Positions 1 to 64,000 of a stretch of 64,000 nucleotides of DNA are shown here, piece by piece. Source of the stretch: a virus. The DNA is taken from IMG/VR virus record IMGVR_UViG_3300020472_001862, positions 106,237 to 170,236 of that record, one strand, 5' to 3'. Positions within the stretch are counted from its first letter, which is position 1, and every line of letters begins with the position of its first letter. The notes below the pieces were generated by a model. It did not search any database. It was not told where the DNA came from and saw only the letters and a list, made by a program, of their open reading frames with translations. Position numbers and translations under genes: made by a program.

Positions 1-1
1 T

Positions 2-109
2 AATTTTACTCATAGAGTATCTAAAATAAAATTAGACCGTGCTTTTAAGGCCCTAGATAAGAAGGTTAAGAAGTACCAAAGACGACAAGCACAGGCCAAA
101 CAGGCATAA
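2..109 (+). CDS. C-terminal end of an unidentified gene (5' truncated)
   Basis: An open frame enters from the left edge and ends at a TAA at 107-109, giving 35 residues rich in Lys, Arg and Gln. Too little remains to assign a family. The basic tail, and the late-promoter-like CATAAATA that overlaps its stop, suggest it ends the preceding transcription unit. Confidence 0.55.
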   Translation, partial: NFTHRVSKIKLDRAFKALDKKVKKYQRRQAQAKQA

Positions 110-112
110 ATA
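105..112 (+). promoter_or_regulatory. T4-type late promoter octamer (CATAAATA)
   Basis: CATAAATA differs from the T4 late consensus TATAAATA at one position. It lies 18 nt before the ATG at 131, leaving room for the AAAGGAG ribosome-binding site. Confidence 0.5.
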
Positions 113-130
113 GTATTAAAGGAGAAACAG

Positions 131-484
131 ATGGCAGATGACATATTTGACTTTGGTTTTACAGCAGTAGATGAACCTGATCAGGGAACACCTGCTCCTG
201 CACAACCGTCTGTAGACTCAGACGCAATCTTAGATAAACTAGCACAACTAGAAGCTAAGGTATTGAACGCAGATAATTCTGGAATGGTTAATGAACACAG
301 GGCATTAATTGAATCCGATGTATCTAGCAAACTTCGTGATGTAGAGGATCTTGTCCTCCCTTTACTTTACAATTTGCAAAAGAATCCTGAAAAGGAATAT
401 ATTCATTGGCCAAATAGAACGGCTATTATTGACAAACAAATTGAAAAGATAAAGGCGGTAACAAGATACTATGAGCGAGTCTAA
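131..484 (+). CDS. Conserved T4-like marine phage protein, function unknown
   Basis: 117 residues with a strong AAAGGAG ribosome-binding site. The acidic N-terminus (IFDFGF) is followed by a Pro/Gln-rich linker and a helical region with a charged C-terminus (KNPEKEYIHWPNR around residues 84-96). This pattern resembles a small conserved protein of marine T4-like phages next to ClpP-like genes; no function is known to me. It overlaps the next gene by 14 nt, which suggests translational coupling. Confidence 0.75.
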   Translation: MADDIFDFGFTAVDEPDQGTPAPAQPSVDSDAILDKLAQLEAKVLNADNSGMVNEHRALIESDVSSKLRDVEDLVLPLLYNLQKNPEKEYIHWPNRTAIIDKQIEKIKAVTRYYERV

Positions 485-1082
485 CGGATTAAATAAAAAC
501 CAATTACAAAACGCATACCAAAGACCAGTAGCTAACATCTATGACTTGTACCTCACAGGTGCAATAGGAGATGCCAAAGACTATCAAGATTGGAATCAAA
601 TGATGAGATCAGCTACGGAAAATGATGTTGTTTACATACATATTAATTCTAATGGCGGTGAGATATTTACAGCTATACAATTAATGAGAACAATGCAGGA
701 GACACAGGCAACTGTAATAGCTTCTGTGGAAGGTATGTGCATGTCAGCAGCCACATTATTATTTTTAACAGCAGATGTATGTGAAGTATCAGAACATAGT
801 CATTTCATGTTCCATACATACAGTTCAGGTAATTGGGGTAAGGGTAGTGAACAATTAGCTAATGTAATGGCTGATGATAAATGGGCACGACACTTATTCA
901 ATACAGTTTACAAAGGATTCTTAGATCCAAAAGAGATGGAGTCAATGATTGATGGTAAGGACTTATGGATGAATCCTGCAGAAGTAGGCAAGAGGTTAGA
1001 GAAAAGAAACAAACTAGCCTTAAAAGGTAAAGGACCAAAAAAGAAGGAAAAAGCTTTACTTTCACCTAAAAAGACTCCATAA
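471..1082 (+). CDS. clpP: ClpP/SppA-fold protease
   Basis: 203 residues of the Clp protease proteolytic-subunit fold. The substrate-strand region reads VYIHINSNGG; the nucleophile Ser is in MCMSAATLLF (about residue 92); the catalytic His is in HFMFHTYSSG (about 114); an Asp follows in the C-terminal part. No ClpA/X-type partner ATPase is seen in the window. The C-terminus is a short Lys-rich tail. In marine T4-like phages ClpP-like proteases occur near head and tail genes and may process virion proteins or act with host ATPases. Role here is inferred; the family call is firm. Confidence 0.88.
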   Translation: MSESNGLNKNQLQNAYQRPVANIYDLYLTGAIGDAKDYQDWNQMMRSATENDVVYIHINSNGGEIFTAIQLMRTMQETQATVIASVEGMCMSAATLLFLTADVCEVSEHSHFMFHTYSSGNWGKGSEQLANVMADDKWARHLFNTVYKGFLDPKEMESMIDGKDLWMNPAEVGKRLEKRNKLALKGKGPKKKEKALLSPKKTP

Positions 1083-1105
1083 TTGTAAGTATATAGGAGA
1101 AAGAT

Positions 1106-1546
1106 ATGAAAGAAGTTTTTAAGTTTATTTGTGTAATGTTTATAATGGCTCTTGCAGCAGGCCTGTCACCTAAAGCAGAGGCAGCAGACACCAGTGATGT
1201 AATTGCAGGTATTATATTTGGAGGTTGGTTAGGCAGTGAATGGCAAAAAGACAGACAACCTATTGAACCCTATGTAACACACTTCCCACATGGAACAATC
1301 ATTGTTCCAGGGTATAAATTAACAAGAAACATGCAGTGCTTTTTTGAAATGGAAGCAGATGGCATGCCCAAGTATGCGGTGCCTAACTGTTCCACTAGTG
1401 GTAGCAGTTATCGCAACAAATATTCTAACGCAAAAATCCTCCAGCAGGATATGTATCCTTGCGGTAGTTATTGGGGATATGGTTGCAGACATTTAGTTCA
1501 ACAACTAAAAAATGGAACCATTACAGGGGTATTTAATTTTAATTAA
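1106..1546 (+). CDS. Predicted secreted/periplasmic protein with conserved cysteines
   Basis: 146 residues. The N-terminus is a classical signal peptide: Lys, then about 18 hydrophobic residues, with a likely cleavage after SPKAEA (about residue 26). The mature part begins with a Gly-rich segment (IAGIIFGGWLGSEW) and contains several Cys (CFFE, PNCS, YPCG, YGCR) that could form disulfides in the periplasm. A good AGGAGAAAG ribosome-binding site precedes the ATG. It sits 8 nt before the TonB-dependent receptor gene, so both probably act in the cell envelope. Family not recognised. Confidence 0.75.
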   Translation: MKEVFKFICVMFIMALAAGLSPKAEAADTSDVIAGIIFGGWLGSEWQKDRQPIEPYVTHFPHGTIIVPGYKLTRNMQCFFEMEADGMPKYAVPNCSTSGSSYRNKYSNAKILQQDMYPCGSYWGYGCRHLVQQLKNGTITGVFNFN

Positions 1547-1554
1547 GGAGTAAT

Positions 1555-3090
1555 ATGAAACACTTGAATGTGAAAGCCCTACTAACAGTAGGACTAATTT
1601 TCGTTATGACACCAGGAATGGCGTCAGATATAGAAGAAGTAATTGTAATAGGAGCCAATGAAACATTTGGTTCATCTCAACCAGAGTATGATAATTCAGT
1701 ACTAGAAGCAGTAGATGTTTATAGTGTATATCAAGCTGGTGGAAGAGGAGGTTTTGCAGGAGTTTCTAGCAATGGAACAGATGTAAAACATACAGCAGTT
1801 TTTAGAAATGGAATCCCTGTAAACAATCCAGGAGGTGGCTGGTTTGATTTTGGAACTGAACTACCTACATTTCAAGACTTTACAATTATATCAGGACCTA
1901 ATAGCGTATTGTTTGGTAGCTCAGCAATGGCAGGAACAGTACTTATGGAGGACACATTTTCCCCACACTTTTTTACTAAGGGTGGCGACAAAAGATACTT
2001 AGTATCATTGGGCAATGAATATGTATCATTAGCACATTACAAAGGATCTAATGGTTCTGCACGAACAGATAATAATGAGGAAGATTGGTTTGAAAATACA
2101 ACACTAAAAACTAATTACCAGGTAGGTGATTGGAAACTTGTATCCTCATACCAAGACTATACTTATGATTATGACAACTGTTGGTTTGGAATTGACGGTA
2201 ATGATTGTGTACAACAAGGTGAAAAAGTAGACATGTCAATTAGAAATAGTTGGCTCACAGTAGGCTATGGACAAAATGATGTTGAACACAATACAGGATG
2301 GGAATCTAAAAGCAAAAGATATTTTGTGGATGCTAATGAAGAAATTTTACCTGGATTAATTGTAGGCGCACAAGCACACAGGCAGGAGTATAATGAATAT
2401 TGGTATCAACATTATGCCACCTATGTAAATTATTCTTTAGAAAATCATAGCATTGGTTGGAGAGTAGAAGACGACGATCATGTAATTAGATATGGTTTTG
2501 AAAAAGATCTATTTAGACTTTCATTAGGTAACAGTATTAGAATGCCTAATCTATATGAAAGGTTTGGTGATGATTGGGTAGCAGCTAACCCTGGATTAAA
2601 AGCAGAGAAAGGTAAAGGCATAACATTAGGATATGGATTCCTCTCAGCATTTTATTATGACTTCTCAGAAAGTATAGATTTTGATATGGGTACTTATGGT
2701 TATGTCAACTCAGGAGGATATGAATCCAAAGGATTTAGTATTGAAAAACATTTCCTATATGATGATGGTGCATTACATGTATCAACTTCATATACTGATA
2801 CAGATCAAATTAGAGCTGCCAAATATGAAACAAAGTTATCCTGGTTCAGTACAATACAAGGCTGGGACTATCTAATATCATATGTAGGACAATACGACAG
2901 AGGTAATGACTTTGACGGAACACCTATTGATGATGTATCAACCTTTGATTTTAATGTAGGATACTACATAAGGCCAGGATTGCGTTTTGCAGTCGAGATT
3001 AGGGACATTTTGAACAGAGAATTCGAGATTTTGCCCCATTATGGCGCTGGTGGAAGGGAAATAAATCTCACCTTACACCTAAGTTATTGA
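1555..3090 (+). CDS. TonB-dependent outer-membrane receptor, short, phage-encoded
   Basis: 511 residues. Signal peptide at 1-23 (cleavage near GMAS-D), then EEVIVIGA, which resembles a TonB box plus the start of the plug. The plug has the family signature ISGPNSVLFGSSAMAGTV (about 112-129). The rest is rich in alternating aromatic and polar strands and ends HLSY, the terminal aromatic that BAM recognises. The mature length of about 490 residues is short for the family (usually 550-800), but plug and barrel end are both present and no frameshift is seen. A cysteine pair (CWFGIDGNDC) lies in a probable loop. The substrate cannot be read. It could import a metal-organic nutrient, replace a receptor, or block superinfection. 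Confidence 0.88.
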   Translation: MKHLNVKALLTVGLIFVMTPGMASDIEEVIVIGANETFGSSQPEYDNSVLEAVDVYSVYQAGGRGGFAGVSSNGTDVKHTAVFRNGIPVNNPGGGWFDFGTELPTFQDFTIISGPNSVLFGSSAMAGTVLMEDTFSPHFFTKGGDKRYLVSLGNEYVSLAHYKGSNGSARTDNNEEDWFENTTLKTNYQVGDWKLVSSYQDYTYDYDNCWFGIDGNDCVQQGEKVDMSIRNSWLTVGYGQNDVEHNTGWESKSKRYFVDANEEILPGLIVGAQAHRQEYNEYWYQHYATYVNYSLENHSIGWRVEDDDHVIRYGFEKDLFRLSLGNSIRMPNLYERFGDDWVAANPGLKAEKGKGITLGYGFLSAFYYDFSESIDFDMGTYGYVNSGGYESKGFSIEKHFLYDDGALHVSTSYTDTDQIRAAKYETKLSWFSTIQGWDYLISYVGQYDRGNDFDGTPIDDVSTFDFNVGYYIRPGLRFAVEIRDILNREFEILPHYGAGGREINLTLHLSY

Positions 3091-3098
3091 AATAAATA
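3091..3098 (+). promoter_or_regulatory. Late-promoter-like octamer (AATAAATA)
   Basis: One mismatch to TATAAATA, directly after the receptor stop codon and 23 nt before a sigma70-type promoter. It could add late transcription of the VWA gene. No independent support. Confidence 0.3.
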
Positions 3099-3120
3099 GT
3101 AAAAAGATTTCAAAAAATGC

Positions 3121-3149
3121 TTGACTCTTGGTTCGCCAGAGTGCATAAT
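3121..3149 (+). promoter_or_regulatory. Sigma70-type promoter for the VWA/metallopeptidase gene
   Basis: -35 TTGACT (3121-3126), 17-bp spacer ending AGAGTG, -10 CATAAT (3144-3149). The ATG is 36 nt downstream behind a GTGAGGAC ribosome-binding site. About 80 nt around it are nearly repeated at 5701-5789. Confidence 0.85.
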
Positions 3150-3185
3150 ACATGTATATTAAATAAAAAGTGAGGACTTAATAAT

Positions 3186-5693
3186 ATGCCAAACCAAATA
3201 GAAGTAAAATCAGTATTAGCGAAATTACTAGCGACAGAGGATATTGACATTGTTCATGATGCCAAAGCTCCAACTGCAGCATTTGATGTAAAGAACCGTA
3301 AACTGTATTTACCTGTTTGGAAAAACATGTCTAACTCCATGTACGATTTATTCATCGGACATGAAGTAGGACATGCACATGAAACTCCTGAAGAAGGATG
3401 GCATGATGCAGTTATTGATAACCCTTCACTAAAAGCATTCTACAATATTATAGAAGACGCTAGGATTGAAAGAAAAGTAAAAGAAAGATATCCTGGTCTT
3501 GTTAAGTCCTTCCACAGAGGTTACCAAGAATTATTCGATAAAGACTTTTTTGGTGTTAAGGATAGAGACTTAACCACACTTCCTTTTGTTGATAGAGTAA
3601 ACTTACATTTTAAAATTGGCCACTTACTTGGTCTTAAATTTACAGAAACAGAACAGACTTTCCTAGACAGAGTTTCCAAAACAGAAACATGGGCAGATGT
3701 AAAAGAACTAGCACATGAGTTAGCAGACATTTCCAAGAAAGAAGCTGAGGAAAGACAAGACGAATTAGAACCACTCCAACAGATGTTAGATGACTTGATG
3801 TCAGATATGGATCAAGCAGAATCCGAGACACCTGATTGGAATAACTACATGCCAGATCATATGAAAGAAGATGAGGAGTCAGAAGATGACGGAGAAGGTG
3901 AAGGTGAAGGTGAAGCTCAAGAAGATGACACCAAAGACGAATACGGAAATCCAAAACCAGGAACACCCGGTGGTTCTCAAGGTGAGGATGAAAGCGATGA
4001 AGACTTCAACGAGCGTAGACAAAAAGAGTGGGACGCAGAACAGAAACAATGGGAAGAAGATCGTAAGAGAAGAAATGCAGAATACGAAGCAGAAACAAAA
4101 GCTCGTGAACTATACGAAGAAGATGTAGCTAAGAACGAAGAACAGAAAAAAGAGCTACAAGATGCCATCGAAGAAGTTGAAAAGATGCATGGCTTCCTAA
4201 ACGGCGAAGGCCAAAAGTCAATTACAGATGACGCTTTCAGAGATAACGAAAAGTCACTTGTTGATACAGACGCTCAAGAAATTGTTTACTTGAAACCTCA
4301 GAAGTTGCACAAGGCTAAAGAGTGGATTGTTCCAATGAACGAACTATATAATTGGGACGAGTGCATAGAGCTACAAGACGGCGGTGAATTTGATTATGAT
4401 AATCCAATGCCAGTAGACAGAGTTAAGGCTGAAGGTAAAAGATTGTTCAAAGAGTTCTTGTCCAACACTCAACCAATAATCAACTCAATGGCACAGACTT
4501 TCGAGATGAAGAAGGCAGCACAGGCTAACAAGAAAGCACAAATTGCCAAGACAGGTAAGTTGAATGAGGACAGACTTTGGGCTTACCAATTGACTGAAGA
4601 CTTATTCCAAAAGAACATGATTGTTCCTAACGGTAAGAACCATGGTATCATAATGTATGTTGATTTATCAGGTAGTATGAACAGACAGATGCCTGGTACA
4701 CTAGAACAGATGATGAATATGGCATTGTTCTGCAGAAAGGTTAACATTCCATTTGATGTATATGGTTTCTCAAATTGCAGATATGGTGAGAGACACCCTA
4801 CTCCTTGGAGTGAGAACAAAGACATGAACAGAAGTATTATAGAGGGTCGTGAAGACGGCGAAATGATAATTACAGATTCTAACTTTGCTCTTGTCCACAT
4901 GCTAAGCTCTACTTGTAAGAAGTCAGACTTTGATAACGCAATGGCATACTTATTACTAATGAAGTTAGGATACTCAAATAGAAGTTATTACTATGCAGAA
5001 CCAGGCCAATTATATGGTTACATACAGAACGATTACTTTAGACTAGGTGGTACTCCACTTAACTCAGCTCTTGTTCTAGCTCCACAGATTGCCAAAGAGT
5101 TCCAGAAGACTTACAATGTAGAAAAGTTGACTACGGTATTCTTAACAGACGGTGGTGCTACAGACTCTATTACATACAGAGACTCAACCAGAGAACACAG
5201 AGCAGTGGCTAGTGTATATGGTGAGCCAATAGCTATTAAGCAACAAGGCAGCACCACACAGCTCCCTAACAAGGGTGGATACAGCCGTAGAGATGGTGTT
5301 ACTACATTGACCCTTGTAGAGTTCTACAAGAAGATCACAGGTAGTACTCTTATTAACTTCCACATTGTAGACGGTAAGAGAGAAAACTTCTACAGCGAGT
5401 ATGTATCCACAGACTGGATGGAAGGCATAACTCCACATAACTATGTAACCAATGAGTTCATAGATGGTACATGGAAAGAAGTACTTAAGGACAAATTTAC
5501 AGTCGTAGAACCAGCATTTGGATACGACGCTAGGTTCCTACTAAAAGGACAAAAAGATCTTGAAGTAGGCGTACAAGAATTGGAAGTAAAATCCAACAAA
5601 AAAGGTGATTTATTGAGAGGATTCAAGAAGTTTTCTAAAGGAAAAAGCACTTCTAGAACTTTCCTTAATCAAATCATAGAGTTAGTAGCATAA
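3186..5693 (+). CDS. Metallopeptidase-like / VWA-domain protein (CobT-like)
   Basis: 835 residues in three parts. At the N-terminus a zinc-peptidase-like HEVGH (59-63) with a downstream NIIEDARIE (Glu about 90) suggests an HExxH...E gluzincin site. Residues about 175-340 are a very acidic, low-complexity coiled linker. The C-terminal VWA domain has the MIDAS DLSGS (from 493), the Thr loop GGTPLNSAL and FLTDGG. VWA proteins of this kind work with MoxR/CobS AAA ATPases; the adjacent gene encodes one. CobT of cobaltochelatase shares the acidic linker and VWA but lacks HExxH, so a chaperone- or protease-like role is at least as likely as cobalt chelation. It has its own promoter. Confidence 0.85.
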   Translation: MPNQIEVKSVLAKLLATEDIDIVHDAKAPTAAFDVKNRKLYLPVWKNMSNSMYDLFIGHEVGHAHETPEEGWHDAVIDNPSLKAFYNIIEDARIERKVKERYPGLVKSFHRGYQELFDKDFFGVKDRDLTTLPFVDRVNLHFKIGHLLGLKFTETEQTFLDRVSKTETWADVKELAHELADISKKEAEERQDELEPLQQMLDDLMSDMDQAESETPDWNNYMPDHMKEDEESEDDGEGEGEGEAQEDDTKDEYGNPKPGTPGGSQGEDESDEDFNERRQKEWDAEQKQWEEDRKRRNAEYEAETKARELYEEDVAKNEEQKKELQDAIEEVEKMHGFLNGEGQKSITDDAFRDNEKSLVDTDAQEIVYLKPQKLHKAKEWIVPMNELYNWDECIELQDGGEFDYDNPMPVDRVKAEGKRLFKEFLSNTQPIINSMAQTFEMKKAAQANKKAQIAKTGKLNEDRLWAYQLTEDLFQKNMIVPNGKNHGIIMYVDLSGSMNRQMPGTLEQMMNMALFCRKVNIPFDVYGFSNCRYGERHPTPWSENKDMNRSIIEGREDGEMIITDSNFALVHMLSSTCKKSDFDNAMAYLLLMKLGYSNRSYYYAEPGQLYGYIQNDYFRLGGTPLNSALVLAPQIAKEFQKTYNVEKLTTVFLTDGGATDSITYRDSTREHRAVASVYGEPIAIKQQGSTTQLPNKGGYSRRDGVTTLTLVEFYKKITGSTLINFHIVDGKRENFYSEYVSTDWMEGITPHNYVTNEFIDGTWKEVLKDKFTVVEPAFGYDARFLLKGQKDLEVGVQELEVKSNKKGDLLRGFKKFSKGKSTSRTFLNQIIELVA

Positions 5694-5720
5694 AAATGTT
5701 GAAATCTTTTGAAAAAATGC

Positions 5721-5749
5721 TTGACTCTTGGTTCACCAGAGTGCATAAT
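5721..5749 (+). promoter_or_regulatory. Sigma70-type promoter for cobS (copy of the 3121 promoter)
   Basis: -35 TTGACT (5721-5726), 17-bp spacer, -10 CATAAT (5744-5749). The flanks, spacer and ribosome-binding region repeat those before the VWA gene with few changes. Confidence 0.85.
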
Positions 5750-5786
5750 AACGGTATATTAAATAATAAAAGTGAGGACTTATAAT

Positions 5787-6971
5787 ATGAAAGCAATAGA
5801 TAGAGAAAACTTAATCCAGGCGTTACAGTCACAGGACAACGGCACTGGAGTTTTTACCCGTAAACAAATCATTGAAACTGCCACATCAATTGGCTTAGGT
5901 TTCCCAGCGTGGTTGGTTAACGGAAAACCAGAAGTCAAAGTAGACAGAGGTGTCTATAACCTGACTTCAATGTTTGGTGGCCAGGTGGCTAGCGCACAAC
6001 CAATTGAACCAGCAACACAGCAGGTTCCATTGGCGGTTGTTGAAACACAACCTAGAGAGTTGGTACAGGCACAACTAAGAGTTGATGTCGAGAATCTAGT
6101 TCCTGAGAAGGACGCTACATTCGTTCCATTTGGCTTTTACAAAGACTTGAAAAAAGTTTTAAGCTCAAGTATGTTTTACCCAATATTCATTTCAGGCTTA
6201 TCAGGTAATGGTAAGACTACAATGGTAGAACAGGTTTGTGCTAATCTTAAGCGTGAGGCTATAAGAGTAAATATTAGTATTGAAACTGATGAGGATGATT
6301 TAATCGGTGGCAATACACTAGTTGACGGTAATGTCGTCTATAGAGAAGGGCCCGTCCTCACCGCGATGAAGCGGGGCGCTGTTCTCATACTTGATGAAGT
6401 GGATAGGGGTTCGAACAAGCTGATGTGCTTACAAGCCATCCTTGAGGGGAAGCCTTACTTCAACAAGAAGACTGGCGAAACCGTAACTCCTGCTCCTGGA
6501 TTTAACTTAGTAGCAACAGCTAACACTAAGGGTCGAGGTTCAGATGATGGCAAATTTATTTCAGCCAACATACTCGACGAGGCATTCCTAGAAAGGTTTG
6601 CAATCACAGTTGAGCAGGAGTACCCTACAATGGCTACCGAGAAAAAGATTGTTGTTAAGAAGATGGAAAAGGTCAACAATGTTGACGAAGACTTCGCGAC
6701 ACACCTTGTTACTTGGAGTGATGTAATTCGTAAAACATATTACGAAGGTGCCATCGACGAACTTATTTCAACTCGTAGGTTGGAACACATTGTTAACGCA
6801 TTTGCCGTGTTTGGTGACAAGCAAAAGGCAGTTCAACTTTGTGTTAATAGGTTCGACGAAGACACAAAAGAGGCATTCATAGACTTGTATGCCAAAGTTG
6901 ATCCTAGTGTAGAACTAGCAGAGTCAACTGAAGAAACTGAACAGGAGATACACGAAGATGGCGAAGAGTAA
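5787..6971 (+). CDS. cobS: CobS/MoxR-type AAA+ ATPase
   Basis: About 394 residues from the ATG at 5787, which has the GTGAGGAC ribosome-binding site; an upstream GTG at 5772 is less likely because it falls in the leader repeat. Walker A is SGNGKTT (about 139-145) and Walker B VLILDEVDRG (about 198-207), followed by a sensor-type ATAN. The C-terminus is acidic. It is the probable partner of the VWA protein upstream. In marine T4-like phages this gene is usually called cobS, but no other cobalamin biosynthesis gene is present here. It overlaps the next ORF by 14 nt. Confidence 0.9.
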   Translation: MKAIDRENLIQALQSQDNGTGVFTRKQIIETATSIGLGFPAWLVNGKPEVKVDRGVYNLTSMFGGQVASAQPIEPATQQVPLAVVETQPRELVQAQLRVDVENLVPEKDATFVPFGFYKDLKKVLSSSMFYPIFISGLSGNGKTTMVEQVCANLKREAIRVNISIETDEDDLIGGNTLVDGNVVYREGPVLTAMKRGAVLILDEVDRGSNKLMCLQAILEGKPYFNKKTGETVTPAPGFNLVATANTKGRGSDDGKFISANILDEAFLERFAITVEQEYPTMATEKKIVVKKMEKVNNVDEDFATHLVTWSDVIRKTYYEGAIDELISTRRLEHIVNAFAVFGDKQKAVQLCVNRFDEDTKEAFIDLYAKVDPSVELAESTEETEQEIHEDGEE

Positions 6972-7266
6972 GACGCCAGAGTATAAGTTCAACGAAGGAG
7001 CTCTCATTAGGGAGCTCCAATCGTATATCGACGCTACATACTCAGGGCATTATAGCAGAAACAAATTCCAATCAACGGAATTTATCAGTGATTGTGGACA
7101 CGGAATAGGATTTGCAATAGGCAATATTCTTAAGTATGCACAACGGTATGGCAAAAAAGGAACCTCAGAGGACCATAGAAAGGACCTACAAAAGGTTTTA
7201 CATTATGCCATTATTGCACTTAACGAACACGACAAGAGTACAACAAAGCATTATCTAGACGACTAA
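6958..7266 (+). CDS. DUF3310-like small protein
   Basis: 102 residues. The C-terminal half, GNILKYAQRYGKKG...DLQKVLHYAI (about 60-90), matches the pattern of the DUF3310 family (nucleotide-kinase-related small phage proteins), with the conserved N-x-x-KY-x-x-RY-x-x-K-G core. The N-terminal half carries HYSRNKFQ and a Cys-His pair. Translation is coupled to cobS by overlap. The function is not established. Confidence 0.65.
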   Translation: MAKSKTPEYKFNEGALIRELQSYIDATYSGHYSRNKFQSTEFISDCGHGIGFAIGNILKYAQRYGKKGTSEDHRKDLQKVLHYAIIALNEHDKSTTKHYLDD

Positions 7267-7272
7267 TAAATA
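7265..7272 (+). promoter_or_regulatory. Late-promoter octamer 5 nt before ATG (AATAAATA)
   Basis: AATAAATA-CTGAT-ATG. The T4 late start point would coincide with the A of the ATG at 7278. There is no Shine-Dalgarno sequence before this gene, so a leaderless mRNA is predicted. Confidence 0.6.
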
Positions 7273-7277
7273 CTGAT

Positions 7278-8837
7278 ATGAACAAGGGTATTATATTAGG
7301 TTGTCTACAACAGAACCCAGGTTGGCAAGGCGCATTAGGAGCGCTAAACCCAAACTGGGTTAACCTCAAAAGATCAGGTGGCGCACATAAGATAGCCACT
7401 TTCATGCGTAAAGAAGGTTGGGACATTGAAGTCCTCGATTACTGGTTGGCATTTGAAGAGCATGAGTTCAAACAATTTGCCCGTTCAAGGATAACACAAG
7501 ATACAAAATTCATAGGTGTTAGTGTTACCTTTGGATACAAATTAGACCTATTACAAAGAGCACAAGATCATCTTAAATGGTTAAAGGAAGAGTATCCTGA
7601 TGTAACTATAATTGCTGGATCTAAAATGCTAGTTGACATCATGGTCCTACCTTGTGATTATTATGTATGTGGTTATGGAGAGTATGGATTAATTAAATTA
7701 TTAAAGGGTGAAGCAACGATAACAAAGTTTCAAGGATTGAATTGTGTTATGGCAGATAGACATCACCCTTGTTTCCCTAGTAAAGATTTGCGTGTTGAGT
7801 ATGAGGATAGAGACTTTATTCAACCCACAGATACTCTAACACTAGAACTCTCCCGTGGTTGTAAATTTAAATGTAAGTTCTGTTCATACAATGCAATAGG
7901 TATGAAGGGAGACTTAACTAGGGATATGGATACTTTATATGATGAGATGTTATCTAACTATGAAAGGTTTGGTGTAACTAGCTATCATGTGGCAGACGAA
8001 ACAACAAACGACAATCAAGAGAAAATAAGATTTGCTGGTAGTGAAATACAAAAACTTCCTTTCAAACCAAACCTAACAGGATTTATTAGAGCAGATATAT
8101 TATCCACAAGAGAGGACGATAAAAAGTACCTAGCAGAGATGGGATTCTGGGCTCAGTATTATGGTGTGGAAACTTTTAACCAAACTGCAGGTAGAACTGT
8201 AGGTAAAGGTATTGATCCTGATAAACTTAAAAGGGGATTGCTGGATACTAAAGACTATATGAACAAACATTGTGGCAGGTATAGGGCAACTACAAGTCTA
8301 ATATTAGGACTGCCTTACGAGACGTCTGAGAGCCTCTATGATGGTTTAAATTGGTATAGAGAGCATATGCCTAATGAGAATTTAGTGATGCAACCCTTAT
8401 ACATAAACAGACAAATAAACGAATTAATGTTTGCATCCTCAGAGTTTGGTAGAACATGGAGGCAGTCTGGACACTTTCATCCTGAGGAAATAAAAGAAGA
8501 GATTACTGCTGAGGATTACGCAGAGTTTTCAGAACACCCTATGTTACAAGGATATATTAAGAATTTACATAGTGAACAACATAACTTACATTGGAGCCAC
8601 GATAGTTACACATGGAAGTCAGCAATACTAGAGTTAGCTAGAACTATGCAACAGGGTTTGTATGACCCTAGAATTAATAGGATAATGACATGGGATTTAT
8701 TTAACTTTATAACTCCAGGAACATATGATTATGATAGTGTATTAGAACTATCTATCATGGGTTATGATGTTAAAAAACTCACAGAGGATACCAATACATA
8801 CATTAAAAACTATAAAGAGGCAAAATTAAATGCCTAA
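7278..8837 (+). CDS. B12-binding-type radical SAM protein (paralogue 1)
   Basis: 519 residues. The N-terminal part (about 1-150) looks like a cobalamin-binding Rossmann domain (GAHKIATFMRKEGWDIEVLDYW, then IIAGSKML and YYVCGYGEYG). The radical SAM cluster motif is SRGCKFKCKFC (Cys x3 Cys x2 Cys, about 194-201), followed by DETTND and a TIM-barrel-like region. The C-terminus ends in a helical NYKEAKLNA tail. Two other genes in the window (37603 and 60440) have the same order and the same motifs, so this is a three-member family. Substrate unknown; related enzymes methylate or rearrange unactivated carbons. The classic DxHxxG cobalamin motif is not visible, so B12 binding is inferred. Confidence 0.85.
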   Translation: MNKGIILGCLQQNPGWQGALGALNPNWVNLKRSGGAHKIATFMRKEGWDIEVLDYWLAFEEHEFKQFARSRITQDTKFIGVSVTFGYKLDLLQRAQDHLKWLKEEYPDVTIIAGSKMLVDIMVLPCDYYVCGYGEYGLIKLLKGEATITKFQGLNCVMADRHHPCFPSKDLRVEYEDRDFIQPTDTLTLELSRGCKFKCKFCSYNAIGMKGDLTRDMDTLYDEMLSNYERFGVTSYHVADETTNDNQEKIRFAGSEIQKLPFKPNLTGFIRADILSTREDDKKYLAEMGFWAQYYGVETFNQTAGRTVGKGIDPDKLKRGLLDTKDYMNKHCGRYRATTSLILGLPYETSESLYDGLNWYREHMPNENLVMQPLYINRQINELMFASSEFGRTWRQSGHFHPEEIKEEITAEDYAEFSEHPMLQGYIKNLHSEQHNLHWSHDSYTWKSAILELARTMQQGLYDPRINRIMTWDLFNFITPGTYDYDSVLELSIMGYDVKKLTEDTNTYIKNYKEAKLNA

Positions 8838-8841
8838 TTAT

Positions 8842-8849
8842 TATAAATA
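8842..8849 (+). promoter_or_regulatory. T4-type late promoter (TATAAATA)
   Basis: Perfect octamer 33 nt before the ATG at 8883; a TTGGAG ribosome-binding site lies between them. Confidence 0.65.
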
Positions 8850-8882
8850 GTAGACAGAGATTACAACAATTGGAGTAAATAA

Positions 8883-9209
8883 ATGGCATATACAGTAACA
8901 TGGGTCTTAACAAGGCCAAACGCAGAGACAGCTCTTCCTGTTATTAGTGATTATTCAGCCACTAATAAGGATGCAAGCGACGCAATTTATGCTAGTTCAG
9001 GAGTTACAAAGTCCTATTCCATAGATGGATTGGCAACCACAGTTACTTATGAAGCAGCAGATAAAGCAACTTATGACTCAGCCAAAACACAGATAGATGC
9101 AATATCAGATGAAGCTTCTGTAAAAGCAAGTTTAAAAACAGCAATGCAATCAGCAGGATGTACCGTAGTGGTAACAGATTCAGAAGGAACTGAACTAGCA
9201 AACTTCTAA
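8883..9209 (+). CDS. Hypothetical protein, late, possibly structural
   Basis: 108 residues, Ala/Ser/Thr-rich, with no signal peptide or membrane segment. The pattern of short beta-like stretches and a K/D-rich helix (DKATYDSAKTQIDAISDEAS) is not one I recognise. It is preceded by a perfect TATAAATA late promoter, which suggests expression with virion genes. Family and function unknown. Confidence 0.65.
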   Translation: MAYTVTWVLTRPNAETALPVISDYSATNKDASDAIYASSGVTKSYSIDGLATTVTYEAADKATYDSAKTQIDAISDEASVKASLKTAMQSAGCTVVVTDSEGTELANF

Positions 9210-9225
9210 CAAACAGGTTTATATT

Positions 9226-9984
9226 ATGAATTTTGGTGAGAGAATAACTTACGAAAAAGATAACCATGTCGCCGTCTTAACAATAAACGGTGTTGGTCCT
9301 CTAAATTTAATTGACAGACCTTTTTATCAAGGTTACAATGATGCCCTAGTAGAATTCCGTGAGGATGACTCTAGGGTTTTACTTATCAAGTCAGGCAATC
9401 CTAATCACTTCACAGCAGGCTTCGAGGTAGATACTATTATCGATGCCTTAAAGACTGGTTACGGCAATACAGTTACAGATAATGATATGGTTACACCTAA
9501 ACCTATAGTATCTGCTATCAAAGGATATTGTGTTGGAGAGGGTGTAGGTATTATGTTGGCAAGTGATTTTGTATTTGCAGATGCATCAACACAAATATCA
9601 TGTCCAGAAACAAAACTAGGTTTCAATGCTGTTACTATGCAGGTTAAATTCGCACAAAGAATAGGCCACAATAGAACAATGGAATTTATGATGGGAGATT
9701 TACATGATGTTAAATGGTTAGACAAAGTAGGACTATTGACTAAAGAGTGTGATGGAGATGTAGATGAAGTTGCATTAGCATACGCACATAAAATTGCCAA
9801 TAACAATGCACCCATTGCCGTTAGAGGAACAAAAGGTGCCATATGGCATACAGTAAACTCTCATAAGGACGAAGCTATAGACTTTGCTTTATGGGCTAAA
9901 GACATGACATTAGATTCAAAGGATATAGAGGAAGGTGTAGCTGCTTTTATGGAAAAAAGGCCACCCGAATTTAAAAATGAATAA
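9226..9984 (+). CDS. Enoyl-CoA hydratase/isomerase (crotonase) family protein
   Basis: 252 residues spanning the crotonase fold: VAVLTINGVGPLNLID at the N-terminus, oxyanion-hole region HFTAGFEV (about 65-72), then KGYCVGEGVGIMLASDF and CPETKLGF (about 128-138). The family motif GGGCELA, which supplies one catalytic Glu of hydratases, reads GEGVGIM here, so that Glu is absent, while the second one (PETKLG) is kept. The enzyme may be an isomerase or hydrolase rather than a hydratase. Crotonases are unusual in T4-like phages, so this is a candidate host-derived metabolic gene. It overlaps the next ORF by 8 nt. Confidence 0.85.
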   Translation: MNFGERITYEKDNHVAVLTINGVGPLNLIDRPFYQGYNDALVEFREDDSRVLLIKSGNPNHFTAGFEVDTIIDALKTGYGNTVTDNDMVTPKPIVSAIKGYCVGEGVGIMLASDFVFADASTQISCPETKLGFNAVTMQVKFAQRIGHNRTMEFMMGDLHDVKWLDKVGLLTKECDGDVDEVALAYAHKIANNNAPIAVRGTKGAIWHTVNSHKDEAIDFALWAKDMTLDSKDIEEGVAAFMEKRPPEFKNE

Positions 9985-10927
9985 AGAAGATCAACCTTTA
10001 AGACAAACAAGACTAGGAGAACATGGGTGTATATCTTTTGCATCCTCTCCTGACATAAAATATAAATGGATGTTACATGAATCCAAAGAGTGGTTTGCAA
10101 GAGCTAAAAGAGTTCAAGGACCTGATTGGTATTGGAGTGGAGATGTTGAGCCTATAGAATATAACTTAGACTCTTTAGGTTTTAGAAACGATACAGACAT
10201 ACATGATATTAGTAAGAATAAAATTTGGTGGTTATTTGATTCATCATGCCCTGGATTAGCTCCAGGAGTTCGTACAGACGACATGACGTCTAATAAGATA
10301 ACTGAATACACAGGTATTCCTGTATATAATATGAGCATCTATGGTGATAGACCAGAGTTTGTTGCTAATAATATATTAGAACTATCTAAAAGGTGGCAGA
10401 ACCCACCTAGTAAAATATTATTACACATGGCAGAAAATCCCACAGGAACATTTAAACTTACCAATACAAACACAGTTAAGAATTTGGATTATGCTGGTTC
10501 TATGTTAAAAGGTGGTAAAGATTTTACCTTCTTAAAACCTTTTGAAGAGCAGAAAATATCTGAAGGGCAACATAGGTTGGCATACAAAATATTAATTGAA
10601 TTGTGTAAGAGTTTAGATATACCTTTAACTTGGCTCTACACAGGATATGAATCCGATATAACTTCCGCTAATGATTTTAGAGATCAGGATTTTATAGAGT
10701 GGTTCGGTTACGCATCGGCAGGACATTTTGAAAAGGATGATACCTTTGATGTAAGACAAAGTAAAGTTAAAGATATGATTATAAAACCTTTTATGGAATG
10801 CAAGCCACCTTCAGATAAAACATTAGATGAAGTAGGGAGAGACTTATATCACCCTAGTGCAAGCCAACAAAGGTTGTGGGCCCAGGTAATTACAAATCAT
10901 TATCTGGAAACAAAAAGAAACTTTTAA
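9977..10927 (+). CDS. SGNH-hydrolase-like protein
   Basis: 316 residues. A nucleophile-like block (WWLFDSSCPG), the segment TGIPVYNMSIYG (resembling block II) and a C-terminal DLYHPSASQQRLWAQ (Asp-x-x-His before a final helix) follow the layout of SGNH/GDSL hydrolases. The canonical GDS is degenerate (FDSS), so activity is uncertain. A second protein of the same type is encoded at 46418. Possible roles are deacylation or deacetylation of surface polysaccharide. No signal peptide is present. Confidence 0.6.
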   Translation: MNKEDQPLRQTRLGEHGCISFASSPDIKYKWMLHESKEWFARAKRVQGPDWYWSGDVEPIEYNLDSLGFRNDTDIHDISKNKIWWLFDSSCPGLAPGVRTDDMTSNKITEYTGIPVYNMSIYGDRPEFVANNILELSKRWQNPPSKILLHMAENPTGTFKLTNTNTVKNLDYAGSMLKGGKDFTFLKPFEEQKISEGQHRLAYKILIELCKSLDIPLTWLYTGYESDITSANDFRDQDFIEWFGYASAGHFEKDDTFDVRQSKVKDMIIKPFMECKPPSDKTLDEVGRDLYHPSASQQRLWAQVITNHYLETKRNF

Positions 10928-10944
10928 ATGGTCCTATAGACCAT
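10928..10944. repeat. Inverted repeat abutting the gene 45 promoter
   Basis: ATGGTC-CTATA-GACCAT forms a perfect 6-bp stem. It directly follows the SGNH-like gene and touches the -35 box of the gene 45 promoter. It could be a weak terminator or an operator. Its GGTCCTAT core recurs beside other promoters in the window. Confidence 0.6.
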
Positions 10945-10972
10945 TGACTTTTAGTATGTAAGAGCCTATAAT
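10944..10972 (+). promoter_or_regulatory. Sigma70-type promoter for gene 45
   Basis: -35 TTGACT (10944-10949), 17-bp spacer, -10 TATAAT (10967-10972). The clamp ATG is 31 nt downstream with a TTGGAG ribosome-binding site. Confidence 0.85.
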
Positions 10973-11003
10973 ACGGTTATAGGTTTAAAAATTGGAGTAT
11001 ATT

Positions 11004-11666
11004 ATGAAACTTAGCAAAGACACTCTTGATGTTCTCAAGAACTTCGCAACTATTAACACGAACATTCTTGTTCGTGAGGGAAACTCGCTCTCCACTATTA
11101 GCACAGGTAAAAACATTTTTGCCAAGGCTGATATTACAGATCCGTTTCCTAAAGAATTCGCAGTCTATGATTTAAATAGTCTGCTTTCCCTACTTACTGT
11201 TATGGAAGATACAGATGTTGGCTTTGGAGACGAAAGTCTTACAGTAACAAAAGGCAATTCTGTTTTTGAATACTTTTATGCAGACCCTAACATTATTGTT
11301 AGTGCCCCTGATAAGAATATTGAAGTAGACAACTTCTTCCAGTTCGACTTATCCAAAGATGATATTGACATGATAATGAAGGCAGCAGCTATTACAGCAG
11401 CTCCTATGTTAAGCGTCATTGGTGATGGTACTGAAGTGGTAATTACAGTAGGCGATCCTGCTACTCCTAAGTCTAATTCTTTTAGACAGGCATTAGGACA
11501 AACAGACAAAGTATTTGATGCTAGACTAGCTGTTGAAAACTTTAAGGTTGTACCTTCAGGTTATACAGTTATTTTATCTGAGAAAAAGTTTATGTTCTTA
11601 GAGAGTAGTAAAGGCAATTTAAAATATTGGTTAGCGCTTGAGCGTTCATCATCTATTGGAGAATAA
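11004..11666 (+). CDS. 45: Sliding clamp, DNA polymerase processivity factor (gp45)
   Basis: About 220 residues from the ATG at 11004, chosen because TTGGAG lies at the right distance; an upstream TTG at 10992 overlaps that site. The start MKLSKDTLDVLKNFATIN and the body with YDLNSLLSLLTVMEDTDVGFGD are characteristic of T4-type gp45. It forms the trimeric ring that tethers gp43 and, in T4, also activates late transcription together with gp33 and gp55. It heads the clamp/clamp-loader operon behind its own promoter. Confidence 0.93.
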   Translation: MKLSKDTLDVLKNFATINTNILVREGNSLSTISTGKNIFAKADITDPFPKEFAVYDLNSLLSLLTVMEDTDVGFGDESLTVTKGNSVFEYFYADPNIIVSAPDKNIEVDNFFQFDLSKDDIDMIMKAAAITAAPMLSVIGDGTEVVITVGDPATPKSNSFRQALGQTDKVFDARLAVENFKVVPSGYTVILSEKKFMFLESSKGNLKYWLALERSSSIGE

Positions 11667-11667
11667 A

Positions 11668-11850
11668 ATGGGAGAAGATCAATTAGAGGTAACTATCCGT
11701 GAAGCACAGAATGGCTGGGTAGTTGAATTAAACCGTGAAGGTGAGACAATGGAGTACATTTTCACAAGACCTAATCCAGCTATCAACTTGGTTAGGAAAG
11801 TAATGAAGGGTGAAGTAGATCCTTTCAATGAAGGAGAAAATGATGAGTAG
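11668..11850 (+). CDS. Small conserved protein between clamp and peroxiredoxin
   Basis: 60 residues from the ATG at 11668, directly after the clamp stop. The pattern WVVELNREGETMEYIFTRPNPAINLVRKVM suggests a short beta sheet plus one helix. Similar small genes sit between 45 and 44 in marine T4-like phages; function unknown. It overlaps the peroxiredoxin start by 8 nt. Confidence 0.7.
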   Translation: MGEDQLEVTIREAQNGWVVELNREGETMEYIFTRPNPAINLVRKVMKGEVDPFNEGENDE

Positions 11851-12451
11851 TTTGACACCAGTAGTTCCTGATTTTGTAGTTAAGAAACAAGTTACTACAA
11901 CTTCTGGAGATAAAATTTGGGTAGAGATGACAAAGCAACAATTATTTGACGGCAAGCGTGTCGTTGTTTTTGGTTTGCCTGGAGCATTTACACCTACATG
12001 TTCAAGCCAGCAATTGCCTGGTTATGAACAAGCATATTCTGAATTTAGAGATGCAGGTATTGATGACATTTATTGCGTTACAGTAAATGATTCTTTTATT
12101 TGTAATGAGTGGCATGTAGATCAAGGATTAGTTAATGTAAAACTTATTCCTGATGGTAGTGCAGAGTTTACAATTAAAATGGGTATGGATGTTCGTAAGG
12201 ACAACCTAGGATTTGGTATTCGATCTTGGAGATACGCAGCTATCATAGACGATGGACATGTTATTCAAGAATTTGTAGAGCCAGGCTTCGCAGATAATTT
12301 TGAAGGCGACCCTTATGATATAAGTGCACCTGATAATGTTTTAGATAATGTTAAAGCGTATGGATGGCCTAGTAAGTATGAAGCAGACGAAGGTAAGCAT
12401 ATAGACCTTAGTTTTTCAGAAACGACAGATGTTAAGGAGACTTTTTCCTAG
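11843..12451 (+). CDS. Peroxiredoxin (Prx5-like)
   Basis: About 202 residues. The ATG at 11843 has AGGAG at 6-nt spacing; an ATG at 11840 is equally open. The peroxidatic site is GLPGAFTPTCSSQQLPGY, with the conserved Pro-x3-Thr/Ser-x2-Cys. Further family segments are YCVTVNDSF and a Trp/Arg-rich GIRSWRYAAIIDDG. It would reduce hydrogen peroxide or alkyl peroxides using a host thiol donor. A peroxiredoxin inside the clamp/clamp-loader operon is unexpected and suggests protection of phage replication from oxidative stress. Confidence 0.9.
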   Translation: MSSLTPVVPDFVVKKQVTTTSGDKIWVEMTKQQLFDGKRVVVFGLPGAFTPTCSSQQLPGYEQAYSEFRDAGIDDIYCVTVNDSFICNEWHVDQGLVNVKLIPDGSAEFTIKMGMDVRKDNLGFGIRSWRYAAIIDDGHVIQEFVEPGFADNFEGDPYDISAPDNVLDNVKAYGWPSKYEADEGKHIDLSFSETTDVKETFS

Positions 12452-12520
12452 ACCTTTTTACCCTCGGAAAAAATGGCCGACATTTTGGAGCAAAAAAGTT
12501 TCTGACAATTTGGAGATAAT

Positions 12521-13465
12521 ATGACAACAACACCTGAACAGTTTTTATGGGTAGAGCGATACAGACCCAGGTTAATACAAGATTGTGTATTGCCTGAAAG
12601 TGTAAAGAAGCAGTTTGCACAGTTTATTAAGAAAGGCGAGGTTCCTAACTTATTATTGTCAGGTACTGCAGGTACAGGAAAAACAACTATTGCTCGTGCT
12701 TTATGTAATGAGCTAAATTGTGATTATATCATTATTAATGGTAGTGATGAAGGTAGGCAGATTGATACCCTAAGAACTAAAATTAGGCAATTTGCCTCAG
12801 CTGTCTCATTCGAGGGTAAAACTAAGGTTGTTATTCTTGATGAGGCAGACTATATGAACCGAGATAGTGTCCAGCCAGCCCTTAGAGGGTTCATAGAACA
12901 ATTTGCTGAGAACTGTAGGTTTATATTTACATGTAACTATGCTAATAAGCTAATAGACCCGTTACATAGCAGGACTACTGTTATAGACTTTAAATTAGCA
13001 CCCTCAGATCGCCCTGTATTAGCCGCTAAGTTCATGGATAGAATGAAGTATATCCTTAGTACAGAAGGCGTGGAATATCAAGAGAAGGTGCTTGCTGAGC
13101 TCCTAATGAAGTACTTTCCTGACTATAGAAGGGTGCTAAATGAGCTACAGCGGTACTCAGCGGGGGGTGTTATAGATGAGGGTATACTAAGTAACTTCCA
13201 GGAAGTTAATGCTAAGGCGCTTGTAGAGAGTCTTAAGGGTAAAGACTGGCGTAAGATGAGACAATGGGTGGCAAACAATGTAGACACAGACCCTCAGGCT
13301 ATATTCCGTCAGATATACGATATACTACTTCCAGAGATTAAGAGCCCTGCTCGGTTAGTACTTGATATTGCAGATTATCAGTACAAAGCAGCTTTCGTAG
13401 CAGATCAGGAGATTAACTTAACTGCTTGTTTAACACAAATTATGGTAGATTCGGAGTTCAAGTAA
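12521..13465 (+). CDS. 44: Clamp loader ATPase subunit (gp44)
   Basis: 314 residues. It begins with LWVERYRPR, typical of RFC/gp44 ATPases, then Walker A SGTAGTGKTT (about 46-55), Walker B VVILDEADYM (about 105-114) and the C-terminal collar domain. The Ser-Arg-Cys box of the family appears as HSRTT. With gp62 it opens and loads the gp45 clamp. A TTGGAG ribosome-binding site precedes the ATG. Confidence 0.93.
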   Translation: MTTTPEQFLWVERYRPRLIQDCVLPESVKKQFAQFIKKGEVPNLLLSGTAGTGKTTIARALCNELNCDYIIINGSDEGRQIDTLRTKIRQFASAVSFEGKTKVVILDEADYMNRDSVQPALRGFIEQFAENCRFIFTCNYANKLIDPLHSRTTVIDFKLAPSDRPVLAAKFMDRMKYILSTEGVEYQEKVLAELLMKYFPDYRRVLNELQRYSAGGVIDEGILSNFQEVNAKALVESLKGKDWRKMRQWVANNVDTDPQAIFRQIYDILLPEIKSPARLVLDIADYQYKAAFVADQEINLTACLTQIMVDSEFK

Positions 13466-13563
13466 TGGCACAACCACAGCAGCAACAACAAGATCTTCCC
13501 TCGAAGGAAGAACTTAAGGAAATTATAAAACAACAACAAGACCCGAGGCATAATCAAGAATAA
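13465..13563 (+). CDS. Gln-rich micro-ORF after gene 44
   Basis: 32 residues, MAQPQQQQQDL at the start, with a charged middle and a second Gln run. Its ATG overlaps the gene 44 stop (TAATG), and its own stop overlaps the next ATG in the same way. The coupled layout supports translation; no function is recognised. Confidence 0.5.
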   Translation: MAQPQQQQQDLPSKEELKEIIKQQQDPRHNQE

Positions 13564-13715
13564 TGGCTAAAGACGCTTGGATACAAGTAAGAGTAGAAAG
13601 GGCTAAAAGAGAAGAAATAAAGAAAGAAGCCCAGAAAAGAGGGATATCTGTATCTCAACTAATGTTGGAGGGATACGAAACTCTAAGAGAGGGGAAATAT
13701 ATTGACTTTAAGTAA
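13563..13715 (+). CDS. Ribbon-helix-helix (Arc/MetJ-type) DNA-binding protein
   Basis: 50 residues. The order of a short strand (WIQVRVE), a basic helix (AKREEIKKEAQKR), a G-I-S-V-S turn and a second helix (QLMLEGYETL) is the ribbon-helix-helix fold, so it should bind operator DNA as a dimer. It is too short to be found by length-limited ORF calling. It lies in a chain of overlapping micro-genes between 44 and 62 and could autoregulate them. Confidence 0.7.
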   Translation: MAKDAWIQVRVERAKREEIKKEAQKRGISVSQLMLEGYETLREGKYIDFK

Positions 13716-13866
13716 ATTATGGAGATTGTGGTGTTTGTCATTAGGAGAGAAAGCAAGTGATGACTCCAAGGAAGCAGATGCAGTTGCAGTTATGAGAACC
13801 ATTGTTGTTCTTGTTAACTTCTTTACTTGTTTCTTTATCATCTCAGGCGTATTGAGGCATTGGTAA
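13702..13866 (+). CDS. Small conserved membrane protein with TTG start
   Basis: 54 residues starting at the TTG at 13702, which has GAGGGG about 8 nt upstream. N-terminal KLWRLWCLSLGEKAS and the C-terminal membrane segment VVLVNFFTCFFIISGVLRHW match a small protein I recall from T4-like cyanophages in the same neighbourhood. Function unknown. It overlaps the RHH gene by 14 nt. Confidence 0.6.
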   Translation: MTLSKLWRLWCLSLGEKASDDSKEADAVAVMRTIVVLVNFFTCFFIISGVLRHW

Positions 13867-13949
13867 TGAATAACAATGATAATGATATAAGAATTTTGAC
13901 TATATATTTTATAATAATAATGTTAATAATTAGTTATAGTTTTGGATAA
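13866..13949 (+). CDS. Micro-ORF, single hydrophobic segment
   Basis: 27 residues: a short polar Asn/Asp-rich head, then a hydrophobic stretch (LTIYFIIIMLIISYS). Its ATG overlaps the preceding stop (TAATG), and it ends just before the gene 62 ATG. AT-rich sequence alone could produce this, so support is limited. Confidence 0.35.
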   Translation: MNNNDNDIRILTIYFIIIMLIISYSFG

Positions 13950-13950
13950 T

Positions 13951-14409
13951 ATGACAGACGCAATATTAGAAGGCTTTGGTGAGCCAGTCGAAGAAATAAA
14001 CGAAGAGGAGTTCCAAGAGAAACTTAAAAAGATCTCTCCTTTTGACTACGCTAATAGCATTTATACAAAAGACAATCTTATAGTTGATGAAAGGACAGAA
14101 AAAGAATACAATCCTTTTATGGTAAATCGTGCAATGGGTATGGGTAAAGATACTTGTATTGCCGCTAATGAAATGAATTCGAGACATCACTTGGATAATA
14201 AAATGCAATATGACTTCCTTATGGATGTTGTAAGGCAGGGTAAAAGATATAACAAGTGGTTGAAGAATGATGAAGAAAACATAGAGGCAATCCAAAAGTT
14301 TTTTGGATATTCTTTAATTAAAGCAAAACAGACCCTTAGTCTGTTAAATGATACACAAATAGATCTCATAAAAATACATTTGAACACTTCTAAAGGTGGA
14401 AAAGTATAA
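13951..14409 (+). CDS. 62: Clamp loader small subunit (gp62)
   Basis: About 152 residues from the ATG at 13951. SPFDYANSIYTKDNLI, YNPFMVNRAM, HHLDNKMQYDFL and the ending GYSLIKAKQTLSLLNDTQ are the hallmarks of the cyanophage-type gp62. It completes the gp44/gp62 loader and holds no ATPase site itself. Its position between 44 and regA is the T4 gene order. Confidence 0.9.
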   Translation: MTDAILEGFGEPVEEINEEEFQEKLKKISPFDYANSIYTKDNLIVDERTEKEYNPFMVNRAMGMGKDTCIAANEMNSRHHLDNKMQYDFLMDVVRQGKRYNKWLKNDEENIEAIQKFFGYSLIKAKQTLSLLNDTQIDLIKIHLNTSKGGKV

Positions 14410-14412
14410 ATA
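14405..14412 (+). promoter_or_regulatory. T4-type late promoter octamer (TATAAATA)
   Basis: Perfect match overlapping the gene 62 stop and 46 nt before the regA ATG. A late promoter before regA would be unexpected, so this may be fortuitous. Confidence 0.45.
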
Positions 14413-14458
14413 CCTTTATAACTTAATTATTATTTAAGACATAACAGGCATATTGAGA

Positions 14459-14878
14459 ATGAGTGATCAAGAGAATTACTTTAACATAGACTATCCAGGG
14501 TATTCACCTTTAGAAGTTACCTTAAACGACCCAGAAGATTTTTTGAAGGTTAGGGAAACTTTGTCTCGAATTGGAGTAGCATCGAAAAAGGACCAAGTCC
14601 TTTATCAGTCTTGCCATATATTACACAAGAAAGGTAGATACTTTATAACACATTTTAAAGAATTATTCGCTCTTGATGGTAAGGAGGCTGACTTCCAAGA
14701 TAACGATTTACAACGCAGAAATACTATTGCTAAATTACTCCAAGATTGGGGTTTGGTAAAAATATTAGGCGAAGTAGAAGATTTAGCTCCGTTGAGCCAA
14801 ATCAAAATTATATCGTTTAAAGAGAAGGGTGAGTGGGAGCTAATCCCCAAATACAACATTGGAAAGAAAGTTAAATAA
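14459..14878 (+). CDS. regA: RegA translational repressor
   Basis: About 139 residues. The body aligns by eye with T4 RegA throughout: NDPEDFLKVRETLSRIGVA, KDQVLYQSCHILHKKG, YFITHFKELFALDG, LLQDWGLVKI and the C-terminal EWELIPKYNIG. RegA binds initiation regions of early mRNAs and blocks translation. There is an N-terminal extension (SDQENYFNIDYPGYS) relative to T4. It overlaps the following radical SAM gene by 20 nt. Confidence 0.93.
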   Translation: MSDQENYFNIDYPGYSPLEVTLNDPEDFLKVRETLSRIGVASKKDQVLYQSCHILHKKGRYFITHFKELFALDGKEADFQDNDLQRRNTIAKLLQDWGLVKILGEVEDLAPLSQIKIISFKEKGEWELIPKYNIGKKVK

Positions 14879-16142
14879 AAACCAAATAGAAGCATTACAA
14901 CTTATTAAGGACGAACAGGATGCAGTAGGTCCTGGTTTCTGCGTGCTAAAATGGTACCACCAAGAAATGCACTTAGGAACAGGAAGGGCACACTCCTGTT
15001 ATCATTGTCCTACACATCAAATACCTTTAGGCGCAGACTTACACAATACACCTCACAAGGTTGAACAAAGAGCAACAATGTTACAAGGTGGCAAACCTTC
15101 AGAGTGCTCTTATTGTTGGGAGGTAGAGGATCTTGATCTAATCTCAGATAGACAAACTCTTGCAGTACAATTTTTTAAACATAATAGAGATATAGTTAAA
15201 GAGGCAAAAGAAGCAGGACTTGGTTATGTATATCCTAAATATTTAGAAATATCCTTCACTAATAAATGTCAAATGGCATGTAGTTATTGTGGACCGGTAT
15301 TCAGCACAACATGGGAAAAGGAAATAGAGGAACATGGTCCTTACAAACTATCAGAGGATTATAATCTTATTCATACACCTCAGATAGAAAACTCTCCCTA
15401 TGTGGCAAAGTTTTGGAAATGGTTTCCACAGGCATATGAACACTTATTTGTTCTTAGAGTAACAGGAGGAGAGCCTTTATTAGATAAGAATACATATAAA
15501 CTTCTAGAATATGTTAAGGCAAATCCTAGAAAAGGATTAACATTCCATTGTAATTCTAATCTTATGGTTACAGAAAATAGAGTACAAAAATATATTAACC
15601 TAGTAAAAGATGTACCTAATACTAAACTTTATGCTAGTATTGACTCATGGGGAAAACAGGCAGAGTATATAAGACATGGTTTAGAGATAGAACATTTTGA
15701 GGCAAACTTAATTAGATTATTAGCTCAAGGAATTCCTGTTGGTATCATGTGTACATATAATTTTTTATCTATTGATAATATTAGTGAGTTTATATTTAAA
15801 ATGGCGGAACTTAAAACACAATTTGGTGATTTACTAACAGTTGACATGCCTTATATGGTTGAACCATTACACCTTTCAGCACAAATTTGCGATGATAGTC
15901 ATATACATATAATGGAAGAAAGTTTAAAAGAAATGGAACTATATCCATTTACTACAGGCGAAATAGAAAAATACAGAAAGACTGTAGGATGGATAAAAGC
16001 AAACAGGTTCAAAGGTGATGAACTTGTCAAACACAGAAAAGATTTCTGGGCGTTTGTAAAAGAACATGATAAGAGAAGAGGCACAAATTTTAAAGAAGCT
16101 TTTCCTCACTTAGGAATGATAGGATTTAATAATGAAACATGA
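14859..16142 (+). CDS. Radical SAM protein, twitch/SPASM-like
   Basis: 427 residues starting at a TTG inside the regA end; no better in-frame start is visible. The N-terminus has a Cys/His cluster (SCYHCPTHQ and CSYCWEVEDL) that could bind metal or a second cluster. The radical SAM motif is TNKCQMACSYCGP (Cys x3 Cys x2 Cys, about 136-143). VTGGEPLL follows, a typical SAM-binding element. It differs from the three B12-type paralogues. The substrate is unknown; peptide- or tRNA-modifying enzymes of this type are known. It overlaps the 2OG oxygenase gene by 11 nt. Confidence 0.85.
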   Translation: MERKLNKNQIEALQLIKDEQDAVGPGFCVLKWYHQEMHLGTGRAHSCYHCPTHQIPLGADLHNTPHKVEQRATMLQGGKPSECSYCWEVEDLDLISDRQTLAVQFFKHNRDIVKEAKEAGLGYVYPKYLEISFTNKCQMACSYCGPVFSTTWEKEIEEHGPYKLSEDYNLIHTPQIENSPYVAKFWKWFPQAYEHLFVLRVTGGEPLLDKNTYKLLEYVKANPRKGLTFHCNSNLMVTENRVQKYINLVKDVPNTKLYASIDSWGKQAEYIRHGLEIEHFEANLIRLLAQGIPVGIMCTYNFLSIDNISEFIFKMAELKTQFGDLLTVDMPYMVEPLHLSAQICDDSHIHIMEESLKEMELYPFTTGEIEKYRKTVGWIKANRFKGDELVKHRKDFWAFVKEHDKRRGTNFKEAFPHLGMIGFNNET

Positions 16143-16791
16143 AATGGGTGAATACAAATTACATTCAATTAATAATCCATTAATATTAACTATAGAAGAT
16201 TTTTTACCCGAAGAAACAGTAGATACATTAATGGATGATATTAATGAACATTGTGTTTTTAAAGAGGCAAAAGTTTCCACAGATGATGGCACAGGTGAAT
16301 ATACTAACAAAAGAAATAACCAAACATCTTCTCTAAACTTTGCACAATCTGATGGCGCAAGAATGTTTTTAGACATGGCATCAGCAACATTAAGAGTACA
16401 TCCTTCTCAAGCAGAGCCATTATCAGTTATTAAGTATTTACCAGGACAACAATTTGAACCTCATTTAGATGCTTTTGGAGAGGACAAGATAGAATCTTAT
16501 TCACCTCAAGCAGGCAACAGAATAGCAACAGCAATATTATATTTAAATGATGTACAGCATGGAGGGGAAACAGATTTTCCTAATATGGGTATTACAATAC
16601 CTGCTAAGAAAGGAACCTGTGTATTTTTCTCTAATACATTTATGGGAACATGCACACCTATTGATTTATCAATGCACGCAGGCATGCCTGTTATTCGTGG
16701 AGAAAAAACAGCAGTTAATTTGTGGTTTAGATCAGGTGTTTATGACAATAATATGTACCAAAAATGGTTAGAAAGTCAGCAGAGTGTATAA
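16132..16791 (+). CDS. 2OG-Fe(II) oxygenase (prolyl 4-hydroxylase type)
   Basis: 219 residues. The double-stranded beta-helix core shows FEPHLDAFGE (His-x-Asp iron ligands, about 104-106), RIATAILYLNDVQHGGETDFP and, after KKGTCVFFSN, a distal segment with the third His (MHAGMPV) and RGEKTAVNLWFR, whose basic residue would bind 2-oxoglutarate. This order is that of P4H-type hydroxylases common in marine T4-like phages. It could hydroxylate protein side chains. The gene overlaps the radical SAM gene. Confidence 0.9.
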   Translation: MKHEMGEYKLHSINNPLILTIEDFLPEETVDTLMDDINEHCVFKEAKVSTDDGTGEYTNKRNNQTSSLNFAQSDGARMFLDMASATLRVHPSQAEPLSVIKYLPGQQFEPHLDAFGEDKIESYSPQAGNRIATAILYLNDVQHGGETDFPNMGITIPAKKGTCVFFSNTFMGTCTPIDLSMHAGMPVIRGEKTAVNLWFRSGVYDNNMYQKWLESQQSV

Positions 16792-16794
16792 ATA
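16787..16794 (+). promoter_or_regulatory. T4-type late promoter (TATAAATA) before hsp20
   Basis: Perfect octamer at the end of the oxygenase gene, 61 nt before the Hsp20 ATG. The hairpin at 16798-16820 would be near the 5' end of the transcript. Confidence 0.55.
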
Positions 16795-16797
16795 GTA

Positions 16798-16820
16798 ATG
16801 ATACGCCGAAAGGGTATCAT
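16798..16820 (+). promoter_or_regulatory. GAAA-loop hairpin upstream of hsp20
   Basis: ATGATAC-G-CC-GAAA-GG-GTATCAT folds into a 9-bp stem with one bulged G and a GNRA tetraloop. There is no T-run after it, so a factor-independent terminator is unlikely. It may protect the 5' end of the mRNA or regulate translation. Confidence 0.65.
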
Positions 16821-16855
16821 ATATTAACCTTGCTAACTAATAGGAGGAAACTAAA

Positions 16856-17302
16856 ATGGTAAGATTAAACACGACTAACTGGAACGATTTTGTTTCAGCA
16901 TTCCCACAAGTAGAAAGTAGATTGATTGGATTTGACAGAGTATTTGACGCTGTTACCAAACTTCACACCGTTGAAGGAGGCCAATCTAATTCTTTCCCAC
17001 CTTATAATATCAAAAAACTAGACGCTGAGAATTATGAAATTCAAATTGCTCTTGCAGGATTCAGTAAATCTGAATTGAATATTAGTGTGGAAGACGGCAA
17101 CCTTGTCGTTAAAGGTGAACAAGAGAAATCAGAAGATGAATTCTTGCACAAAGGAATTGCAGAACGCAATTTCACAAGAACATGGGCATTAGCAGATGAT
17201 GTTAAAGTCACAGGTTCAAAATTGAAGGATGGAGTTTTAACTATTTCATTGGTACACGAAATACCAGAGGAAAAGAAACCTACATCTATTGAAATTAAAT
17301 AA
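16856..17302 (+). CDS. Small heat-shock protein Hsp20
   Basis: 148 residues with the alpha-crystallin domain: YNIKKLDAENYEIQIALAGFSKSEL, VVKGEQEK and the FTRTWALADDVKVTGSKLKDGVLTISL block. The C-terminal tail contains a short EIK end rather than a clear I-x-I. Strong AGGAGG ribosome-binding site. Hsp20 is a signature gene of cyanophage-type T4-like phages, where it may hold virion or host proteins soluble. Confidence 0.93.
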   Translation: MVRLNTTNWNDFVSAFPQVESRLIGFDRVFDAVTKLHTVEGGQSNSFPPYNIKKLDAENYEIQIALAGFSKSELNISVEDGNLVVKGEQEKSEDEFLHKGIAERNFTRTWALADDVKVTGSKLKDGVLTISLVHEIPEEKKPTSIEIK

Positions 17303-17324
17303 TTAGAAACAGGAGATAAGGAGT

Positions 17325-17669
17325 ATGGCTACTAACATACAAATCGTTAAACTTACAACAGGTGAAGACTTGATTGGAGACATTAAAGAAGAGGAAATTG
17401 AGGGTAGAGGTTTTCTACTTATCAAGAAACCAGCTATTATTATGATTATGCCTAAACCTGGAAGTGAAACTGATTATACTGTAGGGCTTGCTCCTTACGC
17501 TCCATTTGCAAAAGATCACAAAGTTCCGATCTTTCCAGCTCATGTTGTTTCAGTCTACGATCCAGGAACAGAGATGTTAAATTCGTATAATAAAAAGTTT
17601 GGTTCCGGAATTGTTCAACCTGACTTTATAAATAAAAAGGTGTTGAACGAAACAATTAAAGGAAAGTAA
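17325..17669 (+). CDS. Conserved small phage protein, probable beta-barrel
   Basis: 114 residues. The opening IQIVKLTTGEDLIGDI and the alternation of beta strands with Gly turns suggest a small Sm/SH3-like barrel. The same arrangement occurs in many marine T4-like phages without assigned function. It follows hsp20 with an AGATAAGGAG ribosome-binding site and ends directly at the next ATG. Confidence 0.7.
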   Translation: MATNIQIVKLTTGEDLIGDIKEEEIEGRGFLLIKKPAIIMIMPKPGSETDYTVGLAPYAPFAKDHKVPIFPAHVVSVYDPGTEMLNSYNKKFGSGIVQPDFINKKVLNETIKGK

Positions 17670-18071
17670 ATGTATGAATATAGAATTAATGTTGTCAAAA
17701 TTATTGATGGCGACACAGTAGATGTGGATATCGACTTGGGCTTCGGTGTCTGGCTCAAGAAACAAAGAATACGTCTGCATGGGATCGATACTCCCGAAAG
17801 TAGAACCCGTGACCTCGACGAAAAACGATACGGACTTATGGCGAAGAAATACCTCACGCAGCAGATTGAAGGTGGAGCTATACTCAAAACAAGGCTCGAT
17901 AAAAAAGGAAAATATGGAAGGATACTTGGTGAATTTATTAGTTTAGATGGTAATACTAATATAAATGAACTAATGATATCCAAACATCATGCCGTATCCT
18001 ATCACGGCGCAAGTAAAGCAGAAATAGCAGAGGGACACTTGCGAAATAGGACCAGAGTTAAAGAAATTTAA
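17670..18071 (+). CDS. Thermonuclease (staphylococcal nuclease family)
   Basis: 133 residues. Family motifs are all present: VKIIDGDTVDVDIDLG, IRLHGIDTPESRT (catalytic Arg and Glu) and KYGRILGEF (second Arg). It would cut single- and double-stranded DNA or RNA with calcium. No signal peptide is present, so it acts in the cell, perhaps on host DNA. It starts right after the upstream stop. Confidence 0.9.
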   Translation: MYEYRINVVKIIDGDTVDVDIDLGFGVWLKKQRIRLHGIDTPESRTRDLDEKRYGLMAKKYLTQQIEGGAILKTRLDKKGKYGRILGEFISLDGNTNINELMISKHHAVSYHGASKAEIAEGHLRNRTRVKEI

Positions 18072-18072
18072 T

Positions 18073-18101
18073 TGACATTTAGTACGAAAGAGTGCATAAT
18101 G
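18073..18101 (+). promoter_or_regulatory. Sigma70-type promoter for DNA polymerase gene 43
   Basis: -35 TTGACA (18073-18078), 17-bp spacer ending AGAGTG, -10 CATAAT (18096-18101). The gene 43 ATG is 25 nt downstream. Confidence 0.88.
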
Positions 18102-18126
18102 TCTATATTATGTTTAAGGTGTTGTT

Positions 18127-20622
18127 ATGAATTTTTATACTTATGCAAGACATTATGGAAATGACATACTTTTCCGTGGTGTAAAAGACGGTAAGCGATT
18201 TACTGCAAGGCGTGGATTCCAACCTACTCTATTTGTTAAGAGTCAAGAAAAATCTAAATACAAAAGCATTTTTGGTGAGAATGTCTCGCCTATGAAATTC
18301 CCTACAAACAAGGAGGCAACCGCCTTCTTTGACAGTTACAAAGATGTAGATAATTTTCCAATATTTGGACAAAATTATTACGCATACCAATATATCACCG
18401 AGAACTATCCTGGTGAGATTCAATGGGATGCTAATAAAATGGCAATCTATTCTATCGATATAGAAACAACATCGGAAGGTGGATTTCCAAATGTAGACTC
18501 CCCTAGTGAGAAAGTTCTAGTTATCACACTTCAAAACAACAACACCAAGAAGATAACAACTTTTGGCCTAGGGGAGTTTACTCCTACAAAAGAAACATCT
18601 CACCTAGATATTGATTATCATGGCTTTGATACAGAAGAACAGTTATTAGAAAATTTCCTCACTTGGTGGCAGGAAAACTGTCCTGATATTATTACAGGTT
18701 GGAACAGTAATTTATTTGATATGCCTTATCTTATTACAAGAGTTCAACGAGTATTAGGTGAGGATGAACATAAAAGATTCTCGCCTTTTAAGTTAATTAA
18801 CAAACGCCCTATTAGATTTGCTAATCGTGAGATGACAGCATTCGAGATTACAGGTGTAGCACAATTAGACTATTTAGATCTATATAAGAAGTTTACTTAT
18901 GTGACTCGAGAGTCATACAAACTAGACTTTATTGCAGAAACAGAACTAGGCAAAAACAAACTAGAGTCTGGTTTTGACACATTTAAAGAGTTTTATGACG
19001 GGGATTGGAATAGGTTTGTAGAATATAATATTATTGATACAGTTATTGTCGACGAACTAGAAGACAAGATGAAACTTATTGAACTTGCTATTACAATGGC
19101 CTATGACGCTAAGTGTAATTATAATGATGTATTCTCAGCTGTTAGAACCTGGGATAGTTTATTATATAATCATCTATGGGAAAAGGATATTGTTATTCAC
19201 CAGGGTGGTGGTAGAAAGGATAGACAAATAGAAGGTGCCTTTGTACAAGAACCTGTTCCTGGAAGTTATGAATGGGTAGCTAGTTTTGATGCTACAAGTC
19301 TATATCCTAGTATTCTAATGCAACACAATATGAGTCCTGAGACTATTGTTCCTGGATTTAAATATGATGTTAGTGTTGACGATCAACTGGACAGATATCA
19401 GTTGGACAAGTTAAAGGAAAAGAACTACACTATGGCAGGTAATGGTTCCTGCTATACAAGAGAAAAGAAAGGCCTGTTCCCTGAGATTGTACAAAAGTTT
19501 TTTAATGATAGATTAAAATATAAGAAGTTAATGCAGAAGGCACAGAAAGATTTCCAAGAAACAGGTGCCCTACATCACAAGAACGAGATAAGTAAATATA
19601 ATAATTTTCAGATGGCTCGTAAGATTCAATTAAACAGTTTATATGGTGCCCTGGCTAATCAGTATTTTAGATTCTATGATGATAGAATTGCAGAAGGTAT
19701 TACAATGTCAGGACAATTAGTTATCCGAGATACAGCTAAGGCCTTGGACAAGTATATGAACAAAGTATGTGGCACAGAAGATGAGATGTATTCCTTTTAT
19801 AGTGATACTGACTCTTGTTATGTTACATGTAAGAATTTGGTAGACAACTTCTTCCCTGACAAAGATGTAGATAAGGTTGTAGGTCTGTTAGATAAAATAG
19901 GCACAGAGAAAATAGAACCTGCTATTGCACAGGCAATGACAAAGTTAGGTAACTATACTAATGCCTTTGAACATAAGATAGACTTTAAGCGTGAGGTTAT
20001 CGCAGATAAAGGTGTGTTTGTAGCTAAGAAAAGATATGCCTTAAATGTATTAGATGATGAAGGACTAAGACTAAAAGATCCTAAACTAAAGGTTATGGGT
20101 TTAGAAATTGTAAGGTCCTCGACTCCTGCTCCTATTCGAGATAGTTTGAAAGAGGCAGTTCGTCTTATTCTTACAAGTGATGAAGAACATCTACAGAAAT
20201 ATATTGCTGAGGCACAAAAACATTTTAATACATTAACAGCAGAAGATATTGCTTTCCCTCGAGGATGTAATAATCTTAAGAAATACACATCTACAGCAGA
20301 TGTATATCAGAAAGGCACACCTATACATGTTCGTGGCTCTTTACTGTATAATAAGCTCTTAAAAGACAAAAGTTTGAACCTTAAGTATGAGAATATACAA
20401 GAAGGTGACAAGATTAAGTTCCTTTATTTGAAGGAGCCTAATAGTTTACATGAGAATACGATTGCCTTTGTAACTAAACTTCCTAAGGAGTTTGAGATAA
20501 CAAAGTATGTAGACTATGATTTAATATTTCAGAAAGCATTTATTGATCCTTTAGAAAACATTCTAAAACCTATAGGCTGGAATACAGAACCACAAGCAAC
20601 ATTGGAGGACTTGTTTAGATGA
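18127..20622 (+). CDS. 43: Family B DNA polymerase (gp43)
   Basis: 831 residues, slightly shorter than T4 gp43 (898). The exonuclease Exo I motif is SIDIETT (about 110-116) and Exo II is GWNSNLFDMPYL. Polymerase motif A is DATSLYPS (about 388), motif B KIQLNSLYGALANQ and motif C YSDTDS (about 557-562). Both editing and polymerising activities should be intact. The C-terminus ends ATLEDLFR, consistent with a clamp-binding tail. The stop overlaps the following ATG. Confidence 0.96.
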   Translation: MNFYTYARHYGNDILFRGVKDGKRFTARRGFQPTLFVKSQEKSKYKSIFGENVSPMKFPTNKEATAFFDSYKDVDNFPIFGQNYYAYQYITENYPGEIQWDANKMAIYSIDIETTSEGGFPNVDSPSEKVLVITLQNNNTKKITTFGLGEFTPTKETSHLDIDYHGFDTEEQLLENFLTWWQENCPDIITGWNSNLFDMPYLITRVQRVLGEDEHKRFSPFKLINKRPIRFANREMTAFEITGVAQLDYLDLYKKFTYVTRESYKLDFIAETELGKNKLESGFDTFKEFYDGDWNRFVEYNIIDTVIVDELEDKMKLIELAITMAYDAKCNYNDVFSAVRTWDSLLYNHLWEKDIVIHQGGGRKDRQIEGAFVQEPVPGSYEWVASFDATSLYPSILMQHNMSPETIVPGFKYDVSVDDQLDRYQLDKLKEKNYTMAGNGSCYTREKKGLFPEIVQKFFNDRLKYKKLMQKAQKDFQETGALHHKNEISKYNNFQMARKIQLNSLYGALANQYFRFYDDRIAEGITMSGQLVIRDTAKALDKYMNKVCGTEDEMYSFYSDTDSCYVTCKNLVDNFFPDKDVDKVVGLLDKIGTEKIEPAIAQAMTKLGNYTNAFEHKIDFKREVIADKGVFVAKKRYALNVLDDEGLRLKDPKLKVMGLEIVRSSTPAPIRDSLKEAVRLILTSDEEHLQKYIAEAQKHFNTLTAEDIAFPRGCNNLKKYTSTADVYQKGTPIHVRGSLLYNKLLKDKSLNLKYENIQEGDKIKFLYLKEPNSLHENTIAFVTKLPKEFEITKYVDYDLIFQKAFIDPLENILKPIGWNTEPQATLEDLFR

Positions 20623-21197
20623 TTAAAAGTTTTTGGCCTAATGAGTGGCCGTTTGAACAAATTGTAAGTCAGTTACCTGATAAAGGTAATCTAATTGAAA
20701 TAGGAACTTATTTAGGTAAATCTGCTATAGCATGGGCTGATGAGTTTAACAAAGCAGATAAAGATTGGAATATTCATACTATTGATTCCTTTAGTGGTAT
20801 TCCTAATGTTTGGAGTGAAGACAATCCTAACATAGAATTTTTCAAGAGCTTAGTAATAAGTGGAGAGGAACAATTAAAACAGTTTAAGGAAAATATAGAA
20901 GGTAAAGATAACATTACATGGGAAAAAATATTTTGGACACCAGATTACAAAACAGATGAATGGTATGATGTTTTATTTTATGATGGCGCTCACGGATATG
21001 GAAACTGTAAACAAGCATTAGAATATTGGGTAGACAGAACAGAATGTATGGTTATAGATGATTACGAAGCAATGTTTCCAGGTACAATGAAGGCAGTAGA
21101 TGAAGTATATGCTTCTATGAGAGATCCTAAAGAGTTTGAACAAATTTGTGTTGAAGGAAAACAAATAGCAGTAATTTGGAGTATAAAAATACCATGA
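20619..21197 (+). CDS. Class I SAM-dependent methyltransferase-like protein
   Basis: 192 residues. GNLIEIGTYLGKSAIAWAD (about 22-40) is a motif I-type SAM-binding loop, IHTIDSF is motif II-like, and YDVLFYDGAHGYGNCKQALEYW carries the Asp-Gly-x-His typical of the Methyltransf_24 group (often linked to glycosyl or O-methyl transfer). Substrate unknown. It is coupled to gene 43 by an ATGA overlap. Confidence 0.75.
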   Translation: MIKSFWPNEWPFEQIVSQLPDKGNLIEIGTYLGKSAIAWADEFNKADKDWNIHTIDSFSGIPNVWSEDNPNIEFFKSLVISGEEQLKQFKENIEGKDNITWEKIFWTPDYKTDEWYDVLFYDGAHGYGNCKQALEYWVDRTECMVIDDYEAMFPGTMKAVDEVYASMRDPKEFEQICVEGKQIAVIWSIKIP

Positions 21198-21364
21198 AAA
21201 ATAAAGACGAAAGAGATAGCCACTTCATATATAGCATATGGAAAAGTGGTTTTAGAGTAGGCGGTTGTGTGATACCATTTGTATTCATGGAACCATGGGC
21301 ATGGCAAGTATTTTTAGGAGCATTTTTTGTTGCTGAAATACTAGGAATTATTGAGGAGATATAA
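21194..21364 (+). CDS. Small membrane protein
   Basis: 56 residues from the ATG at 21194, which overlaps the methyltransferase stop. A charged N-terminus is followed by two hydrophobic segments (VGGCVIPFVFMEP and QVFLGAFFVAEILGII). Topology suggests a hairpin in the inner membrane. Not recognised. It is coupled to the next gene by TAATG. Confidence 0.6.
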   Translation: MKNKDERDSHFIYSIWKSGFRVGGCVIPFVFMEPWAWQVFLGAFFVAEILGIIEEI

Positions 21365-21552
21365 TGGGAACAAGAGCGTGGTATAAAAAAGGCATAAATG
21401 CTAGAAGGGAGGGTGCTTTAGAAAGACTTAGAGCATCTAAATTTACACCAAAAATTGTAAAAGGAAAAGAACGCAATGAAAAGAACTGGACAAAGAAGAA
21501 AGAGGAACAAATTGAAACTCTTGAATCCAGAATTAGAGGGACACAAAGTTAA
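21364..21552 (+). CDS. Small basic protein, unknown
   Basis: 62 residues, very rich in Lys and Arg (RAWYKKGINARREGALERL and later KKKEEQIETLESR). It is probably helical and could bind nucleic acid. A GAGGAG ribosome-binding site lies upstream. Confidence 0.6.
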   Translation: MGTRAWYKKGINARREGALERLRASKFTPKIVKGKERNEKNWTKKKEEQIETLESRIRGTQS

Positions 21553-21646
21553 GTTTCAATATAAGAAACTTTTAGATCAACAAAAAGAGATCGACGAACA
21601 ATGGAAACGAATACAAAAATTGCAATTATCGGATACGGATTTGTAG
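21476..21646 (+). CDS. Candidate overlapping small basic ORF
   Basis: 56 residues in another frame, overlapping both neighbours (77 nt and 46 nt). It has AAAGGA upstream of the ATG at 21476. The sequence has a Lys/Arg head followed by a helix-like KKLLDQQKEIDEQWKRIQKL. It would explain the otherwise empty 21553-21600 gap, but could be chance. Confidence 0.35.
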   Translation: MKRTGQRRKRNKLKLLNPELEGHKVKFQYKKLLDQQKEIDEQWKRIQKLQLSDTDL

Positions 21647-22362
21647 GTAAAGCTACAGAATATTTTCTAAAGGAAAAATTTGAAGAACCTTTAGATGTTT
21701 TTATTCACGATCCTGACTTAGGTTACAATGTAAGTAATTGGGCAGAAATAGATTACGCATTTATTTGTGTTCCAACTAACCTAAAGAACGGAACTTTAGA
21801 CACTTCTATTATAGATAATATACTATCAGAACTTTACATAGGAGTACAACCTATTATTAGGAGTACAATAGGTCCTGATCAAGCTATTCAATATGCTAAT
21901 AGAGGATTAATTATAATGCCAGAATTCTTGAGAGAGAAACATTGGAAAGAAGATGTTGATAATGAACATATCGATCTTTTAATTGGTTGTTATAATTGTG
22001 ATCCTTTTGTTGATCTAATGTCCCGAGGTAATAAATTTGTAAAACTAGTTACACCGGTACAGGCAAGTGCAATAAAAATGTTTAGGAATGCTGCACTGGC
22101 AGTTAAAGTAGGATTAGCAAATGACTTCAAAGCAATCTGTGATATTTATGATACTGACTATAAAGTTATACAGGATTTCTTAGAAGAGGATGCTAATTTA
22201 GGAGGAACACATTGGGCTGTTCCTGGTCCTGATGGACAAGAAGGTTTTGGTGGAACTTGTTTACCAAAAGATTTGACACATGCTTCTTCCCTGTGCTACA
22301 ATACAAATAATATAATGAATACGGCCTTGGAGGCTAATAAAAGTAGGAGAAAAGATGGGTAA
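21601..22362 (+). CDS. UDP-glucose/GDP-mannose dehydrogenase family protein
   Basis: 253 residues. The N-terminal Rossmann motif is IAIIGYGFVGKATE (8-21). FICVPTNL and IRSTIGP follow, as in NDP-sugar 6-dehydrogenases, and the catalytic Cys is in EGFGGTCLPKDL (about 219). The usual C-terminal NDP-sugar-binding domain is missing, so the protein is much shorter than the 380-450 residues of the family and may be a trimmed enzyme. It would make a uronic acid sugar nucleotide, perhaps for surface or DNA glycosylation. It overlaps uvsX by 8 nt. Confidence 0.82.
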   Translation: METNTKIAIIGYGFVGKATEYFLKEKFEEPLDVFIHDPDLGYNVSNWAEIDYAFICVPTNLKNGTLDTSIIDNILSELYIGVQPIIRSTIGPDQAIQYANRGLIIMPEFLREKHWKEDVDNEHIDLLIGCYNCDPFVDLMSRGNKFVKLVTPVQASAIKMFRNAALAVKVGLANDFKAICDIYDTDYKVIQDFLEEDANLGGTHWAVPGPDGQEGFGGTCLPKDLTHASSLCYNTNNIMNTALEANKSRRKDG

Positions 22363-23425
22363 TCTATTAGAAAAATTACAAAAGAATTCCACTATTAGAG
22401 AAACAGAAATATTGACTGACTCTAAGTTTTTTAATGACAAAGACTTGATTCAGACATCTGTTCCAGCAGTTAATGTTGCTCTAAGTGGAAAATTAGATGG
22501 TGGACTTACACCAGGACTTACAGTATTTGCAGGTCCTAGTAAACACTTTAAAACAGCATTTGCTATGTTGCTAATTAAAGCACACCAGGAGAAATATCCA
22601 GAAGGTGTTGTTTTATTTTATGATAGTGAGTTTGGTGCACCTAAGTCTTATTTTGAGACATTTGATATTGATACTAGCAAGGTAATACATACACCTATTG
22701 CAGATATTGAACAACTTAAACATGATATAATGCAACAGTTAAATGGTGTTGAACGAGGTGATAATATTATGATTGTTGTAGACTCTGTTGGTAACTTAGC
22801 TTCTAAGAAAGAAGTAGAAGATGCCTTAGAAGGTAAAAGTGTAGCAGATATGACAAGGGCTAAACAAATGAAGTCCTTATTTAGAATGGTTACACCTCAT
22901 TTAACAATTAAAGATATTCCTGCTATTGTTGTTAACCACACATATAAAGAAATAGGATTGTTTCCTAAAGATGTGGTTAGTGGTGGTACAGGTATTTACT
23001 ATTCTGCAGATAATATTTTTATTATTGGTAGGCGACAACAAAAGACAGGAACAGAAGTTACAGGTTATGAATTTGTAATTAATGTTGAGAAGTCTAGGTT
23101 TGTTAGAGAGAAGTCTAAGATTCCTGTAGAAGTTACATGGGAGAATGGTATTAGTAAGTGGTCTGGTTTGTTAGACATGGGACTTGCTTCTGGACATGTA
23201 ATTAAACCTAGTAACGGCTGGTATCAGAGAGTTGATATGGACACAGGTGAAGCTGTAGATCCTAAAGTAAGGGCTAAGGACTTAGCTAAAGACTTTTGGC
23301 TCCCAATACTTTCAGATCCTAGATTTGGTGAATGGGTTAAGAAACAGTATACAATCGGCTCTGTTGAAATGATGGCAGAAGAAATTAGTGATGAAGATAT
23401 TCAAGAAGAATACGATAAAGTGTGA
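22355..23425 (+). CDS. uvsX: UvsX recombinase (RecA-like)
   Basis: 356 residues. Walker A is GPSKHFKT (about 59-66), close to the T4 GPSKSFKS form; Walker B is IMIVVDSVG (about 138-146). Loop-2-like DVVSGGTGIYYSAD follows. It forms filaments on single-stranded DNA for recombination-dependent replication. The acidic C-terminus (DEDIQEEYDKV) is as in T4. No uvsY is recognised in the window. Confidence 0.94.
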   Translation: MGNLLEKLQKNSTIRETEILTDSKFFNDKDLIQTSVPAVNVALSGKLDGGLTPGLTVFAGPSKHFKTAFAMLLIKAHQEKYPEGVVLFYDSEFGAPKSYFETFDIDTSKVIHTPIADIEQLKHDIMQQLNGVERGDNIMIVVDSVGNLASKKEVEDALEGKSVADMTRAKQMKSLFRMVTPHLTIKDIPAIVVNHTYKEIGLFPKDVVSGGTGIYYSADNIFIIGRRQQKTGTEVTGYEFVINVEKSRFVREKSKIPVEVTWENGISKWSGLLDMGLASGHVIKPSNGWYQRVDMDTGEAVDPKVRAKDLAKDFWLPILSDPRFGEWVKKQYTIGSVEMMAEEISDEDIQEEYDKV

Positions 23426-23555
23426 TAGGTGTGAAAAACCTATAGACAAAAAAGATAAAGCATATTGTTTTCATAATGACGATGAGGAGATTTATATTTG
23501 TGCTCCTTGTGTCGTCGAAGTGTATAATGATTATAAGCATGAGGTAAAGAAATAG
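23391..23555 (+). CDS. Small zinc-ribbon protein overlapping uvsX
   Basis: 54 residues in a frame that overlaps the uvsX end by 35 nt and stops directly before the helicase ATG. It has CDRC, then a CFH segment and CAPC, which is a four-ligand zinc ribbon. The exact abutment with gene 41 and the paired cysteines support it. It could bind nucleic acid or protein at the replication fork. Initiation at the ATG at 23391 is the only ATG in frame. Confidence 0.65.
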   Translation: MKIFKKNTIKCDRCEKPIDKKDKAYCFHNDDEEIYICAPCVVEVYNDYKHEVKK

Positions 23556-24929
23556 ATGTACAATCTTGAAATTATTATTTTAACAAATTTGACTAAAGAT
23601 GAAAACTTTACTAGAAAAGTTCTACCCTTTATTAGAGCAGATTATTTTGAAGACCAAGACAATGTTTTTGTATTCTTGGCGATTAAAGATTATATAGAAA
23701 AATACAATAAAACTCCTACACAAGAATCTTTACATATAGCAGCTCTAAATTCTAACGCTACACCTTCAGAAATAAAACAAGTAGATCTTATAATGGAAGG
23801 TTATAAAGATGATGATAAAGTAAATATAGAATGGCTCATTGATGAAACAGAAAAATGGTGTAAAGATAGGGCTGTTTATAATGCTATTATGGAGTCTATA
23901 CAAATTATTGATGGTAAAACTCCAGATATAAGTGCTGATGCTTTACCTGATTTGTTGACTAAAGCATTACAAGTAGGATTTGATACTAATGTAGGACACG
24001 ACTTTATAGAAGATGCCGACAAGCGTTTTGATTTTTATAATAGAGTAGAAAACAAAGTTCCTTTTGATCTCGAAATGTTTAATAAGATTACAGAAGGAGG
24101 ACTATCTAATAAGACTCTTAACATAGCATTAGCAGGCACAGGTGTTGGTAAATCCCTGTTTATGTGTCATATGGCGTCAGCAGCTATTGCTAATGGACAT
24201 AATGTACTCTATATTACAATGGAAATGGCAGAAGAAAGAATAGCAGAAAGAATAGATGCTAACCTAATGAATATTCCTATAATGGATTTGAAAGAAATGT
24301 CTAAGCCTATGTTCCAAGATAGAATAGGATTATTAAAAGATAAATTTGAAGGTAGATTAATTGTAAAAGAATATCCTACAGCATCTGCACATGCAGGACA
24401 CTTTAAGGCTTTACTTAATGAACTTAAACTAAAAAGAAATTTCCATCCTAATATTATTTTTATTGACTATTTGAATATATGTTCTAGTAGTAGATTTAGG
24501 CCTGGTAGTAGTGCTAACTCTTATACAATTATTAAAAGTATTGCAGAAGAACTTAGAGGGTTAGCAGTAGAACAAGATGTTCCTATTGTTAGTGCTACAC
24601 AAACAACAAGAGGAGGTTATGGAAACAGTGATGTTGACTTAACAGATACCTCAGAAAGTTTTGGACTCCCGGCAACAGCAGACTTAATGTTTGCAATTAT
24701 AAGTACAGAGGAGTTAGAACAACTAGGACAATTTATGATTAAACAGTTGAAAAACAGATACGCTGATCCTACAAGAAATAAAAGATTTATGATAGGTGTT
24801 GATCGTTCTAAGATGAAATTATATGATTTGGAAGATTCAGCACAACAGGCTATAACAGACTCGAACATTGATGTTCCAGTATTTGACAGAGGACAATCGG
24901 AGACTCGATATGACGACCTTAAGTTTTAA
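23556..24929 (+). CDS. 41: Replicative DNA helicase (gp41, DnaB-like)
   Basis: 457 residues. Walker A is LAGTGVGKS (about 197-205), Walker B NIIFIDYLNI (about 300), and later TQTTRGGYG carries the sensor Gln. The N-terminal helical domain binds primase. It works with the gp61 primase encoded at 43463. Its end overlaps the next gene by 20 nt. Confidence 0.94.
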   Translation: MYNLEIIILTNLTKDENFTRKVLPFIRADYFEDQDNVFVFLAIKDYIEKYNKTPTQESLHIAALNSNATPSEIKQVDLIMEGYKDDDKVNIEWLIDETEKWCKDRAVYNAIMESIQIIDGKTPDISADALPDLLTKALQVGFDTNVGHDFIEDADKRFDFYNRVENKVPFDLEMFNKITEGGLSNKTLNIALAGTGVGKSLFMCHMASAAIANGHNVLYITMEMAEERIAERIDANLMNIPIMDLKEMSKPMFQDRIGLLKDKFEGRLIVKEYPTASAHAGHFKALLNELKLKRNFHPNIIFIDYLNICSSSRFRPGSSANSYTIIKSIAEELRGLAVEQDVPIVSATQTTRGGYGNSDVDLTDTSESFGLPATADLMFAIISTEELEQLGQFMIKQLKNRYADPTRNKRFMIGVDRSKMKLYDLEDSAQQAITDSNIDVPVFDRGQSETRYDDLKF

Positions 24930-25659
24930 TGATATAGAATTTGATGTAATAGACAATGTCTTAGCAAAAAGATATTCTAAGTTCCTAATGGAAAACATAA
25001 ACCAAAGTAAAGAGTTTTATTTCATGGGAGATAAATTGGATGAGATTCTATCTGAAATAGATAAAATTGTTTACATGTATGGCAAAGAGCCTACAAGAGA
25101 CATGAATAAATTACATGATTATTTCGCAGATCATGAAGACGAACCTGAAATGAGTAGGCTGAATAATCTTATTCATTATTATGAATTGTGTATAAACAAT
25201 TTTCCTCCTCGATGGGGATATATGGTAGGCGATGCAACGATGGAATTGTTTCCTGCAGACTATGAACACTTTACACTATTAAGACAACCAGGCAGTCTTT
25301 ATGTGAATTATCCTCATGTAGGAAAACACTTTGCTGAGATTGCTTATTCTAGAGATTATAGTATTCAAGAACATCAATATATACCTCAAGATATATGTAG
25401 GCCAAGTTTCCATATATGGTTAGGAGATGAAATAACTGTTGAAATGTTGAATATTAATATAAATTTATTGATTGATATTGCTCACGGAAAGCTACAAGAT
25501 AGGCTAAATTTGCCTGATATTGACGATCCTGCTATGAGAATAGGGTATATTCCATTTGCCACACTTAAAGATGATATAAATATAAATGAACTTACAAATC
25601 ATCTTTTGAAGTGTAAGAGTAAATGTAAAAATCAATGGGAGTTATTTACAAATGGCTGA
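24910..25659 (+). CDS. Conserved protein of unknown function after helicase
   Basis: 249 residues from the ATG at 24910, which sits in the helicase end; an upstream in-frame start at 24868 is less likely. The protein is rich in acidic and aromatic residues (FPPRWGYMVGDATMELF and NYPHVGKHFAEIAYSRDY) and has no metal or nucleotide motif I can name. Cys pairs near the C-terminus (LLKCKSKCKN) are present. It belongs to the helicase operon. Confidence 0.65.
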   Translation: MTTLSFNDIEFDVIDNVLAKRYSKFLMENINQSKEFYFMGDKLDEILSEIDKIVYMYGKEPTRDMNKLHDYFADHEDEPEMSRLNNLIHYYELCINNFPPRWGYMVGDATMELFPADYEHFTLLRQPGSLYVNYPHVGKHFAEIAYSRDYSIQEHQYIPQDICRPSFHIWLGDEITVEMLNININLLIDIAHGKLQDRLNLPDIDDPAMRIGYIPFATLKDDININELTNHLLKCKSKCKNQWELFTNG

Positions 25660-26002
25660 CAGTAAATCAGAAGTAAATATTAGTTTAGAAGAATATGAAG
25701 CACTAAAGGCAGCAGCAGCGCCAGCCGAAGAGGAAGCACCATCTGGGAAACCTTGGTGGAGTGCACCTGACGATAGAGGTTGGATTTGGATTGCACCTGA
25801 ATATTTTAGTAGATGGAGATTATTTCCTCGTGCGTTTATTAGCATGTACATATATTTGTTATATGAAGTAACAAACTGGTTCATGGCTTTACCTTCACCA
25901 GGAGCTGAACAAGCAGGTCTTGTTAGTGTAGTGGTTGGAGCTGGAGCAGCTTGGTTTGGCTTGTATGTAAACAGTACTTCAACAGGACAGAGTAAAGAGT
26001 AA
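25652..26002 (+). CDS. Small protein with two hydrophobic segments
   Basis: 116 residues. An acidic helical N-terminus with an Ala/Pro-rich linker precedes two membrane segments (ISMYIYLLYEVTNWFMAL and GLVSVVVGAGAAWFGLYV). The arrangement resembles some phage holin-like or membrane-anchored proteins, but nothing proves lysis function. It is coupled to the mini-MscS gene downstream (TAATG), so the two may act together in the inner membrane. Confidence 0.6.
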   Translation: MADSKSEVNISLEEYEALKAAAAPAEEEAPSGKPWWSAPDDRGWIWIAPEYFSRWRLFPRAFISMYIYLLYEVTNWFMALPSPGAEQAGLVSVVVGAGAAWFGLYVNSTSTGQSKE

Positions 26003-26415
26003 TGCCTGAGGTAGTTTTATCAGATTTCTATATTGAGTTTATAGGGTTTTTACTCACCCTTATGATAGGCCTTGCTATTAGAGACGCAGCTACATCTTTT
26101 GTTAAAGGTGCTAAGTTTAGATTTAACCCCGCCTTCCAGGAAGGTGATAAAGTTATACTAGATGGGCAACATGCCTTGATAGTTAAAATTGGAATGAGTG
26201 AAACAGTTTTTGGAATATATGGAGATGATGGTTATACATGGAGGTATGTTCCAAATGCTAGAATAGAGTTTTTGAAGTTAGAGAAAATTGTTGATCCTGA
26301 GTTACATCGGGACACAGCACAAGAGAAGGCACAAAAATTAGTTGACGCTATGCAAGATGCCAAAATTAAAACTAACGGAGAGGAAATTAATAAGTTAAAA
26401 AATGGAGAAAAGTGA
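26002..26415 (+). CDS. Mini-MscS-like membrane protein
   Basis: 137 residues. One N-terminal membrane segment (IEFIGFLLTLMIGLAI) leads into RDAATSFVKGAKFRFNPAFQEGDKVILDG, IVKIGMSETVF and RYVPNARI. This reproduces the end of the pore helix and the beta domain of MscS channels (PF-x-x-GD-x-V, V-x-x-I, x-PN). The rest of MscS is absent. A C-terminal charged helix follows. It may form a small pore or bind a host channel. The MscS relation is by motif only. Confidence 0.6.
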   Translation: MPEVVLSDFYIEFIGFLLTLMIGLAIRDAATSFVKGAKFRFNPAFQEGDKVILDGQHALIVKIGMSETVFGIYGDDGYTWRYVPNARIEFLKLEKIVDPELHRDTAQEKAQKLVDAMQDAKIKTNGEEINKLKNGEK

Positions 26416-26648
26416 TGCCCCCAAAATTCAAAAAGAGCCACAAGGAATATATTAAAGGTCCAGACGGCAGATCAACAAAAAGAACTAGAATGAAGCACTA
26501 TTATGTAGGGCAAACTTCAACTCAAGATTTAATAGATGCCATAAATAAAGGCAAACCAAAACATCGTAATAAATTTATAAATGAATTAACAAGGCGAGGA
26601 GTGAAATTAGTATGGAAGACGAAAGACGAGATAGCAACGGAACAATAG
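26415..26648 (+). CDS. Conserved small basic protein of marine T4-like phages
   Basis: 77 residues from the ATG at 26415 (ATGA overlap with the upstream stop). PPKFKKSHKEYIKGPDGRSTKRTRMKHYY is a pattern I recall as conserved in T4-like cyanophages. It is basic and probably binds nucleic acid. No function is known to me. Confidence 0.7.
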   Translation: MPPKFKKSHKEYIKGPDGRSTKRTRMKHYYVGQTSTQDLIDAINKGKPKHRNKFINELTRRGVKLVWKTKDEIATEQ

Positions 26649-27190
26649 GCGAAGGGCAAAAACCTGGAGCTTTAAAAATATATGATGGTGCATTAAGTGA
26701 AGACTTTTCCGATGATCTAATTGAAATATTCAACACAAACGAAAAAGCACATACAAGAAATCAAAACGATACTCTCAATTTCCTAGAGTATAATTATACT
26801 ACAAATCACAAAGATGAAGATGTGCATAAAAGGCTCATGGAACATACAGGGCAACTCTACAAACATTACCTTGAAGATTTAGGCACAACTAATATGATTA
26901 AAGCATCAGGCTTTGAGGAAATTAAAATACACAAATATGAACAAGGCGTAGGATTCCACGATTTACATATAGATGCAGTAGATTATGAAAGTGCTATTCG
27001 AGCAGTGGCTTTTACCTGGTTTCTTAATGAAACTGATGGCAATATAGATTATCCATTACAACGCATAGGTATCGAGGCCCGTAAAGGTAGGGTAATTATT
27101 ACCCCTGTATCGTGGGAATACGCTTCAAATAACCATATTTCCAAGGAATCTGACAAATATATTTTACAAACTTATCTACATTTAGCCTAA
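26612..27190 (+). CDS. Second 2OG-Fe(II) oxygenase-like protein
   Basis: 192 residues. GVGFHDLHIDAVDYESAIRAVAFTWFLNE carries a His-x-Asp pair (about 116-118) and IEARKGRVIITPVSWEYASNNHISKESDKYILQTYLHLA the distal His and a basic residue, as in the jelly-roll oxygenases. It is divergent from the enzyme at 16132. It overlaps the preceding gene by 37 nt. Substrate unknown. Confidence 0.7.
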   Translation: MEDERRDSNGTIGEGQKPGALKIYDGALSEDFSDDLIEIFNTNEKAHTRNQNDTLNFLEYNYTTNHKDEDVHKRLMEHTGQLYKHYLEDLGTTNMIKASGFEEIKIHKYEQGVGFHDLHIDAVDYESAIRAVAFTWFLNETDGNIDYPLQRIGIEARKGRVIITPVSWEYASNNHISKESDKYILQTYLHLA

Positions 27191-27238
27191 GTTACTGATA
27201 TAACAGACAAAAAGATTCAAAAGATTTACAGAAAAAGG

Positions 27239-27267
27239 TTGACATCTGGTCCTTTAGAGTGCATAAT
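27239..27267 (+). promoter_or_regulatory. Sigma70-type promoter
   Basis: -35 TTGACA (27239-27244), 17-bp spacer ending AGAGTG, -10 CATAAT (27262-27267). The ATG at 27298 follows an AGTGAGG ribosome-binding site. It opens a small-gene operon. Confidence 0.88.
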
Positions 27268-27297
27268 AGTACTATAAACTAAAAAAGTGAGGAAAAT

Positions 27298-27660
27298 ATG
27301 TTAATAGTTGAAACCAAAACAAAAATCGAAATTAATGAAGTATGTGAATTATCACAAGATTCTTATTACACTAGAAATCCTGAAGATTCAGCAGTTACTG
27401 GTGATATTGGACCTAACAGTCCAGAGTCAATTTTTGTTAAATCCGTTGAAATTATCAAATATGAAGATAAAGCAGATGGAGATGTTTGGTACCATGCTAA
27501 AGTAGAACATGATGGTATTTGGGAAATCTACACAGATACAGCAGTAGGCCCATTTATTGATCTAAAACTACAAAATGCAGGTCACAACTTTACACATGTA
27601 GATTTTTCAGAACAAGGTATGCAACAAAACGGTGTAGCAGACCTTGATTTAGTAGCTTAA
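27298..27660 (+). CDS. Hypothetical protein heading a small-gene operon
   Basis: 120 residues, acidic, without membrane segments. N-terminal TKTKIEINEVCELSQDSYYTRNPED and C-terminal HVDFSEQGMQQNG do not match a family I know. A strong dedicated promoter suggests early expression. Confidence 0.65.
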   Translation: MLIVETKTKIEINEVCELSQDSYYTRNPEDSAVTGDIGPNSPESIFVKSVEIIKYEDKADGDVWYHAKVEHDGIWEIYTDTAVGPFIDLKLQNAGHNFTHVDFSEQGMQQNGVADLDLVA

Positions 27661-27678
27661 TTAGTTTAGGAGAACTTT

Positions 27679-28065
27679 ATGAGAACTTGGGAAGAATTAT
27701 CAGAAAAAGAACAGTTACTGACTTATATCAGTGATGTTCATAAGGATGCTAGAGGTTTTAGGCCTCGTGGTATGTACAACGATTATTCGGTTCCAGAACT
27801 CAAGAAGGTTCTTGACGATCTTTCTGAGGAGGCTCATCAAGAGGCTCTTCGTATAGAGAGAATGGAAACTGAGAACTGGAAGGAGCTTAAGAAGCACCTT
27901 TCAGGTCTTGTGGATATGGGCGCTAAAAATTTCAAGCAAGCTCTTTCTTGGGATATTCAAGCCGAGGATTGTGAACATGAAGGCTGGACAGATTATGGCT
28001 TTTATTGTTACAAAAAAGGTATTGCGTATCGTAAGGAAAGGGTGCTAACTAGATTAGCAGCTTGA
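27679..28065 (+). CDS. Hypothetical helical protein
   Basis: 128 residues, mostly helical and charged (SEKEQLLTYISDVHKDARGF; LKKVLDDLSEEAHQEALRIE). A single segment DCEHEGWTDYGFYCYKKG holds two Cys. TTTAGGAG ribosome-binding site. Family not recognised. Confidence 0.65.
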   Translation: MRTWEELSEKEQLLTYISDVHKDARGFRPRGMYNDYSVPELKKVLDDLSEEAHQEALRIERMETENWKELKKHLSGLVDMGAKNFKQALSWDIQAEDCEHEGWTDYGFYCYKKGIAYRKERVLTRLAA

Positions 28066-28086
28066 TGCTTTTGGTCCTATTAGTGG

Positions 28087-28115
28087 TTGACATTTGCATT
28101 GAAAGAGTGCATAAT
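28087..28115 (+). promoter_or_regulatory. Sigma70-type promoter
   Basis: -35 TTGACA (28087-28092), 17-bp spacer ending AGAGTG, -10 CATAAT (28110-28115). A GGTCCTAT element lies just upstream (28074-28081). Confidence 0.88.
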
Positions 28116-28149
28116 GTTACTTATAAATTAGAAATGGAGAAACGCTGTT

Positions 28150-28476
28150 ATGACAGATCAACTATTTAAGTATGCAGGCTATTCAGTTACAGAGTCAGGC
28201 CAAACTAAGGCTAGGTTCGGTAATGATATGGTTTCACGCATAAAGAAACTTACGGCTAAGGGTAACCAAGATACTTGGTTCGCTGAATTGCCGCAAGCCA
28301 TGACCAAGAAGGAAGCATCTAATTTCTTACTTGAGAGGGAGGAGATTAAATCCAACTTTGATGTAAGAGATGCTTTACAAAAGGTCGTGTATCGTAATGT
28401 ACCTAAGGGAACAACTCGTGTTGTGAACGAGGGTGCTGTTTCAACTGGCAATGATGCCAACAATATGGAGAGCTAA
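28150..28476 (+). CDS. Hypothetical protein
   Basis: 108 residues. SGQTKARFGNDMVSRIKKLTAKGNQDTWFAELPQAMTKKEA suggests a small alpha/beta fold; charged and soluble. It heads the operon behind the 28087 promoter. The start is at 28150; its ribosome-binding site is weak (GGAGAAACGC). Confidence 0.65.
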   Translation: MTDQLFKYAGYSVTESGQTKARFGNDMVSRIKKLTAKGNQDTWFAELPQAMTKKEASNFLLEREEIKSNFDVRDALQKVVYRNVPKGTTRVVNEGAVSTGNDANNMES

Positions 28477-28477
28477 T

Positions 28478-28729
28478 ATGGCTAATCGTAAAGTGACCCA
28501 AACTCAAAAGGTTCTAAACTTTTTGAATAAAGGGAATAGTTTGAGCAATGCAGTAGCAACGCACAAACTTAAAGTAAATAGACTACCTGCTAAGATTCAT
28601 GTTCTTAGACAAGCTGGGTATCCTATCTACACTAATACCAATGCAGTAGGTAACCCTACTTACCGTCTTGGTACTCCTAGCAGAGCAATGATAGCAGCAG
28701 CATTTGCAGCTGGCGTATCATTTAGCTAA
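28478..28729 (+). CDS. Winged helix-turn-helix protein
   Basis: 83 residues from the ATG at 28478, directly after the upstream stop. QTQKVLNFLNKGNSLSNAVATHKLKVNRLPAKIHVLRQAGYPIYTN matches the helix-turn-helix pattern of a small phage DNA-binding family (HTH_39-like): start helix, turn, recognition helix L-x-x-x-IH-x-LR-x-x-GYPI. It may regulate the neighbouring promoters. Confidence 0.72.
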   Translation: MANRKVTQTQKVLNFLNKGNSLSNAVATHKLKVNRLPAKIHVLRQAGYPIYTNTNAVGNPTYRLGTPSRAMIAAAFAAGVSFS

Positions 28730-28739
28730 GCTAGATACC

Positions 28740-28781
28740 AATGGAGCACTATAAGTCGGGAACTAGCGCATGTGCTCCATT
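28740..28781. repeat. Perfect 10-bp inverted repeat, 22-nt loop
   Basis: AATGGAGCAC (28740-28749) and GTGCTCCATT (28772-28781) are exact reverse complements. No T-run follows, so terminator function is not obvious. Confidence 0.75.
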
Positions 28782-28832
28782 ACATTTTAAGAGGTTTGGT
28801 ACACCGAGGTCGTCAGAGTCCAAAAGACCAAC

Positions 28833-28840
28833 TATAAATA
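28833..28840 (+). promoter_or_regulatory. T4-type late promoter (TATAAATA)
   Basis: Perfect octamer; AAGGAG begins 2 nt downstream. The first secure gene after it starts at 28951. Confidence 0.55.
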
Positions 28841-28950
28841 AAAGGAGAGAGGGGTGGACCTCACAAAAAACCATAACAAGAAACATATCTGTCCTGGGTA
28901 CGACAGACGAAATAAAAGACCCACAGAATTTACAAACAGCGGAGGCTTAG

Positions 28951-29193
28951 ATGGCAGACAACATTGGACAAGAACTTTTAGAGGCTTTAGAACAACAATA
29001 TAGAGGAAATATTGCCTCGGCAAAAGCTAATGTTAGAGTGTACCTAGAAAATCCAGCAGGGATAGGAGAACATCCTGATGTGGTACAAGCCCTCGATACG
29101 CAGATAGCAATTATAGCAGAAAACCAAGAGAAATTAGATACGCTAAACAGTAGACGATACAATTTCTCAGGCAGGAGACACCCTGTTGAGTAA
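28951..29193 (+). CDS. Small conserved helical protein
   Basis: 80 residues; GGAGG ribosome-binding site at 6-nt spacing. QELLEALEQQYRGNIASAKANVRVYLENPAGIGEHPDVVQALDTQI is a two-helix pattern found in small conserved proteins of marine T4-like phages. Function unknown. It overlaps the next gene by 8 nt. Confidence 0.7.
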   Translation: MADNIGQELLEALEQQYRGNIASAKANVRVYLENPAGIGEHPDVVQALDTQIAIIAENQEKLDTLNSRRYNFSGRRHPVE

Positions 29194-29377
29194 TACCTTT
29201 GGTAACGAATTTTTTAGAGCAGAGATCTCACCCATAGAGGTGCCAGACGGAATGTTCAAAGTAGAGTTTTATAGTAAAGATGATTTGATCTTTACAGAAT
29301 ATGTAGGTGATAGAAACATAGCTGTGGATACAGCAAAGACGTTCGTTAGACAAAGGGAGAAACTGCATGGCAAATAA
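29186..29377 (+). CDS. Small protein, TTG start
   Basis: 63 residues from the TTG at 29186, which has AGGAG 8 nt upstream. Beta-rich N-terminal half (GMFKVEFYSKDDLIFTEYVGD), helical end. Not recognised. It overlaps both neighbours by 8-11 nt. Confidence 0.55.
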   Translation: MSNTFGNEFFRAEISPIEVPDGMFKVEFYSKDDLIFTEYVGDRNIAVDTAKTFVRQREKLHGK

Positions 29378-29852
29378 TGTATATTCTACATTACAATTTG
29401 AAAAAGGAAATACAGAAGCAGAAAGAGAATTCTTAAGAATATTTGAATTCATAGAAACCTTTGACGAAAGAGGATTAGAGTTTGCAGACTTCTTCCTAAC
29501 CAATCAGGAAATTGTAGATGAAGAGTTTATGGAAGATTGGATTGGTCCTAGGAATGCAGTAGTCACAAAATTTATGGGAACAGAAGTAGAGATTAAATCT
29601 TCTTGGATATCACCTCATAAATTCTTTGAAGGATTATTAGAACACCTAAGAAATACAGATTCAGATGTTGTATTGAGTATGCAATATGAAGATGAGTTTT
29701 TAAACTTTTGTGGTGTGTATGTTAACGACAAACAAATTGAGGAGTCAGGAGGGTGGTTTAAGACTCGGTTCGATGAATTAAACGACCCTGATTTAGACTT
29801 CTTAGAGTATGTAGAGGACATACAGATAGAATGGTTAGATGAATTGTGTTGA
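29367..29852 (+). CDS. Api92/YubB-like ferredoxin-fold protein
   Basis: 161 residues, strongly acidic. It begins ANNVYSTLQFEKGN and later has ISPHKFFEGLLEHLRN, the layout of the small ferredoxin-like domain of Api92-type phage proteins. The usual W-G-T-K-W segment is changed (EDWIGPRNAV), so the match is approximate. Function unknown. Confidence 0.5.
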   Translation: MANNVYSTLQFEKGNTEAEREFLRIFEFIETFDERGLEFADFFLTNQEIVDEEFMEDWIGPRNAVVTKFMGTEVEIKSSWISPHKFFEGLLEHLRNTDSDVVLSMQYEDEFLNFCGVYVNDKQIEESGGWFKTRFDELNDPDLDFLEYVEDIQIEWLDELC

Positions 29853-29859
29853 TTTTGTG

Positions 29860-29887
29860 TTGATAGTATGTACGGGAGATATATAAT
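29860..29887 (+). promoter_or_regulatory. Sigma70-type promoter
   Basis: -35 TTGATA (29860-29865), 16-bp spacer, -10 TATAAT (29882-29887). The spacer shares TAGTATGTA with the gene 45 promoter. A 139-nt leader follows, with two tiny frames (24 and 25 codons) before 30027; no secure gene. Confidence 0.7.
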
Positions 29888-30026
29888 GCGGTTTGTGGAA
29901 AAAATGGAGACATATAGTACACAATCTCCTACTTCTTCTGTTCTTATACATAATGGAGGAAGACTTGAGGCTTGTTAAAACGACATCAACCAAAGGTCAA
30001 CAAGACGTCAAGATGGAGATGGAGAT

Positions 30027-30557
30027 ATGAGGTTAGATTACAAAGACTGTGGCAAAATTGGCATTACCTGTAGCACATTTGATTTACTACACGCAGGTCA
30101 TGTTGTCATGTTGGAGGAAGCCAAAAGGCATTGTGATTACCTAATAGCAGCGCTGCAAGTAGATCCTACTCTAGACAGACAAACAAAGAACAAACCTATT
30201 CAAAGTATAGTAGAAAGACAAATACAATTAGCAGCTGTAAAGTATGTTGACGAGATAGTCATGTACTCTACAGAAAACGAATTAGAAGATTTATTCCTTA
30301 CATTACCTTTAGAAATTAGAATATTAGGTACTGAATATAGGGACAAAGAATTTACGGCTAAGCAAATATGTTTGGATCGTAATATTGAATTGTTTTACAA
30401 TGTCAGAGATCACTCGTTCTCGAGTACAAGTCTCAGACAAAGAATACGATCCAATGAAATTGAAAAAATAACTGGTTACAAGGATGCAGTAATGCCTGAG
30501 GTTGTAGCCGCTAACAAAAAGAGGATAGATGATGAAAAAGACAACGGCGATTCGTAG
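30027..30557 (+). CDS. TagD/RfaE-like cytidylyltransferase
   Basis: 176 residues. The nucleotidyltransferase HIGH-type motif is FDLLHAGHVVMLEEAK (14-29) and the C-terminal family motif is SFSSTSLRQRI (about 134-144), both intact. Such enzymes join CTP (or ATP) to an alcohol phosphate such as glycerol-3-phosphate. A second nucleotidyltransferase of a different branch is at 32996. It is preceded by repeated GGAGATGGAG. Confidence 0.85.
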   Translation: MRLDYKDCGKIGITCSTFDLLHAGHVVMLEEAKRHCDYLIAALQVDPTLDRQTKNKPIQSIVERQIQLAAVKYVDEIVMYSTENELEDLFLTLPLEIRILGTEYRDKEFTAKQICLDRNIELFYNVRDHSFSSTSLRQRIRSNEIEKITGYKDAVMPEVVAANKKRIDDEKDNGDS

Positions 30558-30726
30558 AGTAGTTAATTGTTTAAATGCTGAGAAAAGAGCCTTACATGGT
30601 GAATTCAAAAGTTATTGGAGCCACACTGCTCAGAAAATAGCTAAATCTAATGATATAGATATAGAGCGTGTAAAAAATAATTTGGAGTTATACAATGCAG
30701 AACCTAAAAGTAGTAGCATCCACTAG
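30532..30726 (+). CDS. Small basic helical protein
   Basis: About 64 residues; the ATG at 30532 has GAGG at 7-nt spacing. KKTTAIRRVVNCLNAEKRALHGEFKSYW is basic and helical. Overlaps both neighbours. Not recognised. Confidence 0.55.
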   Translation: MKKTTAIRRVVNCLNAEKRALHGEFKSYWSHTAQKIAKSNDIDIERVKNNLELYNAEPKSSSIH

Positions 30727-31039
30727 AATTTGGGAGGCTAAAAATCCTAATCAACCTGATTTTCCTATGTGGCACCCTATAGGTGGTAGTGAATATATTA
30801 TAGGTTATTTGGATGTACCTGATGGTGAAGCACCACAACTCTCTCAAATTGCAGAACATGTTACTAACTTTATGCACTTATTAGAAGGTAAAATTACGCC
30901 TAATGTCGTGGAGATATTTTCAGGATATGAGGTTTACTTTGTAGATACCTTAACACATAATGAGGCATTCCAACTACAACAAGGTGATTCTATTGACTTT
31001 CCAGCAGAAGATGTTACAAAAATCGAAGGCCAATCATAG
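30695..31039 (+). CDS. Hypothetical protein
   Basis: 114 residues with a TTGGAG ribosome-binding site. It is mainly beta-like and acidic (IGGSEYIIGYLDVPDGEAP). No motif recognised. It overlaps the glycosyltransferase start. Confidence 0.6.
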   Translation: MQNLKVVASTRIWEAKNPNQPDFPMWHPIGGSEYIIGYLDVPDGEAPQLSQIAEHVTNFMHLLEGKITPNVVEIFSGYEVYFVDTLTHNEAFQLQQGDSIDFPAEDVTKIEGQS

Positions 31040-31757
31040 GTGGACATTTGGGTTTACATACTTTAATGAACCACATAAGCTAGAGATACAAATGGAAGCC
31101 TGGTCCAAATGGCCAGGTAATGTAGATATCTTTGTCGTAGACGATGGCTCAGACATTCATCCTGCTAAGGAACTATTAGAAAATTTTCATTTAGAAGACT
31201 GGCAACCAACCCTACAACTCTGGAGGGTAACAAGAAATATAGGATTTAACTCCCATGGCTGTAGAAATCTCATAGCCAAATACGCAGACACAGATTGCAT
31301 ACAATTCTTAGATATAGATCATGTGATGTATGCTCCCGATGTTGCTAAACTTAAACAAATGAAAGTAGGAAGTAAGGATATTATTCATCATAAAAACTAT
31401 AATGAATATCAACAAACAGTAAAAGATCATCCAGGCCATATGAATTGTTTTGGTATACACAAAGATTTATTTTGGGAAGCTGGAGGTTATGATGAATCTT
31501 TTACCGGCCATCATTATGGAGATAGAGAGTTTTTAGATAGAATCTTTGCATGTGAACACAGGAAGATAAAATCCCAATGTGCTACTTCAATGAACCGTGA
31601 AGGAAGACATGGTAGTGTAGATAAAAATGTGGAAAAGACAGAGTACACACCAGGAGACGATAAGTTTTTTAAAGTTCCTTTGGACATTCCTGAGGTTAAA
31701 AAACTTAGAGGAACAAAAACACAAAGATTGGATTTTCCGTTTATTAGGATATTATAA
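31011..31757 (+). CDS. Family 2-like glycosyltransferase
   Basis: About 248 residues from the ATG at 31011; no good ribosome-binding site is seen and an upstream start at 30960 is possible. The GT-A signature is VDIFVVDDGS (about 34-43), then RNIGFNSHGCRN and the DxD-like FLDIDHVM (about 98-105); GGYDESFTGHHYGDREFLDR is the acceptor-side motif of GT2 enzymes. It would transfer a sugar from a nucleotide sugar, and the UDP-sugar dehydrogenase at 21601 might supply the donor. Target unknown. Confidence 0.85.
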   Translation: MLQKSKANHRWTFGFTYFNEPHKLEIQMEAWSKWPGNVDIFVVDDGSDIHPAKELLENFHLEDWQPTLQLWRVTRNIGFNSHGCRNLIAKYADTDCIQFLDIDHVMYAPDVAKLKQMKVGSKDIIHHKNYNEYQQTVKDHPGHMNCFGIHKDLFWEAGGYDESFTGHHYGDREFLDRIFACEHRKIKSQCATSMNREGRHGSVDKNVEKTEYTPGDDKFFKVPLDIPEVKKLRGTKTQRLDFPFIRIL

Positions 31758-31760
31758 ATA
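31753..31760 (+). promoter_or_regulatory. Late promoter 5 nt before ATG (TATAAATA)
   Basis: TATAAATA-CTGTT-ATG(31766). No ribosome-binding site. The predicted start point is the A of the ATG. Confidence 0.72.
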
Positions 31761-31765
31761 CTGTT

Positions 31766-32941
31766 ATGCGCTTTACTGAATTTTTAAAAGAAGATAAAGA
31801 AGAAGATAAACTGAAGCATTTAGAGCATGTGGAGGATCATGTAATCCATGCTGGACACGAAGGCTTTGGACATGCTTTCCATACAATTAATGATGTTCAT
31901 AATAGTTTACAAGGCAAAGGTTCAGGACAAACACAGACAACAATTAAATATGATGGAAGTCCTGCTGTAGTATTTGGGAAACACCCAGAGAACGGAAAGT
32001 TCTTTGTAGCATCTAAATCAGCATTCAACAAAACACCAAAAATTAACCATTCACACGAAGACATAGATGCTAATCACGGACATGCTCCTGGACTTGTATC
32101 TAAATTAAAAGCAGCTCTAGATCACGCACATAAAATTAAACCTAATGGTGTATATCAAGCAGACATAATGCACGCTGGAGATGTTAAACACGACAAGAAG
32201 AATAATAGAGTAGATTTTACACCACAGTTAATTACATATCACGCACCAGCAGACTCAGAACATGGCAAAGCAGCTAAGAGAGCCAAGCTTGGGTTAGCAA
32301 TACATACGGAGTATGAGGGTAAGACAATAGCCGATATGAAAGCCAAACACGGTGCTATTGACGCAAATACCTTCACAAAGCACAAGGATGTGCACCTTAT
32401 GAGTGCTAATCATGATACAAGTACACATAGGTATAGCCTGGAAGATCGTAAGCAAGTAGATCATCATCTAGAACAAGCAGTAGCACACTTTAAAAACACA
32501 CCCAAAGAACATCACGATACAGTTCAAAAACATGCTACGGCAATGAAAGTATATGTCAACCATACAGTACGAACAGGCGAACAACATTCTCACGAAGGGT
32601 TCGTAGCACATCACAGCGCCTCACATCAAAAGAAGATAGATAAAGTTAAAACAGATGTTGCTAAAGCAAGACATCAAACTACTATGGATAACACCATAGG
32701 TCATATAAATAAGAATAAGGAACACTTTGAAGGCCCAATGAACATGCACAAGCATTTACAAGCGGCAAAGAATATAATTACAAACACAATGTCTCAAAAA
32801 TCAGAATGGGGGCATGAGATAGACGGAGCTAAGACTAAACCAGAAGGTTTTGTTGCCATACGAAATGGTAGGCCTTCTAAATTTGTAGACAGGAAAGAGT
32901 TTAGTGCGCTAAACTTTAACAAAAACGATGCGAGGAGATAA
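31766..32941 (+). CDS. Ligase/nucleotidyltransferase-motif protein with capsid-targeting-like N-terminus
   Basis: 391 residues, exceptionally rich in His and Lys. The N-terminus MRFTEFLKED resembles the T4 capsid-targeting sequence. It then shows motifs in the order of the ATP-grasp-like polynucleotide ligase/capping superfamily: KYDGSPAVVFG (Lys61, motif I), GVYQADIMHAG (motif III-like), PQLITYHA (IIIa-like), EGFVAIRNG (from 360, motif IV) and KFVDRKEF (Lys372, motif V). I believe the family is one of unknown function in marine phages (DUF6267-like). Ligase or nucleotidyl transfer activity is inferred. It may be packaged and injected. Confidence 0.72.
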   Translation: MRFTEFLKEDKEEDKLKHLEHVEDHVIHAGHEGFGHAFHTINDVHNSLQGKGSGQTQTTIKYDGSPAVVFGKHPENGKFFVASKSAFNKTPKINHSHEDIDANHGHAPGLVSKLKAALDHAHKIKPNGVYQADIMHAGDVKHDKKNNRVDFTPQLITYHAPADSEHGKAAKRAKLGLAIHTEYEGKTIADMKAKHGAIDANTFTKHKDVHLMSANHDTSTHRYSLEDRKQVDHHLEQAVAHFKNTPKEHHDTVQKHATAMKVYVNHTVRTGEQHSHEGFVAHHSASHQKKIDKVKTDVAKARHQTTMDNTIGHINKNKEHFEGPMNMHKHLQAAKNIITNTMSQKSEWGHEIDGAKTKPEGFVAIRNGRPSKFVDRKEFSALNFNKNDARR

Positions 32942-32944
32942 GAC

Positions 32945-32992
32945 ATGAGCAAATGCAAATGCTGTAAATGCTGTAATTGTACTTGTTGTTAA
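32945..32992 (+). CDS. 15-residue cysteine-rich peptide
   Basis: The ATG at 32945 has AGGAG (32933-32937) at ideal 7-nt spacing, and the frame reads MSKCKCCKCCNCTCC, with 8 Cys in 15 residues (CxCC, CC, CxCC). It stops 3 nt before the next ATG, which has no ribosome-binding site of its own. It could be a miniature metallothionein-like metal binder, or a leader peptide whose translation controls the nucleotidyltransferase gene by cysteine availability. It is too short for ORF calling. Confidence 0.7.
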   Translation: MSKCKCCKCCNCTCC

Positions 32993-32995
32993 GCA

Positions 32996-33853
32996 ATGGC
33001 AGAAGATAAGCACATAGTATTTTCATACGGAAGAATGAATCCACCTACTGCTGGACATAGCAAGGTTGTGGATAAGGTTCATTCTCACGCACAAAAAATA
33101 GGTGCTAATCACGCAGTTATTGTTAGTCATTCACAAAACAATAAAACAGATCCTTTACATCATGAACATAAGAAAGAATATTTAAAACATATTCATCCTG
33201 AAGTTAACTTTGAACATTCTACAAAAGAACACCCTCACTTCCTGGCACAACTTAAAAAGTTCCACCAAGAAGGACATACACACGCAACAATGGTTGTAGG
33301 AAGTGATAGAGTAAAACAATTTAAAGCGTTGGCTAATAAGTACAACGGCAAAGAGTATAATTATAAAAAGATACATATCTTATCAGCAGGACAGAGAGAT
33401 CCTGATGCTGAGGGAGTAGCAGGTATAAGTGGAACAAAGATGAGAGCACATGCAAGTGGCAATGACTACAAATCTTTCAAGGCAGGATTACATGCCAATC
33501 ATAGTGATGAACATGCCAAAAAACTATATAAAGCAACACGACAAGGTATGAACTTACAGAAAGAGGAGAGAGGCATGTTAGACTTTCAAACATTTTTAAA
33601 AGAAGACATGGAAGGAATGTCTCAGAAGTCTGGAGACAAAAGAAGTACAGAGAGTGGTGCTGGTATGACGGCTAAAGGTGTAGCCAAATATAATAGACGA
33701 ACAGGTGGTAATCTAAAAACAGCAGTAACTACACCACCAAGTAAACTTAAAAAAGGCAGTAAAGCAGCAGGAAGGCGTAAGTCTTTTTGTGCTAGGTCCA
33801 AAGGTTGGACAGGCGAGAGAGGTAAAGCTGCTAGGCGGAGGTGGAATTGTTAA
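32996..33853 (+). CDS. NMNAT/cytidylyltransferase-like enzyme fused to a basic phage domain
   Basis: 285 residues. Residues 1-190 form a nucleotidyltransferase: FSYGRMNPPTAGHSKVVDKV (HxGH-type motif) and GISGTKMRAHASGND (I-S-x-T-x-x-R motif). From residue 194 a second module starts MLDFQTFLKED, then a basic domain ending GRRKSFCARSKGWTGERGKAARRRWNC-like. That C-terminal signature is common in T4-like marine phage head-region proteins. It follows the Cys-rich peptide with probable translational coupling. Confidence 0.82.
   Translation: MAEDKHIVFSYGRMNPPTAGHSKVVDKVHSHAQKIGANHAVIVSHSQNNKTDPLHHEHKKEYLKHIHPEVNFEHSTKEHPHFLAQLKKFHQEGHTHATMVVGSDRVKQFKALANKYNGKEYNYKKIHILSAGQRDPDAEGVAGISGTKMRAHASGNDYKSFKAGLHANHSDEHAKKLYKATRQGMNLQKEERGMLDFQTFLKEDMEGMSQKSGDKRSTESGAGMTAKGVAKYNRRTGGNLKTAVTTPPSKLKKGSKAAGRRKSFCARSKGWTGERGKAARRRWNC
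33575..33853 (+). CDS. Internal-start basic protein with capsid-targeting-like N-terminus
   Basis: In-frame ATG at 33575 within the gene above, preceded by GAGGAGAGAGG, one of the best ribosome-binding sites in the area. The product of 92 residues begins MLDFQTFLKED, as a capsid-targeting sequence would, and carries the SFCAR...RRWNC domain. It may therefore be made both as a fusion and as a separate protein. Inferred, not proven. Confidence 0.6.
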   Translation: MLDFQTFLKEDMEGMSQKSGDKRSTESGAGMTAKGVAKYNRRTGGNLKTAVTTPPSKLKKGSKAAGRRKSFCARSKGWTGERGKAARRRWNC

Positions 33854-34116
33854 TTTTAACTAGATTGGCTATAGCATGTGTAACAGCAGTATTTGGAAAC
33901 GCATTTAGTAAATGGTTTCTTAATACAAAAGTTGGTGGTTGGTTCCAAAGAAAAGTAAATAGTTTAATGGAGTTTTTGGCAAATAGATATAATATAGAAC
34001 TTGCCAAGAAAGAAGCTAAATGGAGAGCAGATTATCCAATGTTAGCCAAAAGAATAGACAACATAGAGTCTAAACTAGAAGGCTATGAAGACTGGAAGAA
34101 GGTTTTAGATGAGTAA
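33847..34116 (+). CDS. Small membrane-anchored protein, TTG start
   Basis: About 89 residues from the TTG at 33847, 5 nt after GGAGG; a GTG at 33841 overlaps that site. One N-terminal hydrophobic segment (LILTRLAIACVTAVFG), then amphipathic helices ending LEGYEDWKKVLDE. It overlaps the upstream stop and is coupled to the spanin pair. Possibly part of the lysis cassette; unproven. Confidence 0.6.
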   Translation: MLILTRLAIACVTAVFGNAFSKWFLNTKVGGWFQRKVNSLMEFLANRYNIELAKKEAKWRADYPMLAKRIDNIESKLEGYEDWKKVLDE

Positions 34117-34477
34117 AATATTAATGGGTATTATTGTAGCAATGGTTCTTGCCTTTGGTACATATTACTGGCTGACTGAAAAGAGACTTGCAGTTCTAAC
34201 TGAGAACAATGCTAAGTTATCTATAGCAGCAACAACAAATCAACAAACAATAGATAAATTAACATCAGATTTCCAACAACAACAGGTTCTTAATGAAGAA
34301 CTAAATATAAAGCTAAAGGCCTCTGAGGCATATGGCGACAATTTAGCTAAAAAATTAAGAGAACATGATTTAACAATGCTAACCCTAAAGAAACCTGGGT
34401 TAATTGAACGGAGAGTGAATAGTGCGACACAGAAGATTCTTACAGATCTCGAGTCTAGTACTGCTACTGTTAATTAG
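34109..34477 (+). CDS. Inner-membrane spanin (Rz-like)
   Basis: 122 residues: one N-terminal signal-anchor (ILMGIIVAMVLAFGTYYWL) followed by a long periplasmic coiled coil. The next gene starts inside its 3' end in another frame and encodes an outer-membrane lipoprotein, which is the Rz/Rz1 arrangement. Together they fuse the two membranes at lysis. No endolysin or clear holin is recognised nearby. Confidence 0.78.
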   Translation: MSKILMGIIVAMVLAFGTYYWLTEKRLAVLTENNAKLSIAATTNQQTIDKLTSDFQQQQVLNEELNIKLKASEAYGDNLAKKLREHDLTMLTLKKPGLIERRVNSATQKILTDLESSTATVN

Positions 34478-34820
34478 TAGCGGTTGTAGTCTTATACCTA
34501 AAGAGGTACAGGTACAAACTAAATTCGTAGAAAAACAAATACCAATACAAGGACACCCTAAAGGTTTAACTATGTATCCTATACAGTTTTATGCTGTAAC
34601 GGAGGAAAACTTTGAGGAGTTTAAAGAGAAATTTGAGAAAGAAAATGCAGATTTAGTTTATTTTGCATTAAGTGTTCCTGATTATGAGAACTTATCCTTA
34701 AACATGGGCGAACTAAAACGCTATATAGAACAACAAAAGACTATCATTATATACTACGAACAATCTATTACAGGTGTTAAGGCTGAAATAGTTTTGGATG
34801 ACGACAAAGCCAAAGACTAA
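34422..34820 (+). CDS. Outer-membrane spanin lipoprotein (Rz1-like)
   Basis: 132 residues from a GTG at 34422 with a GGAGAG site. A basic N-terminus and hydrophobic core lead to the lipobox LLLISSGCS, with the lipidated Cys at about 22. The rest is charged and helical. Embedded by 56 nt in the i-spanin gene. At 110 residues the mature protein is longer than classical Rz1 but the layout is convincing. Confidence 0.78.
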   Translation: MRHRRFLQISSLVLLLLISSGCSLIPKEVQVQTKFVEKQIPIQGHPKGLTMYPIQFYAVTEENFEEFKEKFEKENADLVYFALSVPDYENLSLNMGELKRYIEQQKTIIIYYEQSITGVKAEIVLDDDKAKD

Positions 34821-34825
34821 TCTTG

Positions 34826-34833
34826 TATAAATA
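34826..34833 (+). promoter_or_regulatory. Late promoter 5 nt before ATG (TATAAATA)
   Basis: TATAAATA-AGAGT-ATG(34839). No ribosome-binding site; the predicted start is the A of the ATG. Confidence 0.72.
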
Positions 34834-34838
34834 AGAGT

Positions 34839-36269
34839 ATGAAGAACTTTATGACATTCAGAGAAGATTTAGCTTCTGGCAGACCTGCCAAAAAACCTGT
34901 TTCTAGTAATTTACTACAACAAAGAGCTAAAGCAAATACTAAAGCTCTAAAGTCAGGTTTCATGAGGTTAACGAAACAGGAAAGAGATAAAGAAGCTCGA
35001 AGAATGTCAGAAGAGAAAAAGAACTGTGGGTGTGGACAAGATCCTTGTATCACATATGGCAAAAAACAAATGAAAGAAGCTATAGATACAAAACCAGTAC
35101 ACGATGCCAATAAAGCATTAGAGAAAAACATGGGTCTTAAAAAGACTAAGGACTCAGGTATCGTTAAAACTAAAGGTGGGTATGCAAGGAAAAGAACTTA
35201 CACCAGAGAGTCTGCCAGGGATAATTACAATCCAGAAATTTCAGATAAAAGAACTAAAGAAAAACTTAAAAAGGCTGGACTACCGCCTGAGTCTCCTAAA
35301 GTAATGGAAGCAAGAGAAAGAATTAGAGATATATTTGAAGGTAAGAAAAAAGGACTAGACGGCAAAGCATGTTGGAAAGGATACAAACTACAAGGTACCA
35401 AAAAGAAAGGTAATAAAACTGTAGATAATTGTGTACCAATGAGTGAGGAAGAACAAATGAAACCTCATAAAATGTACAAGGGCGATAAAGTAGTCGTGGC
35501 AAAGAATAAAGCAGAACATGATAAACTTAACAAGCAAGGATATACACACGACGATCCTAAAACTAAAAAGATTGAAGAAGTATCAGATCATCTTAAGACA
35601 AGATATATCCATAAGTCTATGAGGGATATAGACACTAAGGAAAGAGCTTCACAATTAGCAGACAAACAAGGCGCACCTGCTAGTGTAGGTAAATCATTAA
35701 GTAAGTCTACAGGCAAAAGACGTAAAGGTATTGCAAGAGCAAGAGCCAATTTAGAAAGACCTATTAGAGAAGGTAAAAAACCAGTAGTACACAGCACAAA
35801 GCCAGACAGTCTTAAAATGGTTAAGATTAAATACAACAAACCTATTAAAACAAAAGTAACAGACATAGGTCCTGGTGGAAAAGAAGTAGTTAGAAAAGAT
35901 TGGTCTGAAGGAATAGAAAGAGATCCTAAGTCTAATTCATTTAATAGAACAAAAAGAAAAGAAACAACTGTAAGAGTTGGACAAAAGAGAGATAAGAAAA
36001 CAGGTAAGATGGTAGATGTGATGGGTAAATCATCAGCACCACAAGGCTTACCTTCAATGAAAGAACATCAAATTCAATTGGTAACAAACTTAGATTTTAA
36101 TGAAAGTCTAGGTATGTTAGTATCAAGAGGCTTAAATAAAGTCCGTGGTGCTATTAAAGATGCAGAAAAGAGAACAGGATATAAAGTAGATCCTAGTAAA
36201 AACAAACATTCAAATCCAGTATCAGGCAAGAACATTGCTAAAAGACTGGCATCGCAAAAAAAAAGGTAG
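34839..36269 (+). CDS. Basic head-region protein, N-terminal part; ends at A9 slippery run
   Basis: 476 residues, about one third Lys, Arg or Glu. It starts MKNFMTFRED, a capsid-targeting-like N-terminus, and contains DGKACWKGYKLQGTKKKG...DNCVPM (about 172-200), a short motif seen in several cyanophage virion-region proteins. NFNESLGMLVSRGLNKVRG lies near the C-terminus. The frame ends with a TAG just after nine A residues (36256-36264). A -1 shift there joins it to the next open frame. It is probably an internal head or core protein. Confidence 0.75.
   Translation: MKNFMTFREDLASGRPAKKPVSSNLLQQRAKANTKALKSGFMRLTKQERDKEARRMSEEKKNCGCGQDPCITYGKKQMKEAIDTKPVHDANKALEKNMGLKKTKDSGIVKTKGGYARKRTYTRESARDNYNPEISDKRTKEKLKKAGLPPESPKVMEARERIRDIFEGKKKGLDGKACWKGYKLQGTKKKGNKTVDNCVPMSEEEQMKPHKMYKGDKVVVAKNKAEHDKLNKQGYTHDDPKTKKIEEVSDHLKTRYIHKSMRDIDTKERASQLADKQGAPASVGKSLSKSTGKRRKGIARARANLERPIREGKKPVVHSTKPDSLKMVKIKYNKPIKTKVTDIGPGGKEVVRKDWSEGIERDPKSNSFNRTKRKETTVRVGQKRDKKTGKMVDVMGKSSAPQGLPSMKEHQIQLVTNLDFNESLGMLVSRGLNKVRGAIKDAEKRTGYKVDPSKNKHSNPVSGKNIAKRLASQKKR
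36256..36264 (+). other. A9 run, candidate -1 frameshift site
   Basis: Zero-frame codons TCG CAA AAA AAA AGG TAG contain A-AAA-AAA, a strong slippery heptamer. A slip of -1 enters the downstream frame, open from 36242 to 37582. A homopolymer sequencing or assembly error would give the same picture. Confidence 0.6.
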
Positions 36270-36352
36270 AAATACCTAAGTCCGCTAAGAAAGACTTAGA
36301 CAAACAATCCAAAGCAAGAGATAAAGATTGGTGGAAACACCAAGACAAATCT

Positions 36353-37582
36353 ATGTCTGAGGCAAGCACAAATAAATTTAGTCTACAAGGACAAGAAGAT
36401 GGCCCTTTAAGTTCTATGCCAAAAGGAACTAAGCCAATAGGTAGTAGAACTAAAAAGAACAAAGTATATGAAGATGCTCGATATGATCCTACTCCAGGTG
36501 GTATGGAATGGGGCACACCTCAAGGCACAGATTATTTCAAATCATTAACACCAGGTGAAGGCAAAGAAAGAGAAAAGCCTTTAAAGCCATTAAACATTAA
36601 AGCAAGAAAACCTGAAGACGAGAAGGGTGTTAAGGTTACAGAAGGACTACGCCAACAATTTGAACCTGAATACTCAGAAGCTAAAAGACGATTAGGCAAT
36701 AAAATTAGAGGCAAATTAGGACTTAAAAAGAAACCTACATTAGATTGGAAAAAGGATGCAGGTATTAAAGAAGATTTAGACCTATCCCACATAGAAGATA
36801 AACAGGCAGATCATAGTAAGCATCAGTACCCTATTAACAATGAAGTAGAAACACATGATAAAGGTGATAAAGGACATTGGTTAACAGGTAAAGATGGTGA
36901 TTGGTATATAGAACAAGATGACATTAAAGAGTTAGATAAAGAGGCAGAAAACTATACATTTGATAAAGCTGTAGATGATGGATTGTATGACGATGATGAA
37001 TTGGAATGGGAAGATTTCGACAATACTCCTGGATTTGATAATGAGATAAATGTAACCGAGGCATTATCAGTACAGGGTCGTTTAAAAAGACGATTTAATG
37101 CACGAAGAAACAAACAAAAATTAAAAGTAGCTAGGCGTATAGCATTACGAAGAGGCTCCACACCAGATAGATTGAAGAAGAGAGCAACCAGGGGTGCAAG
37201 GCTCATGGTTTATAAACGACTACTCAGGGGCAGAGACAGAGCTGGACTACCACCAGCAGAGAAGGCTCGTTTAGAGAGAATGATTACTAGATTCCAACCA
37301 CTAGTAAGTCGTATATCTGTTAAACTATTACCTCAGATGAGAAGAAATGAAATTAAACGACTAACAGGGAGGGCTAAGTTAAGAGCTAAAACTAGTAAGA
37401 AGTTTAAAGCAGCAAAACCAGTGAAGAGTGCATCACAAAAGAGAGCTAAGAAGTTTAAAATAAAGGTTAACAAATATAAGGCACCTAAGAAGAAAGCAGC
37501 TAAACCTAGATATGCTTCTGGTGGCCCTACACTTAAAAAAGCAAGTAAAGCATATAAAGCCTTCTCATATTCCATAGGCTAA
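36353..37582 (+). CDS. Continuation of the basic head-region protein in the -1 frame
   Basis: 409 residues from the first ATG, but the frame is open upstream to 36242 and the codons before the ATG have the same Lys-rich style (EIPKSAKKDLDKQSKARDKD). The ATG has no ribosome-binding site, so separate initiation is unlikely. It contains DARYDPTPGGMEWGTPQGTDYF, an acidic middle and a very basic C-terminal domain (RLKRRFNARRNKQKLKVARR) that recalls a conserved domain of T4-like cyanophage head proteins. A joined protein would be about 915 residues. Confidence 0.7.
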   Translation: MSEASTNKFSLQGQEDGPLSSMPKGTKPIGSRTKKNKVYEDARYDPTPGGMEWGTPQGTDYFKSLTPGEGKEREKPLKPLNIKARKPEDEKGVKVTEGLRQQFEPEYSEAKRRLGNKIRGKLGLKKKPTLDWKKDAGIKEDLDLSHIEDKQADHSKHQYPINNEVETHDKGDKGHWLTGKDGDWYIEQDDIKELDKEAENYTFDKAVDDGLYDDDELEWEDFDNTPGFDNEINVTEALSVQGRLKRRFNARRNKQKLKVARRIALRRGSTPDRLKKRATRGARLMVYKRLLRGRDRAGLPPAEKARLERMITRFQPLVSRISVKLLPQMRRNEIKRLTGRAKLRAKTSKKFKAAKPVKSASQKRAKKFKIKVNKYKAPKKKAAKPRYASGGPTLKKASKAYKAFSYSIG

Positions 37583-37589
37583 GCCAACA

Positions 37590-37597
37590 TATAAATA
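37590..37597 (+). promoter_or_regulatory. Late promoter 5 nt before ATG (TATAAATA)
   Basis: TATAAATA-CTAAT-ATG(37603), closely resembling the element before radical SAM paralogue 1. No ribosome-binding site. Confidence 0.72.
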
Positions 37598-37602
37598 CTA
37601 AT

Positions 37603-39171
37603 ATGAACCACGGTATTATAATGGGTGGTGTGGTTGACTATTATTATGATTCAATCAAACGAGCACCCGGCGCACATAAAATTGCTACACATCTAAGACG
37701 AGAAGGATGGGACGTCGAGGTATTAGATTTTGTTCAATCCTGGACAATAGAAGAACTGCAAGAATTCACAAGACAAAGAGTACATTCAGGGACAAAGTTC
37801 CTCGGCCTTAGCGCTACATTTTCTATTAGATTTAAAACATTATATGAATTCGCCAGATGGTTTAAGAAAGAATACCCAGACATTCTAATCATAGGAGGAT
37901 CTCAGGCATTCCATAATTGTGAGGGACTGCCCTTAGACTATATGGTACATGGCTATGGTGAGTTGGCTATGAGTGCTATTCTTAGCGGAGATGTTAGGTA
38001 TCAGACACATAAATGGCTTAATGGACACAAATTTAGGCGCGTAGACGCCACACATGACTATATGGCAGCGCGTATGAAAGACCTAAGTACACATTACGAG
38101 GAAAGGGACTATATAGAGCCACAGGAGGTCCTTACAGTAGAGTTTGGGCGTGGTTGTATATTTAACTGCCACTTTTGTACCCTCACTTATAGGAACATTA
38201 AGGACGATCACAGCAGGGCTGAGGACAACTTATATCAGGAAATGCTAGAGAACTATAACAAATGGGGCACAACAAACTACTCTATATCTGATGAAACAGT
38301 TAATGATTACACAGAAAAGATAGAAAGATTTGCCGGTGCTATCAGAAAATTGCCTTTTAAACCTAATTGTGCAGGTTATATTCGTGGAGACTTATTAGTA
38401 CATAAACAAAAAGATTGGCAAGCAATCGAGGATATAGGCTTAAATACACAATTCTATGGTATAGAATCTTTCCATACACCTTCAGCAAAATCTGTAGGTA
38501 AAGGTATGCAGTCAGGTAAACTACAAGATGGTTTATTAGAATATAAAGACCATATGAGGAGTAAAGGACACTTCCAGGCACATTTAAGTCTAATAGCAGG
38601 ACTACCACATGAAACATTAGACACATTAAGAACAACTAAAAAATGGATAGTGGATAATTGGGTAGGACAATCAGCACAAATTATGCCTTTGTGGATTCCA
38701 GATCAAACTAGAATATATGAAGAACAAAGTAGATTTGCAATGGACCCAGGCAGATACGGCTATACAAAAACAACAATGGAAGAGTCTAGTAATGGATTCT
38801 GGGAAGACGCACCTCATAAAAGATTTGGAAATTTGTATAGGGGTATAAAAAAGAGAGAAGAAGAGGAAACAGGTGTAGTATATAACACAGAAGAGAGTAC
38901 ATTCCAGGAAGAAATGTCTTTTATGAACTGGAAAAATGATAATACTAATCTATATCAAGTGTTAAATTACTTAGAACATGAGTGGTATGTTGGTGATGAA
39001 CAGTTATGGAAAGAACCGCCTTTACCCTTCTCATATCATAATTGGCTAATAGACCCTAATTATAAATGGGAAGATATGTCTAAACCTAAGTCAGAATTAG
39101 CTGTTCCTCAGGAATTAGCTAGAAACTTTATAGAAAATTATAAAAGGAAAAAGTTAGGATTAACTTCCTGA
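37603..39171 (+). CDS. B12-binding-type radical SAM protein (paralogue 2)
   Basis: 522 residues. GAHKIATHLRREGWDVEVLDFVQSW at the N-terminus, IIGGSQAF and MVHGYGELAMSA in the cobalamin-type domain, then the cluster motif GRGCIFNCHFC (about 185-192) and SDETVNDYTEKIERF. It ends NYKRKKLGLTS, as do the paralogues. Its late promoter and its place among virion genes suggest it acts late in infection, unlike an early metabolic enzyme. Confidence 0.86.
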   Translation: MNHGIIMGGVVDYYYDSIKRAPGAHKIATHLRREGWDVEVLDFVQSWTIEELQEFTRQRVHSGTKFLGLSATFSIRFKTLYEFARWFKKEYPDILIIGGSQAFHNCEGLPLDYMVHGYGELAMSAILSGDVRYQTHKWLNGHKFRRVDATHDYMAARMKDLSTHYEERDYIEPQEVLTVEFGRGCIFNCHFCTLTYRNIKDDHSRAEDNLYQEMLENYNKWGTTNYSISDETVNDYTEKIERFAGAIRKLPFKPNCAGYIRGDLLVHKQKDWQAIEDIGLNTQFYGIESFHTPSAKSVGKGMQSGKLQDGLLEYKDHMRSKGHFQAHLSLIAGLPHETLDTLRTTKKWIVDNWVGQSAQIMPLWIPDQTRIYEEQSRFAMDPGRYGYTKTTMEESSNGFWEDAPHKRFGNLYRGIKKREEEETGVVYNTEESTFQEEMSFMNWKNDNTNLYQVLNYLEHEWYVGDEQLWKEPPLPFSYHNWLIDPNYKWEDMSKPKSELAVPQELARNFIENYKRKKLGLTS

Positions 39172-39175
39172 TTTG

Positions 39176-39183
39176 TATAAATA
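39176..39183 (+). promoter_or_regulatory. T4-type late promoter (TATAAATA)
   Basis: Perfect octamer 26 nt before the ATG at 39210; a second TATAAACT lies just downstream. Confidence 0.65.
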
Positions 39184-39209
39184 CCGGTATAAACTTAAAG
39201 AAGTGTAAT

Positions 39210-40976
39210 ATGGCATACGATAAGAAAAGACTAGACACTCTAATTAGGCAAGGCATGATGCCCGCCAAATCATTACCTATTTTACATAGGGCTTTAGATA
39301 AACTAAAGAAGGGAGTTAACTTAACACCATATGAAAGAGAAGGGATTTCTAAGTTAATGGATAAAGTAATGGGTTTCCAATTTGGAGATGATATTACTTA
39401 TAACAGAGCTAGATTACACACTCAAAGAACAAGATATCAAACCGAGGAGATAGGACCAGTGGATAAAGGAAAAGAAGGCGATGTTATCGTCTATGATGGC
39501 TCTAAAGATGAAGCCGAATCAAAGAAGGATAAAAAAGTCAAGAAGAATGCACAGTCTAAACTTCTCAAAACTAATAAAGGAGATGGTATGAAACCTGAAG
39601 AAGAAATAAAAGAGGCTTCAGCTAGTAGACCCGCAGATAAAGATATTGGGGATAAAGAATCTCCTAAACAAGGGTCTTCTGTTAAGCCAGAAATTACGGA
39701 TGGACCTAAACAAGATTCTAAACCTTCAATTAAAGAAGGCTTAATATCAGATTTAGATTCAGAAGGAATGAGAGCCAGAGCGAGTAGGCTAGGAAAGAAA
39801 AAAGGTAAAGTTTCTAAAGAGAAATTAGCCAAAGAACTTCCAGCAGCTCTTAGAAAAGAAAAACAAAAAGCAGGATTGTCAGAAGACATGGTTAAGTTCA
39901 ATGAACTTTACAAAGAAAATCTAGAAAGAGCATTAGCTAATAACAATGTAGATAATGTTAGAGATATTCCTCTTAAAATTAAATCTGCTCTATTCAAACA
40001 TGTTGAAGAAGCAACATACTCAGACAAACAAATTAAAATGGCTAAGGGTATTGCTTTTGATAAGCGACATAAAGGTGGCGACATGACAGGCGCTTATAAG
40101 AAAATGGAAAAGATCAAGAAAGGTTTAGGAGATACTCCTCAAGCAAGTAAGGCGCTTCAACGGGCTAATGAAGAATTAGAACAGCCGTTAGAAGAAGGTT
40201 CACTTAAAGACTTTGCAATGGGACATGGCTATTTTGATAACAGCAGTGAGGGTAAAGCAAAAAGGAAAGATCCTCAATGGTTATCTAAACAAGCAGGAAG
40301 TAAGAAAACTATTTCTTATGATAAAAAGAAACCTGCAGTTAAAGAATCTAAAATGGCAACTAAAGACCATGATGGAGACGGCAAAATAGAAACAGGCTCA
40401 GCAGAGTATCTAGGTTCTAAAGACAAAGCTATTAAGAAAGCTCTTAAGAAAGTACCTGCTCTCAAGAAAGAAGAAGTAGAAGAAACAGAAGTTAAGAAAA
40501 CTCCTAACCAAGCAGTTAGAGATGTTCATAGAACTGTAGCTGATGTACTTGCCGGTAAAACAATAGAAGTTTCAGATGAACCTTTAGTCATAGATCCTAA
40601 TGTAGAATCTCAAGCAGAACTAGATAGAACAGTTAATAATGTTCAAGAAGGTGCTAGAGAAGACGCTCTGAGGGATATTAGTAGAGATAAGGACTTAGCT
40701 AAGCCTAAGAAACCAGCACCTAAACCAGGTAAGTCAAAGCATGACGGTTCAGAGAATAAAGGCCCAGACCATATAGTAGCTCAATTAAGAAAAGCTGTTA
40801 GTTTAGGCGACAAACATGATGGTGTTAAATTCCAAGATGGAAAAACACATAAAGTCAGTGCAGCACATGCTCATAAATTTTTAAATAAATATATGGCAGG
40901 TAAGCCAGCAGACAAAGAGAAAATGCAGTCTCATGGACATGCATCTCACGATAACTTTAAAAAACACATAGATTAA
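39210..40976 (+). CDS. Late, low-complexity, probable head-region protein with EF-hand-like loop
   Basis: 588 residues. A folded N-terminal domain (about 1-90) is followed by long Lys/Glu-rich helical and disordered stretches. DHDGDGKIETGSAEYLG (about 389-405) is a calcium-binding EF-hand-like loop seen in other T4-like cyanophage virion-region proteins. A His-rich C-terminus (AAHAHKFLNKYMAG) follows. It has no enzymatic motif. It is probably an internal or scaffold-associated protein. Confidence 0.7.
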   Translation: MAYDKKRLDTLIRQGMMPAKSLPILHRALDKLKKGVNLTPYEREGISKLMDKVMGFQFGDDITYNRARLHTQRTRYQTEEIGPVDKGKEGDVIVYDGSKDEAESKKDKKVKKNAQSKLLKTNKGDGMKPEEEIKEASASRPADKDIGDKESPKQGSSVKPEITDGPKQDSKPSIKEGLISDLDSEGMRARASRLGKKKGKVSKEKLAKELPAALRKEKQKAGLSEDMVKFNELYKENLERALANNNVDNVRDIPLKIKSALFKHVEEATYSDKQIKMAKGIAFDKRHKGGDMTGAYKKMEKIKKGLGDTPQASKALQRANEELEQPLEEGSLKDFAMGHGYFDNSSEGKAKRKDPQWLSKQAGSKKTISYDKKKPAVKESKMATKDHDGDGKIETGSAEYLGSKDKAIKKALKKVPALKKEEVEETEVKKTPNQAVRDVHRTVADVLAGKTIEVSDEPLVIDPNVESQAELDRTVNNVQEGAREDALRDISRDKDLAKPKKPAPKPGKSKHDGSENKGPDHIVAQLRKAVSLGDKHDGVKFQDGKTHKVSAAHAHKFLNKYMAGKPADKEKMQSHGHASHDNFKKHID

Positions 40977-40988
40977 TAGGAGAAAAAT

Positions 40989-41573
40989 ATGTCAAATTGG
41001 GGAGCAACTGACGCGGACGAAAGTAAGCCTAAGTATCTTACAGCCGCTCAGAAAAAAGAAGTATATGCTAACGCCAGTGGATGGGTTGTAGAAGCAGGTT
41101 CTACTATGACAGGAAATGGCCGTACAGGCGCTGATCCAGAAGTACTAGTAGCCATGTCTTCTCTACAAACTAACCTAGGTGCAGCAGATATTACAGAAAT
41201 TGAATGGATTACAACAGCAGCAGATAAGTCAGCAGGCTTTACACTTTCAGCTAGAGTAAGATTCAATGAAGAAGTAGATGTAACAGGAACACCACAATTA
41301 TCAGTAACCAACGGTAACGAAGGTACTGGTTCAGGTCGTGGCCCACATGTACTTTCATACGCTAGTGGTACTGGTTCAAACGAACTTGTATTCTCACTAG
41401 TTATAGCAGCAGCAAACGCAGCTACTAATGCAGACGATGTATTAAGCATTGGTACCAACCCACTTGCTTTAAACTCAGGCACAATTAAAGATAAAGGAAC
41501 TTCACAAGTTTCTACTATCACAAGTGCAGCAGGTATTGGTACAGCAGCTGGTACATTAACAGTCGTAGCATAA
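40989..41573 (+). CDS. Probable virion surface protein with Ig-like (SwmB-type) domain
   Basis: 194 residues; AGGAG ribosome-binding site. The N-terminus SNWGATDADESKPKYLTAAQKKEVYANASGWVV is a motif shared by many marine phage structural proteins. The C-terminal part (VDVTGTPQLSVTNG, LVFSLVI, LALNSGTIKDKGT) follows the SwmB-type Ig-like fold. It is likely a capsid decoration or fibre-associated protein. Confidence 0.75.
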   Translation: MSNWGATDADESKPKYLTAAQKKEVYANASGWVVEAGSTMTGNGRTGADPEVLVAMSSLQTNLGAADITEIEWITTAADKSAGFTLSARVRFNEEVDVTGTPQLSVTNGNEGTGSGRGPHVLSYASGTGSNELVFSLVIAAANAATNADDVLSIGTNPLALNSGTIKDKGTSQVSTITSAAGIGTAAGTLTVVA

Positions 41574-41583
41574 GGAATAAGTA

Positions 41584-42030
41584 ATGGCAGATAGTAAACT
41601 TTCAGAGTTAACGGCAGCTACAACAGCTGCTGCAACAGACACAGCATATTTGGTTCAGAGTTCAGTCTCTAAACAAATAACCGTAGCAAATTTGTTCGGG
41701 AATGTATCTACTCCTGTACAGTTTACTAACTCCATTCAAATTGGAGATCATAATACAATAACAGCAGCAGGTGCTATTAGCACAGACTATAATGTTACAT
41801 ATATTAATGATCCATCGGGCGGTGGTACTTGTTCTATAGGAGCAGGATTAGACGGCCAAATAATTATTATAATCATGTCTTCCAATAGTGGAGGCCACAC
41901 AATCCAAGTATCAGGAGCTAATGTGGCACAAACAATAAGTTTAGATGCAGCTGGCGAAAGTGCCACTATGTTATATGATACTGGACTTAGTAAGTGGTTC
42001 TTCATTGGAGGAAGTGCAACAGTGACTTAA
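41584..42030 (+). CDS. Probable head fibre/decoration protein
   Basis: 148 residues. The opening ADSKLSELTAATTAAATDTAYLVQSSVSKQITVANLFG is the typical N-terminal module of phage fibre or head-fibre proteins (K-x-SEL, then D-x-x-x-x-V, then K-x-IT-x-x-NL). The rest is Gly/Ser/Thr-rich beta structure. It lies 10 nt after the Ig-like protein. Confidence 0.75.
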   Translation: MADSKLSELTAATTAAATDTAYLVQSSVSKQITVANLFGNVSTPVQFTNSIQIGDHNTITAAGAISTDYNVTYINDPSGGGTCSIGAGLDGQIIIIIMSSNSGGHTIQVSGANVAQTISLDAAGESATMLYDTGLSKWFFIGGSATVT

Positions 42031-42033
42031 ACT

Positions 42034-42420
42034 ATGATTGAACTTAATGATGATAACTTTTTGATCTTTGCTATAAAAAATTACCAAAATCCTTCATGTA
42101 CAGGGATGGCGGAATTAGAAGATGATTTAAAGAGATTTAAATATTTAAAACGCTTGTTAAATAGATATGAAAAGACAGGCGAGCCAAATGAAAGGCTTAT
42201 TATAAATCACTTAATACTTCTATATAATGTTTTTGGTAAGGGAACGACAGAGATGTTGTTCTATAAATTAGAAGAAAAATATTGGTCTAATTTAAAAACT
42301 TACCTGGTGTTCTTAAATAGAATGCCATTAGAAGAAGTAAGTACACAAGGATTAAAATTAAATAAAGGTGTTCATACGCCACTAAATAATGAACTTATAA
42401 CTATATTAAGGAAAATTTAA
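42034..42420 (+). CDS. Conserved T4-like phage protein, function unknown
   Basis: 128 residues, helical. The pattern FLIFAIKNYQNPSC...EDLKRFKYLKRLLNRY...ERLIINHLILLYNVFG resembles a conserved small protein in T4-like cyanophages that lies close to structural genes. Function unknown. It is coupled to the next gene by TAATG. Confidence 0.7.
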   Translation: MIELNDDNFLIFAIKNYQNPSCTGMAELEDDLKRFKYLKRLLNRYEKTGEPNERLIINHLILLYNVFGKGTTEMLFYKLEEKYWSNLKTYLVFLNRMPLEEVSTQGLKLNKGVHTPLNNELITILRKI

Positions 42421-42941
42421 TGAGTAGAGCGTTAGATGCAGTCGTAGGAATTAGGTTACTTAAATTACTAAGTACACCTATTCAAAAGTCTAAAGCATTC
42501 CAATTAGGAATTATAGACGCCGACGGCAAAAAACTCAAGAACCCTTCTACTACAGCAGAAAGAAATGCTTATACATTACTTAATAGATTTGTATTTAAAG
42601 TTCAAAAATCCTTAACAAGATCTTCTGATATGAATGCTCGTAGGCTGTTATCATTTGCAGCTGCTATGGCATTATTAAGAGAATATGAAGAAACAGATGA
42701 TGAATTAGATGTGGCAGTTCTTTTAGAGTTACACATGGAAGACGAAACGGTACAGCAGCAGGCTAGACTTTTGGAATCTAATGTGTTATCATTAAAAAAC
42801 TATATGGAAGAAATGAACGGAGTAGCTGGAGGAGCAGTAGCTGGTATAGGTGTTGGTCCTCAAGGAGAACCAGGAAGAGATCCTGTGTTTATGCCAATGA
42901 ACAGAAGAAAAAAGAAGAAGAAGAATGCCAACAGCAAGTAA
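42420..42941 (+). CDS. Conserved late protein with short collagen-like tail
   Basis: 173 residues. A helical body (SRALDAVVGIRLLKLLSTPI; ARRLLSFAAAMALLREYEE) is followed by a Gly-rich tail with one collagen-like patch (GPQGEPGRD) and a poly-Lys end. The pattern recurs in T4-like cyanophages. Likely virion-associated. Confidence 0.65.
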   Translation: MSRALDAVVGIRLLKLLSTPIQKSKAFQLGIIDADGKKLKNPSTTAERNAYTLLNRFVFKVQKSLTRSSDMNARRLLSFAAAMALLREYEETDDELDVAVLLELHMEDETVQQQARLLESNVLSLKNYMEEMNGVAGGAVAGIGVGPQGEPGRDPVFMPMNRRKKKKKNANSK

Positions 42942-43401
42942 ATATGACAGAGAAATAGCAACAATTAAAGCTGATGTTGCTGCCATAGGGCATTTATTCG
43001 GAAAGCTAGATGATGCTATAGAAAAAATTGGTAATGCAAGCGCTAATATTAGTGCTATCCTAGCCGTTCACGAGGAACGATTAGAAACTAACGAGAAGAT
43101 TAACTTGGAAAGAAGAAGAGAATCAGAGGCAGCAGTAAAGGAGCTACATAGCAGAATATCTACTTCTACCCGAGAAAACCTGGAGCAACACAATCGCATG
43201 TCAGAAAATTTAAAAAATTCAGAAGATAAAATTTTAGCAGCTATTAATGAATTGCGTAAAGATGTGAACAGAGAACAGGAACACTTAGAGGAAAGGATAT
43301 CTAAGTTGGAACAATGGAGATGGATACTTATAGGGGTATTAATTGCCATTTCAGCAGTAGTACCAAATATGGGCAAAATCGTGTCCATGCTAGCAAATTA
43401 A
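42925..43401 (+). CDS. Coiled-coil protein with C-terminal membrane anchor
   Basis: 158 residues: a long coiled coil (about 10-125) with a C-terminal membrane segment (RWILIGVLIAISAVVPNMGKI). Layout resembles haemolysin XhlA-type and tail-anchored phage proteins. It could be a lysis or membrane accessory; no proof. It overlaps the preceding gene by 17 nt. Confidence 0.6.
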   Translation: MPTASKYDREIATIKADVAAIGHLFGKLDDAIEKIGNASANISAILAVHEERLETNEKINLERRRESEAAVKELHSRISTSTRENLEQHNRMSENLKNSEDKILAAINELRKDVNREQEHLEERISKLEQWRWILIGVLIAISAVVPNMGKIVSMLAN

Positions 43402-43426
43402 TTTTACCAAACGGTACATAAACTAC

Positions 43427-43455
43427 TTGATATATACTTAACAAGGTCGTATAAT
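43427..43455 (+). promoter_or_regulatory. Sigma70-type promoter for primase/RNR operon
   Basis: -35 TTGATA (43427-43432), 17-bp spacer, -10 TATAAT (43450-43455). Only 7 nt separate the -10 from the ATG at 43463, again a near-leaderless arrangement; no ribosome-binding site is seen. Confidence 0.75.
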
Positions 43456-43462
43456 TACGACT

Positions 43463-44491
43463 ATGTTACACATTGATTTGAAATATATCATGATGGTTTC
43501 CCATCGGTTTGATAGATTCAAACGGAAGGATGATTACTTATTTAATTTCCGTTGCCCTATCTGTGGCGACAGTAGTACTAAAAAGTCTAAGGCTCGAGGA
43601 TACCTATATAAAAAGAAGAACGACATGTTCTATAAATGCCACAACTGTGGTGCAGGTAAGACTTTTGGTGGATTATTAGAAGGTACTGATCCTATGCTAC
43701 ATAAACAATATGTGCTTGAAAGATATAAAGCAGGTGTAACTGCTCCTCGAGCCAACACAGAACCAGACTTCTCAGGTATGTTCTCACAACCTGAGTTTGG
43801 TAGGGAATCTTTAATAGACCAGCTTATGGATAGAGTTGATAAAATATATGAACAATGTGAACTAAGTGATTCTAATCATATAGCTGTGGACTATTGTAAG
43901 AAAAGAAAAATCCCTAGAGAGAAATGGGATAGACTATATCATATAGAAGACATCTCAAAGATACATCAGTTAGCTCCTAAATATAAAGATAGGATTACAA
44001 CAAACGAGCCTCGTCTTGCTATCCCATTCTTCTCTCGAACTGGTAAATTAACAGGCCTTACATTAAGGGACTATGGTAATAATCCTTTAAGATATATTAT
44101 GGTAAAAATAAATGAAGAATCTCCTACAATTTTCGGCCTAGATTGTATAAGTAATGATACACCAGTTAAAATAGTAGAAGGACCGTTGGACAGTTTATTT
44201 TTAGATAACTGTATAGCAGCAGCAGGTTCTTCATTTAACAAAATACAAGATTTAGGTTTAGATAATCCAATAATTATTGTGGATAATGAGCCTAGAAACA
44301 AAGCGATTTGTAAGATCTTACACAACAAAATTAAAGAAGGCCACCGAGTAGTTATATGGCCGGATTCTGTTACAGAAAAGGATATTAATGACATGGTAAT
44401 AGGAAATCTAGATGTTGAAGAAATTATAAATTATAATACATTCCAAAATTTAGAGGCAGAATTAAAGTTTAGAACCTGGAGAAAATGTTGA
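43463..44491 (+). CDS. 61: DNA primase (gp61)
   Basis: 342 residues. An N-terminal zinc finger (CPICGD ... CHNCGAG, about 32-66) precedes the TOPRIM core: VKIVEGPLDSLFLDN (about 234-248) and IIIVDNEPRN (about 271-280). It makes RNA primers with the gp41 helicase. It is the first gene of an operon continuing to nrdA. Confidence 0.92.
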   Translation: MLHIDLKYIMMVSHRFDRFKRKDDYLFNFRCPICGDSSTKKSKARGYLYKKKNDMFYKCHNCGAGKTFGGLLEGTDPMLHKQYVLERYKAGVTAPRANTEPDFSGMFSQPEFGRESLIDQLMDRVDKIYEQCELSDSNHIAVDYCKKRKIPREKWDRLYHIEDISKIHQLAPKYKDRITTNEPRLAIPFFSRTGKLTGLTLRDYGNNPLRYIMVKINEESPTIFGLDCISNDTPVKIVEGPLDSLFLDNCIAAAGSSFNKIQDLGLDNPIIIVDNEPRNKAICKILHNKIKEGHRVVIWPDSVTEKDINDMVIGNLDVEEIINYNTFQNLEAELKFRTWRKC

Positions 44492-44643
44492 TGAGTCTAG
44501 ATAACCCAACTAACGAAAGAGATATGCACTTAAGAAATATTAGAGACTTGCAGGAACAACTCCAAACAGCATTTAAGAGAATAAGCGCCTTAAATTACGA
44601 AAATAATCAGTTAAAAGAACAGTTAAATAAAAAGGACAAGTAA
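44491..44643 (+). CDS. Small coiled-coil protein between primase and nrdA
   Basis: 50 residues; the ATG overlaps the primase stop and the stop overlaps the nrdA ATG. A single amphipathic helix with heptad leucines (LRNIRDLQEQLQTAFKRIS; YENNQLKEQL) suggests a coiled coil. Function unknown. Confidence 0.6.
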   Translation: MSLDNPTNERDMHLRNIRDLQEQLQTAFKRISALNYENNQLKEQLNKKDK

Positions 44644-46439
44644 TGGCAAAGGCGGAGTATCACGGTATTACGGTTGATTTGGACAGAGATAAATTATTTG
44701 ATTCTCTCGGCATTCAAAGATTAAAAGAAAGTTACATGAAAGAAGAGGAGGGAAGTCCTCAAGAAAGATTCGCTTTTGTTAGTTCTAAATTCAGTTCTAA
44801 TCCAGAACACGCACAAAGACTATATGAGTATAGCAGTAAGCACTGGCTATCATATTCAACACCTATTTTATCTTTTGGAAGGTCCAAAAGAGGCATGCCT
44901 ATATCATGCTTTCTAAATTATATAGATGACACAGCGGAGGGTTTAGTTGAAAACTTATCAGAAACAAACTGGCTTAGCATGCTTGGCGGTGGTGTCGGCA
45001 TTGGGTTTGGTATTAGGTCAAGCGACGATAAGTCTACTGGGGTTATGCCTCATCTTAAGACTTACGATGCCTCGTGCCTCGCGTACCGTCAAGGGCGCAC
45101 TAGACGGGGTAGCTATGCTACTTACCTTGATATTAGTCATCCAGATGTTCTAATGTTCCTCGAAATGAGGAAGCCAACAGGCGATCCTAATATGAGATGC
45201 CTCAATCTACATCACGGCATAAACATTACAGATAATTTTATGCAAGTTATTGAAAGATGTATGACAGATCCAGATGCAGATGATGGCTGGAACTTAGTAG
45301 ATCCTAACTCAGGGCTAATTAAGGATACAGTATCAGCTAAAGAACTATGGCAAAAGATACTAGAATTAAGAATGGAAACAGGAGAACCTTATATTCATTA
45401 TATCGATACAAGTAATCGAGAAATGAAACAATTCCAAAAGGATTTAGGATTAAGAATTAATCAGAGTAATTTGTGCTCTGAAATTATATTGCCCACTAAC
45501 GAACAACGAACAGCGGTGTGTTGTCTATCATCAGTTAATCTAGAATATTACGACGCTTGGAGTAGACAGCCACTATTTTTAAAAGACGTAGCAGAAATGC
45601 TAGATAATGTGCTATCATTCTTTATAGAGAACGCACCTGATGAAGTAGGAAGAGCTAAATACTCAGCAAAGCAAGAACGGAGTATTGGAGTAGGTGCTCT
45701 TGGTTTCCATGCCTACCTTCAGAAGAACAATTTGGCTTGGGAGAGTAATGAAGCCAAAGGTGCTAACCTTAGAATGTTTAGACATATAAGGAGTAAATTA
45801 GATGAGGCAAACTTATCCCTTGGAAAGGATAGAGGAGAAGCTCCAGATGCTAAAGGGACAGGCAACCGTTTTAGTCATCTTATGGCTATCGCTCCTAACG
45901 CTTCCAGTAGTATTATTATGGGTAACACTTCGCCTTCTATTGAGCCTTGGAGAGCTAATGCTTATAGGCAAGACACTCTTAGTGGAGCGTATCTTAACAA
46001 GAATAAATTCTTAGATGCGCTTATTATAGAGTATTGTGAGAAACATCCTAGAACAAATTACGACGAGGTTTGGTCCTCGATTATAAGTAATGATGGTTCA
46101 GTACAACACATTACACAATTAACAGATGAACAAAGACAAGTTTTTAAAACATCTATGGAAATAGATCAACGATGGTTAATTGAACACGCAGCAGACAGAC
46201 AGATGTATGTAGATCAGGCACAAAGTTTAAATCTATTCTTTAGGCCAGATACACATATATCTTATTTGCACGCAGTACATTTCCTAGCATGGAAGTCAGG
46301 TGTTAAGACATTATATTATTGTCGTTCAGAGAAGTTAGGTAAAGCAGACAAAGTTTCTAAACGAATTGAAAGAGAAATTATACAAGAACTTGATATGACG
46401 GCTATTGCAGATGGGGAATGTTTGGCATGCGAGGGATAA
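44643..46439 (+). CDS. nrdA: Ribonucleotide reductase large subunit (class I NrdA), short form
   Basis: 598 residues compared with about 750 in T4 and E. coli. The N-terminal ATP-cone is absent. Catalytic cysteines appear in GMPISCFLN, SNLCSE (the LCSE radical-relay segment) and TAVCCLSSVN, and the C-terminal redox pair is CLAC. It reduces ribonucleoside diphosphates to deoxynucleotides with NrdB at 47809. Without the ATP-cone it should escape dATP inhibition. Confidence 0.93.
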   Translation: MAKAEYHGITVDLDRDKLFDSLGIQRLKESYMKEEEGSPQERFAFVSSKFSSNPEHAQRLYEYSSKHWLSYSTPILSFGRSKRGMPISCFLNYIDDTAEGLVENLSETNWLSMLGGGVGIGFGIRSSDDKSTGVMPHLKTYDASCLAYRQGRTRRGSYATYLDISHPDVLMFLEMRKPTGDPNMRCLNLHHGINITDNFMQVIERCMTDPDADDGWNLVDPNSGLIKDTVSAKELWQKILELRMETGEPYIHYIDTSNREMKQFQKDLGLRINQSNLCSEIILPTNEQRTAVCCLSSVNLEYYDAWSRQPLFLKDVAEMLDNVLSFFIENAPDEVGRAKYSAKQERSIGVGALGFHAYLQKNNLAWESNEAKGANLRMFRHIRSKLDEANLSLGKDRGEAPDAKGTGNRFSHLMAIAPNASSSIIMGNTSPSIEPWRANAYRQDTLSGAYLNKNKFLDALIIEYCEKHPRTNYDEVWSSIISNDGSVQHITQLTDEQRQVFKTSMEIDQRWLIEHAADRQMYVDQAQSLNLFFRPDTHISYLHAVHFLAWKSGVKTLYYCRSEKLGKADKVSKRIEREIIQELDMTAIADGECLACEG

Positions 46440-47140
46440 GAAATTGGGGGCCCGATAGGATTAAGTATTCAGACGCTCCTAATAAAGTAGCGAATGATAG
46501 AAATCATATAGATATACTTGAGCAACCTATATATAATACAATGGACGATCAGAATGGTATCCATTTTAGCCCTCACGAAATAGATTATACAGAATGGAAG
46601 GAAAGTATAGCAATATTTGGAGACTCTACAAGTTACGGACAATACCTTAACACAGGAGACTCTTTACATGAAATATTATCTTTCGATAGGCCTGTAAATA
46701 ATTTTGCCTATCCTGCTGAAGGTAATGGACATATATTTAAAAAGTTTACAAATGTTGTAACAAAATATGGTTTGCCTTGGGGTGTAATAGTAGGTTACTC
46801 CAGCCCATGGCGAATAGCACATACAAGAGAGGATGATAATATAGTTGAGTCTATTGGGCATTGGTCTAAGGAATATACTAAAGATCAAGCAGGAGCTATC
46901 CAATTTTTGTCTGAATGTAGGAAAACAATATTAGGACAAACTTACGATATTAAAAGTGCTATGAGAATTATGTGTAAGGATATTAAATATTTTGAATGGA
47001 CAGCTTTTATAAAGAATAAATTTTTTGATGATGTATATCAACTTAGGTGGAAGGATCATGCCTCAGACGGAGTACATCCAGGACCAGAGACAATGAGATA
47101 TTTGGCAAGAAAGATTGAAAAAGAGTGGAGAGATGTATAA
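46418..47140 (+). CDS. SGNH/GDSL-hydrolase-like protein
   Basis: 240 residues; starts at 46418 or 46427, inside the nrdA end. IAIFGDSTSYGQYL (about 67-80) is the nucleophile block (G-D-S) and SDGVHPGPETMRYLA (about 217-231) the Asp-x-x-His block. Both are present, unlike in the protein at 9977, so it may be active. It could remove acyl groups from surface polymers. No signal peptide. Confidence 0.72.
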   Translation: MFGMRGIRNWGPDRIKYSDAPNKVANDRNHIDILEQPIYNTMDDQNGIHFSPHEIDYTEWKESIAIFGDSTSYGQYLNTGDSLHEILSFDRPVNNFAYPAEGNGHIFKKFTNVVTKYGLPWGVIVGYSSPWRIAHTREDDNIVESIGHWSKEYTKDQAGAIQFLSECRKTILGQTYDIKSAMRIMCKDIKYFEWTAFIKNKFFDDVYQLRWKDHASDGVHPGPETMRYLARKIEKEWRDV

Positions 47141-47798
47141 TATAGATGGAGCAGGAGTTCCTAAAGGTGTAATAGGTGTTGTAGTATCAGGAGGCTTTGA
47201 TAGCACTGTGCTGTGGCATTATCTGTATGGTATTTGTAAAGAAAGGAATCAAAAGATTATTCCTTTTACTGTACCTAAAAATGATGGAGCATTAACATAC
47301 GCTATTAGAATGTTAGAGTGGAGTGCTAAAAGATATGGTGATAAAACTCTCCACCCTGTTGTAATAAATTCTAAAGGTGTTAACTGGAGTAAAAAAGATT
47401 ATCAAGGTGAAGAGGTAGCAAGGCAATTAATTGATGGTATAAAAGAGATAATGGACTTAGGTCTAGCTGGTTATGTTTACACAGGAGTGAATGAGTATCC
47501 ACCTAATTATGAGACATTATGTTCATATCATGTACCCGGACCTAGAAATTTATCTAGGGATAGTGATTTTATTTACAAAGGCAGACCTGTAAGTGATATT
47601 ATAAGGCAACCTTTTGCAGATTTAACTAAGACAGATTTAATTAACTTTGCAAATGAACTAGGAATATTAGATGAGGTAATGGAAATATCTCATAGTTGCG
47701 TTGAGCTTATAAGAGGCAGGTGTGGGGAATGTTTTTGGTGTAAAGAAAGGGAATGGGGTTTTGCTGAGGCAGGACTAGTAGACAAAGGAACAAACTAA
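47133..47798 (+). CDS. queC: QueC-like 7-cyano-7-deazaguanine synthase
   Basis: 221 residues from the ATG at 47133 (GGAGAG site). The PP-loop is VVSGGFDSTVL (about 13-23). The C-terminal zinc site is SCVELIRGRCGECFWCKERE (four Cys), as in QueC. QueC converts CDG to preQ0, which some phages insert into DNA. No folE, queD, queE or DNA-inserting transglycosylase is visible in the window, so precursors would come from elsewhere in the phage or from the host. It lies between nrdA and nrdB. Confidence 0.85.
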   Translation: MYNIDGAGVPKGVIGVVVSGGFDSTVLWHYLYGICKERNQKIIPFTVPKNDGALTYAIRMLEWSAKRYGDKTLHPVVINSKGVNWSKKDYQGEEVARQLIDGIKEIMDLGLAGYVYTGVNEYPPNYETLCSYHVPGPRNLSRDSDFIYKGRPVSDIIRQPFADLTKTDLINFANELGILDEVMEISHSCVELIRGRCGECFWCKEREWGFAEAGLVDKGTN

Positions 47799-47808
47799 GA
47801 GGAAAGAC

Positions 47809-48801
47809 ATGGTGGCAAAACTTAAATTAACAGACGAAAGAGATTATTTCAAACCATTTAATTATCCATGGGCGTATGAGGCATGGCTAAAACACGAGCA
47901 ATCACATTGGTTGCATACAGAAGTACCAATGGCAGAGGATGCAAAGGATTGGAAGGAAAAGTGTACTGATCCTGAGAAAGCATTCCTTACAAACATATTT
48001 AGATTCTTTGTACAAGGAGATATAGATGTAGCTGGAGGCTATATTAATAACTATCTACCTTATTTTCCTCAACCAGAAGTTCGCATGATGTTATCAGGAT
48101 TTGCTGCTAGGGAAGCATTACATGTTGCTGCCTATGCACATTTAATAGAAACATTAGGTATGCCAGAGTCTACTTATAGTGAGTTTTTAGAATATCAAAC
48201 AATGGCAGACAAACATGATTACTTCATGGAATTGTCAGCAGCTAACGGAACACCAGAGTCTGTTGCTACAAATATAGCTGCCTTCTCAGCATTTACAGAA
48301 GGTATGCAGTTATTCTCATCTTTTATTATGTTATTAAACTTCCCACGACATGGTAAGATGAAAGGTATGGGACAAATTATTACATGGTCTATCGTAGATG
48401 AAACAATGCACGCAGAGTCTATGATTAAACTATTTAAAACCTATATTAATGAGAACAAAGCGTTATGGAATGATAAACTTAAAAAAGAGATATATGATAT
48501 CGCAGAGAAAATGGTAGAACTAGAAGAGAAGTTTATTGATCTAGCATTCTCCATGGGCGATATGGAGAACTTAAAACCACAAGATGTTAAACAATACATT
48601 AGATATATTGCTGATAGAAGGCTTATAAGTATGGGTATGCGAGGTATCTTTAAGGTTAAAAGAAATCCATTATTGTGGGTAGAAGAGATGATTAATGCTC
48701 CTACTCATACAAACTTTTTTGAAAATAGATCAACAGACTATGCTCGAGGAGCTTTAAAAGGAGACTGGGGTGATGTCTGGGGAGAGGCTAGTAGTGCCTA
48801 G
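47809..48801 (+). CDS. nrdB: Ribonucleotide reductase small subunit (NrdB)
   Basis: 330 residues. Iron ligands are in REALHVAAYAH (Glu-x2-His, about 102-105) and DETMHAES (about 198-205). A Tyr follows the first Glu by seven residues, the position of the radical Tyr122 of E. coli, so a tyrosyl-radical class Ia enzyme is expected. It is separated from nrdA by the SGNH and queC genes. Confidence 0.94.
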   Translation: MVAKLKLTDERDYFKPFNYPWAYEAWLKHEQSHWLHTEVPMAEDAKDWKEKCTDPEKAFLTNIFRFFVQGDIDVAGGYINNYLPYFPQPEVRMMLSGFAAREALHVAAYAHLIETLGMPESTYSEFLEYQTMADKHDYFMELSAANGTPESVATNIAAFSAFTEGMQLFSSFIMLLNFPRHGKMKGMGQIITWSIVDETMHAESMIKLFKTYINENKALWNDKLKKEIYDIAEKMVELEEKFIDLAFSMGDMENLKPQDVKQYIRYIADRRLISMGMRGIFKVKRNPLLWVEEMINAPTHTNFFENRSTDYARGALKGDWGDVWGEASSA

Positions 48802-48976
48802 AAAATATATAGAATGTGTTCATTGTGAAGGGACTGCTCATATTGAACATGAGCAAGAACACACCTTCTATCAAATAAAATTTTGTCCCTTCTGTGGCGA
48901 AGAGCTAGAATTAGAAGAGGAGTTACACATTGAAGACTTTGAAGACTCAGACGAGTATAAAGCAAACAATCAATGA
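48794..48976 (+). CDS. Small zinc-ribbon protein
   Basis: 60 residues from the GTG at 48794 (GGAGAGG upstream); an ATG at 48773 is a longer alternative. CVHCEGTAH and CPFCGEE give the four zinc ligands of a two-knuckle ribbon. The C-terminus is acidic. Function unknown; overlaps nrdB and the cupin gene. Confidence 0.62.
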   Translation: MPRKYIECVHCEGTAHIEHEQEHTFYQIKFCPFCGEELELEEELHIEDFEDSDEYKANNQ

Positions 48977-49286
48977 TATAGGTGGTGAGATTGTAAAAGA
49001 TAGTGATGTATATACTGTCAAAGATAATACACACTTAAAGAACCTGGTACTTAGTAGCACATTTTTAAATGCTAATAAAGAGACATCAGGACATAAACAT
49101 GAAGGCCAAGAAGAAATATATCTCTTCATAAAAGGCAAAGGTGAAATGACTATAGATGATGATAGATTTCCAATCGAGGCAGGTGATGCTATTCTTATAG
49201 AGGATGGTGTCTTTCATCAGGTACATAATACAGGACATTTAGGTTTATATTTTGTATGTGTCTTTGATGGAGGGCGAAACCATTAA
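48930..49286 (+). CDS. Cupin-domain protein
   Basis: 118 residues from the TTG at 48930, with GAGGAG 7 nt upstream. SGHKHEGQEEIYLFIKGKG is cupin motif 1 (His-x-His ... Glu) and DGVFHQVHNTG motif 2, so a metal-binding single cupin is expected. It could be a sugar isomerase, dioxygenase or sensor. Position after nrdB gives no further hint. Confidence 0.8.
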   Translation: MKTLKTQTSIKQTINDIGGEIVKDSDVYTVKDNTHLKNLVLSSTFLNANKETSGHKHEGQEEIYLFIKGKGEMTIDDDRFPIEAGDAILIEDGVFHQVHNTGHLGLYFVCVFDGGRNH

Positions 49287-49419
49287 TATAATACAGAAGA
49301 TAGCACTAATAGTCTCAGCAATAACTGGTTTTATAATTTTAATATCAATAATCCCTGACTCAGATCCTTGTAAAGGACCAAAGGATTATAGTAGATTTTG
49401 TATAACATATGGACATTGA
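49267..49419 (+). CDS. Small membrane peptide
   Basis: 50 residues from the ATG at 49267 (overlaps the cupin end). One hydrophobic segment (IALIVSAITGFIILISIIP), then a polar end with two Cys. Unrecognised; supported by tight coupling with neighbours. Confidence 0.5.
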   Translation: MEGETINIIQKIALIVSAITGFIILISIIPDSDPCKGPKDYSRFCITYGH

Positions 49420-49537
49420 AAAACTTTTAAAAAAATATCCGCTGTTTATGAACGCGGTTTTACCTACATTAGTAGTAGCATTTGCTATGCTGATGATGTT
49501 TACCATGATGAGTTTAATTCAATCTATTGTAGTATAA
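49409..49537 (+). CDS. Small single-pass membrane peptide
   Basis: 42 residues. A charged head (DIEKLLKKYPLF) and one long Met-rich hydrophobic segment (LPTLVVAFAMLMMFTMMSLI). It overlaps the preceding micro-ORF by 11 nt. Unknown role. Confidence 0.5.
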   Translation: MDIEKLLKKYPLFMNAVLPTLVVAFAMLMMFTMMSLIQSIVV

Positions 49538-49540
49538 ATA
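49533..49540 (+). promoter_or_regulatory. Late promoter 5 nt before ATG (TATAAATA)
   Basis: TATAAATA-CATAG-ATG(49546). No ribosome-binding site. Confidence 0.7.
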
Positions 49541-49545
49541 CATAG

Positions 49546-49875
49546 ATGGCTAGGAAAAAGAAAGAACCTAAGAAGCATAGAGTATATTGTACATATTTTC
49601 CTGATGGCAGATATTACATAGGTTATTCTTGTAAGACAGATAAACAATTTGATAAGTATTATGGTAGCTCAACCATAGTTAAGGAGTCAGTAGACGAATT
49701 GAGGAAAGAGGTTATAGTAGAATATAAAACTAGAGCACCTGCAAAAATGCAGGAGTTTTTATTACAATGGCAACAACGACACGACGATAGGTGTGTTAAT
49801 GATATGTTGCATGTTAGAATAAGGAGTAGTTTCCTAAAAGATTTCGAACCTATCGAATGGAGGCCAAATGGTTAA
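49546..49875 (+). CDS. GIY-YIG-like nuclease domain protein
   Basis: 109 residues. HRVYCTYFPDGRYYIGYSCK (12-31) and KYYGSST (about 38-44) follow the GIY-YIG pattern (first strand Y-x-x-Y, second YIG, then the GSS segment); the first triad is degenerate. Later residues (VEYKTRAPAKMQEFLLQWQQRH) could supply the Glu. It might be a small homing-type or repair nuclease. It overlaps the next ORF by 8 nt. Confidence 0.55.
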   Translation: MARKKKEPKKHRVYCTYFPDGRYYIGYSCKTDKQFDKYYGSSTIVKESVDELRKEVIVEYKTRAPAKMQEFLLQWQQRHDDRCVNDMLHVRIRSSFLKDFEPIEWRPNG

Positions 49876-51349
49876 GCAAAGTAATTTATCATTTATAGTT
49901 ATGACTCTATTCTCTGCACTGGCAGTATCAGCAGTAGCTGCATACTTTTCTATTGTAGGACTTATAGCAATATTTTCTGCTCTGCCTATGTCCATACTTG
50001 CAATGGGTATAGTGTTAGAAATAGCAAAACTTGTAACAGCATCATGGGTATATCAGTATTGGGAACGAATACAGTTCATGATGAAAACATACATGATATT
50101 AGCAGTAGTCGTTCTATCCTTAATCACATCTATAGGTATATTTGGATTCCTAAGTAAAGCACATATGGACCAAGCAGCTACGGCAGGAGACGCTGGTGCA
50201 CAAGTAAGTAGAATAGAGCAATTAGTAGCAAGAGAGCAAGGCAAAATATTATCTTTAGAAGAAAGGATACAAAGAATAGATGATGGCGGTACATTAGATG
50301 TTACAGATTCTATTCGACAACAGGAAGAAATACGAGATACTGCATGGGATAGAATCCAAGGCGATATAACATACGCCGAAGAACAAATTGATAAGATTAG
50401 AGCCTCTTTAGAGTCAGATTTGGCGATAGAACAGTCAAAACTAGACGGTTTAGACGCTATAATAGCATCTTATACAAGCCAAGGTACTACTGGAAATGCC
50501 TTTAGTCGTACAGATAATGTGGCAAAGGGTTTAGAAGTAAGACAGGAACAAAAGGTAGAAAGAGATGCTATAGATCTTAAGATGAAAGAGTTACGAGATT
50601 ATGCAGAGACACAAATTGCCGGTTATCGTAACCAAATATCTCAATACAGAGCAGATACACAAGAAACAATAGATGGTGCCAATGCTGAAATAAACAGGCT
50701 GAGAGATAACGAAAGTAATGCACAAGTAGGCAGAGACGATCAAGTGGATAGCCTACAAGCACAGATAGATGAGGTGTATTTAGTTATAGAGGATTATAAC
50801 GAGGATTTATTTGAGAAGAGAGCCATCGTTAGAGAGTTAGATAATGAAGTAGGACCAGTTAAATATATTGCACAACTGATTTATGGCGAGAATGGTACAG
50901 CAGCGGTTGATTCTGCCGTACAAATTGTTATAATGCTACTTATATTTGTATTTGATCCTTTAGCTATTATATTAGTTATAGCAGCTAATTTAAGTTTTAA
51001 GGAAAGAATGGGTGGAAGGATAACAGCAATGTCAGCACCAGAGGTAGACTTTGTTGAAGAACTAACACCAGCAGATAAACCAGAGGAAGGCTCATGGGCT
51101 GCACATACAACAGCACCTCCACCAGACTTTGGTTTAGATGATAAAGTGGGTGTAACTGACGCTTTACATATTGATATGGAATTGCCACCTGATGGTACAA
51201 TGACAGAGGATATGGTAAAGAGCCAGGAAATACCTAAAGAGTTGGAGTCATGGGTATCAGACAAGTATGGTAAAGAGTCTGCCATGGACCCTAAAAAAGA
51301 AATAGATTTACAATGGTTAATTGATAAAAAGAGGAAGAAAGATGCCTAA
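49868..51349 (+). CDS. Large coiled-coil membrane protein
   Basis: 493 residues. Four hydrophobic segments: three near the N-terminus (LSFIVMTLFSALAVSAVAAY; GLIAIFSALPMSILAMGIVL; MILAVVVLSLITSIGIFGF) and one after a 200-residue coiled coil (AVQIVIMLLIFVFDPLAIIL). An acidic C-terminal tail follows. The arrangement is found in several marine T4-like phages; function unknown, possibly a membrane scaffold or lysis regulator. Confidence 0.7.
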   Translation: MVKQSNLSFIVMTLFSALAVSAVAAYFSIVGLIAIFSALPMSILAMGIVLEIAKLVTASWVYQYWERIQFMMKTYMILAVVVLSLITSIGIFGFLSKAHMDQAATAGDAGAQVSRIEQLVAREQGKILSLEERIQRIDDGGTLDVTDSIRQQEEIRDTAWDRIQGDITYAEEQIDKIRASLESDLAIEQSKLDGLDAIIASYTSQGTTGNAFSRTDNVAKGLEVRQEQKVERDAIDLKMKELRDYAETQIAGYRNQISQYRADTQETIDGANAEINRLRDNESNAQVGRDDQVDSLQAQIDEVYLVIEDYNEDLFEKRAIVRELDNEVGPVKYIAQLIYGENGTAAVDSAVQIVIMLLIFVFDPLAIILVIAANLSFKERMGGRITAMSAPEVDFVEELTPADKPEEGSWAAHTTAPPPDFGLDDKVGVTDALHIDMELPPDGTMTEDMVKSQEIPKELESWVSDKYGKESAMDPKKEIDLQWLIDKKRKKDA

Positions 51350-51671
51350 TATTACAGAGTTTCACCCAGATAGAAACAACGATGAATGGAGAAAGAGTGT
51401 AGAGGATCTACTTAAAACAGGCAATGGTAAGTTCCATTTCCAAAAAGTAGATGGAAGTTTAAGAGATATGTACTGCACACTGAACCCAAGTGTTTTACCA
51501 GAATCAGGTAATACTGAACCAGCAAGCCAGGCTAAGCCAGGTATATTAACAGTATTTGATATTGAGAAAAACGGCTGGCGTTCAATGAGATATGAAAATG
51601 TCATCGGTTTTAAGTTTTTGGGTGATCAAACAACAGATCCAGAACACCCATCATCATTTATTAGACAATAA
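51342..51671 (+). CDS. SH3-barrel (DUF2693-like) protein
   Basis: 109 residues from the ATG at 51342. KFHFQKVDGSLRDMYCTLNPSVLP and LTVFDIEKNGWRSMRYENVIGF are the two halves of the DUF2693-type small beta barrel (K-x-DG-x-x-R-x-M-x-x-TL ... VFD-x-x-x-x-WR). Nucleic acid binding is suspected for the family; not shown. It overlaps the upstream gene by 8 nt. Confidence 0.75.
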   Translation: MPNITEFHPDRNNDEWRKSVEDLLKTGNGKFHFQKVDGSLRDMYCTLNPSVLPESGNTEPASQAKPGILTVFDIEKNGWRSMRYENVIGFKFLGDQTTDPEHPSSFIRQ

Positions 51672-51680
51672 TGGTCCTAT

Positions 51681-51694
51681 AGAGTCTTGACTCT
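51681..51694. repeat. Palindrome overlapping a -35 box
   Basis: AGAGTC-TT-GACTCT overlaps the -35 hexamer at 51687-51692 and could be an operator. A GGTCCTAT element lies just upstream. Confidence 0.6.
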
Positions 51695-51715
51695 AGGTTG
51701 TACTGCGCTTATAAT
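51687..51715 (+). promoter_or_regulatory. Sigma70-type promoter
   Basis: -35 TTGACT (51687-51692), 17-bp spacer, -10 TATAAT (51710-51715). The ATG at 51746 follows an AAAGGAG ribosome-binding site. Confidence 0.85.
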
Positions 51716-51745
51716 TAGTAGTATGATTAATAAAGGAGTCCTTTC

Positions 51746-52867
51746 ATGGCAAAACGAAAACAACGAACTCAGTACTTATTGGCTGAGCCTAATTGGGCTG
51801 CACTCAGCCTAATTGAGAAAGAGGAAGAGCGACAAAAAGCCTTTCAAGACACGCAATACTGGATACACCAGGAAATAGCAAACAAAGAAACTTACAAAGA
51901 GTTTCGAGAGTGGGTTAAGAAACACTCTGGTTGGGATAAACAGTCTCAGACATCTGTACTAGGATGTCCTGACTGGCGATATCTAACAATAGGCCAGTAT
52001 GCTTTCTTTCAGAACAAGACAGGTTGGATGCCTGTTAGGTGTAAAAAATGGATTGATAATAAACTATCAGAGCTTATTGAGAAAGGTAACGAAGCTATAG
52101 CTGAAAAGAAAGAAGCTAAAAAGGTTGTTGTAATCAAACCTAAGATAATTAGAACACAATTATCTGACTTCCTATCAGCATTTGATGAGATGTTAGATCA
52201 TCTAACCGTGGGTAAAAAAGCTGGTTCTGTAGAAAGTTTACTTAGACAAATAATAATGATACCTTCAGAGTTAGCTGAGGCTCGTAGTGAAATGTCTAAA
52301 CTTAAGGATGAATTTGATGAACTTGTAAGAGTTCGTAAGATTAAAGGTGGTAGAAGTGATTGGGACGAACAACTGGTAGAAGGTTATAGTCATATCAATA
52401 CACCTAACTTAAGAAAGATTATGGCATACTTCGATGAAGGCTTACAGTCTATTGATACATACACAGCATCTAAGAAAACTGTAAGGCGTAAGAAGCCACA
52501 AGATCCTCGCAAGATAGTAGCACGATTGAGGCATTTAAAAGCAGATAAGGACTTTAATATAGCATCTATTAACCCTGTAGACATCCTAGGTAGTACCGAG
52601 GTGTGGGTATATGATGTTAAACGCCGTAGACTAGGGCTATATAAGTCTAAGGGTGATGGTGGACTAGGTGTTAAAGGCACATCTGTTACAGGCTATGATG
52701 ATGGACTATCATATGAAAAGACTTTGCGTAAGCCAGAGGAACAGCTTCCAGTAATAATGAAGAAGTCTAAGAACGCACTACATGATACAGTAGGAAAGAT
52801 AAGAGGCAAACAAATGAAAGTTAAGACTCGTATTAATCCTAACATGCTAATTCTAAAGGTACAATAA
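51746..52867 (+). CDS. Conserved protein of unknown function upstream of RNase H
   Basis: 373 residues, helical and basic. A coiled segment at about 165-205 is followed by IKGGRSDWDEQLVEGYSHINTPNLRKIMAYFDEGLQ and a C-terminal beta-rich domain (STEVWVYDVKRRRLGLYKS). Similar proteins occur in marine T4-like phages next to RNase H; no function assigned to my knowledge. Confidence 0.68.
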   Translation: MAKRKQRTQYLLAEPNWAALSLIEKEEERQKAFQDTQYWIHQEIANKETYKEFREWVKKHSGWDKQSQTSVLGCPDWRYLTIGQYAFFQNKTGWMPVRCKKWIDNKLSELIEKGNEAIAEKKEAKKVVVIKPKIIRTQLSDFLSAFDEMLDHLTVGKKAGSVESLLRQIIMIPSELAEARSEMSKLKDEFDELVRVRKIKGGRSDWDEQLVEGYSHINTPNLRKIMAYFDEGLQSIDTYTASKKTVRRKKPQDPRKIVARLRHLKADKDFNIASINPVDILGSTEVWVYDVKRRRLGLYKSKGDGGLGVKGTSVTGYDDGLSYEKTLRKPEEQLPVIMKKSKNALHDTVGKIRGKQMKVKTRINPNMLILKVQ

Positions 52868-52868
52868 C

Positions 52869-53759
52869 ATGATAGTCATAGATTATAATCAGGTGGCAAT
52901 TGGTGCTTTTATGGCAGAGATACGCAATCGTTCAGATGTAGATGTAAACTTACCTTTACTCAGACATATGATACTCAACACTATTAGATCCTATAATAAA
53001 AAACATAGAGAAGAGTTTGGTGGTGTGGTTATAGCATGTGATAACAGACATTATTGGCGTAGGCAAGTCTTTCCTCAATACAAAGCAGGTAGGAAGAGTA
53101 CAAGGGAAGCATCTAATTTAGACTGGGGTGTGATATTTGATTCTCTTAATATGGTTAGAGATGAATTGTCAGAAGTATTTCCTTATCCTTTAATAGATGT
53201 AGATGGTGCTGAGGCTGATGATGTAATAGGAACATTAGCAGAATATAGTCAGACAATAGGAGAGCCTGGGCCTTTATTTGAAGATGAAATAACACCAGAG
53301 CCTTTCCTAATTATATCAGGAGATCATGACTTTAAACAGTTACAAAAGTTTCCTAATGTAAAGCAATGGGCACCAGCACAGAAGAAGTGGGTTAAGTTAC
53401 AGGAAACTCCTGAACAATATCTCATGGAACATATTATTACAGGTGATAAAGGAGATGGCATACCTAATATGCTATCAGGAGATAATGTATTTGTAGATGG
53501 TATTAGGCAAAGTCCTGTTCGTAAGAAACTATTAGCTGAATGGAAACTACAACAACCAGAAGAATTTGTTACAGGTGAAACAGCACATGGCTGGAACCGT
53601 AATCGACTACTAATAGATTTGTCCAAAACACCAGAAGACATTAAAGAAAGTATTATACATAGTTATACGAATCAAACAAATAAGGACAAAACAGCCTTAT
53701 TAGACTATTTTGTTAAACATAATATGAGAACAATGGTTGAAGTCATTGATGAATTTTAA
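52869..53759 (+). CDS. rnh: RNase H / 5'-3' flap nuclease (T4 rnh)
   Basis: 296 residues of the T4 RNase H fold. Metal-binding acidic clusters: IVIDYNQ at the N-terminus, VIACDNRHYWRR, DVDGAEADDVIG (about 114-125) and ISGDHDFKQL (about 151-160). It removes RNA primers and flaps from lagging-strand fragments. Confidence 0.92.
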   Translation: MIVIDYNQVAIGAFMAEIRNRSDVDVNLPLLRHMILNTIRSYNKKHREEFGGVVIACDNRHYWRRQVFPQYKAGRKSTREASNLDWGVIFDSLNMVRDELSEVFPYPLIDVDGAEADDVIGTLAEYSQTIGEPGPLFEDEITPEPFLIISGDHDFKQLQKFPNVKQWAPAQKKWVKLQETPEQYLMEHIITGDKGDGIPNMLSGDNVFVDGIRQSPVRKKLLAEWKLQQPEEFVTGETAHGWNRNRLLIDLSKTPEDIKESIIHSYTNQTNKDKTALLDYFVKHNMRTMVEVIDEF

Positions 53760-53773
53760 ACAAGGAGAATAAG

Positions 53774-54265
53774 ATGGAACCAACAAAGTTTAGACAAGTT
53801 AACGAAGCTTTTGATTGGGTATTTGAAGCGCCTAAAAAGGATCAGGTTGAGAGACTTAAAACAATAGCAAGTAAGAATCAGACTATTGTTCCTTTTACAA
53901 GATGGGGCGTGGGTGCTGAACCTGTAGAGTGGGATTTACCTGAGGGAATGCCTAAAGAAACTAAAATTAAAGACGACATACCTGATGACATGGGTGAGTC
54001 TACTCTTACATTAGAGTTTAGAAGGATTAAGCAATTTACAGATCCTTCATCTAATATGGCAAACTTGCCACCATGGAAGCGTGAGATGAATTGGATGTCT
54101 ATTATTGAAGGCGTACACCACAAAGAAGCAGAGTTCTTAACAGCAGTTAAGGATAAGCAATTACTAAAACTATATCCTAAACTAGAAGCTATTCTAGGTG
54201 ATTTGGGTATTACAGAATATGTAAAGCCTAAGAAGAAGGCTCCTCGGAAGACGGCAAAGAAATAG
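53774..54265 (+). CDS. Conserved T4-like marine phage protein (unknown)
   Basis: 163 residues; AAGGAG ribosome-binding site. Characteristic: FRQVNEAFDWVFEAPKKDQVERL, a ring of acidic residues, and a Lys-rich tail (PKKKAPRKTAKK). Its 3' end overlaps the convergent gene by 38 nt. Confidence 0.7.
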   Translation: MEPTKFRQVNEAFDWVFEAPKKDQVERLKTIASKNQTIVPFTRWGVGAEPVEWDLPEGMPKETKIKDDIPDDMGESTLTLEFRRIKQFTDPSSNMANLPPWKREMNWMSIIEGVHHKEAEFLTAVKDKQLLKLYPKLEAILGDLGITEYVKPKKKAPRKTAKK

Positions 54266-54779
54266 TATCAGGTTTATACTTATCATAAAACCTACCCCAC
54301 TGATATCCTTCAGGTAACGGTTCAGTTACTGGTATCGTAGTAGTTACACCTTCAGGTGATACACACCAACGACGCTTAACCTTAAAGTTAGAAGCATAAG
54401 ACATTTTTATACGAGTATCTTTACTGTGGCTCCTGCCATACATTGGATTGTTCTCACCGCCTCGAGTATTAGTCATAGTCTTAGATACTTTCTCTCTAAA
54501 CTCTGGGCTCCTACCATTCTTTACTGCTGGATGATTCTCACCTAACTTAGCCTGTCTTATTCTTTCCAGGCCTTCAGGTGTGTGATGTTTAGTTCTTTCT
54601 CGAGCTGTATCGTTTACAATAGGTAATCCTAGATGTAGTGCATGCTCTCTTATTTGTTCAATAGTAGAGAACCTTCTTATCAGTTCACGAGGCTTTGGAA
54701 CATCTTGTACATGATTGTTGTCTACGATATATAGACTGCCTTTGTGATTAAATAGAAAGAATAACGAAGCTTTGGACAT
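54228..54779 (-). CDS. NUMOD3-containing homing-endonuclease-like protein
   Basis: 183 residues. HTPEGLERIRQAKLGENHP and GGENNPMYGRSHSKDTRIKMS are two NUMOD3-type DNA-binding repeats, the modules found in GIY-YIG and HNH homing endonucleases. No catalytic domain is seen at the N-terminus, so it may be a degraded homing endonuclease or a DNA-binding remnant. It is coupled to the upstream minus-strand gene by a TAATG overlap. Confidence 0.72.
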   Translation of the reverse strand: MSKASLFFLFNHKGSLYIVDNNHVQDVPKPRELIRRFSTIEQIREHALHLGLPIVNDTARERTKHHTPEGLERIRQAKLGENHPAVKNGRSPEFREKVSKTMTNTRGGENNPMYGRSHSKDTRIKMSYASNFKVKRRWCVSPEGVTTTIPVTEPLPEGYQWGRFYDKYKPDTISLPSSEEPSS

Positions 54780-56380
54780 TATGTACTAATACCTAGAGCT
54801 TTTAATTTACTATCATCTAAAGCAGGATCGTCTATGTTAGATCCTCTTGATATTGCTTTTGTAAGTCCTACCTTTTTCTCGAATATAGTTCTATAAAATG
54901 GGCCTGATACTTTTTCCTCGCCTCTTTTAACACGAATAGCTATTAGTTCCAGATGTTTATTTTTGTTGTCAGGATCTTTCATTGTTATAATCATAGAACA
55001 TAAGTCTTCATCACCATCAGTAAAGTTTCTAGCTTTGTTTACTTTAAATGTAACAGATAAACCATCGGCAAACACCTCATCTAATTTTAAAGCATCCAAG
55101 TTATAGATGTGTGAGTCTCCTTTATTATTATCAACAAGTACGACACCCATCTCTATTGCTTTAGAATCTTTACCTTGGGATAAATGTTTCCATAATGTGT
55201 CTTTAAAGTTTTTAGCACCGTCCTTTGTAGATAGTGCGTTAGTTAGTTTATTATTACCTGTATTGGTTGCTTCTCTAGTTTCCTTACTATATGTTACACC
55301 ACACTCTGCAGCCCACATACTTCTCATGGCAGCAGCAGCATCAGACCAATTGTCTTTAGTTACCATATTACTCTTCCAATTCTTTTTAGTATATTTAGGA
55401 TTCTTAATACCAAACCATTCTTCCATAACTTTTGCTGTACTCTCCCAGATGTTGGTTTCAGACATCTGTCCAAACTGTCCAACGCCTCCAAACTTAGCAG
55501 ATATTCTCATTATATCTACAGTTTCATCTACACCATGGTGATTGTTAGCAGTTACTCTTATGTCTACTTTTGTTTCAGATTGTCCTGTTTCACCTTCAGC
55601 ATTTATTTTAACCTCATTATATACACCATTGTTATACATTGAATCTGCCCATGCTCTAGTACTTGTGCCTCCTCTTTGGTTAACAAAATTAAGAGCACCT
55701 GTTATCATGTTACCACCACTAGGCTTATTATTATATTTAGGAACAGCTTTACCTTTCCAAAAATCCCATAAGTCAGGATCATATAATGCGTCAGCGTCTA
55801 TCTTTTTCAATCCATACTCCCACCATATATCATCTTTCAATGCTTCTTTACCAGGCCAACCAGATCTTTGTGCGCTATCTAATCCTTTGTTGTCTCCAGG
55901 ACCCCAGATTTTACCTTCATGTCCTTCGTCTTTCATTTCTCCCATTATAAAATTATATAGCTGGTTCTCGGTTATATTCTGTCTGTCTTTGTTTATAAAC
56001 CTAAGGTATATAGCAGCTCCTGTAACTCCCTCATTAACACCGCCCCTGTTAAACTTAGTAGGATATACACCACCATCACTACCTTTAAACTCCTCTGTCT
56101 TTTGTAGTTTACCTAAAGGTAAATCTGTACCATCTTTGAGAACATACTTATGTCCTTTGCCTTGATCTAAATAAGTTTTAAAAACAGACTCGCTAGTTAT
56201 TTGTGAGAGAGGCTTTACTGTATCAACATTGCCAACTTTATAACTTAGACTGCCTCCATGTAAAGATACCTTACCACCATCTTCTAATTCTAATTTAGAT
56301 GTAACAGACTTAGCCTTTTCCAGTAGTTTCTTACGATATTCACCGTTTTTCCGTAATGTAGCTCTATCTAATGTTGCCAT
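54779..56380 (-). CDS. Unknown minus-strand protein, possibly nuclease-like
   Basis: 533 residues. The central part has KVDIRVTANNHHGVDETVDIMRISAKFGGVGQFGQMSETN (shown to its key residues: Asp-x-Arg ... Ser-x-Lys, then GQFGQ); similar SxK-GQFGQ segments occur in phage proteins that I suspect of nuclease folds. WWEYGLKKIDADALYDPDLWDFW is Trp-rich. The start has an AGGAG site on the minus strand. Function unknown. Insertion of this gene with the NUMOD3 gene is the only clear minus-strand block. Confidence 0.65.
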   Translation of the reverse strand: MATLDRATLRKNGEYRKKLLEKAKSVTSKLELEDGGKVSLHGGSLSYKVGNVDTVKPLSQITSESVFKTYLDQGKGHKYVLKDGTDLPLGKLQKTEEFKGSDGGVYPTKFNRGGVNEGVTGAAIYLRFINKDRQNITENQLYNFIMGEMKDEGHEGKIWGPGDNKGLDSAQRSGWPGKEALKDDIWWEYGLKKIDADALYDPDLWDFWKGKAVPKYNNKPSGGNMITGALNFVNQRGGTSTRAWADSMYNNGVYNEVKINAEGETGQSETKVDIRVTANNHHGVDETVDIMRISAKFGGVGQFGQMSETNIWESTAKVMEEWFGIKNPKYTKKNWKSNMVTKDNWSDAAAAMRSMWAAECGVTYSKETREATNTGNNKLTNALSTKDGAKNFKDTLWKHLSQGKDSKAIEMGVVLVDNNKGDSHIYNLDALKLDEVFADGLSVTFKVNKARNFTDGDEDLCSMIITMKDPDNKNKHLELIAIRVKRGEEKVSGPFYRTIFEKKVGLTKAISRGSNIDDPALDDSKLKALGIST

Positions 56381-56401
56381 GTATTTCTCCTATTTGTTAA
56401 C

Positions 56402-56430
56402 AGTATGCACTTTAGGGCACCAAATGTCAA
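56402..56430 (-). promoter_or_regulatory. Minus-strand sigma70-type promoter
   Basis: On the minus strand: -35 TTGACA (56430-56425), 17-bp spacer, -10 CATACT (56407-56402), preceded by AAAGTG, as in the plus-strand family. It drives the 56380 gene. Confidence 0.75.
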
Positions 56431-56448
56431 CCTAATGTTTCTATTATT

Positions 56449-56456
56449 TATAAATA
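56449..56456 (+). promoter_or_regulatory. T4-type late promoter (TATAAATA)
   Basis: Perfect octamer 29 nt before the ATG at 56486, which has AAAGGAG. Confidence 0.65.
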
Positions 56457-56485
56457 AGAATAGGACTTATATAAAAGGAGATATC

Positions 56486-56986
56486 ATGAGTAAGTTTAAT
56501 AAACTACTAGATGCTAAATTTGAACCGCCTAAAAGGTGGACATTAGACTCTAGTTTAATCTTTGATAGTGATAAACTGTCCGAGAGCGATAGTGCTATAC
56601 TTAAACAAGTAGGCGCTAAAGTAACAAAAGCAGGCAAAATCACAGCAAAGAAAGGTTTCAAGACAGACCTAGCTTCAGTACCTAGAATTGCCTGGAACAT
56701 CATTGCACCGTTCGATATTGCTAGATCAGCAGTAATACACGATGCATTATATTCTGCTATCAGGGAATACAGAGAGGCTAATGGCTATCATGTAGGATCT
56801 GGAGGCTCTAATGAAACACAAGAATCCAAAGATGTTTCAGCTAAAGCTAAGAAAGTAGCAGACAAAGTATTTCTTGAGGCAATGTTGGAGTCTTCTCCAC
56901 CTATTGCTAACTGGAAAGCATACGCTTCATACTATTCAGTCGTACTGTTTGGTAGATGGAGCATTATCCCAAGGGAAACCGACTAA
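56486..56986 (+). CDS. DUF1353 family protein
   Basis: 166 residues from the ATG at 56486; a frame open further upstream lacks a ribosome-binding site. KGFKTDLASVPRIAWNIIAPFDIARSAVIHDALYSA is the DUF1353 signature (TDLASVPR ... A-x-x-HD-x-LY). The family is common in phages near lysis or tail genes; function unknown, although a peptidase-like fold has been proposed for it. Confidence 0.82.
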   Translation: MSKFNKLLDAKFEPPKRWTLDSSLIFDSDKLSESDSAILKQVGAKVTKAGKITAKKGFKTDLASVPRIAWNIIAPFDIARSAVIHDALYSAIREYREANGYHVGSGGSNETQESKDVSAKAKKVADKVFLEAMLESSPPIANWKAYASYYSVVLFGRWSIIPRETD

Positions 56987-57006
56987 TAATAATATAGGAG
57001 AATATT

Positions 57007-57183
57007 ATGGCGACACATGACGCAATCGTAGAAGCCTTTAACACTTACCTATCAGAGTCTGAGAACTTTGAAAATAACAATGTTAAAGCATCAGCAGCTA
57101 GAGCTAGGAAGGCTCTTATGGAAATAACCAAAGCAGCTAAAACCCGTCGAGGAGAGATCCAAGACAGAAAAAATAATCTATAG
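57007..57183 (+). CDS. Small conserved helical basic protein
   Basis: 58 residues; AGGAG site. IVEAFNTYLSESENFENNNVKASAARARKALMEITKAAKTRR is a conserved small-protein pattern in marine T4-like phages. It could bind DNA. Too short for length-limited ORF calling. Confidence 0.65.
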   Translation: MATHDAIVEAFNTYLSESENFENNNVKASAARARKALMEITKAAKTRRGEIQDRKNNL

Positions 57184-57192
57184 GAGGCAATT

Positions 57193-57357
57193 ATGCTAGA
57201 TATTATAAAGTCTCGATTAAAAGAGAGAACATCATGGGATGGTATTACCATCATAGGGGTTTCATTATTAATACTCGTGGCAGCACCCATAGTTAAATTA
57301 TTAGCTTGGCCAGCATTGGCTTATGGCATCTGGACATTGGTTAAATCAGAAGACTAA
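57193..57357 (+). CDS. Small membrane protein
   Basis: 54 residues; TAGGAGG site 6 nt upstream. Polar head with KSRLKERTSW, then hydrophobic segments (ITIIGVSLLILVAAPIVKLLA; WPALAYGIWTLV). Unrecognised. Confidence 0.58.
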   Translation: MLDIIKSRLKERTSWDGITIIGVSLLILVAAPIVKLLAWPALAYGIWTLVKSED

Positions 57358-57364
57358 TCCAGCA

Positions 57365-57426
57365 GGTTCTGGTCCATGTCTCAAGCGTAACGGGAATCGT
57401 TATACTTGTTTCATAGGACCAAAACC
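57365..57426 (+). other. Long imperfect hairpin (structured RNA or operator)
   Basis: The left arm starts GGTTCTGGTCC (57365-) and the right arm ends GGACCAAAACC (-57426); about 28 positions pair with few mismatches around a GGAAT loop, including inner TAACG/CGTTA. It sits just upstream of the promoter at 57438. See findings. Confidence 0.65.
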
Positions 57427-57437
57427 ACTATTTAATC

Positions 57438-57466
57438 TTGACTTTTACTTCAACAGAGTGCATAAT
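57438..57466 (+). promoter_or_regulatory. Sigma70-type promoter
   Basis: -35 TTGACT (57438-57443), 17-bp spacer ending AGAGTG, -10 CATAAT (57461-57466). The ATG at 57496 follows AGTGAGG. Confidence 0.88.
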
Positions 57467-57495
57467 AGTAAACATAATATAAAAAGTGAGGTTAT

Positions 57496-57783
57496 ATGAC
57501 ACAATATATGGAATCAGTATACAGACAAAAAGTTAAATTAGACGCTGAGAAGTGGGCTAATGGTGTGAAATGTATACATGCACATCAGTTGAAATCTATG
57601 TGGTATGATGACAGGCCACAGGATACAGACCTAAGTCCTGTAATGGACATTCAATACAACGACGGTAGAATCCAAAGAACTATTGTTAAAACAAAAGAAG
57701 TTATTTGGATGAACGGTTCGAAACAACTAACTGGCGAGGAGCTAATATATGAGTTTGAAAGAAACGGCGGAAACAGGTCTTAA
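57496..57783 (+). CDS. Hypothetical protein
   Basis: 95 residues. Basic helix then beta strands (MDIQYNDGRIQRTIVKTKEVIWMNGSKQLTG). Not recognised. First gene after a strong promoter; overlaps the next by 35 nt. Confidence 0.62.
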   Translation: MTQYMESVYRQKVKLDAEKWANGVKCIHAHQLKSMWYDDRPQDTDLSPVMDIQYNDGRIQRTIVKTKEVIWMNGSKQLTGEELIYEFERNGGNRS

Positions 57784-57940
57784 GCCAGACCCAAAACAAA
57801 TAGCAGAAGCTATCCGTAGAATGTCTGCTCAAGAATTAGCAGCACTAGTCTCAGCATTATGTGAAGACAACATGGGCAGTAAACTAGAACATGCTCTTTC
57901 ATATGAGAACTTAGACAAACAATTTCAGTCTGGAATATAG
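57749..57940 (+). CDS. Small helical protein
   Basis: 63 residues, helical (PDPKQIAEAIRRMSAQELAALVSAL). The overlap with its neighbour suggests coupling. No family recognised. Confidence 0.58.
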   Translation: MSLKETAETGLKPDPKQIAEAIRRMSAQELAALVSALCEDNMGSKLEHALSYENLDKQFQSGI

Positions 57941-57943
57941 CTT

Positions 57944-58405
57944 ATGCACCCATGTAATATTATAAATGTTACAGGGGGCTTTAAAACACAAAGGCAGAGA
58001 GTTTTAGATGTTATGTCTTTTTGTGTAGATGAAATGCTCCCTCTCCATAGAACATTAGATATAGAAGTACACCTAGGCAACTATGAGAAGACACAAAACA
58101 TCATGGGACAATGCCTACATGTAGATACTAATGAATTCTACATTGACATAGACAACAAACAAAACCTATACGATCTTATTCTAACCACATGCCATGAGAT
58201 GGTACATGTAAAACAATATTGTCGTAAGGAACTGACAGAGAAATTCCCTAAGAGTTTTTGGTTTGGCAAGGAACATAAGGATGGCAGATGTTATCCATGG
58301 GAGCTAGAGGCATGGAAAATGCAGTCAAAGCTCGCTCATAAGTACATAAAAGAACACACCAATTACACGATAAAGGCAGTAAAATCGCTTGACAAAAGGT
58401 CCTAA
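57944..58405 (+). CDS. SprT-like zinc metallopeptidase
   Basis: 153 residues. TTCHEMVHVKQY (HExxH, about 87-91) and, 30 residues later, PWELEAW with the third-ligand Glu give a gluzincin-like zinc site. A similar small phage family exists. It could cleave or bind DNA-associated proteins. The sigma70-type promoter for the next gene lies inside its 3' end. Confidence 0.75.
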   Translation: MHPCNIINVTGGFKTQRQRVLDVMSFCVDEMLPLHRTLDIEVHLGNYEKTQNIMGQCLHVDTNEFYIDIDNKQNLYDLILTTCHEMVHVKQYCRKELTEKFPKSFWFGKEHKDGRCYPWELEAWKMQSKLAHKYIKEHTNYTIKAVKSLDKRS

Positions 58406-58417
58406 AGAGTGCATAAT
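58389..58417 (+). promoter_or_regulatory. Sigma70-type promoter inside the peptidase gene end
   Basis: -35 TTGACA (58389-58394), 17-bp spacer, -10 CATAAT (58412-58417). The ATG at 58424 is exactly 6 nt after the -10, so the mRNA would be leaderless. Confidence 0.85.
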
Positions 58418-58423
58418 ACAAGT

Positions 58424-59062
58424 ATGATAAACAAAAATAAGATAATTTTAACTGACTGTGATGGCGTATGTCTCGACTGGGAATACGGATTTCACACTTG
58501 GATGTCAACACACGGACATGAGTTAAAAAATAATAATTTATATAGTGTGGCTAAGCAGTATGAGATGACAGACGAGAATGCTAAGAGACAGGTAGAGATA
58601 TTCAATAGCTCAGCGAGTATGGGATTCTTACCACCACTTAGAGACTCTCAATATTATATTAAACTGTTAGCAGAGAAATTAGGTTACAGGTTTGTAGCAG
58701 TAACGAGCTTGTCTAATGATGAGAGTGCACAGAAACTTAGAACATGTAATCTTAAGAAACTATTTGGTAACGATACTTTTGTTGAATACCATTACTTAGG
58801 TTGTGGTGACGACAAAGACGAGATATTATTACAACTTGCTAATAAATATGAAGGTAGCATCTGGGTAGAGGATAAATATATTAATGCAGAGGTAGGTGCC
58901 GATGCAGGATTTGACTCACTACTTATGGAACATGGCCATAACTTAAACTATGATGCAGATGAAAGAGTTAAGGTAGTTAGGAATTGGGAAGAGATATACA
59001 ATTATGTTGAAAGAAAAGAAACTGAGAGAGATCTCGCAAGAAGAGCTAGAAAACTCAACTAG
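58424..59062 (+). CDS. HAD-superfamily phosphatase
   Basis: 212 residues from the ATG at 58424; an upstream GTG lies in the promoter. The first motif is IILTDCDGVCLDWE (nucleophile Asp, then Asp+2); VAVTSLS is motif II; the Lys region and GSIWVEDKYINAEVG are motif III/IV-like. It would act on small phosphates such as 5' nucleotides. No ribosome-binding site; see leaderless finding. Confidence 0.8.
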   Translation: MINKNKIILTDCDGVCLDWEYGFHTWMSTHGHELKNNNLYSVAKQYEMTDENAKRQVEIFNSSASMGFLPPLRDSQYYIKLLAEKLGYRFVAVTSLSNDESAQKLRTCNLKKLFGNDTFVEYHYLGCGDDKDEILLQLANKYEGSIWVEDKYINAEVGADAGFDSLLMEHGHNLNYDADERVKVVRNWEEIYNYVERKETERDLARRARKLN

Positions 59063-59315
59063 AATTCAGAAGTCTGCTACTCCCAAATATACCATTGACT
59101 GGTATGTAAAATGGGTAGCATCGTTATTAATATTATCAGCGATGTCTATGAGAGGTGTCGTTGGTTTTGAACTGATAGACTTAGTTCTATCTGTATGTGG
59201 TGTAGCACTATGGCTCTGGGTGTCTATCATCTGGAAAGATAGAGCATTAGTTCTACTCAACGGTGTAGGACTATTATTTTTAATACGAAACTTATTGGAG
59301 AGAATATGGGTATGA
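59004..59315 (+). CDS. Small membrane protein with three hydrophobic segments
   Basis: 103 residues. A polar head (KEKKLREISQEELENS) and three membrane segments (WVASLLILSAMSM; LIDLVLSVCGVALWLWVSII; ALVLLNGVGLLFLI). Overlaps the HAD end by 59 nt and the next gene by 10 nt. Unrecognised. Confidence 0.6.
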   Translation: MLKEKKLREISQEELENSTRIQKSATPKYTIDWYVKWVASLLILSAMSMRGVVGFELIDLVLSVCGVALWLWVSIIWKDRALVLLNGVGLLFLIRNLLERIWV

Positions 59316-59647
59316 TGAATATGGGTGGCTCCTTACGCTACGATATGTCAGGTAGGAAGAGAAAGAACTACAAGAAGAACAATCCTACAACCAAGCGTGT
59401 AAGCAAAAACACAGGCAAACCAATGAAAGTCCAACCCAATGCTGTTCTCGAGGCACATAAGGAACACATGAAAAAGTATCCTTCTATGCCTATGGGCAAG
59501 AGTGTTGCTGACGGCAAAGGCACAAAGAATCATACATGGGATATGGAGAAACAACAAATCAGTTCAGGCTATACTGTTGCACCAGCATATAACAAAGGTG
59601 CTTACCAGGTTATAGGCAAAAGCAATGTAAAGGATATAGGCAAATGA
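59306..59647 (+). CDS. Small basic protein
   Basis: 113 residues, Lys/Asn/Gly-rich (SGRKRKNYKKNNPTTKRVS) with a Met-rich start. Likely a nucleic acid- or virion-associated protein; not recognised. AGAGAA site upstream. Confidence 0.6.
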   Translation: MGMMNMGGSLRYDMSGRKRKNYKKNNPTTKRVSKNTGKPMKVQPNAVLEAHKEHMKKYPSMPMGKSVADGKGTKNHTWDMEKQQISSGYTVAPAYNKGAYQVIGKSNVKDIGK

Positions 59648-59898
59648 TAGAATTTGGTTGGCAATTAGCATTTATTACAGTCATGATAGGAGGCATGTAC
59701 ACTTCTTATAGAATAGGTTTCAAAGATGGTACAGGCAAAATGATAGACTTTTGTAAGTCAAAGGCCGACAAACGAGGCATGACTCTTATGCACTTCTTTG
59801 GTGAGAATATAGAATTCATTGATCCTTTAAATTATAACAGAGCAGTACTTGAAAAGATCGTAGAGAAATTTGACGAGGACGATGAACAGCGCTCCTGA
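59644..59898 (+). CDS. Small membrane-anchored protein
   Basis: 84 residues. N-terminal hydrophobic segment (WQLAFITVMIGGMYTSYRIG), then an amphipathic acidic tail. ATGA-type overlap with the gene before. Unrecognised. Confidence 0.6.
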   Translation: MIEFGWQLAFITVMIGGMYTSYRIGFKDGTGKMIDFCKSKADKRGMTLMHFFGENIEFIDPLNYNRAVLEKIVEKFDEDDEQRS

Positions 59899-60439
59899 AA
59901 GATATACAAGTGATTCTGTTCTTACCACCTATTTAGAGACAAAGAACATAACAATATACTCCCACGGTCCTGTGGGTATTGAACCTTTTGAACCCTTTTT
60001 TAAGAATGTAGGCACACAGACTATGCTGGCATTCGTAAAACCCTACCATTGGAAAACTATAACAGAAGAATATGTAAATCACACTCATATTCTAGTTTTA
60101 CGAGATCCTGTACAACAGCACAAACACGGCACATTCCTACATGGCATGAGTATGCACGATGTAGTTCGTAAGAGAGACAATATGTTTTACTCTACACATC
60201 TCAGGCCACACTTAGGAACAGTAGTCAACGCACAATTCGATTTCTATATCCCTTTCGAAGAATTGAATAAATACTTATTTGAATGGCAAGTGCCTGAACC
60301 TCCAGCAGTGGAGACATCATTGTTCTTTGATATTAGAGAGGAGATGGCAGCTTATGAGAAGATTAAGAACGATAAGATGAAGCTAGAACTACCTCAATGG
60401 CGAGAACTTCTCATGCGAGGACAACTAAACGAGATATAG
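59882..60439 (+). CDS. Unknown protein, sulfotransferase-like segment
   Basis: 185 residues from the ATG at 59882. ILVLRDPVQQHKHGTF (about 76-91) recalls the Arg-Asp-Pro element of sulfotransferases, and IYSHGPVGIEPF could precede it, but a P-loop-like GxxKxGT PAPS site is not visible. It lies directly before radical SAM paralogue 3. Function not assigned. Confidence 0.55.
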   Translation: MNSAPERYTSDSVLTTYLETKNITIYSHGPVGIEPFEPFFKNVGTQTMLAFVKPYHWKTITEEYVNHTHILVLRDPVQQHKHGTFLHGMSMHDVVRKRDNMFYSTHLRPHLGTVVNAQFDFYIPFEELNKYLFEWQVPEPPAVETSLFFDIREEMAAYEKIKNDKMKLELPQWRELLMRGQLNEI

Positions 60440-62056
60440 ATGCACGGCATAATATTGGGTGGTATTCTTGAAAGGGAAGACACCAGTGAAACACGAAACC
60501 AAATCAGTTCACAAGATGAAGCAGATAAGCCGGCCTTTTGGCCGAGTATAAAAAGAACTGCTGGTGGACACAGAATTGCTACTTGGTTACGAGAGCATGA
60601 CTATGATGTAGAAGTCATAGACTTTTGGCCTGCATGGACAAGAGATGAACTTGTAGAACTATTTGAACAGCGAGTAACAGACGAGACAATATTTGTAGGA
60701 CTCTCAGCAATGTTTCCATTAGGAGGCGCAGGCAAAAAGAACCAGGACAAAGTAACAGAAATTGTTACAAACTTAGCACACATTAAATCATTATATCCTC
60801 AATTAACCTTCATTGGTGGCTCTCAGAATATTTCAGCTACCCTAGCATATCCCCTAGACTATTATGTGGGAGGTTTTGCAGAATATGGCATATTAGAGCT
60901 CCTAAAATACATCAAAGGAGAGCCAAACGACATCAAAATTCATCGAGAAACATTCTGGGGTGCCGAGAGAAATATAGTACAATGTAGAAAAGATTATCCA
61001 GCATGGCCTATGCCTCAAGCCTGTATTAAATATCAGGATCGAGACTATATGAGATCTGATGAAATACCAACGATTGAATTAGGCCGCGGGTGCATATTCT
61101 CATGCAAGTTCTGTTCGTTTACAGTGCTAGGAGTTAAGGGCGATCATTCACGATGTGGAGATAGTTTACGAGAGGAGTTACTTGATAATTACGAACGCTG
61201 GGGCATAAGAACTTATACAATATCAGATGAGACAATTAACGATAGTCCAGAGAAGCTAAAGAAGATTGCTGATGTGATTAGATCATTACCATTTAAAGTA
61301 CATTTGGCAGGATATATACGAGCAGATCTATTAGTCGCTAATCCTGAAACTTGGGAAGACATTTGGGATATGGGATTGTGGAGTCAGTTCTATGGGCTTG
61401 AAAGTTTCAATCACAAAGCAGCAAAGTATGTAGGCAAAGGCATGAAGCCTGAACGATTAAAAGAAGGTCTATTGAAAGTAAAGGATTGGTTCGAGGCAAA
61501 GGGAGCATTCAGATGTACGATATCAATGATAGTTGGTCTGCCCTATGAGACACGCGAGACATTTATCGACGGTAAGAATTGGGTAATGGAGAATATGCCT
61601 GGACAGTCTTATAGTTATGCACCATTAATGGTAGCTGATGGCGAGATGAACGCAATGGCAACTAATCCTTCAGAGTTTGATAGAACAGCGTGGACATCAG
61701 GTATCTTTATAAAGAGAACTCATGAGGAGTTAGGCTATGATATTAATGAGATCCCTGACAAGCATAAAGAGATAGTAGAATTTTATATGAACGCTAATGG
61801 TGTGGCAAATTGGGAACACGAAACTATGAATGTCTGGGAGGCCTGGAAACTATTCTCAGATATAGCATCAGATCCTGTAGAGATGAATCAACTAGCGCCA
61901 GGCATATTTTATTATCACAGATATCTCACAGGCGGACATTATACTCTAGAGGATATGAAGAAAACATTTAATGAGATAGAGCCATTAGGTGCGAGACTAA
62001 TTAACACGCACATAGAAATAATAGAAGAGTATAAAAGGAAAAAACTAGGCAAATGA
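60440..62056 (+). CDS. B12-binding-type radical SAM protein (paralogue 3)
   Basis: 538 residues. It has a 30-residue N-terminal insert relative to the other two paralogues (EDTSETRNQISSQDEADKPA), then GGHRIATWLREHDYDVEVIDFWPAW, TFIGGSQNIS and YYVGGFAEYGILELL. Cluster motif GRGCIFSCKFC is at about 217-224, followed by SDETINDSPEKL. It ends EYKRKKLGK. Unlike paralogues 1 and 2 it has no TATAAATA before the ATG; it is read from the upstream operon. Confidence 0.86.
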   Translation: MHGIILGGILEREDTSETRNQISSQDEADKPAFWPSIKRTAGGHRIATWLREHDYDVEVIDFWPAWTRDELVELFEQRVTDETIFVGLSAMFPLGGAGKKNQDKVTEIVTNLAHIKSLYPQLTFIGGSQNISATLAYPLDYYVGGFAEYGILELLKYIKGEPNDIKIHRETFWGAERNIVQCRKDYPAWPMPQACIKYQDRDYMRSDEIPTIELGRGCIFSCKFCSFTVLGVKGDHSRCGDSLREELLDNYERWGIRTYTISDETINDSPEKLKKIADVIRSLPFKVHLAGYIRADLLVANPETWEDIWDMGLWSQFYGLESFNHKAAKYVGKGMKPERLKEGLLKVKDWFEAKGAFRCTISMIVGLPYETRETFIDGKNWVMENMPGQSYSYAPLMVADGEMNAMATNPSEFDRTAWTSGIFIKRTHEELGYDINEIPDKHKEIVEFYMNANGVANWEHETMNVWEAWKLFSDIASDPVEMNQLAPGIFYYHRYLTGGHYTLEDMKKTFNEIEPLGARLINTHIEIIEEYKRKKLGK

Positions 62057-62238
62057 TACCACAAAGTCCGTGCATAGGAGTATGCCTAATAGAAGACAAT
62101 GGCCAAGAGGATATTTGTATTGGTTGTGGCAGAACAATGGACGAAATAGAGAACTATCCTGTCATGAATACGAAAGACGATATAGCAAAGCGCCGTATCA
62201 TTAATAAAAAAGCACTTAACCGTTTACAAGACGATTAG
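62053..62238 (+). CDS. DUF1289-like small Cys protein
   Basis: 61 residues. QSPCIGVCLIEDNG...ICIGCGRTMDEIENYP is the DUF1289 signature (S-P-C-x3-C ... C-x2-CGRT-x-x-EI), with four Cys that could hold metal or an iron-sulfur cluster. It directly follows the radical SAM gene, with ATGA overlap, and might assist it. Family function is unknown. Confidence 0.82.
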   Translation: MIPQSPCIGVCLIEDNGQEDICIGCGRTMDEIENYPVMNTKDDIAKRRIINKKALNRLQDD

Positions 62239-62249
62239 AGTATAACAGA

Positions 62250-62257
62250 TATAAATA
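62250..62257 (+). promoter_or_regulatory. T4-type late promoter (TATAAATA)
   Basis: Perfect octamer 71 nt before the ATG at 62329; GGAG precedes that ATG at longer spacing. Confidence 0.55.
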
Positions 62258-62328
62258 AACTACGATACTATTAGAAATTACTCTACTCGTATCAGTATTA
62301 ATATAAGCATTACGGAGTAAGCACGCGG

Positions 62329-62568
62329 ATGAACATAAACATAGCACTAGGCGAACATCACACCTACCAAAGAGATGATAGAAAAGCTAAGGTTAATTAT
62401 ACACAAAAGGGCTGGAGCGTTGATCTATTTGTACGCTATGGAGACAAGAATAAGGATAACGAGTCGTGGGCAAAGGTAGAGACAAGAGAATGTTATGATC
62501 ATTCCGAATCATGGGCTGAAGATGTGGCAGAGAATTTTGTAGATAGGATGTATGATGTCAGAGCATAA
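62329..62568 (+). CDS. Hypothetical small protein
   Basis: 79 residues, Trp/Asp-rich (TQKGWSVDLFVRYGDKNKDNESWAKVETRE), beta-like. Not recognised. Overlaps the next gene by 17 nt. Confidence 0.6.
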   Translation: MNINIALGEHHTYQRDDRKAKVNYTQKGWSVDLFVRYGDKNKDNESWAKVETRECYDHSESWAEDVAENFVDRMYDVRA

Positions 62569-63004
62569 AGATAAAAGTCCATTAGTAGAAATAACTGTTC
62601 ACGCTACAGATATACTATTTACAAACTGTGACTATCCAGAACCAACAAAGGAAATGATAATAGAGAAAATGAGAGAACTGCTTGATGAAGGTAATATCAC
62701 ATACAGCGAGAAGAGACATCCTCAAACTTCTATAACATCTGCTATTGAAAAGATTAATAAAGAACCAATTTCATCTGTATTAGAGACATTCGGAGACATA
62801 GATAATATCATGAGTGAAAGTGAAAAATTACAAGAGGAATTAGAGCCTATTAATAAAGACATACCACAAAGCCATACAGATAAGATATTTACATCACGAC
62901 AAACAATACTCAAAGGAACTTCTATAGGCAGAGCTAGTGAAGAACAGGGCGGAAATCGTGATAAGTCTTCATATAGTAAAGACCGAGACCCTTTTAACGA
63001 GTAG
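62552..63004 (+). CDS. Hypothetical acidic/helical protein
   Basis: 150 residues. Helical, charged; no motif recognised (EPTKEMIIEKMRELLDEGNITYSEKR). The last gene before the C-rich repeat region. Confidence 0.6.
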   Translation: MMSEHKDKSPLVEITVHATDILFTNCDYPEPTKEMIIEKMRELLDEGNITYSEKRHPQTSITSAIEKINKEPISSVLETFGDIDNIMSESEKLQEELEPINKDIPQSHTDKIFTSRQTILKGTSIGRASEEQGGNRDKSSYSKDRDPFNE

Positions 63005-63445
63005 CTGGCCACCACTACACACCCGTCCGTATATACACCCCTTAGCGCGTGTATTTGCCACCACACCCCCTCCCTAACACACTTTAACACACATCTACAC
63101 ACACTTCTATACTTGAATAGGTAGACTACGCCACCCCTCAAATATGGTAGATCTAACCAGACGCCGAACGAATGTCAAGCCCTCAGAGTACCAGAGCTAT
63201 TCACCCAAAAGATATACAGAGGGCTTAGCACATCTCGAACCACTTGTCAACCCCCCTGGAACGGTCCCCTACCCCGACACTAGAGGACCAACCACCACAC
63301 CGCTCCCTCTGGCCGGCTGGTGCGGAATAAATCTTTACAAGGGAAAATAGGGGCAACAGGAAATCTAAGGCTCTAAAAAACCTTTACAAGCGGATTTGGT
63401 GCGGGGGCGTTATCTAAGGTGCTAAAAAACCTTTACAAGCAGTTT
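63005..63445. other. C-rich, repeat-containing region without a secure gene
   Basis: The composition differs sharply from the rest: the + strand is rich in C and CA steps. A 68-codon frame at 63144-63350 has no ribosome-binding site and a low-complexity Pro/Thr/Arg composition, so it is not called. Minus-strand TTGACA sequences occur at about 63248 and 63178 with 17-nt spacing to weak -10 boxes. Tandem repeats are listed separately. It could be a control or replication-linked region. Confidence 0.55.
63363..63440. repeat. Direct repeats with 49-nt period
   Basis: ATCTAAGG-NN-CTAAAAAACCTTTACAAGC occurs at 63363-63391 and 63412-63440, differing only at the NN. A third partial copy (CTTTACAAG) lies at 63333-63341 after another TGGTGCGG, which also precedes the second unit. 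Strongly suggests a protein-binding array. Confidence 0.8.
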
Positions 63446-63640
63446 CTAGCCACATGGTCCTGGGCGGTCCACGAGCTGATCAAAAACTATATCAATTAAC
63501 TTGTCTATGGCAACATCGTCGGTTAGAATGAAGTGGTTGACATTGTGGCTGGTTAACTGGTCTCGGACTTTGGCTATAGGCATATTCGCGACATGGTCTA
63601 TGGCTTGGTCGGCTATTATATCTGTACTAAAATGGCTCAT
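63446..63640 (-). CDS. Possible small minus-strand protein
   Basis: 64 residues with a normal soluble composition (HFSTDIIADQAIDHVANMPIAKVRDQL; DDVAIDKLIDIVFDQLV), which looks more protein-like than the hydrophobic frame on the other strand. A weak AGGA lies upstream. If real, the repeat array is downstream of it. Low certainty. Confidence 0.4.
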   Translation of the reverse strand: MSHFSTDIIADQAIDHVANMPIAKVRDQLTSHNVNHFILTDDVAIDKLIDIVFDQLVDRPGPCG

Positions 63641-63716
63641 ATTCTTATCGTTCCTTTATTATGTCTATATGATAGCATCTTTAGGACCATTTGTCAACCT
63701 TTTTATTAGGTGTGAG

Positions 63717-63750
63717 AGCGACGATAATTGTCGCTAGCCTTTGTTATAAT
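63717..63750 (+). promoter_or_regulatory. Palindrome plus extended -10 promoter (copy 1)
   Basis: AGCGAC (63717-63722) / GTCGCT (63730-63735), then 9 nt later TGTTATAAT with TATAAT at 63745-63750. Drives the small gene at 63780. Confidence 0.75.
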
Positions 63751-63779
63751 ATACACATAATAACAAAATAGGAAAAATT

Positions 63780-63896
63780 ATGTACTACTTAGCGCTTTTA
63801 ATACAAGTTATAAACATTTATGAGTTAGACTATAGCGACAGTAAATGTAAATATACACAGTTAAATTTTATATACAATAACGAGTTACTAATATAA
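63780..63896 (+). CDS. 38-residue small protein behind palindromic promoter
   Basis: 38 residues beginning MYYLALLIQVINIYELD; AGGA 8 nt upstream, TATAAT 30 nt upstream. Half-hydrophobic start, then polar. Unrecognised. An AGCGACA half-site lies within it (63834-63840). Confidence 0.55.
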   Translation: MYYLALLIQVINIYELDYSDSKCKYTQLNFIYNNELLI

Positions 63897-63904
63897 AAAC
63901 TGTT

Positions 63905-63938
63905 AGCGACAGTAATTGTCGCTTGTGTTTGTTATAAT
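63905..63938 (+). promoter_or_regulatory. Palindrome plus extended -10 promoter (copy 2)
   Basis: AGCGACA (63905-63911) / TGTCGCT (63917-63923), 9 nt, then TGTTATAAT with TATAAT at 63933-63938. Identical spacing to copy 1. Confidence 0.78.
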
Positions 63939-63968
63939 ACTTGTATGTTAAATAAAAAAGGAGAAAAT

Positions 63969-64000
63969 ATGTTAGTTAATAAATGTGAAGGTAGAGGTGG
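63969..64000 (+). CDS. Start of a gene cut by the window edge
   Basis: ATG after AAAGGAGAAA; reads MLVNKCEGRG before the edge. Ribosome-binding site and promoter spacing support it; product unknown. Confidence 0.6.
   Translation, partial: MLVNKCEGRG

Follow-up and report, generated by a model that had tools for sequence, protein, structure and literature searches.

Comparison with viral contigs indicates that a 48-base open reading frame, overlooked in the DNA of a virus, is a real phage gene that is conserved, selected at the level of the peptide, and mobile between genome positions. The window analysed here is a stretch of 64,000 nucleotides (G000:C1:106237-170236) from a 170,236-base IMG/VR virus record. 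The encoded peptide has 15 residues, more than half of which are Cys. Genes this short are usually missed by annotation; here, such a gene recurs across many marine phages. The reading that we favour, at slightly better than even confidence, is that it specifies a trans-acting, metallothionein-like thiolate peptide of 13-17 residues that would support or protect phage Fe-S assembly.

The mini-gene in the window

The 15-codon mini-gene is located at 32945..32992 on the plus strand, with its ATG at 32945-32947 and a TAA at 32990-32992. Its codons spell MSKCKCCKCCNCTCC, in which eight Cys have the spacing CxCCxCCxCxCC, designated type A. The Shine-Dalgarno (SD) sequence AGGAG (32933..32937, plus strand) stands 7 nt before the ATG, within the 3' end of the upstream gene. 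This upstream gene (31766..32941, plus strand), which the initial annotation called ‘ligase-like’, encodes a 391-aa protein that matches DUF6267 (Pfam PF19782, E=1.3e-95) and phrog_455. Downstream, after a gap of 3 nt, is the ATG (32996) of a gene for a 285-aa nucleotidyltransferase (NTase; 32996..33853, plus strand), which has a cytidylyltransferase-like N-terminus and a DUF6321 C-terminus. The NTase gene has no SD sequence of its own and is probably translationally coupled to the preceding ORF. The frame, the AGGAG at 7 nt, and the 3-nt gap to an NTase gene lacking an SD sequence were all as the initial annotation had described them. In a dinucleotide-shuffled window, a mere 5-Cys subset of the motif has an expected count of 0.01; the complete 8-Cys pattern is found a single time in the 170-kb record, and never when the record is read backwards.

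Two other features of the window were recorded. Large basic proteins encoded at window positions 34839-36269 and at L472:1741-3132 have in common the short Cys motif EEKKNCGCGxDPCITYGK. At 54001-56000, both GC and AT skew are locally reversed (GC skew -0.167 vs about +0.15 elsewhere), which suggests that this segment is transcribed from the other strand.

Relatives collected through the nucleotidyltransferase

A first set of relatives was collected from IMG/VR by means of the downstream NTase, without use of the Cys motif. An identical mini-ORF is present immediately 5' of the NTase in L002. The NTase-adjacent ORF encodes MQKKCKCCECCSCTCCG in L004 and L005, MNSKCKCCECCSCTCCG in L006 and L021, MSKCKCCECCSCTCCG in L008, and MTKCNCCKCCSCTCCG in L020 and L030. 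In L016, the mini-ORF sits one gene further upstream, and in three contigs (L012-L014) the slot before the NTase is occupied by MCKCESCKCDPCTCSN, a representative of a second type, B. All eight Cys are invariant in the NTase-seeded set, and five of the eight Cys codons vary, synonymously only. The initial annotation had proposed looking in relatives for precisely this, i.e., Cys residues that are kept while their codons drift, and the proposal was borne out.

The mini-ORF is cleanly absent from L003, L007, L009-L011, L015, and L017-L019, even though the NTases of L003 and L009 are 90-93% identical to that of the window. No frameshifted or stop-broken copy was found among the NTase-seeded relatives that were read. 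Either finding in close relatives, absence or a broken frame, would have counted against the peptide in the initial annotation, and the outcome was mixed: the absences in L003 and L009 speak against it, and the lack of frameshifted or stop-containing copies speaks for it. Clean absences together with the lack of broken copies point to the behaviour of an accessory gene, acquired and lost as a unit.

In eight cultured Kyanoviridae (HTVC008M, Melnitz-3, S-CAM9, S-MbCM6, P-TIM40, P-SSM4, P-SSM7, and S-ShM2), the NTase is overlapped or abutted by the preceding gene, and no mini-ORF precedes it. In S-BM3, a 52-nt gap before the NTase likewise holds no such ORF. Given this overlap or abutment in the cultured phages, the likeliest reading of the window is that a mini-gene became inserted between coupled neighbours. 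The same observations might be taken to mean that the mini-ORF is a translational-coupling spacer, or a chance ORF, with no peptide function, since translation of the NTase seems to proceed by coupling to the preceding gene, whichever that is. This explanation is strongly disfavoured by the conservation of amino acids under synonymous drift and by the recurrence of the ORF in the many unrelated contexts described below. It is also opposed by the result for bacteria, where a pattern covering types A and B gave 0 matches in 385 + 369 genomes (754 genomes from two classes, those of L220, titled Rhizobiales, and L231, titled Thiotrichaceae).

Type A peptides across IMG/VR

Viral contigs were scanned with sequence patterns and the matches were then filtered for ORFs, the family form being M-x(0-5)-CxCCxCCxCxCC(-G/E/S). 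When 8-Cys patterns without an anchor were run on viral and bacterial contigs, TGC-repeat and antisense noise swamped the output; anchoring at the stop codon cured this for the viruses, and the bacterial result is uninformative. The IMG/VR viral contigs contain type A in 64 distinct contexts, with 47 distinct peptides. The match in L446 lies antisense inside a longer ORF, has no SD sequence, and is probably false, so that about 63 contexts remain.

Because the scans themselves fix the Cys residues, independent support has to come from the SD motifs, the fit between neighbouring genes, and the residues at unfixed positions. An SD-like motif is present in 52 of the 64 contexts, at a spacing of 5-11, mostly 6-8, as scored from the first ATG, which in L485 is too far upstream. 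Nearly all copies other than that in L446 fit snugly between genes on the same strand. Residues not fixed by the search pattern are hydrophilic in 253 of 256 cases, compared with 57% for random codons. With one representative per neighbourhood class, the count is 51 of 52 (p~6e-12).

When the 48-51 nt gene was compared with INPHARED by BLASTN, no convincing homologue emerged; two matches were checked and proved to be antisense within other genes. In ten Kyanoviridae records of the phage collection, type A was not found beyond repeat noise with up to 2 mismatches, nor was type B with up to 1 mismatch. Separately, the protein of ~1139 aa encoded upstream of the type A peptide in L099 (L099:4178-7597) includes an internal Cys-rich, metallothionein-like stretch, HCSAKCCGADVKAEDCGCSPDCPHCNCN.

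Type B and longer forms

Type B has the form MCxCxxCxCxPCxC, e.g., MCKCKECKCKPCTCNK and MCECEECMCDPCNCGE, and contains the classic CxCxPCxC arrangement. Types A and B align without gaps. The window peptide and that of L012 are identical at 9 of 15 positions (shuffle p 0.006), and the mean identity between the types is 7.9 at register 0 vs at most 4.6 at any other shift. Moreover, the slot before the NTase is filled by both. Convergence of unrelated Cys-rich peptides is the alternative, and on these alignments the two types are probably homologous members of one family.

The type B core is also found inside longer peptides of 27-36 aa, e.g., MCNNEQCECENCTCDPCECKNGDCGCG of L610. In marine viral contigs, metallothionein-like ORFs of this length with the core CxCxxCxCDPCxC precede IscU by several hundred bases (L610:241-324, L618:860-970, L620:860-970, and L661:485-586); they match no family in Pfam or NCBIfam.

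Neighbouring genes and the mode of action

The genes downstream of type A include those for the NTase, a PD-(D/E)XK nuclease, IscU, an A-type carrier, NfuA, and unknown small proteins. In L457, where a terminator-like hairpin is present, and in L478 and L482, which have promoter-like sequence, no gene follows directly. These contexts bear on the two functions that the initial annotation had offered, a minimal metallothionein-like chelator or a cysteine-sensing leader peptide. In the latter case, a shortage of cysteine would stall ribosomes at the Cys codons and thereby control the next gene in cis. The density of Cys codons and the position of the NTase, directly downstream and with no SD sequence of its own, are what such a leader would have, and there is a precedent in the polycysteine short ORFs of mycobacteria (Canestrari et al. 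2020, as cited in PMC9094748). However, there is no conserved downstream gene of the kind that a leader or attenuator regulates. The following genes vary, those identified (NTase, nuclease, IscU, and carrier) are not genes of cysteine metabolism, and some copies have no directly following gene. Type B, being at the 3' end of IscU, does not lead IscU. A leader that works by stalling would need no conservation of spacer residues or of Cys spacing, yet both are conserved. The insertion between coupled genes, as read from the cultured Kyanoviridae, also argues against a leader. Finally, the RNA fold energy around the NTase start, calculated for the window sequence, is no better than that of shuffled sequences (z = -0.17). 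We regard a leader as very improbable.

The variety of downstream genes and the copies with no following gene argue instead for a trans-acting peptide, and a product of 13-17 residues acting in trans is the best explanation of the mini-gene. The metallothionein-like option was the better of the two ideas. It is supported by the conserved Cys pattern, the hydrophilic spacers, and the existence of a second form with CxCxPCxC.

Association with Fe-S assembly genes

NfuA adjoins type A upstream in L008, L092, L093, and L375, and downstream in L016. An A-type carrier adjoins it in L098 and L101, and IscU followed by the carrier does so in L359. An immediate Fe-S neighbour is present in 8 of the 64 type A contexts, all eight belonging to one of the 13 classes drawn by loose single linkage. 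This grouping, meant to yield independent classes, chains the contexts too broadly for a sound p-value, and binomial estimates are for that reason given no weight.

The search for IscU loci employed a single seed and was blind to the peptide. Among the 80 loci obtained, 29 have a Cys-rich mini-ORF within 1.5 kb, a few of them weak, e.g., L631. Type B spans the IscU stop codon in 17 of the 80, with an ATG in 14 of the 17; because the seed was taken from a type B locus, the figure of 17/80 describes how consistently the two pair in that one IscU clade and does not extend to IscU in general. In L596, L607, and L622, the type B frame over the IscU stop apparently has no ATG at the usual start, and is open further upstream inside IscU. 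For the IscU type of the window's own genome, 0 of 80 relatives have an adjacent Cys mini-ORF, and this tempered our first view of a general link with Fe-S assembly.

At the level of whole records, IscU or an A-type carrier is present in 9 of 17 type A records vs 0 of 12 peptide-less controls (Fisher p 0.003), the controls not being phylogenetically matched. In several records that carry the peptide, among them the PhoH/exonuclease lineage represented by G007, G009, and G010 (127, 201, and 99 kb), no IscU, carrier, NfuA, or radical SAM gene was found. NfuA and IscU have few matches in the phage collection, the majority in records that are unannotated or look bacterial. Phage C48C1 has IscU; neither type A (up to 2 mismatches) nor type B (up to 1 mismatch) was found in it.

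The window's own genome encodes IscU at 89873-90265 (G000:C1), followed directly by an A-type carrier at 90295-90594 (L506:10267-11012 corresponds to G000:C1:89867-90612). A ferredoxin is encoded at 11578-11910 (G000:C1; L502). There are 8-9 radical-SAM matches, five of which are in tandem close to the beginning of the record, just after the ferredoxin (G000:C1:13002-18529, ~5.5 kb). One of the 8-9 radical-SAM enzymes, which are users of Fe-S, is encoded in the window at 37603..39171 on the plus strand, with a PF04055 match at 38137-38649 (G000:C1:144373-144885), and is mentioned as context only. The mini-gene is about 49 kb from the genome's own IscU, and its neighbour there is the NTase. Accumulation of Fe-S assembly and radical-SAM genes has been described for T4-like marine environmental phages (Nishimura et al., PMC5332604); neither ‘metallothionein’ nor ‘cysteine-rich’ occurs in the main text of that report.

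These distributions also bear on whether the peptide might be a miniature metallothionein of a general kind, employed in detoxification or storage of Cu, Zn, or Cd, or in redox or cysteine buffering, with no specific tie to Fe-S. Its neighbours would then mark a hotspot at which small accessory genes insert. The Cys pattern and hydrophilic spacers would suit a general metallothionein, as would the many contexts with no Fe-S neighbour, the PhoH/exonuclease lineage with no Fe-S assembly genes, and the own-type IscU loci lacking the peptide (0/80). Nevertheless, repeated adjacency to IscU, NfuA, and the A-type carrier at different loci, and the 17/80 IscU-seeded loci at which the peptide overlies the IscU stop, speak against such a general role, which we consider the less likely reading.

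Proposed role

Support of Fe-S assembly is proposed as the most likely job of the peptide. Many peptide-bearing phages encode IscU, carriers, and radical-SAM enzymes of their own. The clustered thiolates of the peptide would most likely bind a soft or transition metal, such as Cu(I), Zn(II), or Fe(II), or nascent Fe-S units, in the manner of a metallothionein, and the peptide would in this way support cluster assembly run by the phage. It might do so by shielding IscU, the A-type carrier, or NfuA from mismetallation; alternatively, it might buffer metal or sulfur for these proteins. From sequence, we infer that the peptide is translated and binds metal, as well as the identity of that metal and the role in Fe-S assembly. 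A tentative proposal, to which we give somewhat less than even weight, is that ribosomal peptides of 13-17 residues (M-x-K-C-xx-C-x-C-xx-C-x-C and CxCCxCCxCxCC) would be a dedicated accessory of Fe-S assembly in phages, serving IscU, NfuA, and A-type carriers by carrying or protecting iron, sulfur, or nascent clusters.

If the peptides bind metal, they would lower the minimum size of encoded metallothionein-like proteins. An accessory role in Fe-S assembly, if true, would make them the smallest genetically encoded metal-handling proteins known to us. It would also hint at how phages with IscU, carriers, and many radical-SAM enzymes manage their demand for iron and Fe-S in an iron-poor ocean.

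Comparison with known systems

The peptides have the attributes by which metallothioneins are broadly recognised: they are small and Cys-dense, contain CxC, CC, and CxxC, and are almost devoid of aromatic and hydrophobic residues. In profile searches, which are weak on short, biased sequences, ten members (at least 20 aa long, or extended) matched no metallothionein family of Pfam or NCBIfam at E<=1, and three extended peptides of 20 aa or more matched no PHROG. Two longer forms yielded no relative in the PDB. Among bacterial metallothioneins, SmtA has an N-terminal motif that resembles the CxCx[P]CxC of type B; it is a longer protein, of about 56 residues, and has His ligands and a zinc-finger fold. 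We know of no Fe-S gene neighbourhood for bacterial metallothioneins (SmtA/BmtA/PmtA, Pfam Metallothio_Pro). A literature search, which most subscription journals lay outside, found no publication on phage metallothioneins or on this peptide.

The Cu-metallothioneins of the fungi Neurospora crassa and Agaricus bisporus (family 8), with 26 residues and 7 Cys in the layout X2-CXC-X5-CXC-X3-CXC-X2-C-X3, were long regarded as the shortest metallothioneins (PMC4755600). Like these, the phage peptides are very short, gene-encoded, and Cys-dense, and contain CxC motifs. They differ in having 13-17 residues and, in type A, eight Cys with the spacing CxCCxCCxCxCC. With the mycobacterial polycysteine short ORFs they share the position of a short Cys-rich ORF 5' of another gene; those ORFs, however, as cited in PMC9094748, are cis regulators of the downstream gene, whereas in the phages the downstream gene is variable or absent. 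The Fe-S assembly genes of marine T4-like phages (PMC5332604) belong to the same kind of phage and the same neighbourhood, but they encode known enzymes and scaffolds, while the ultra-short Cys-rich peptides apparently constitute a phage family undescribed so far.
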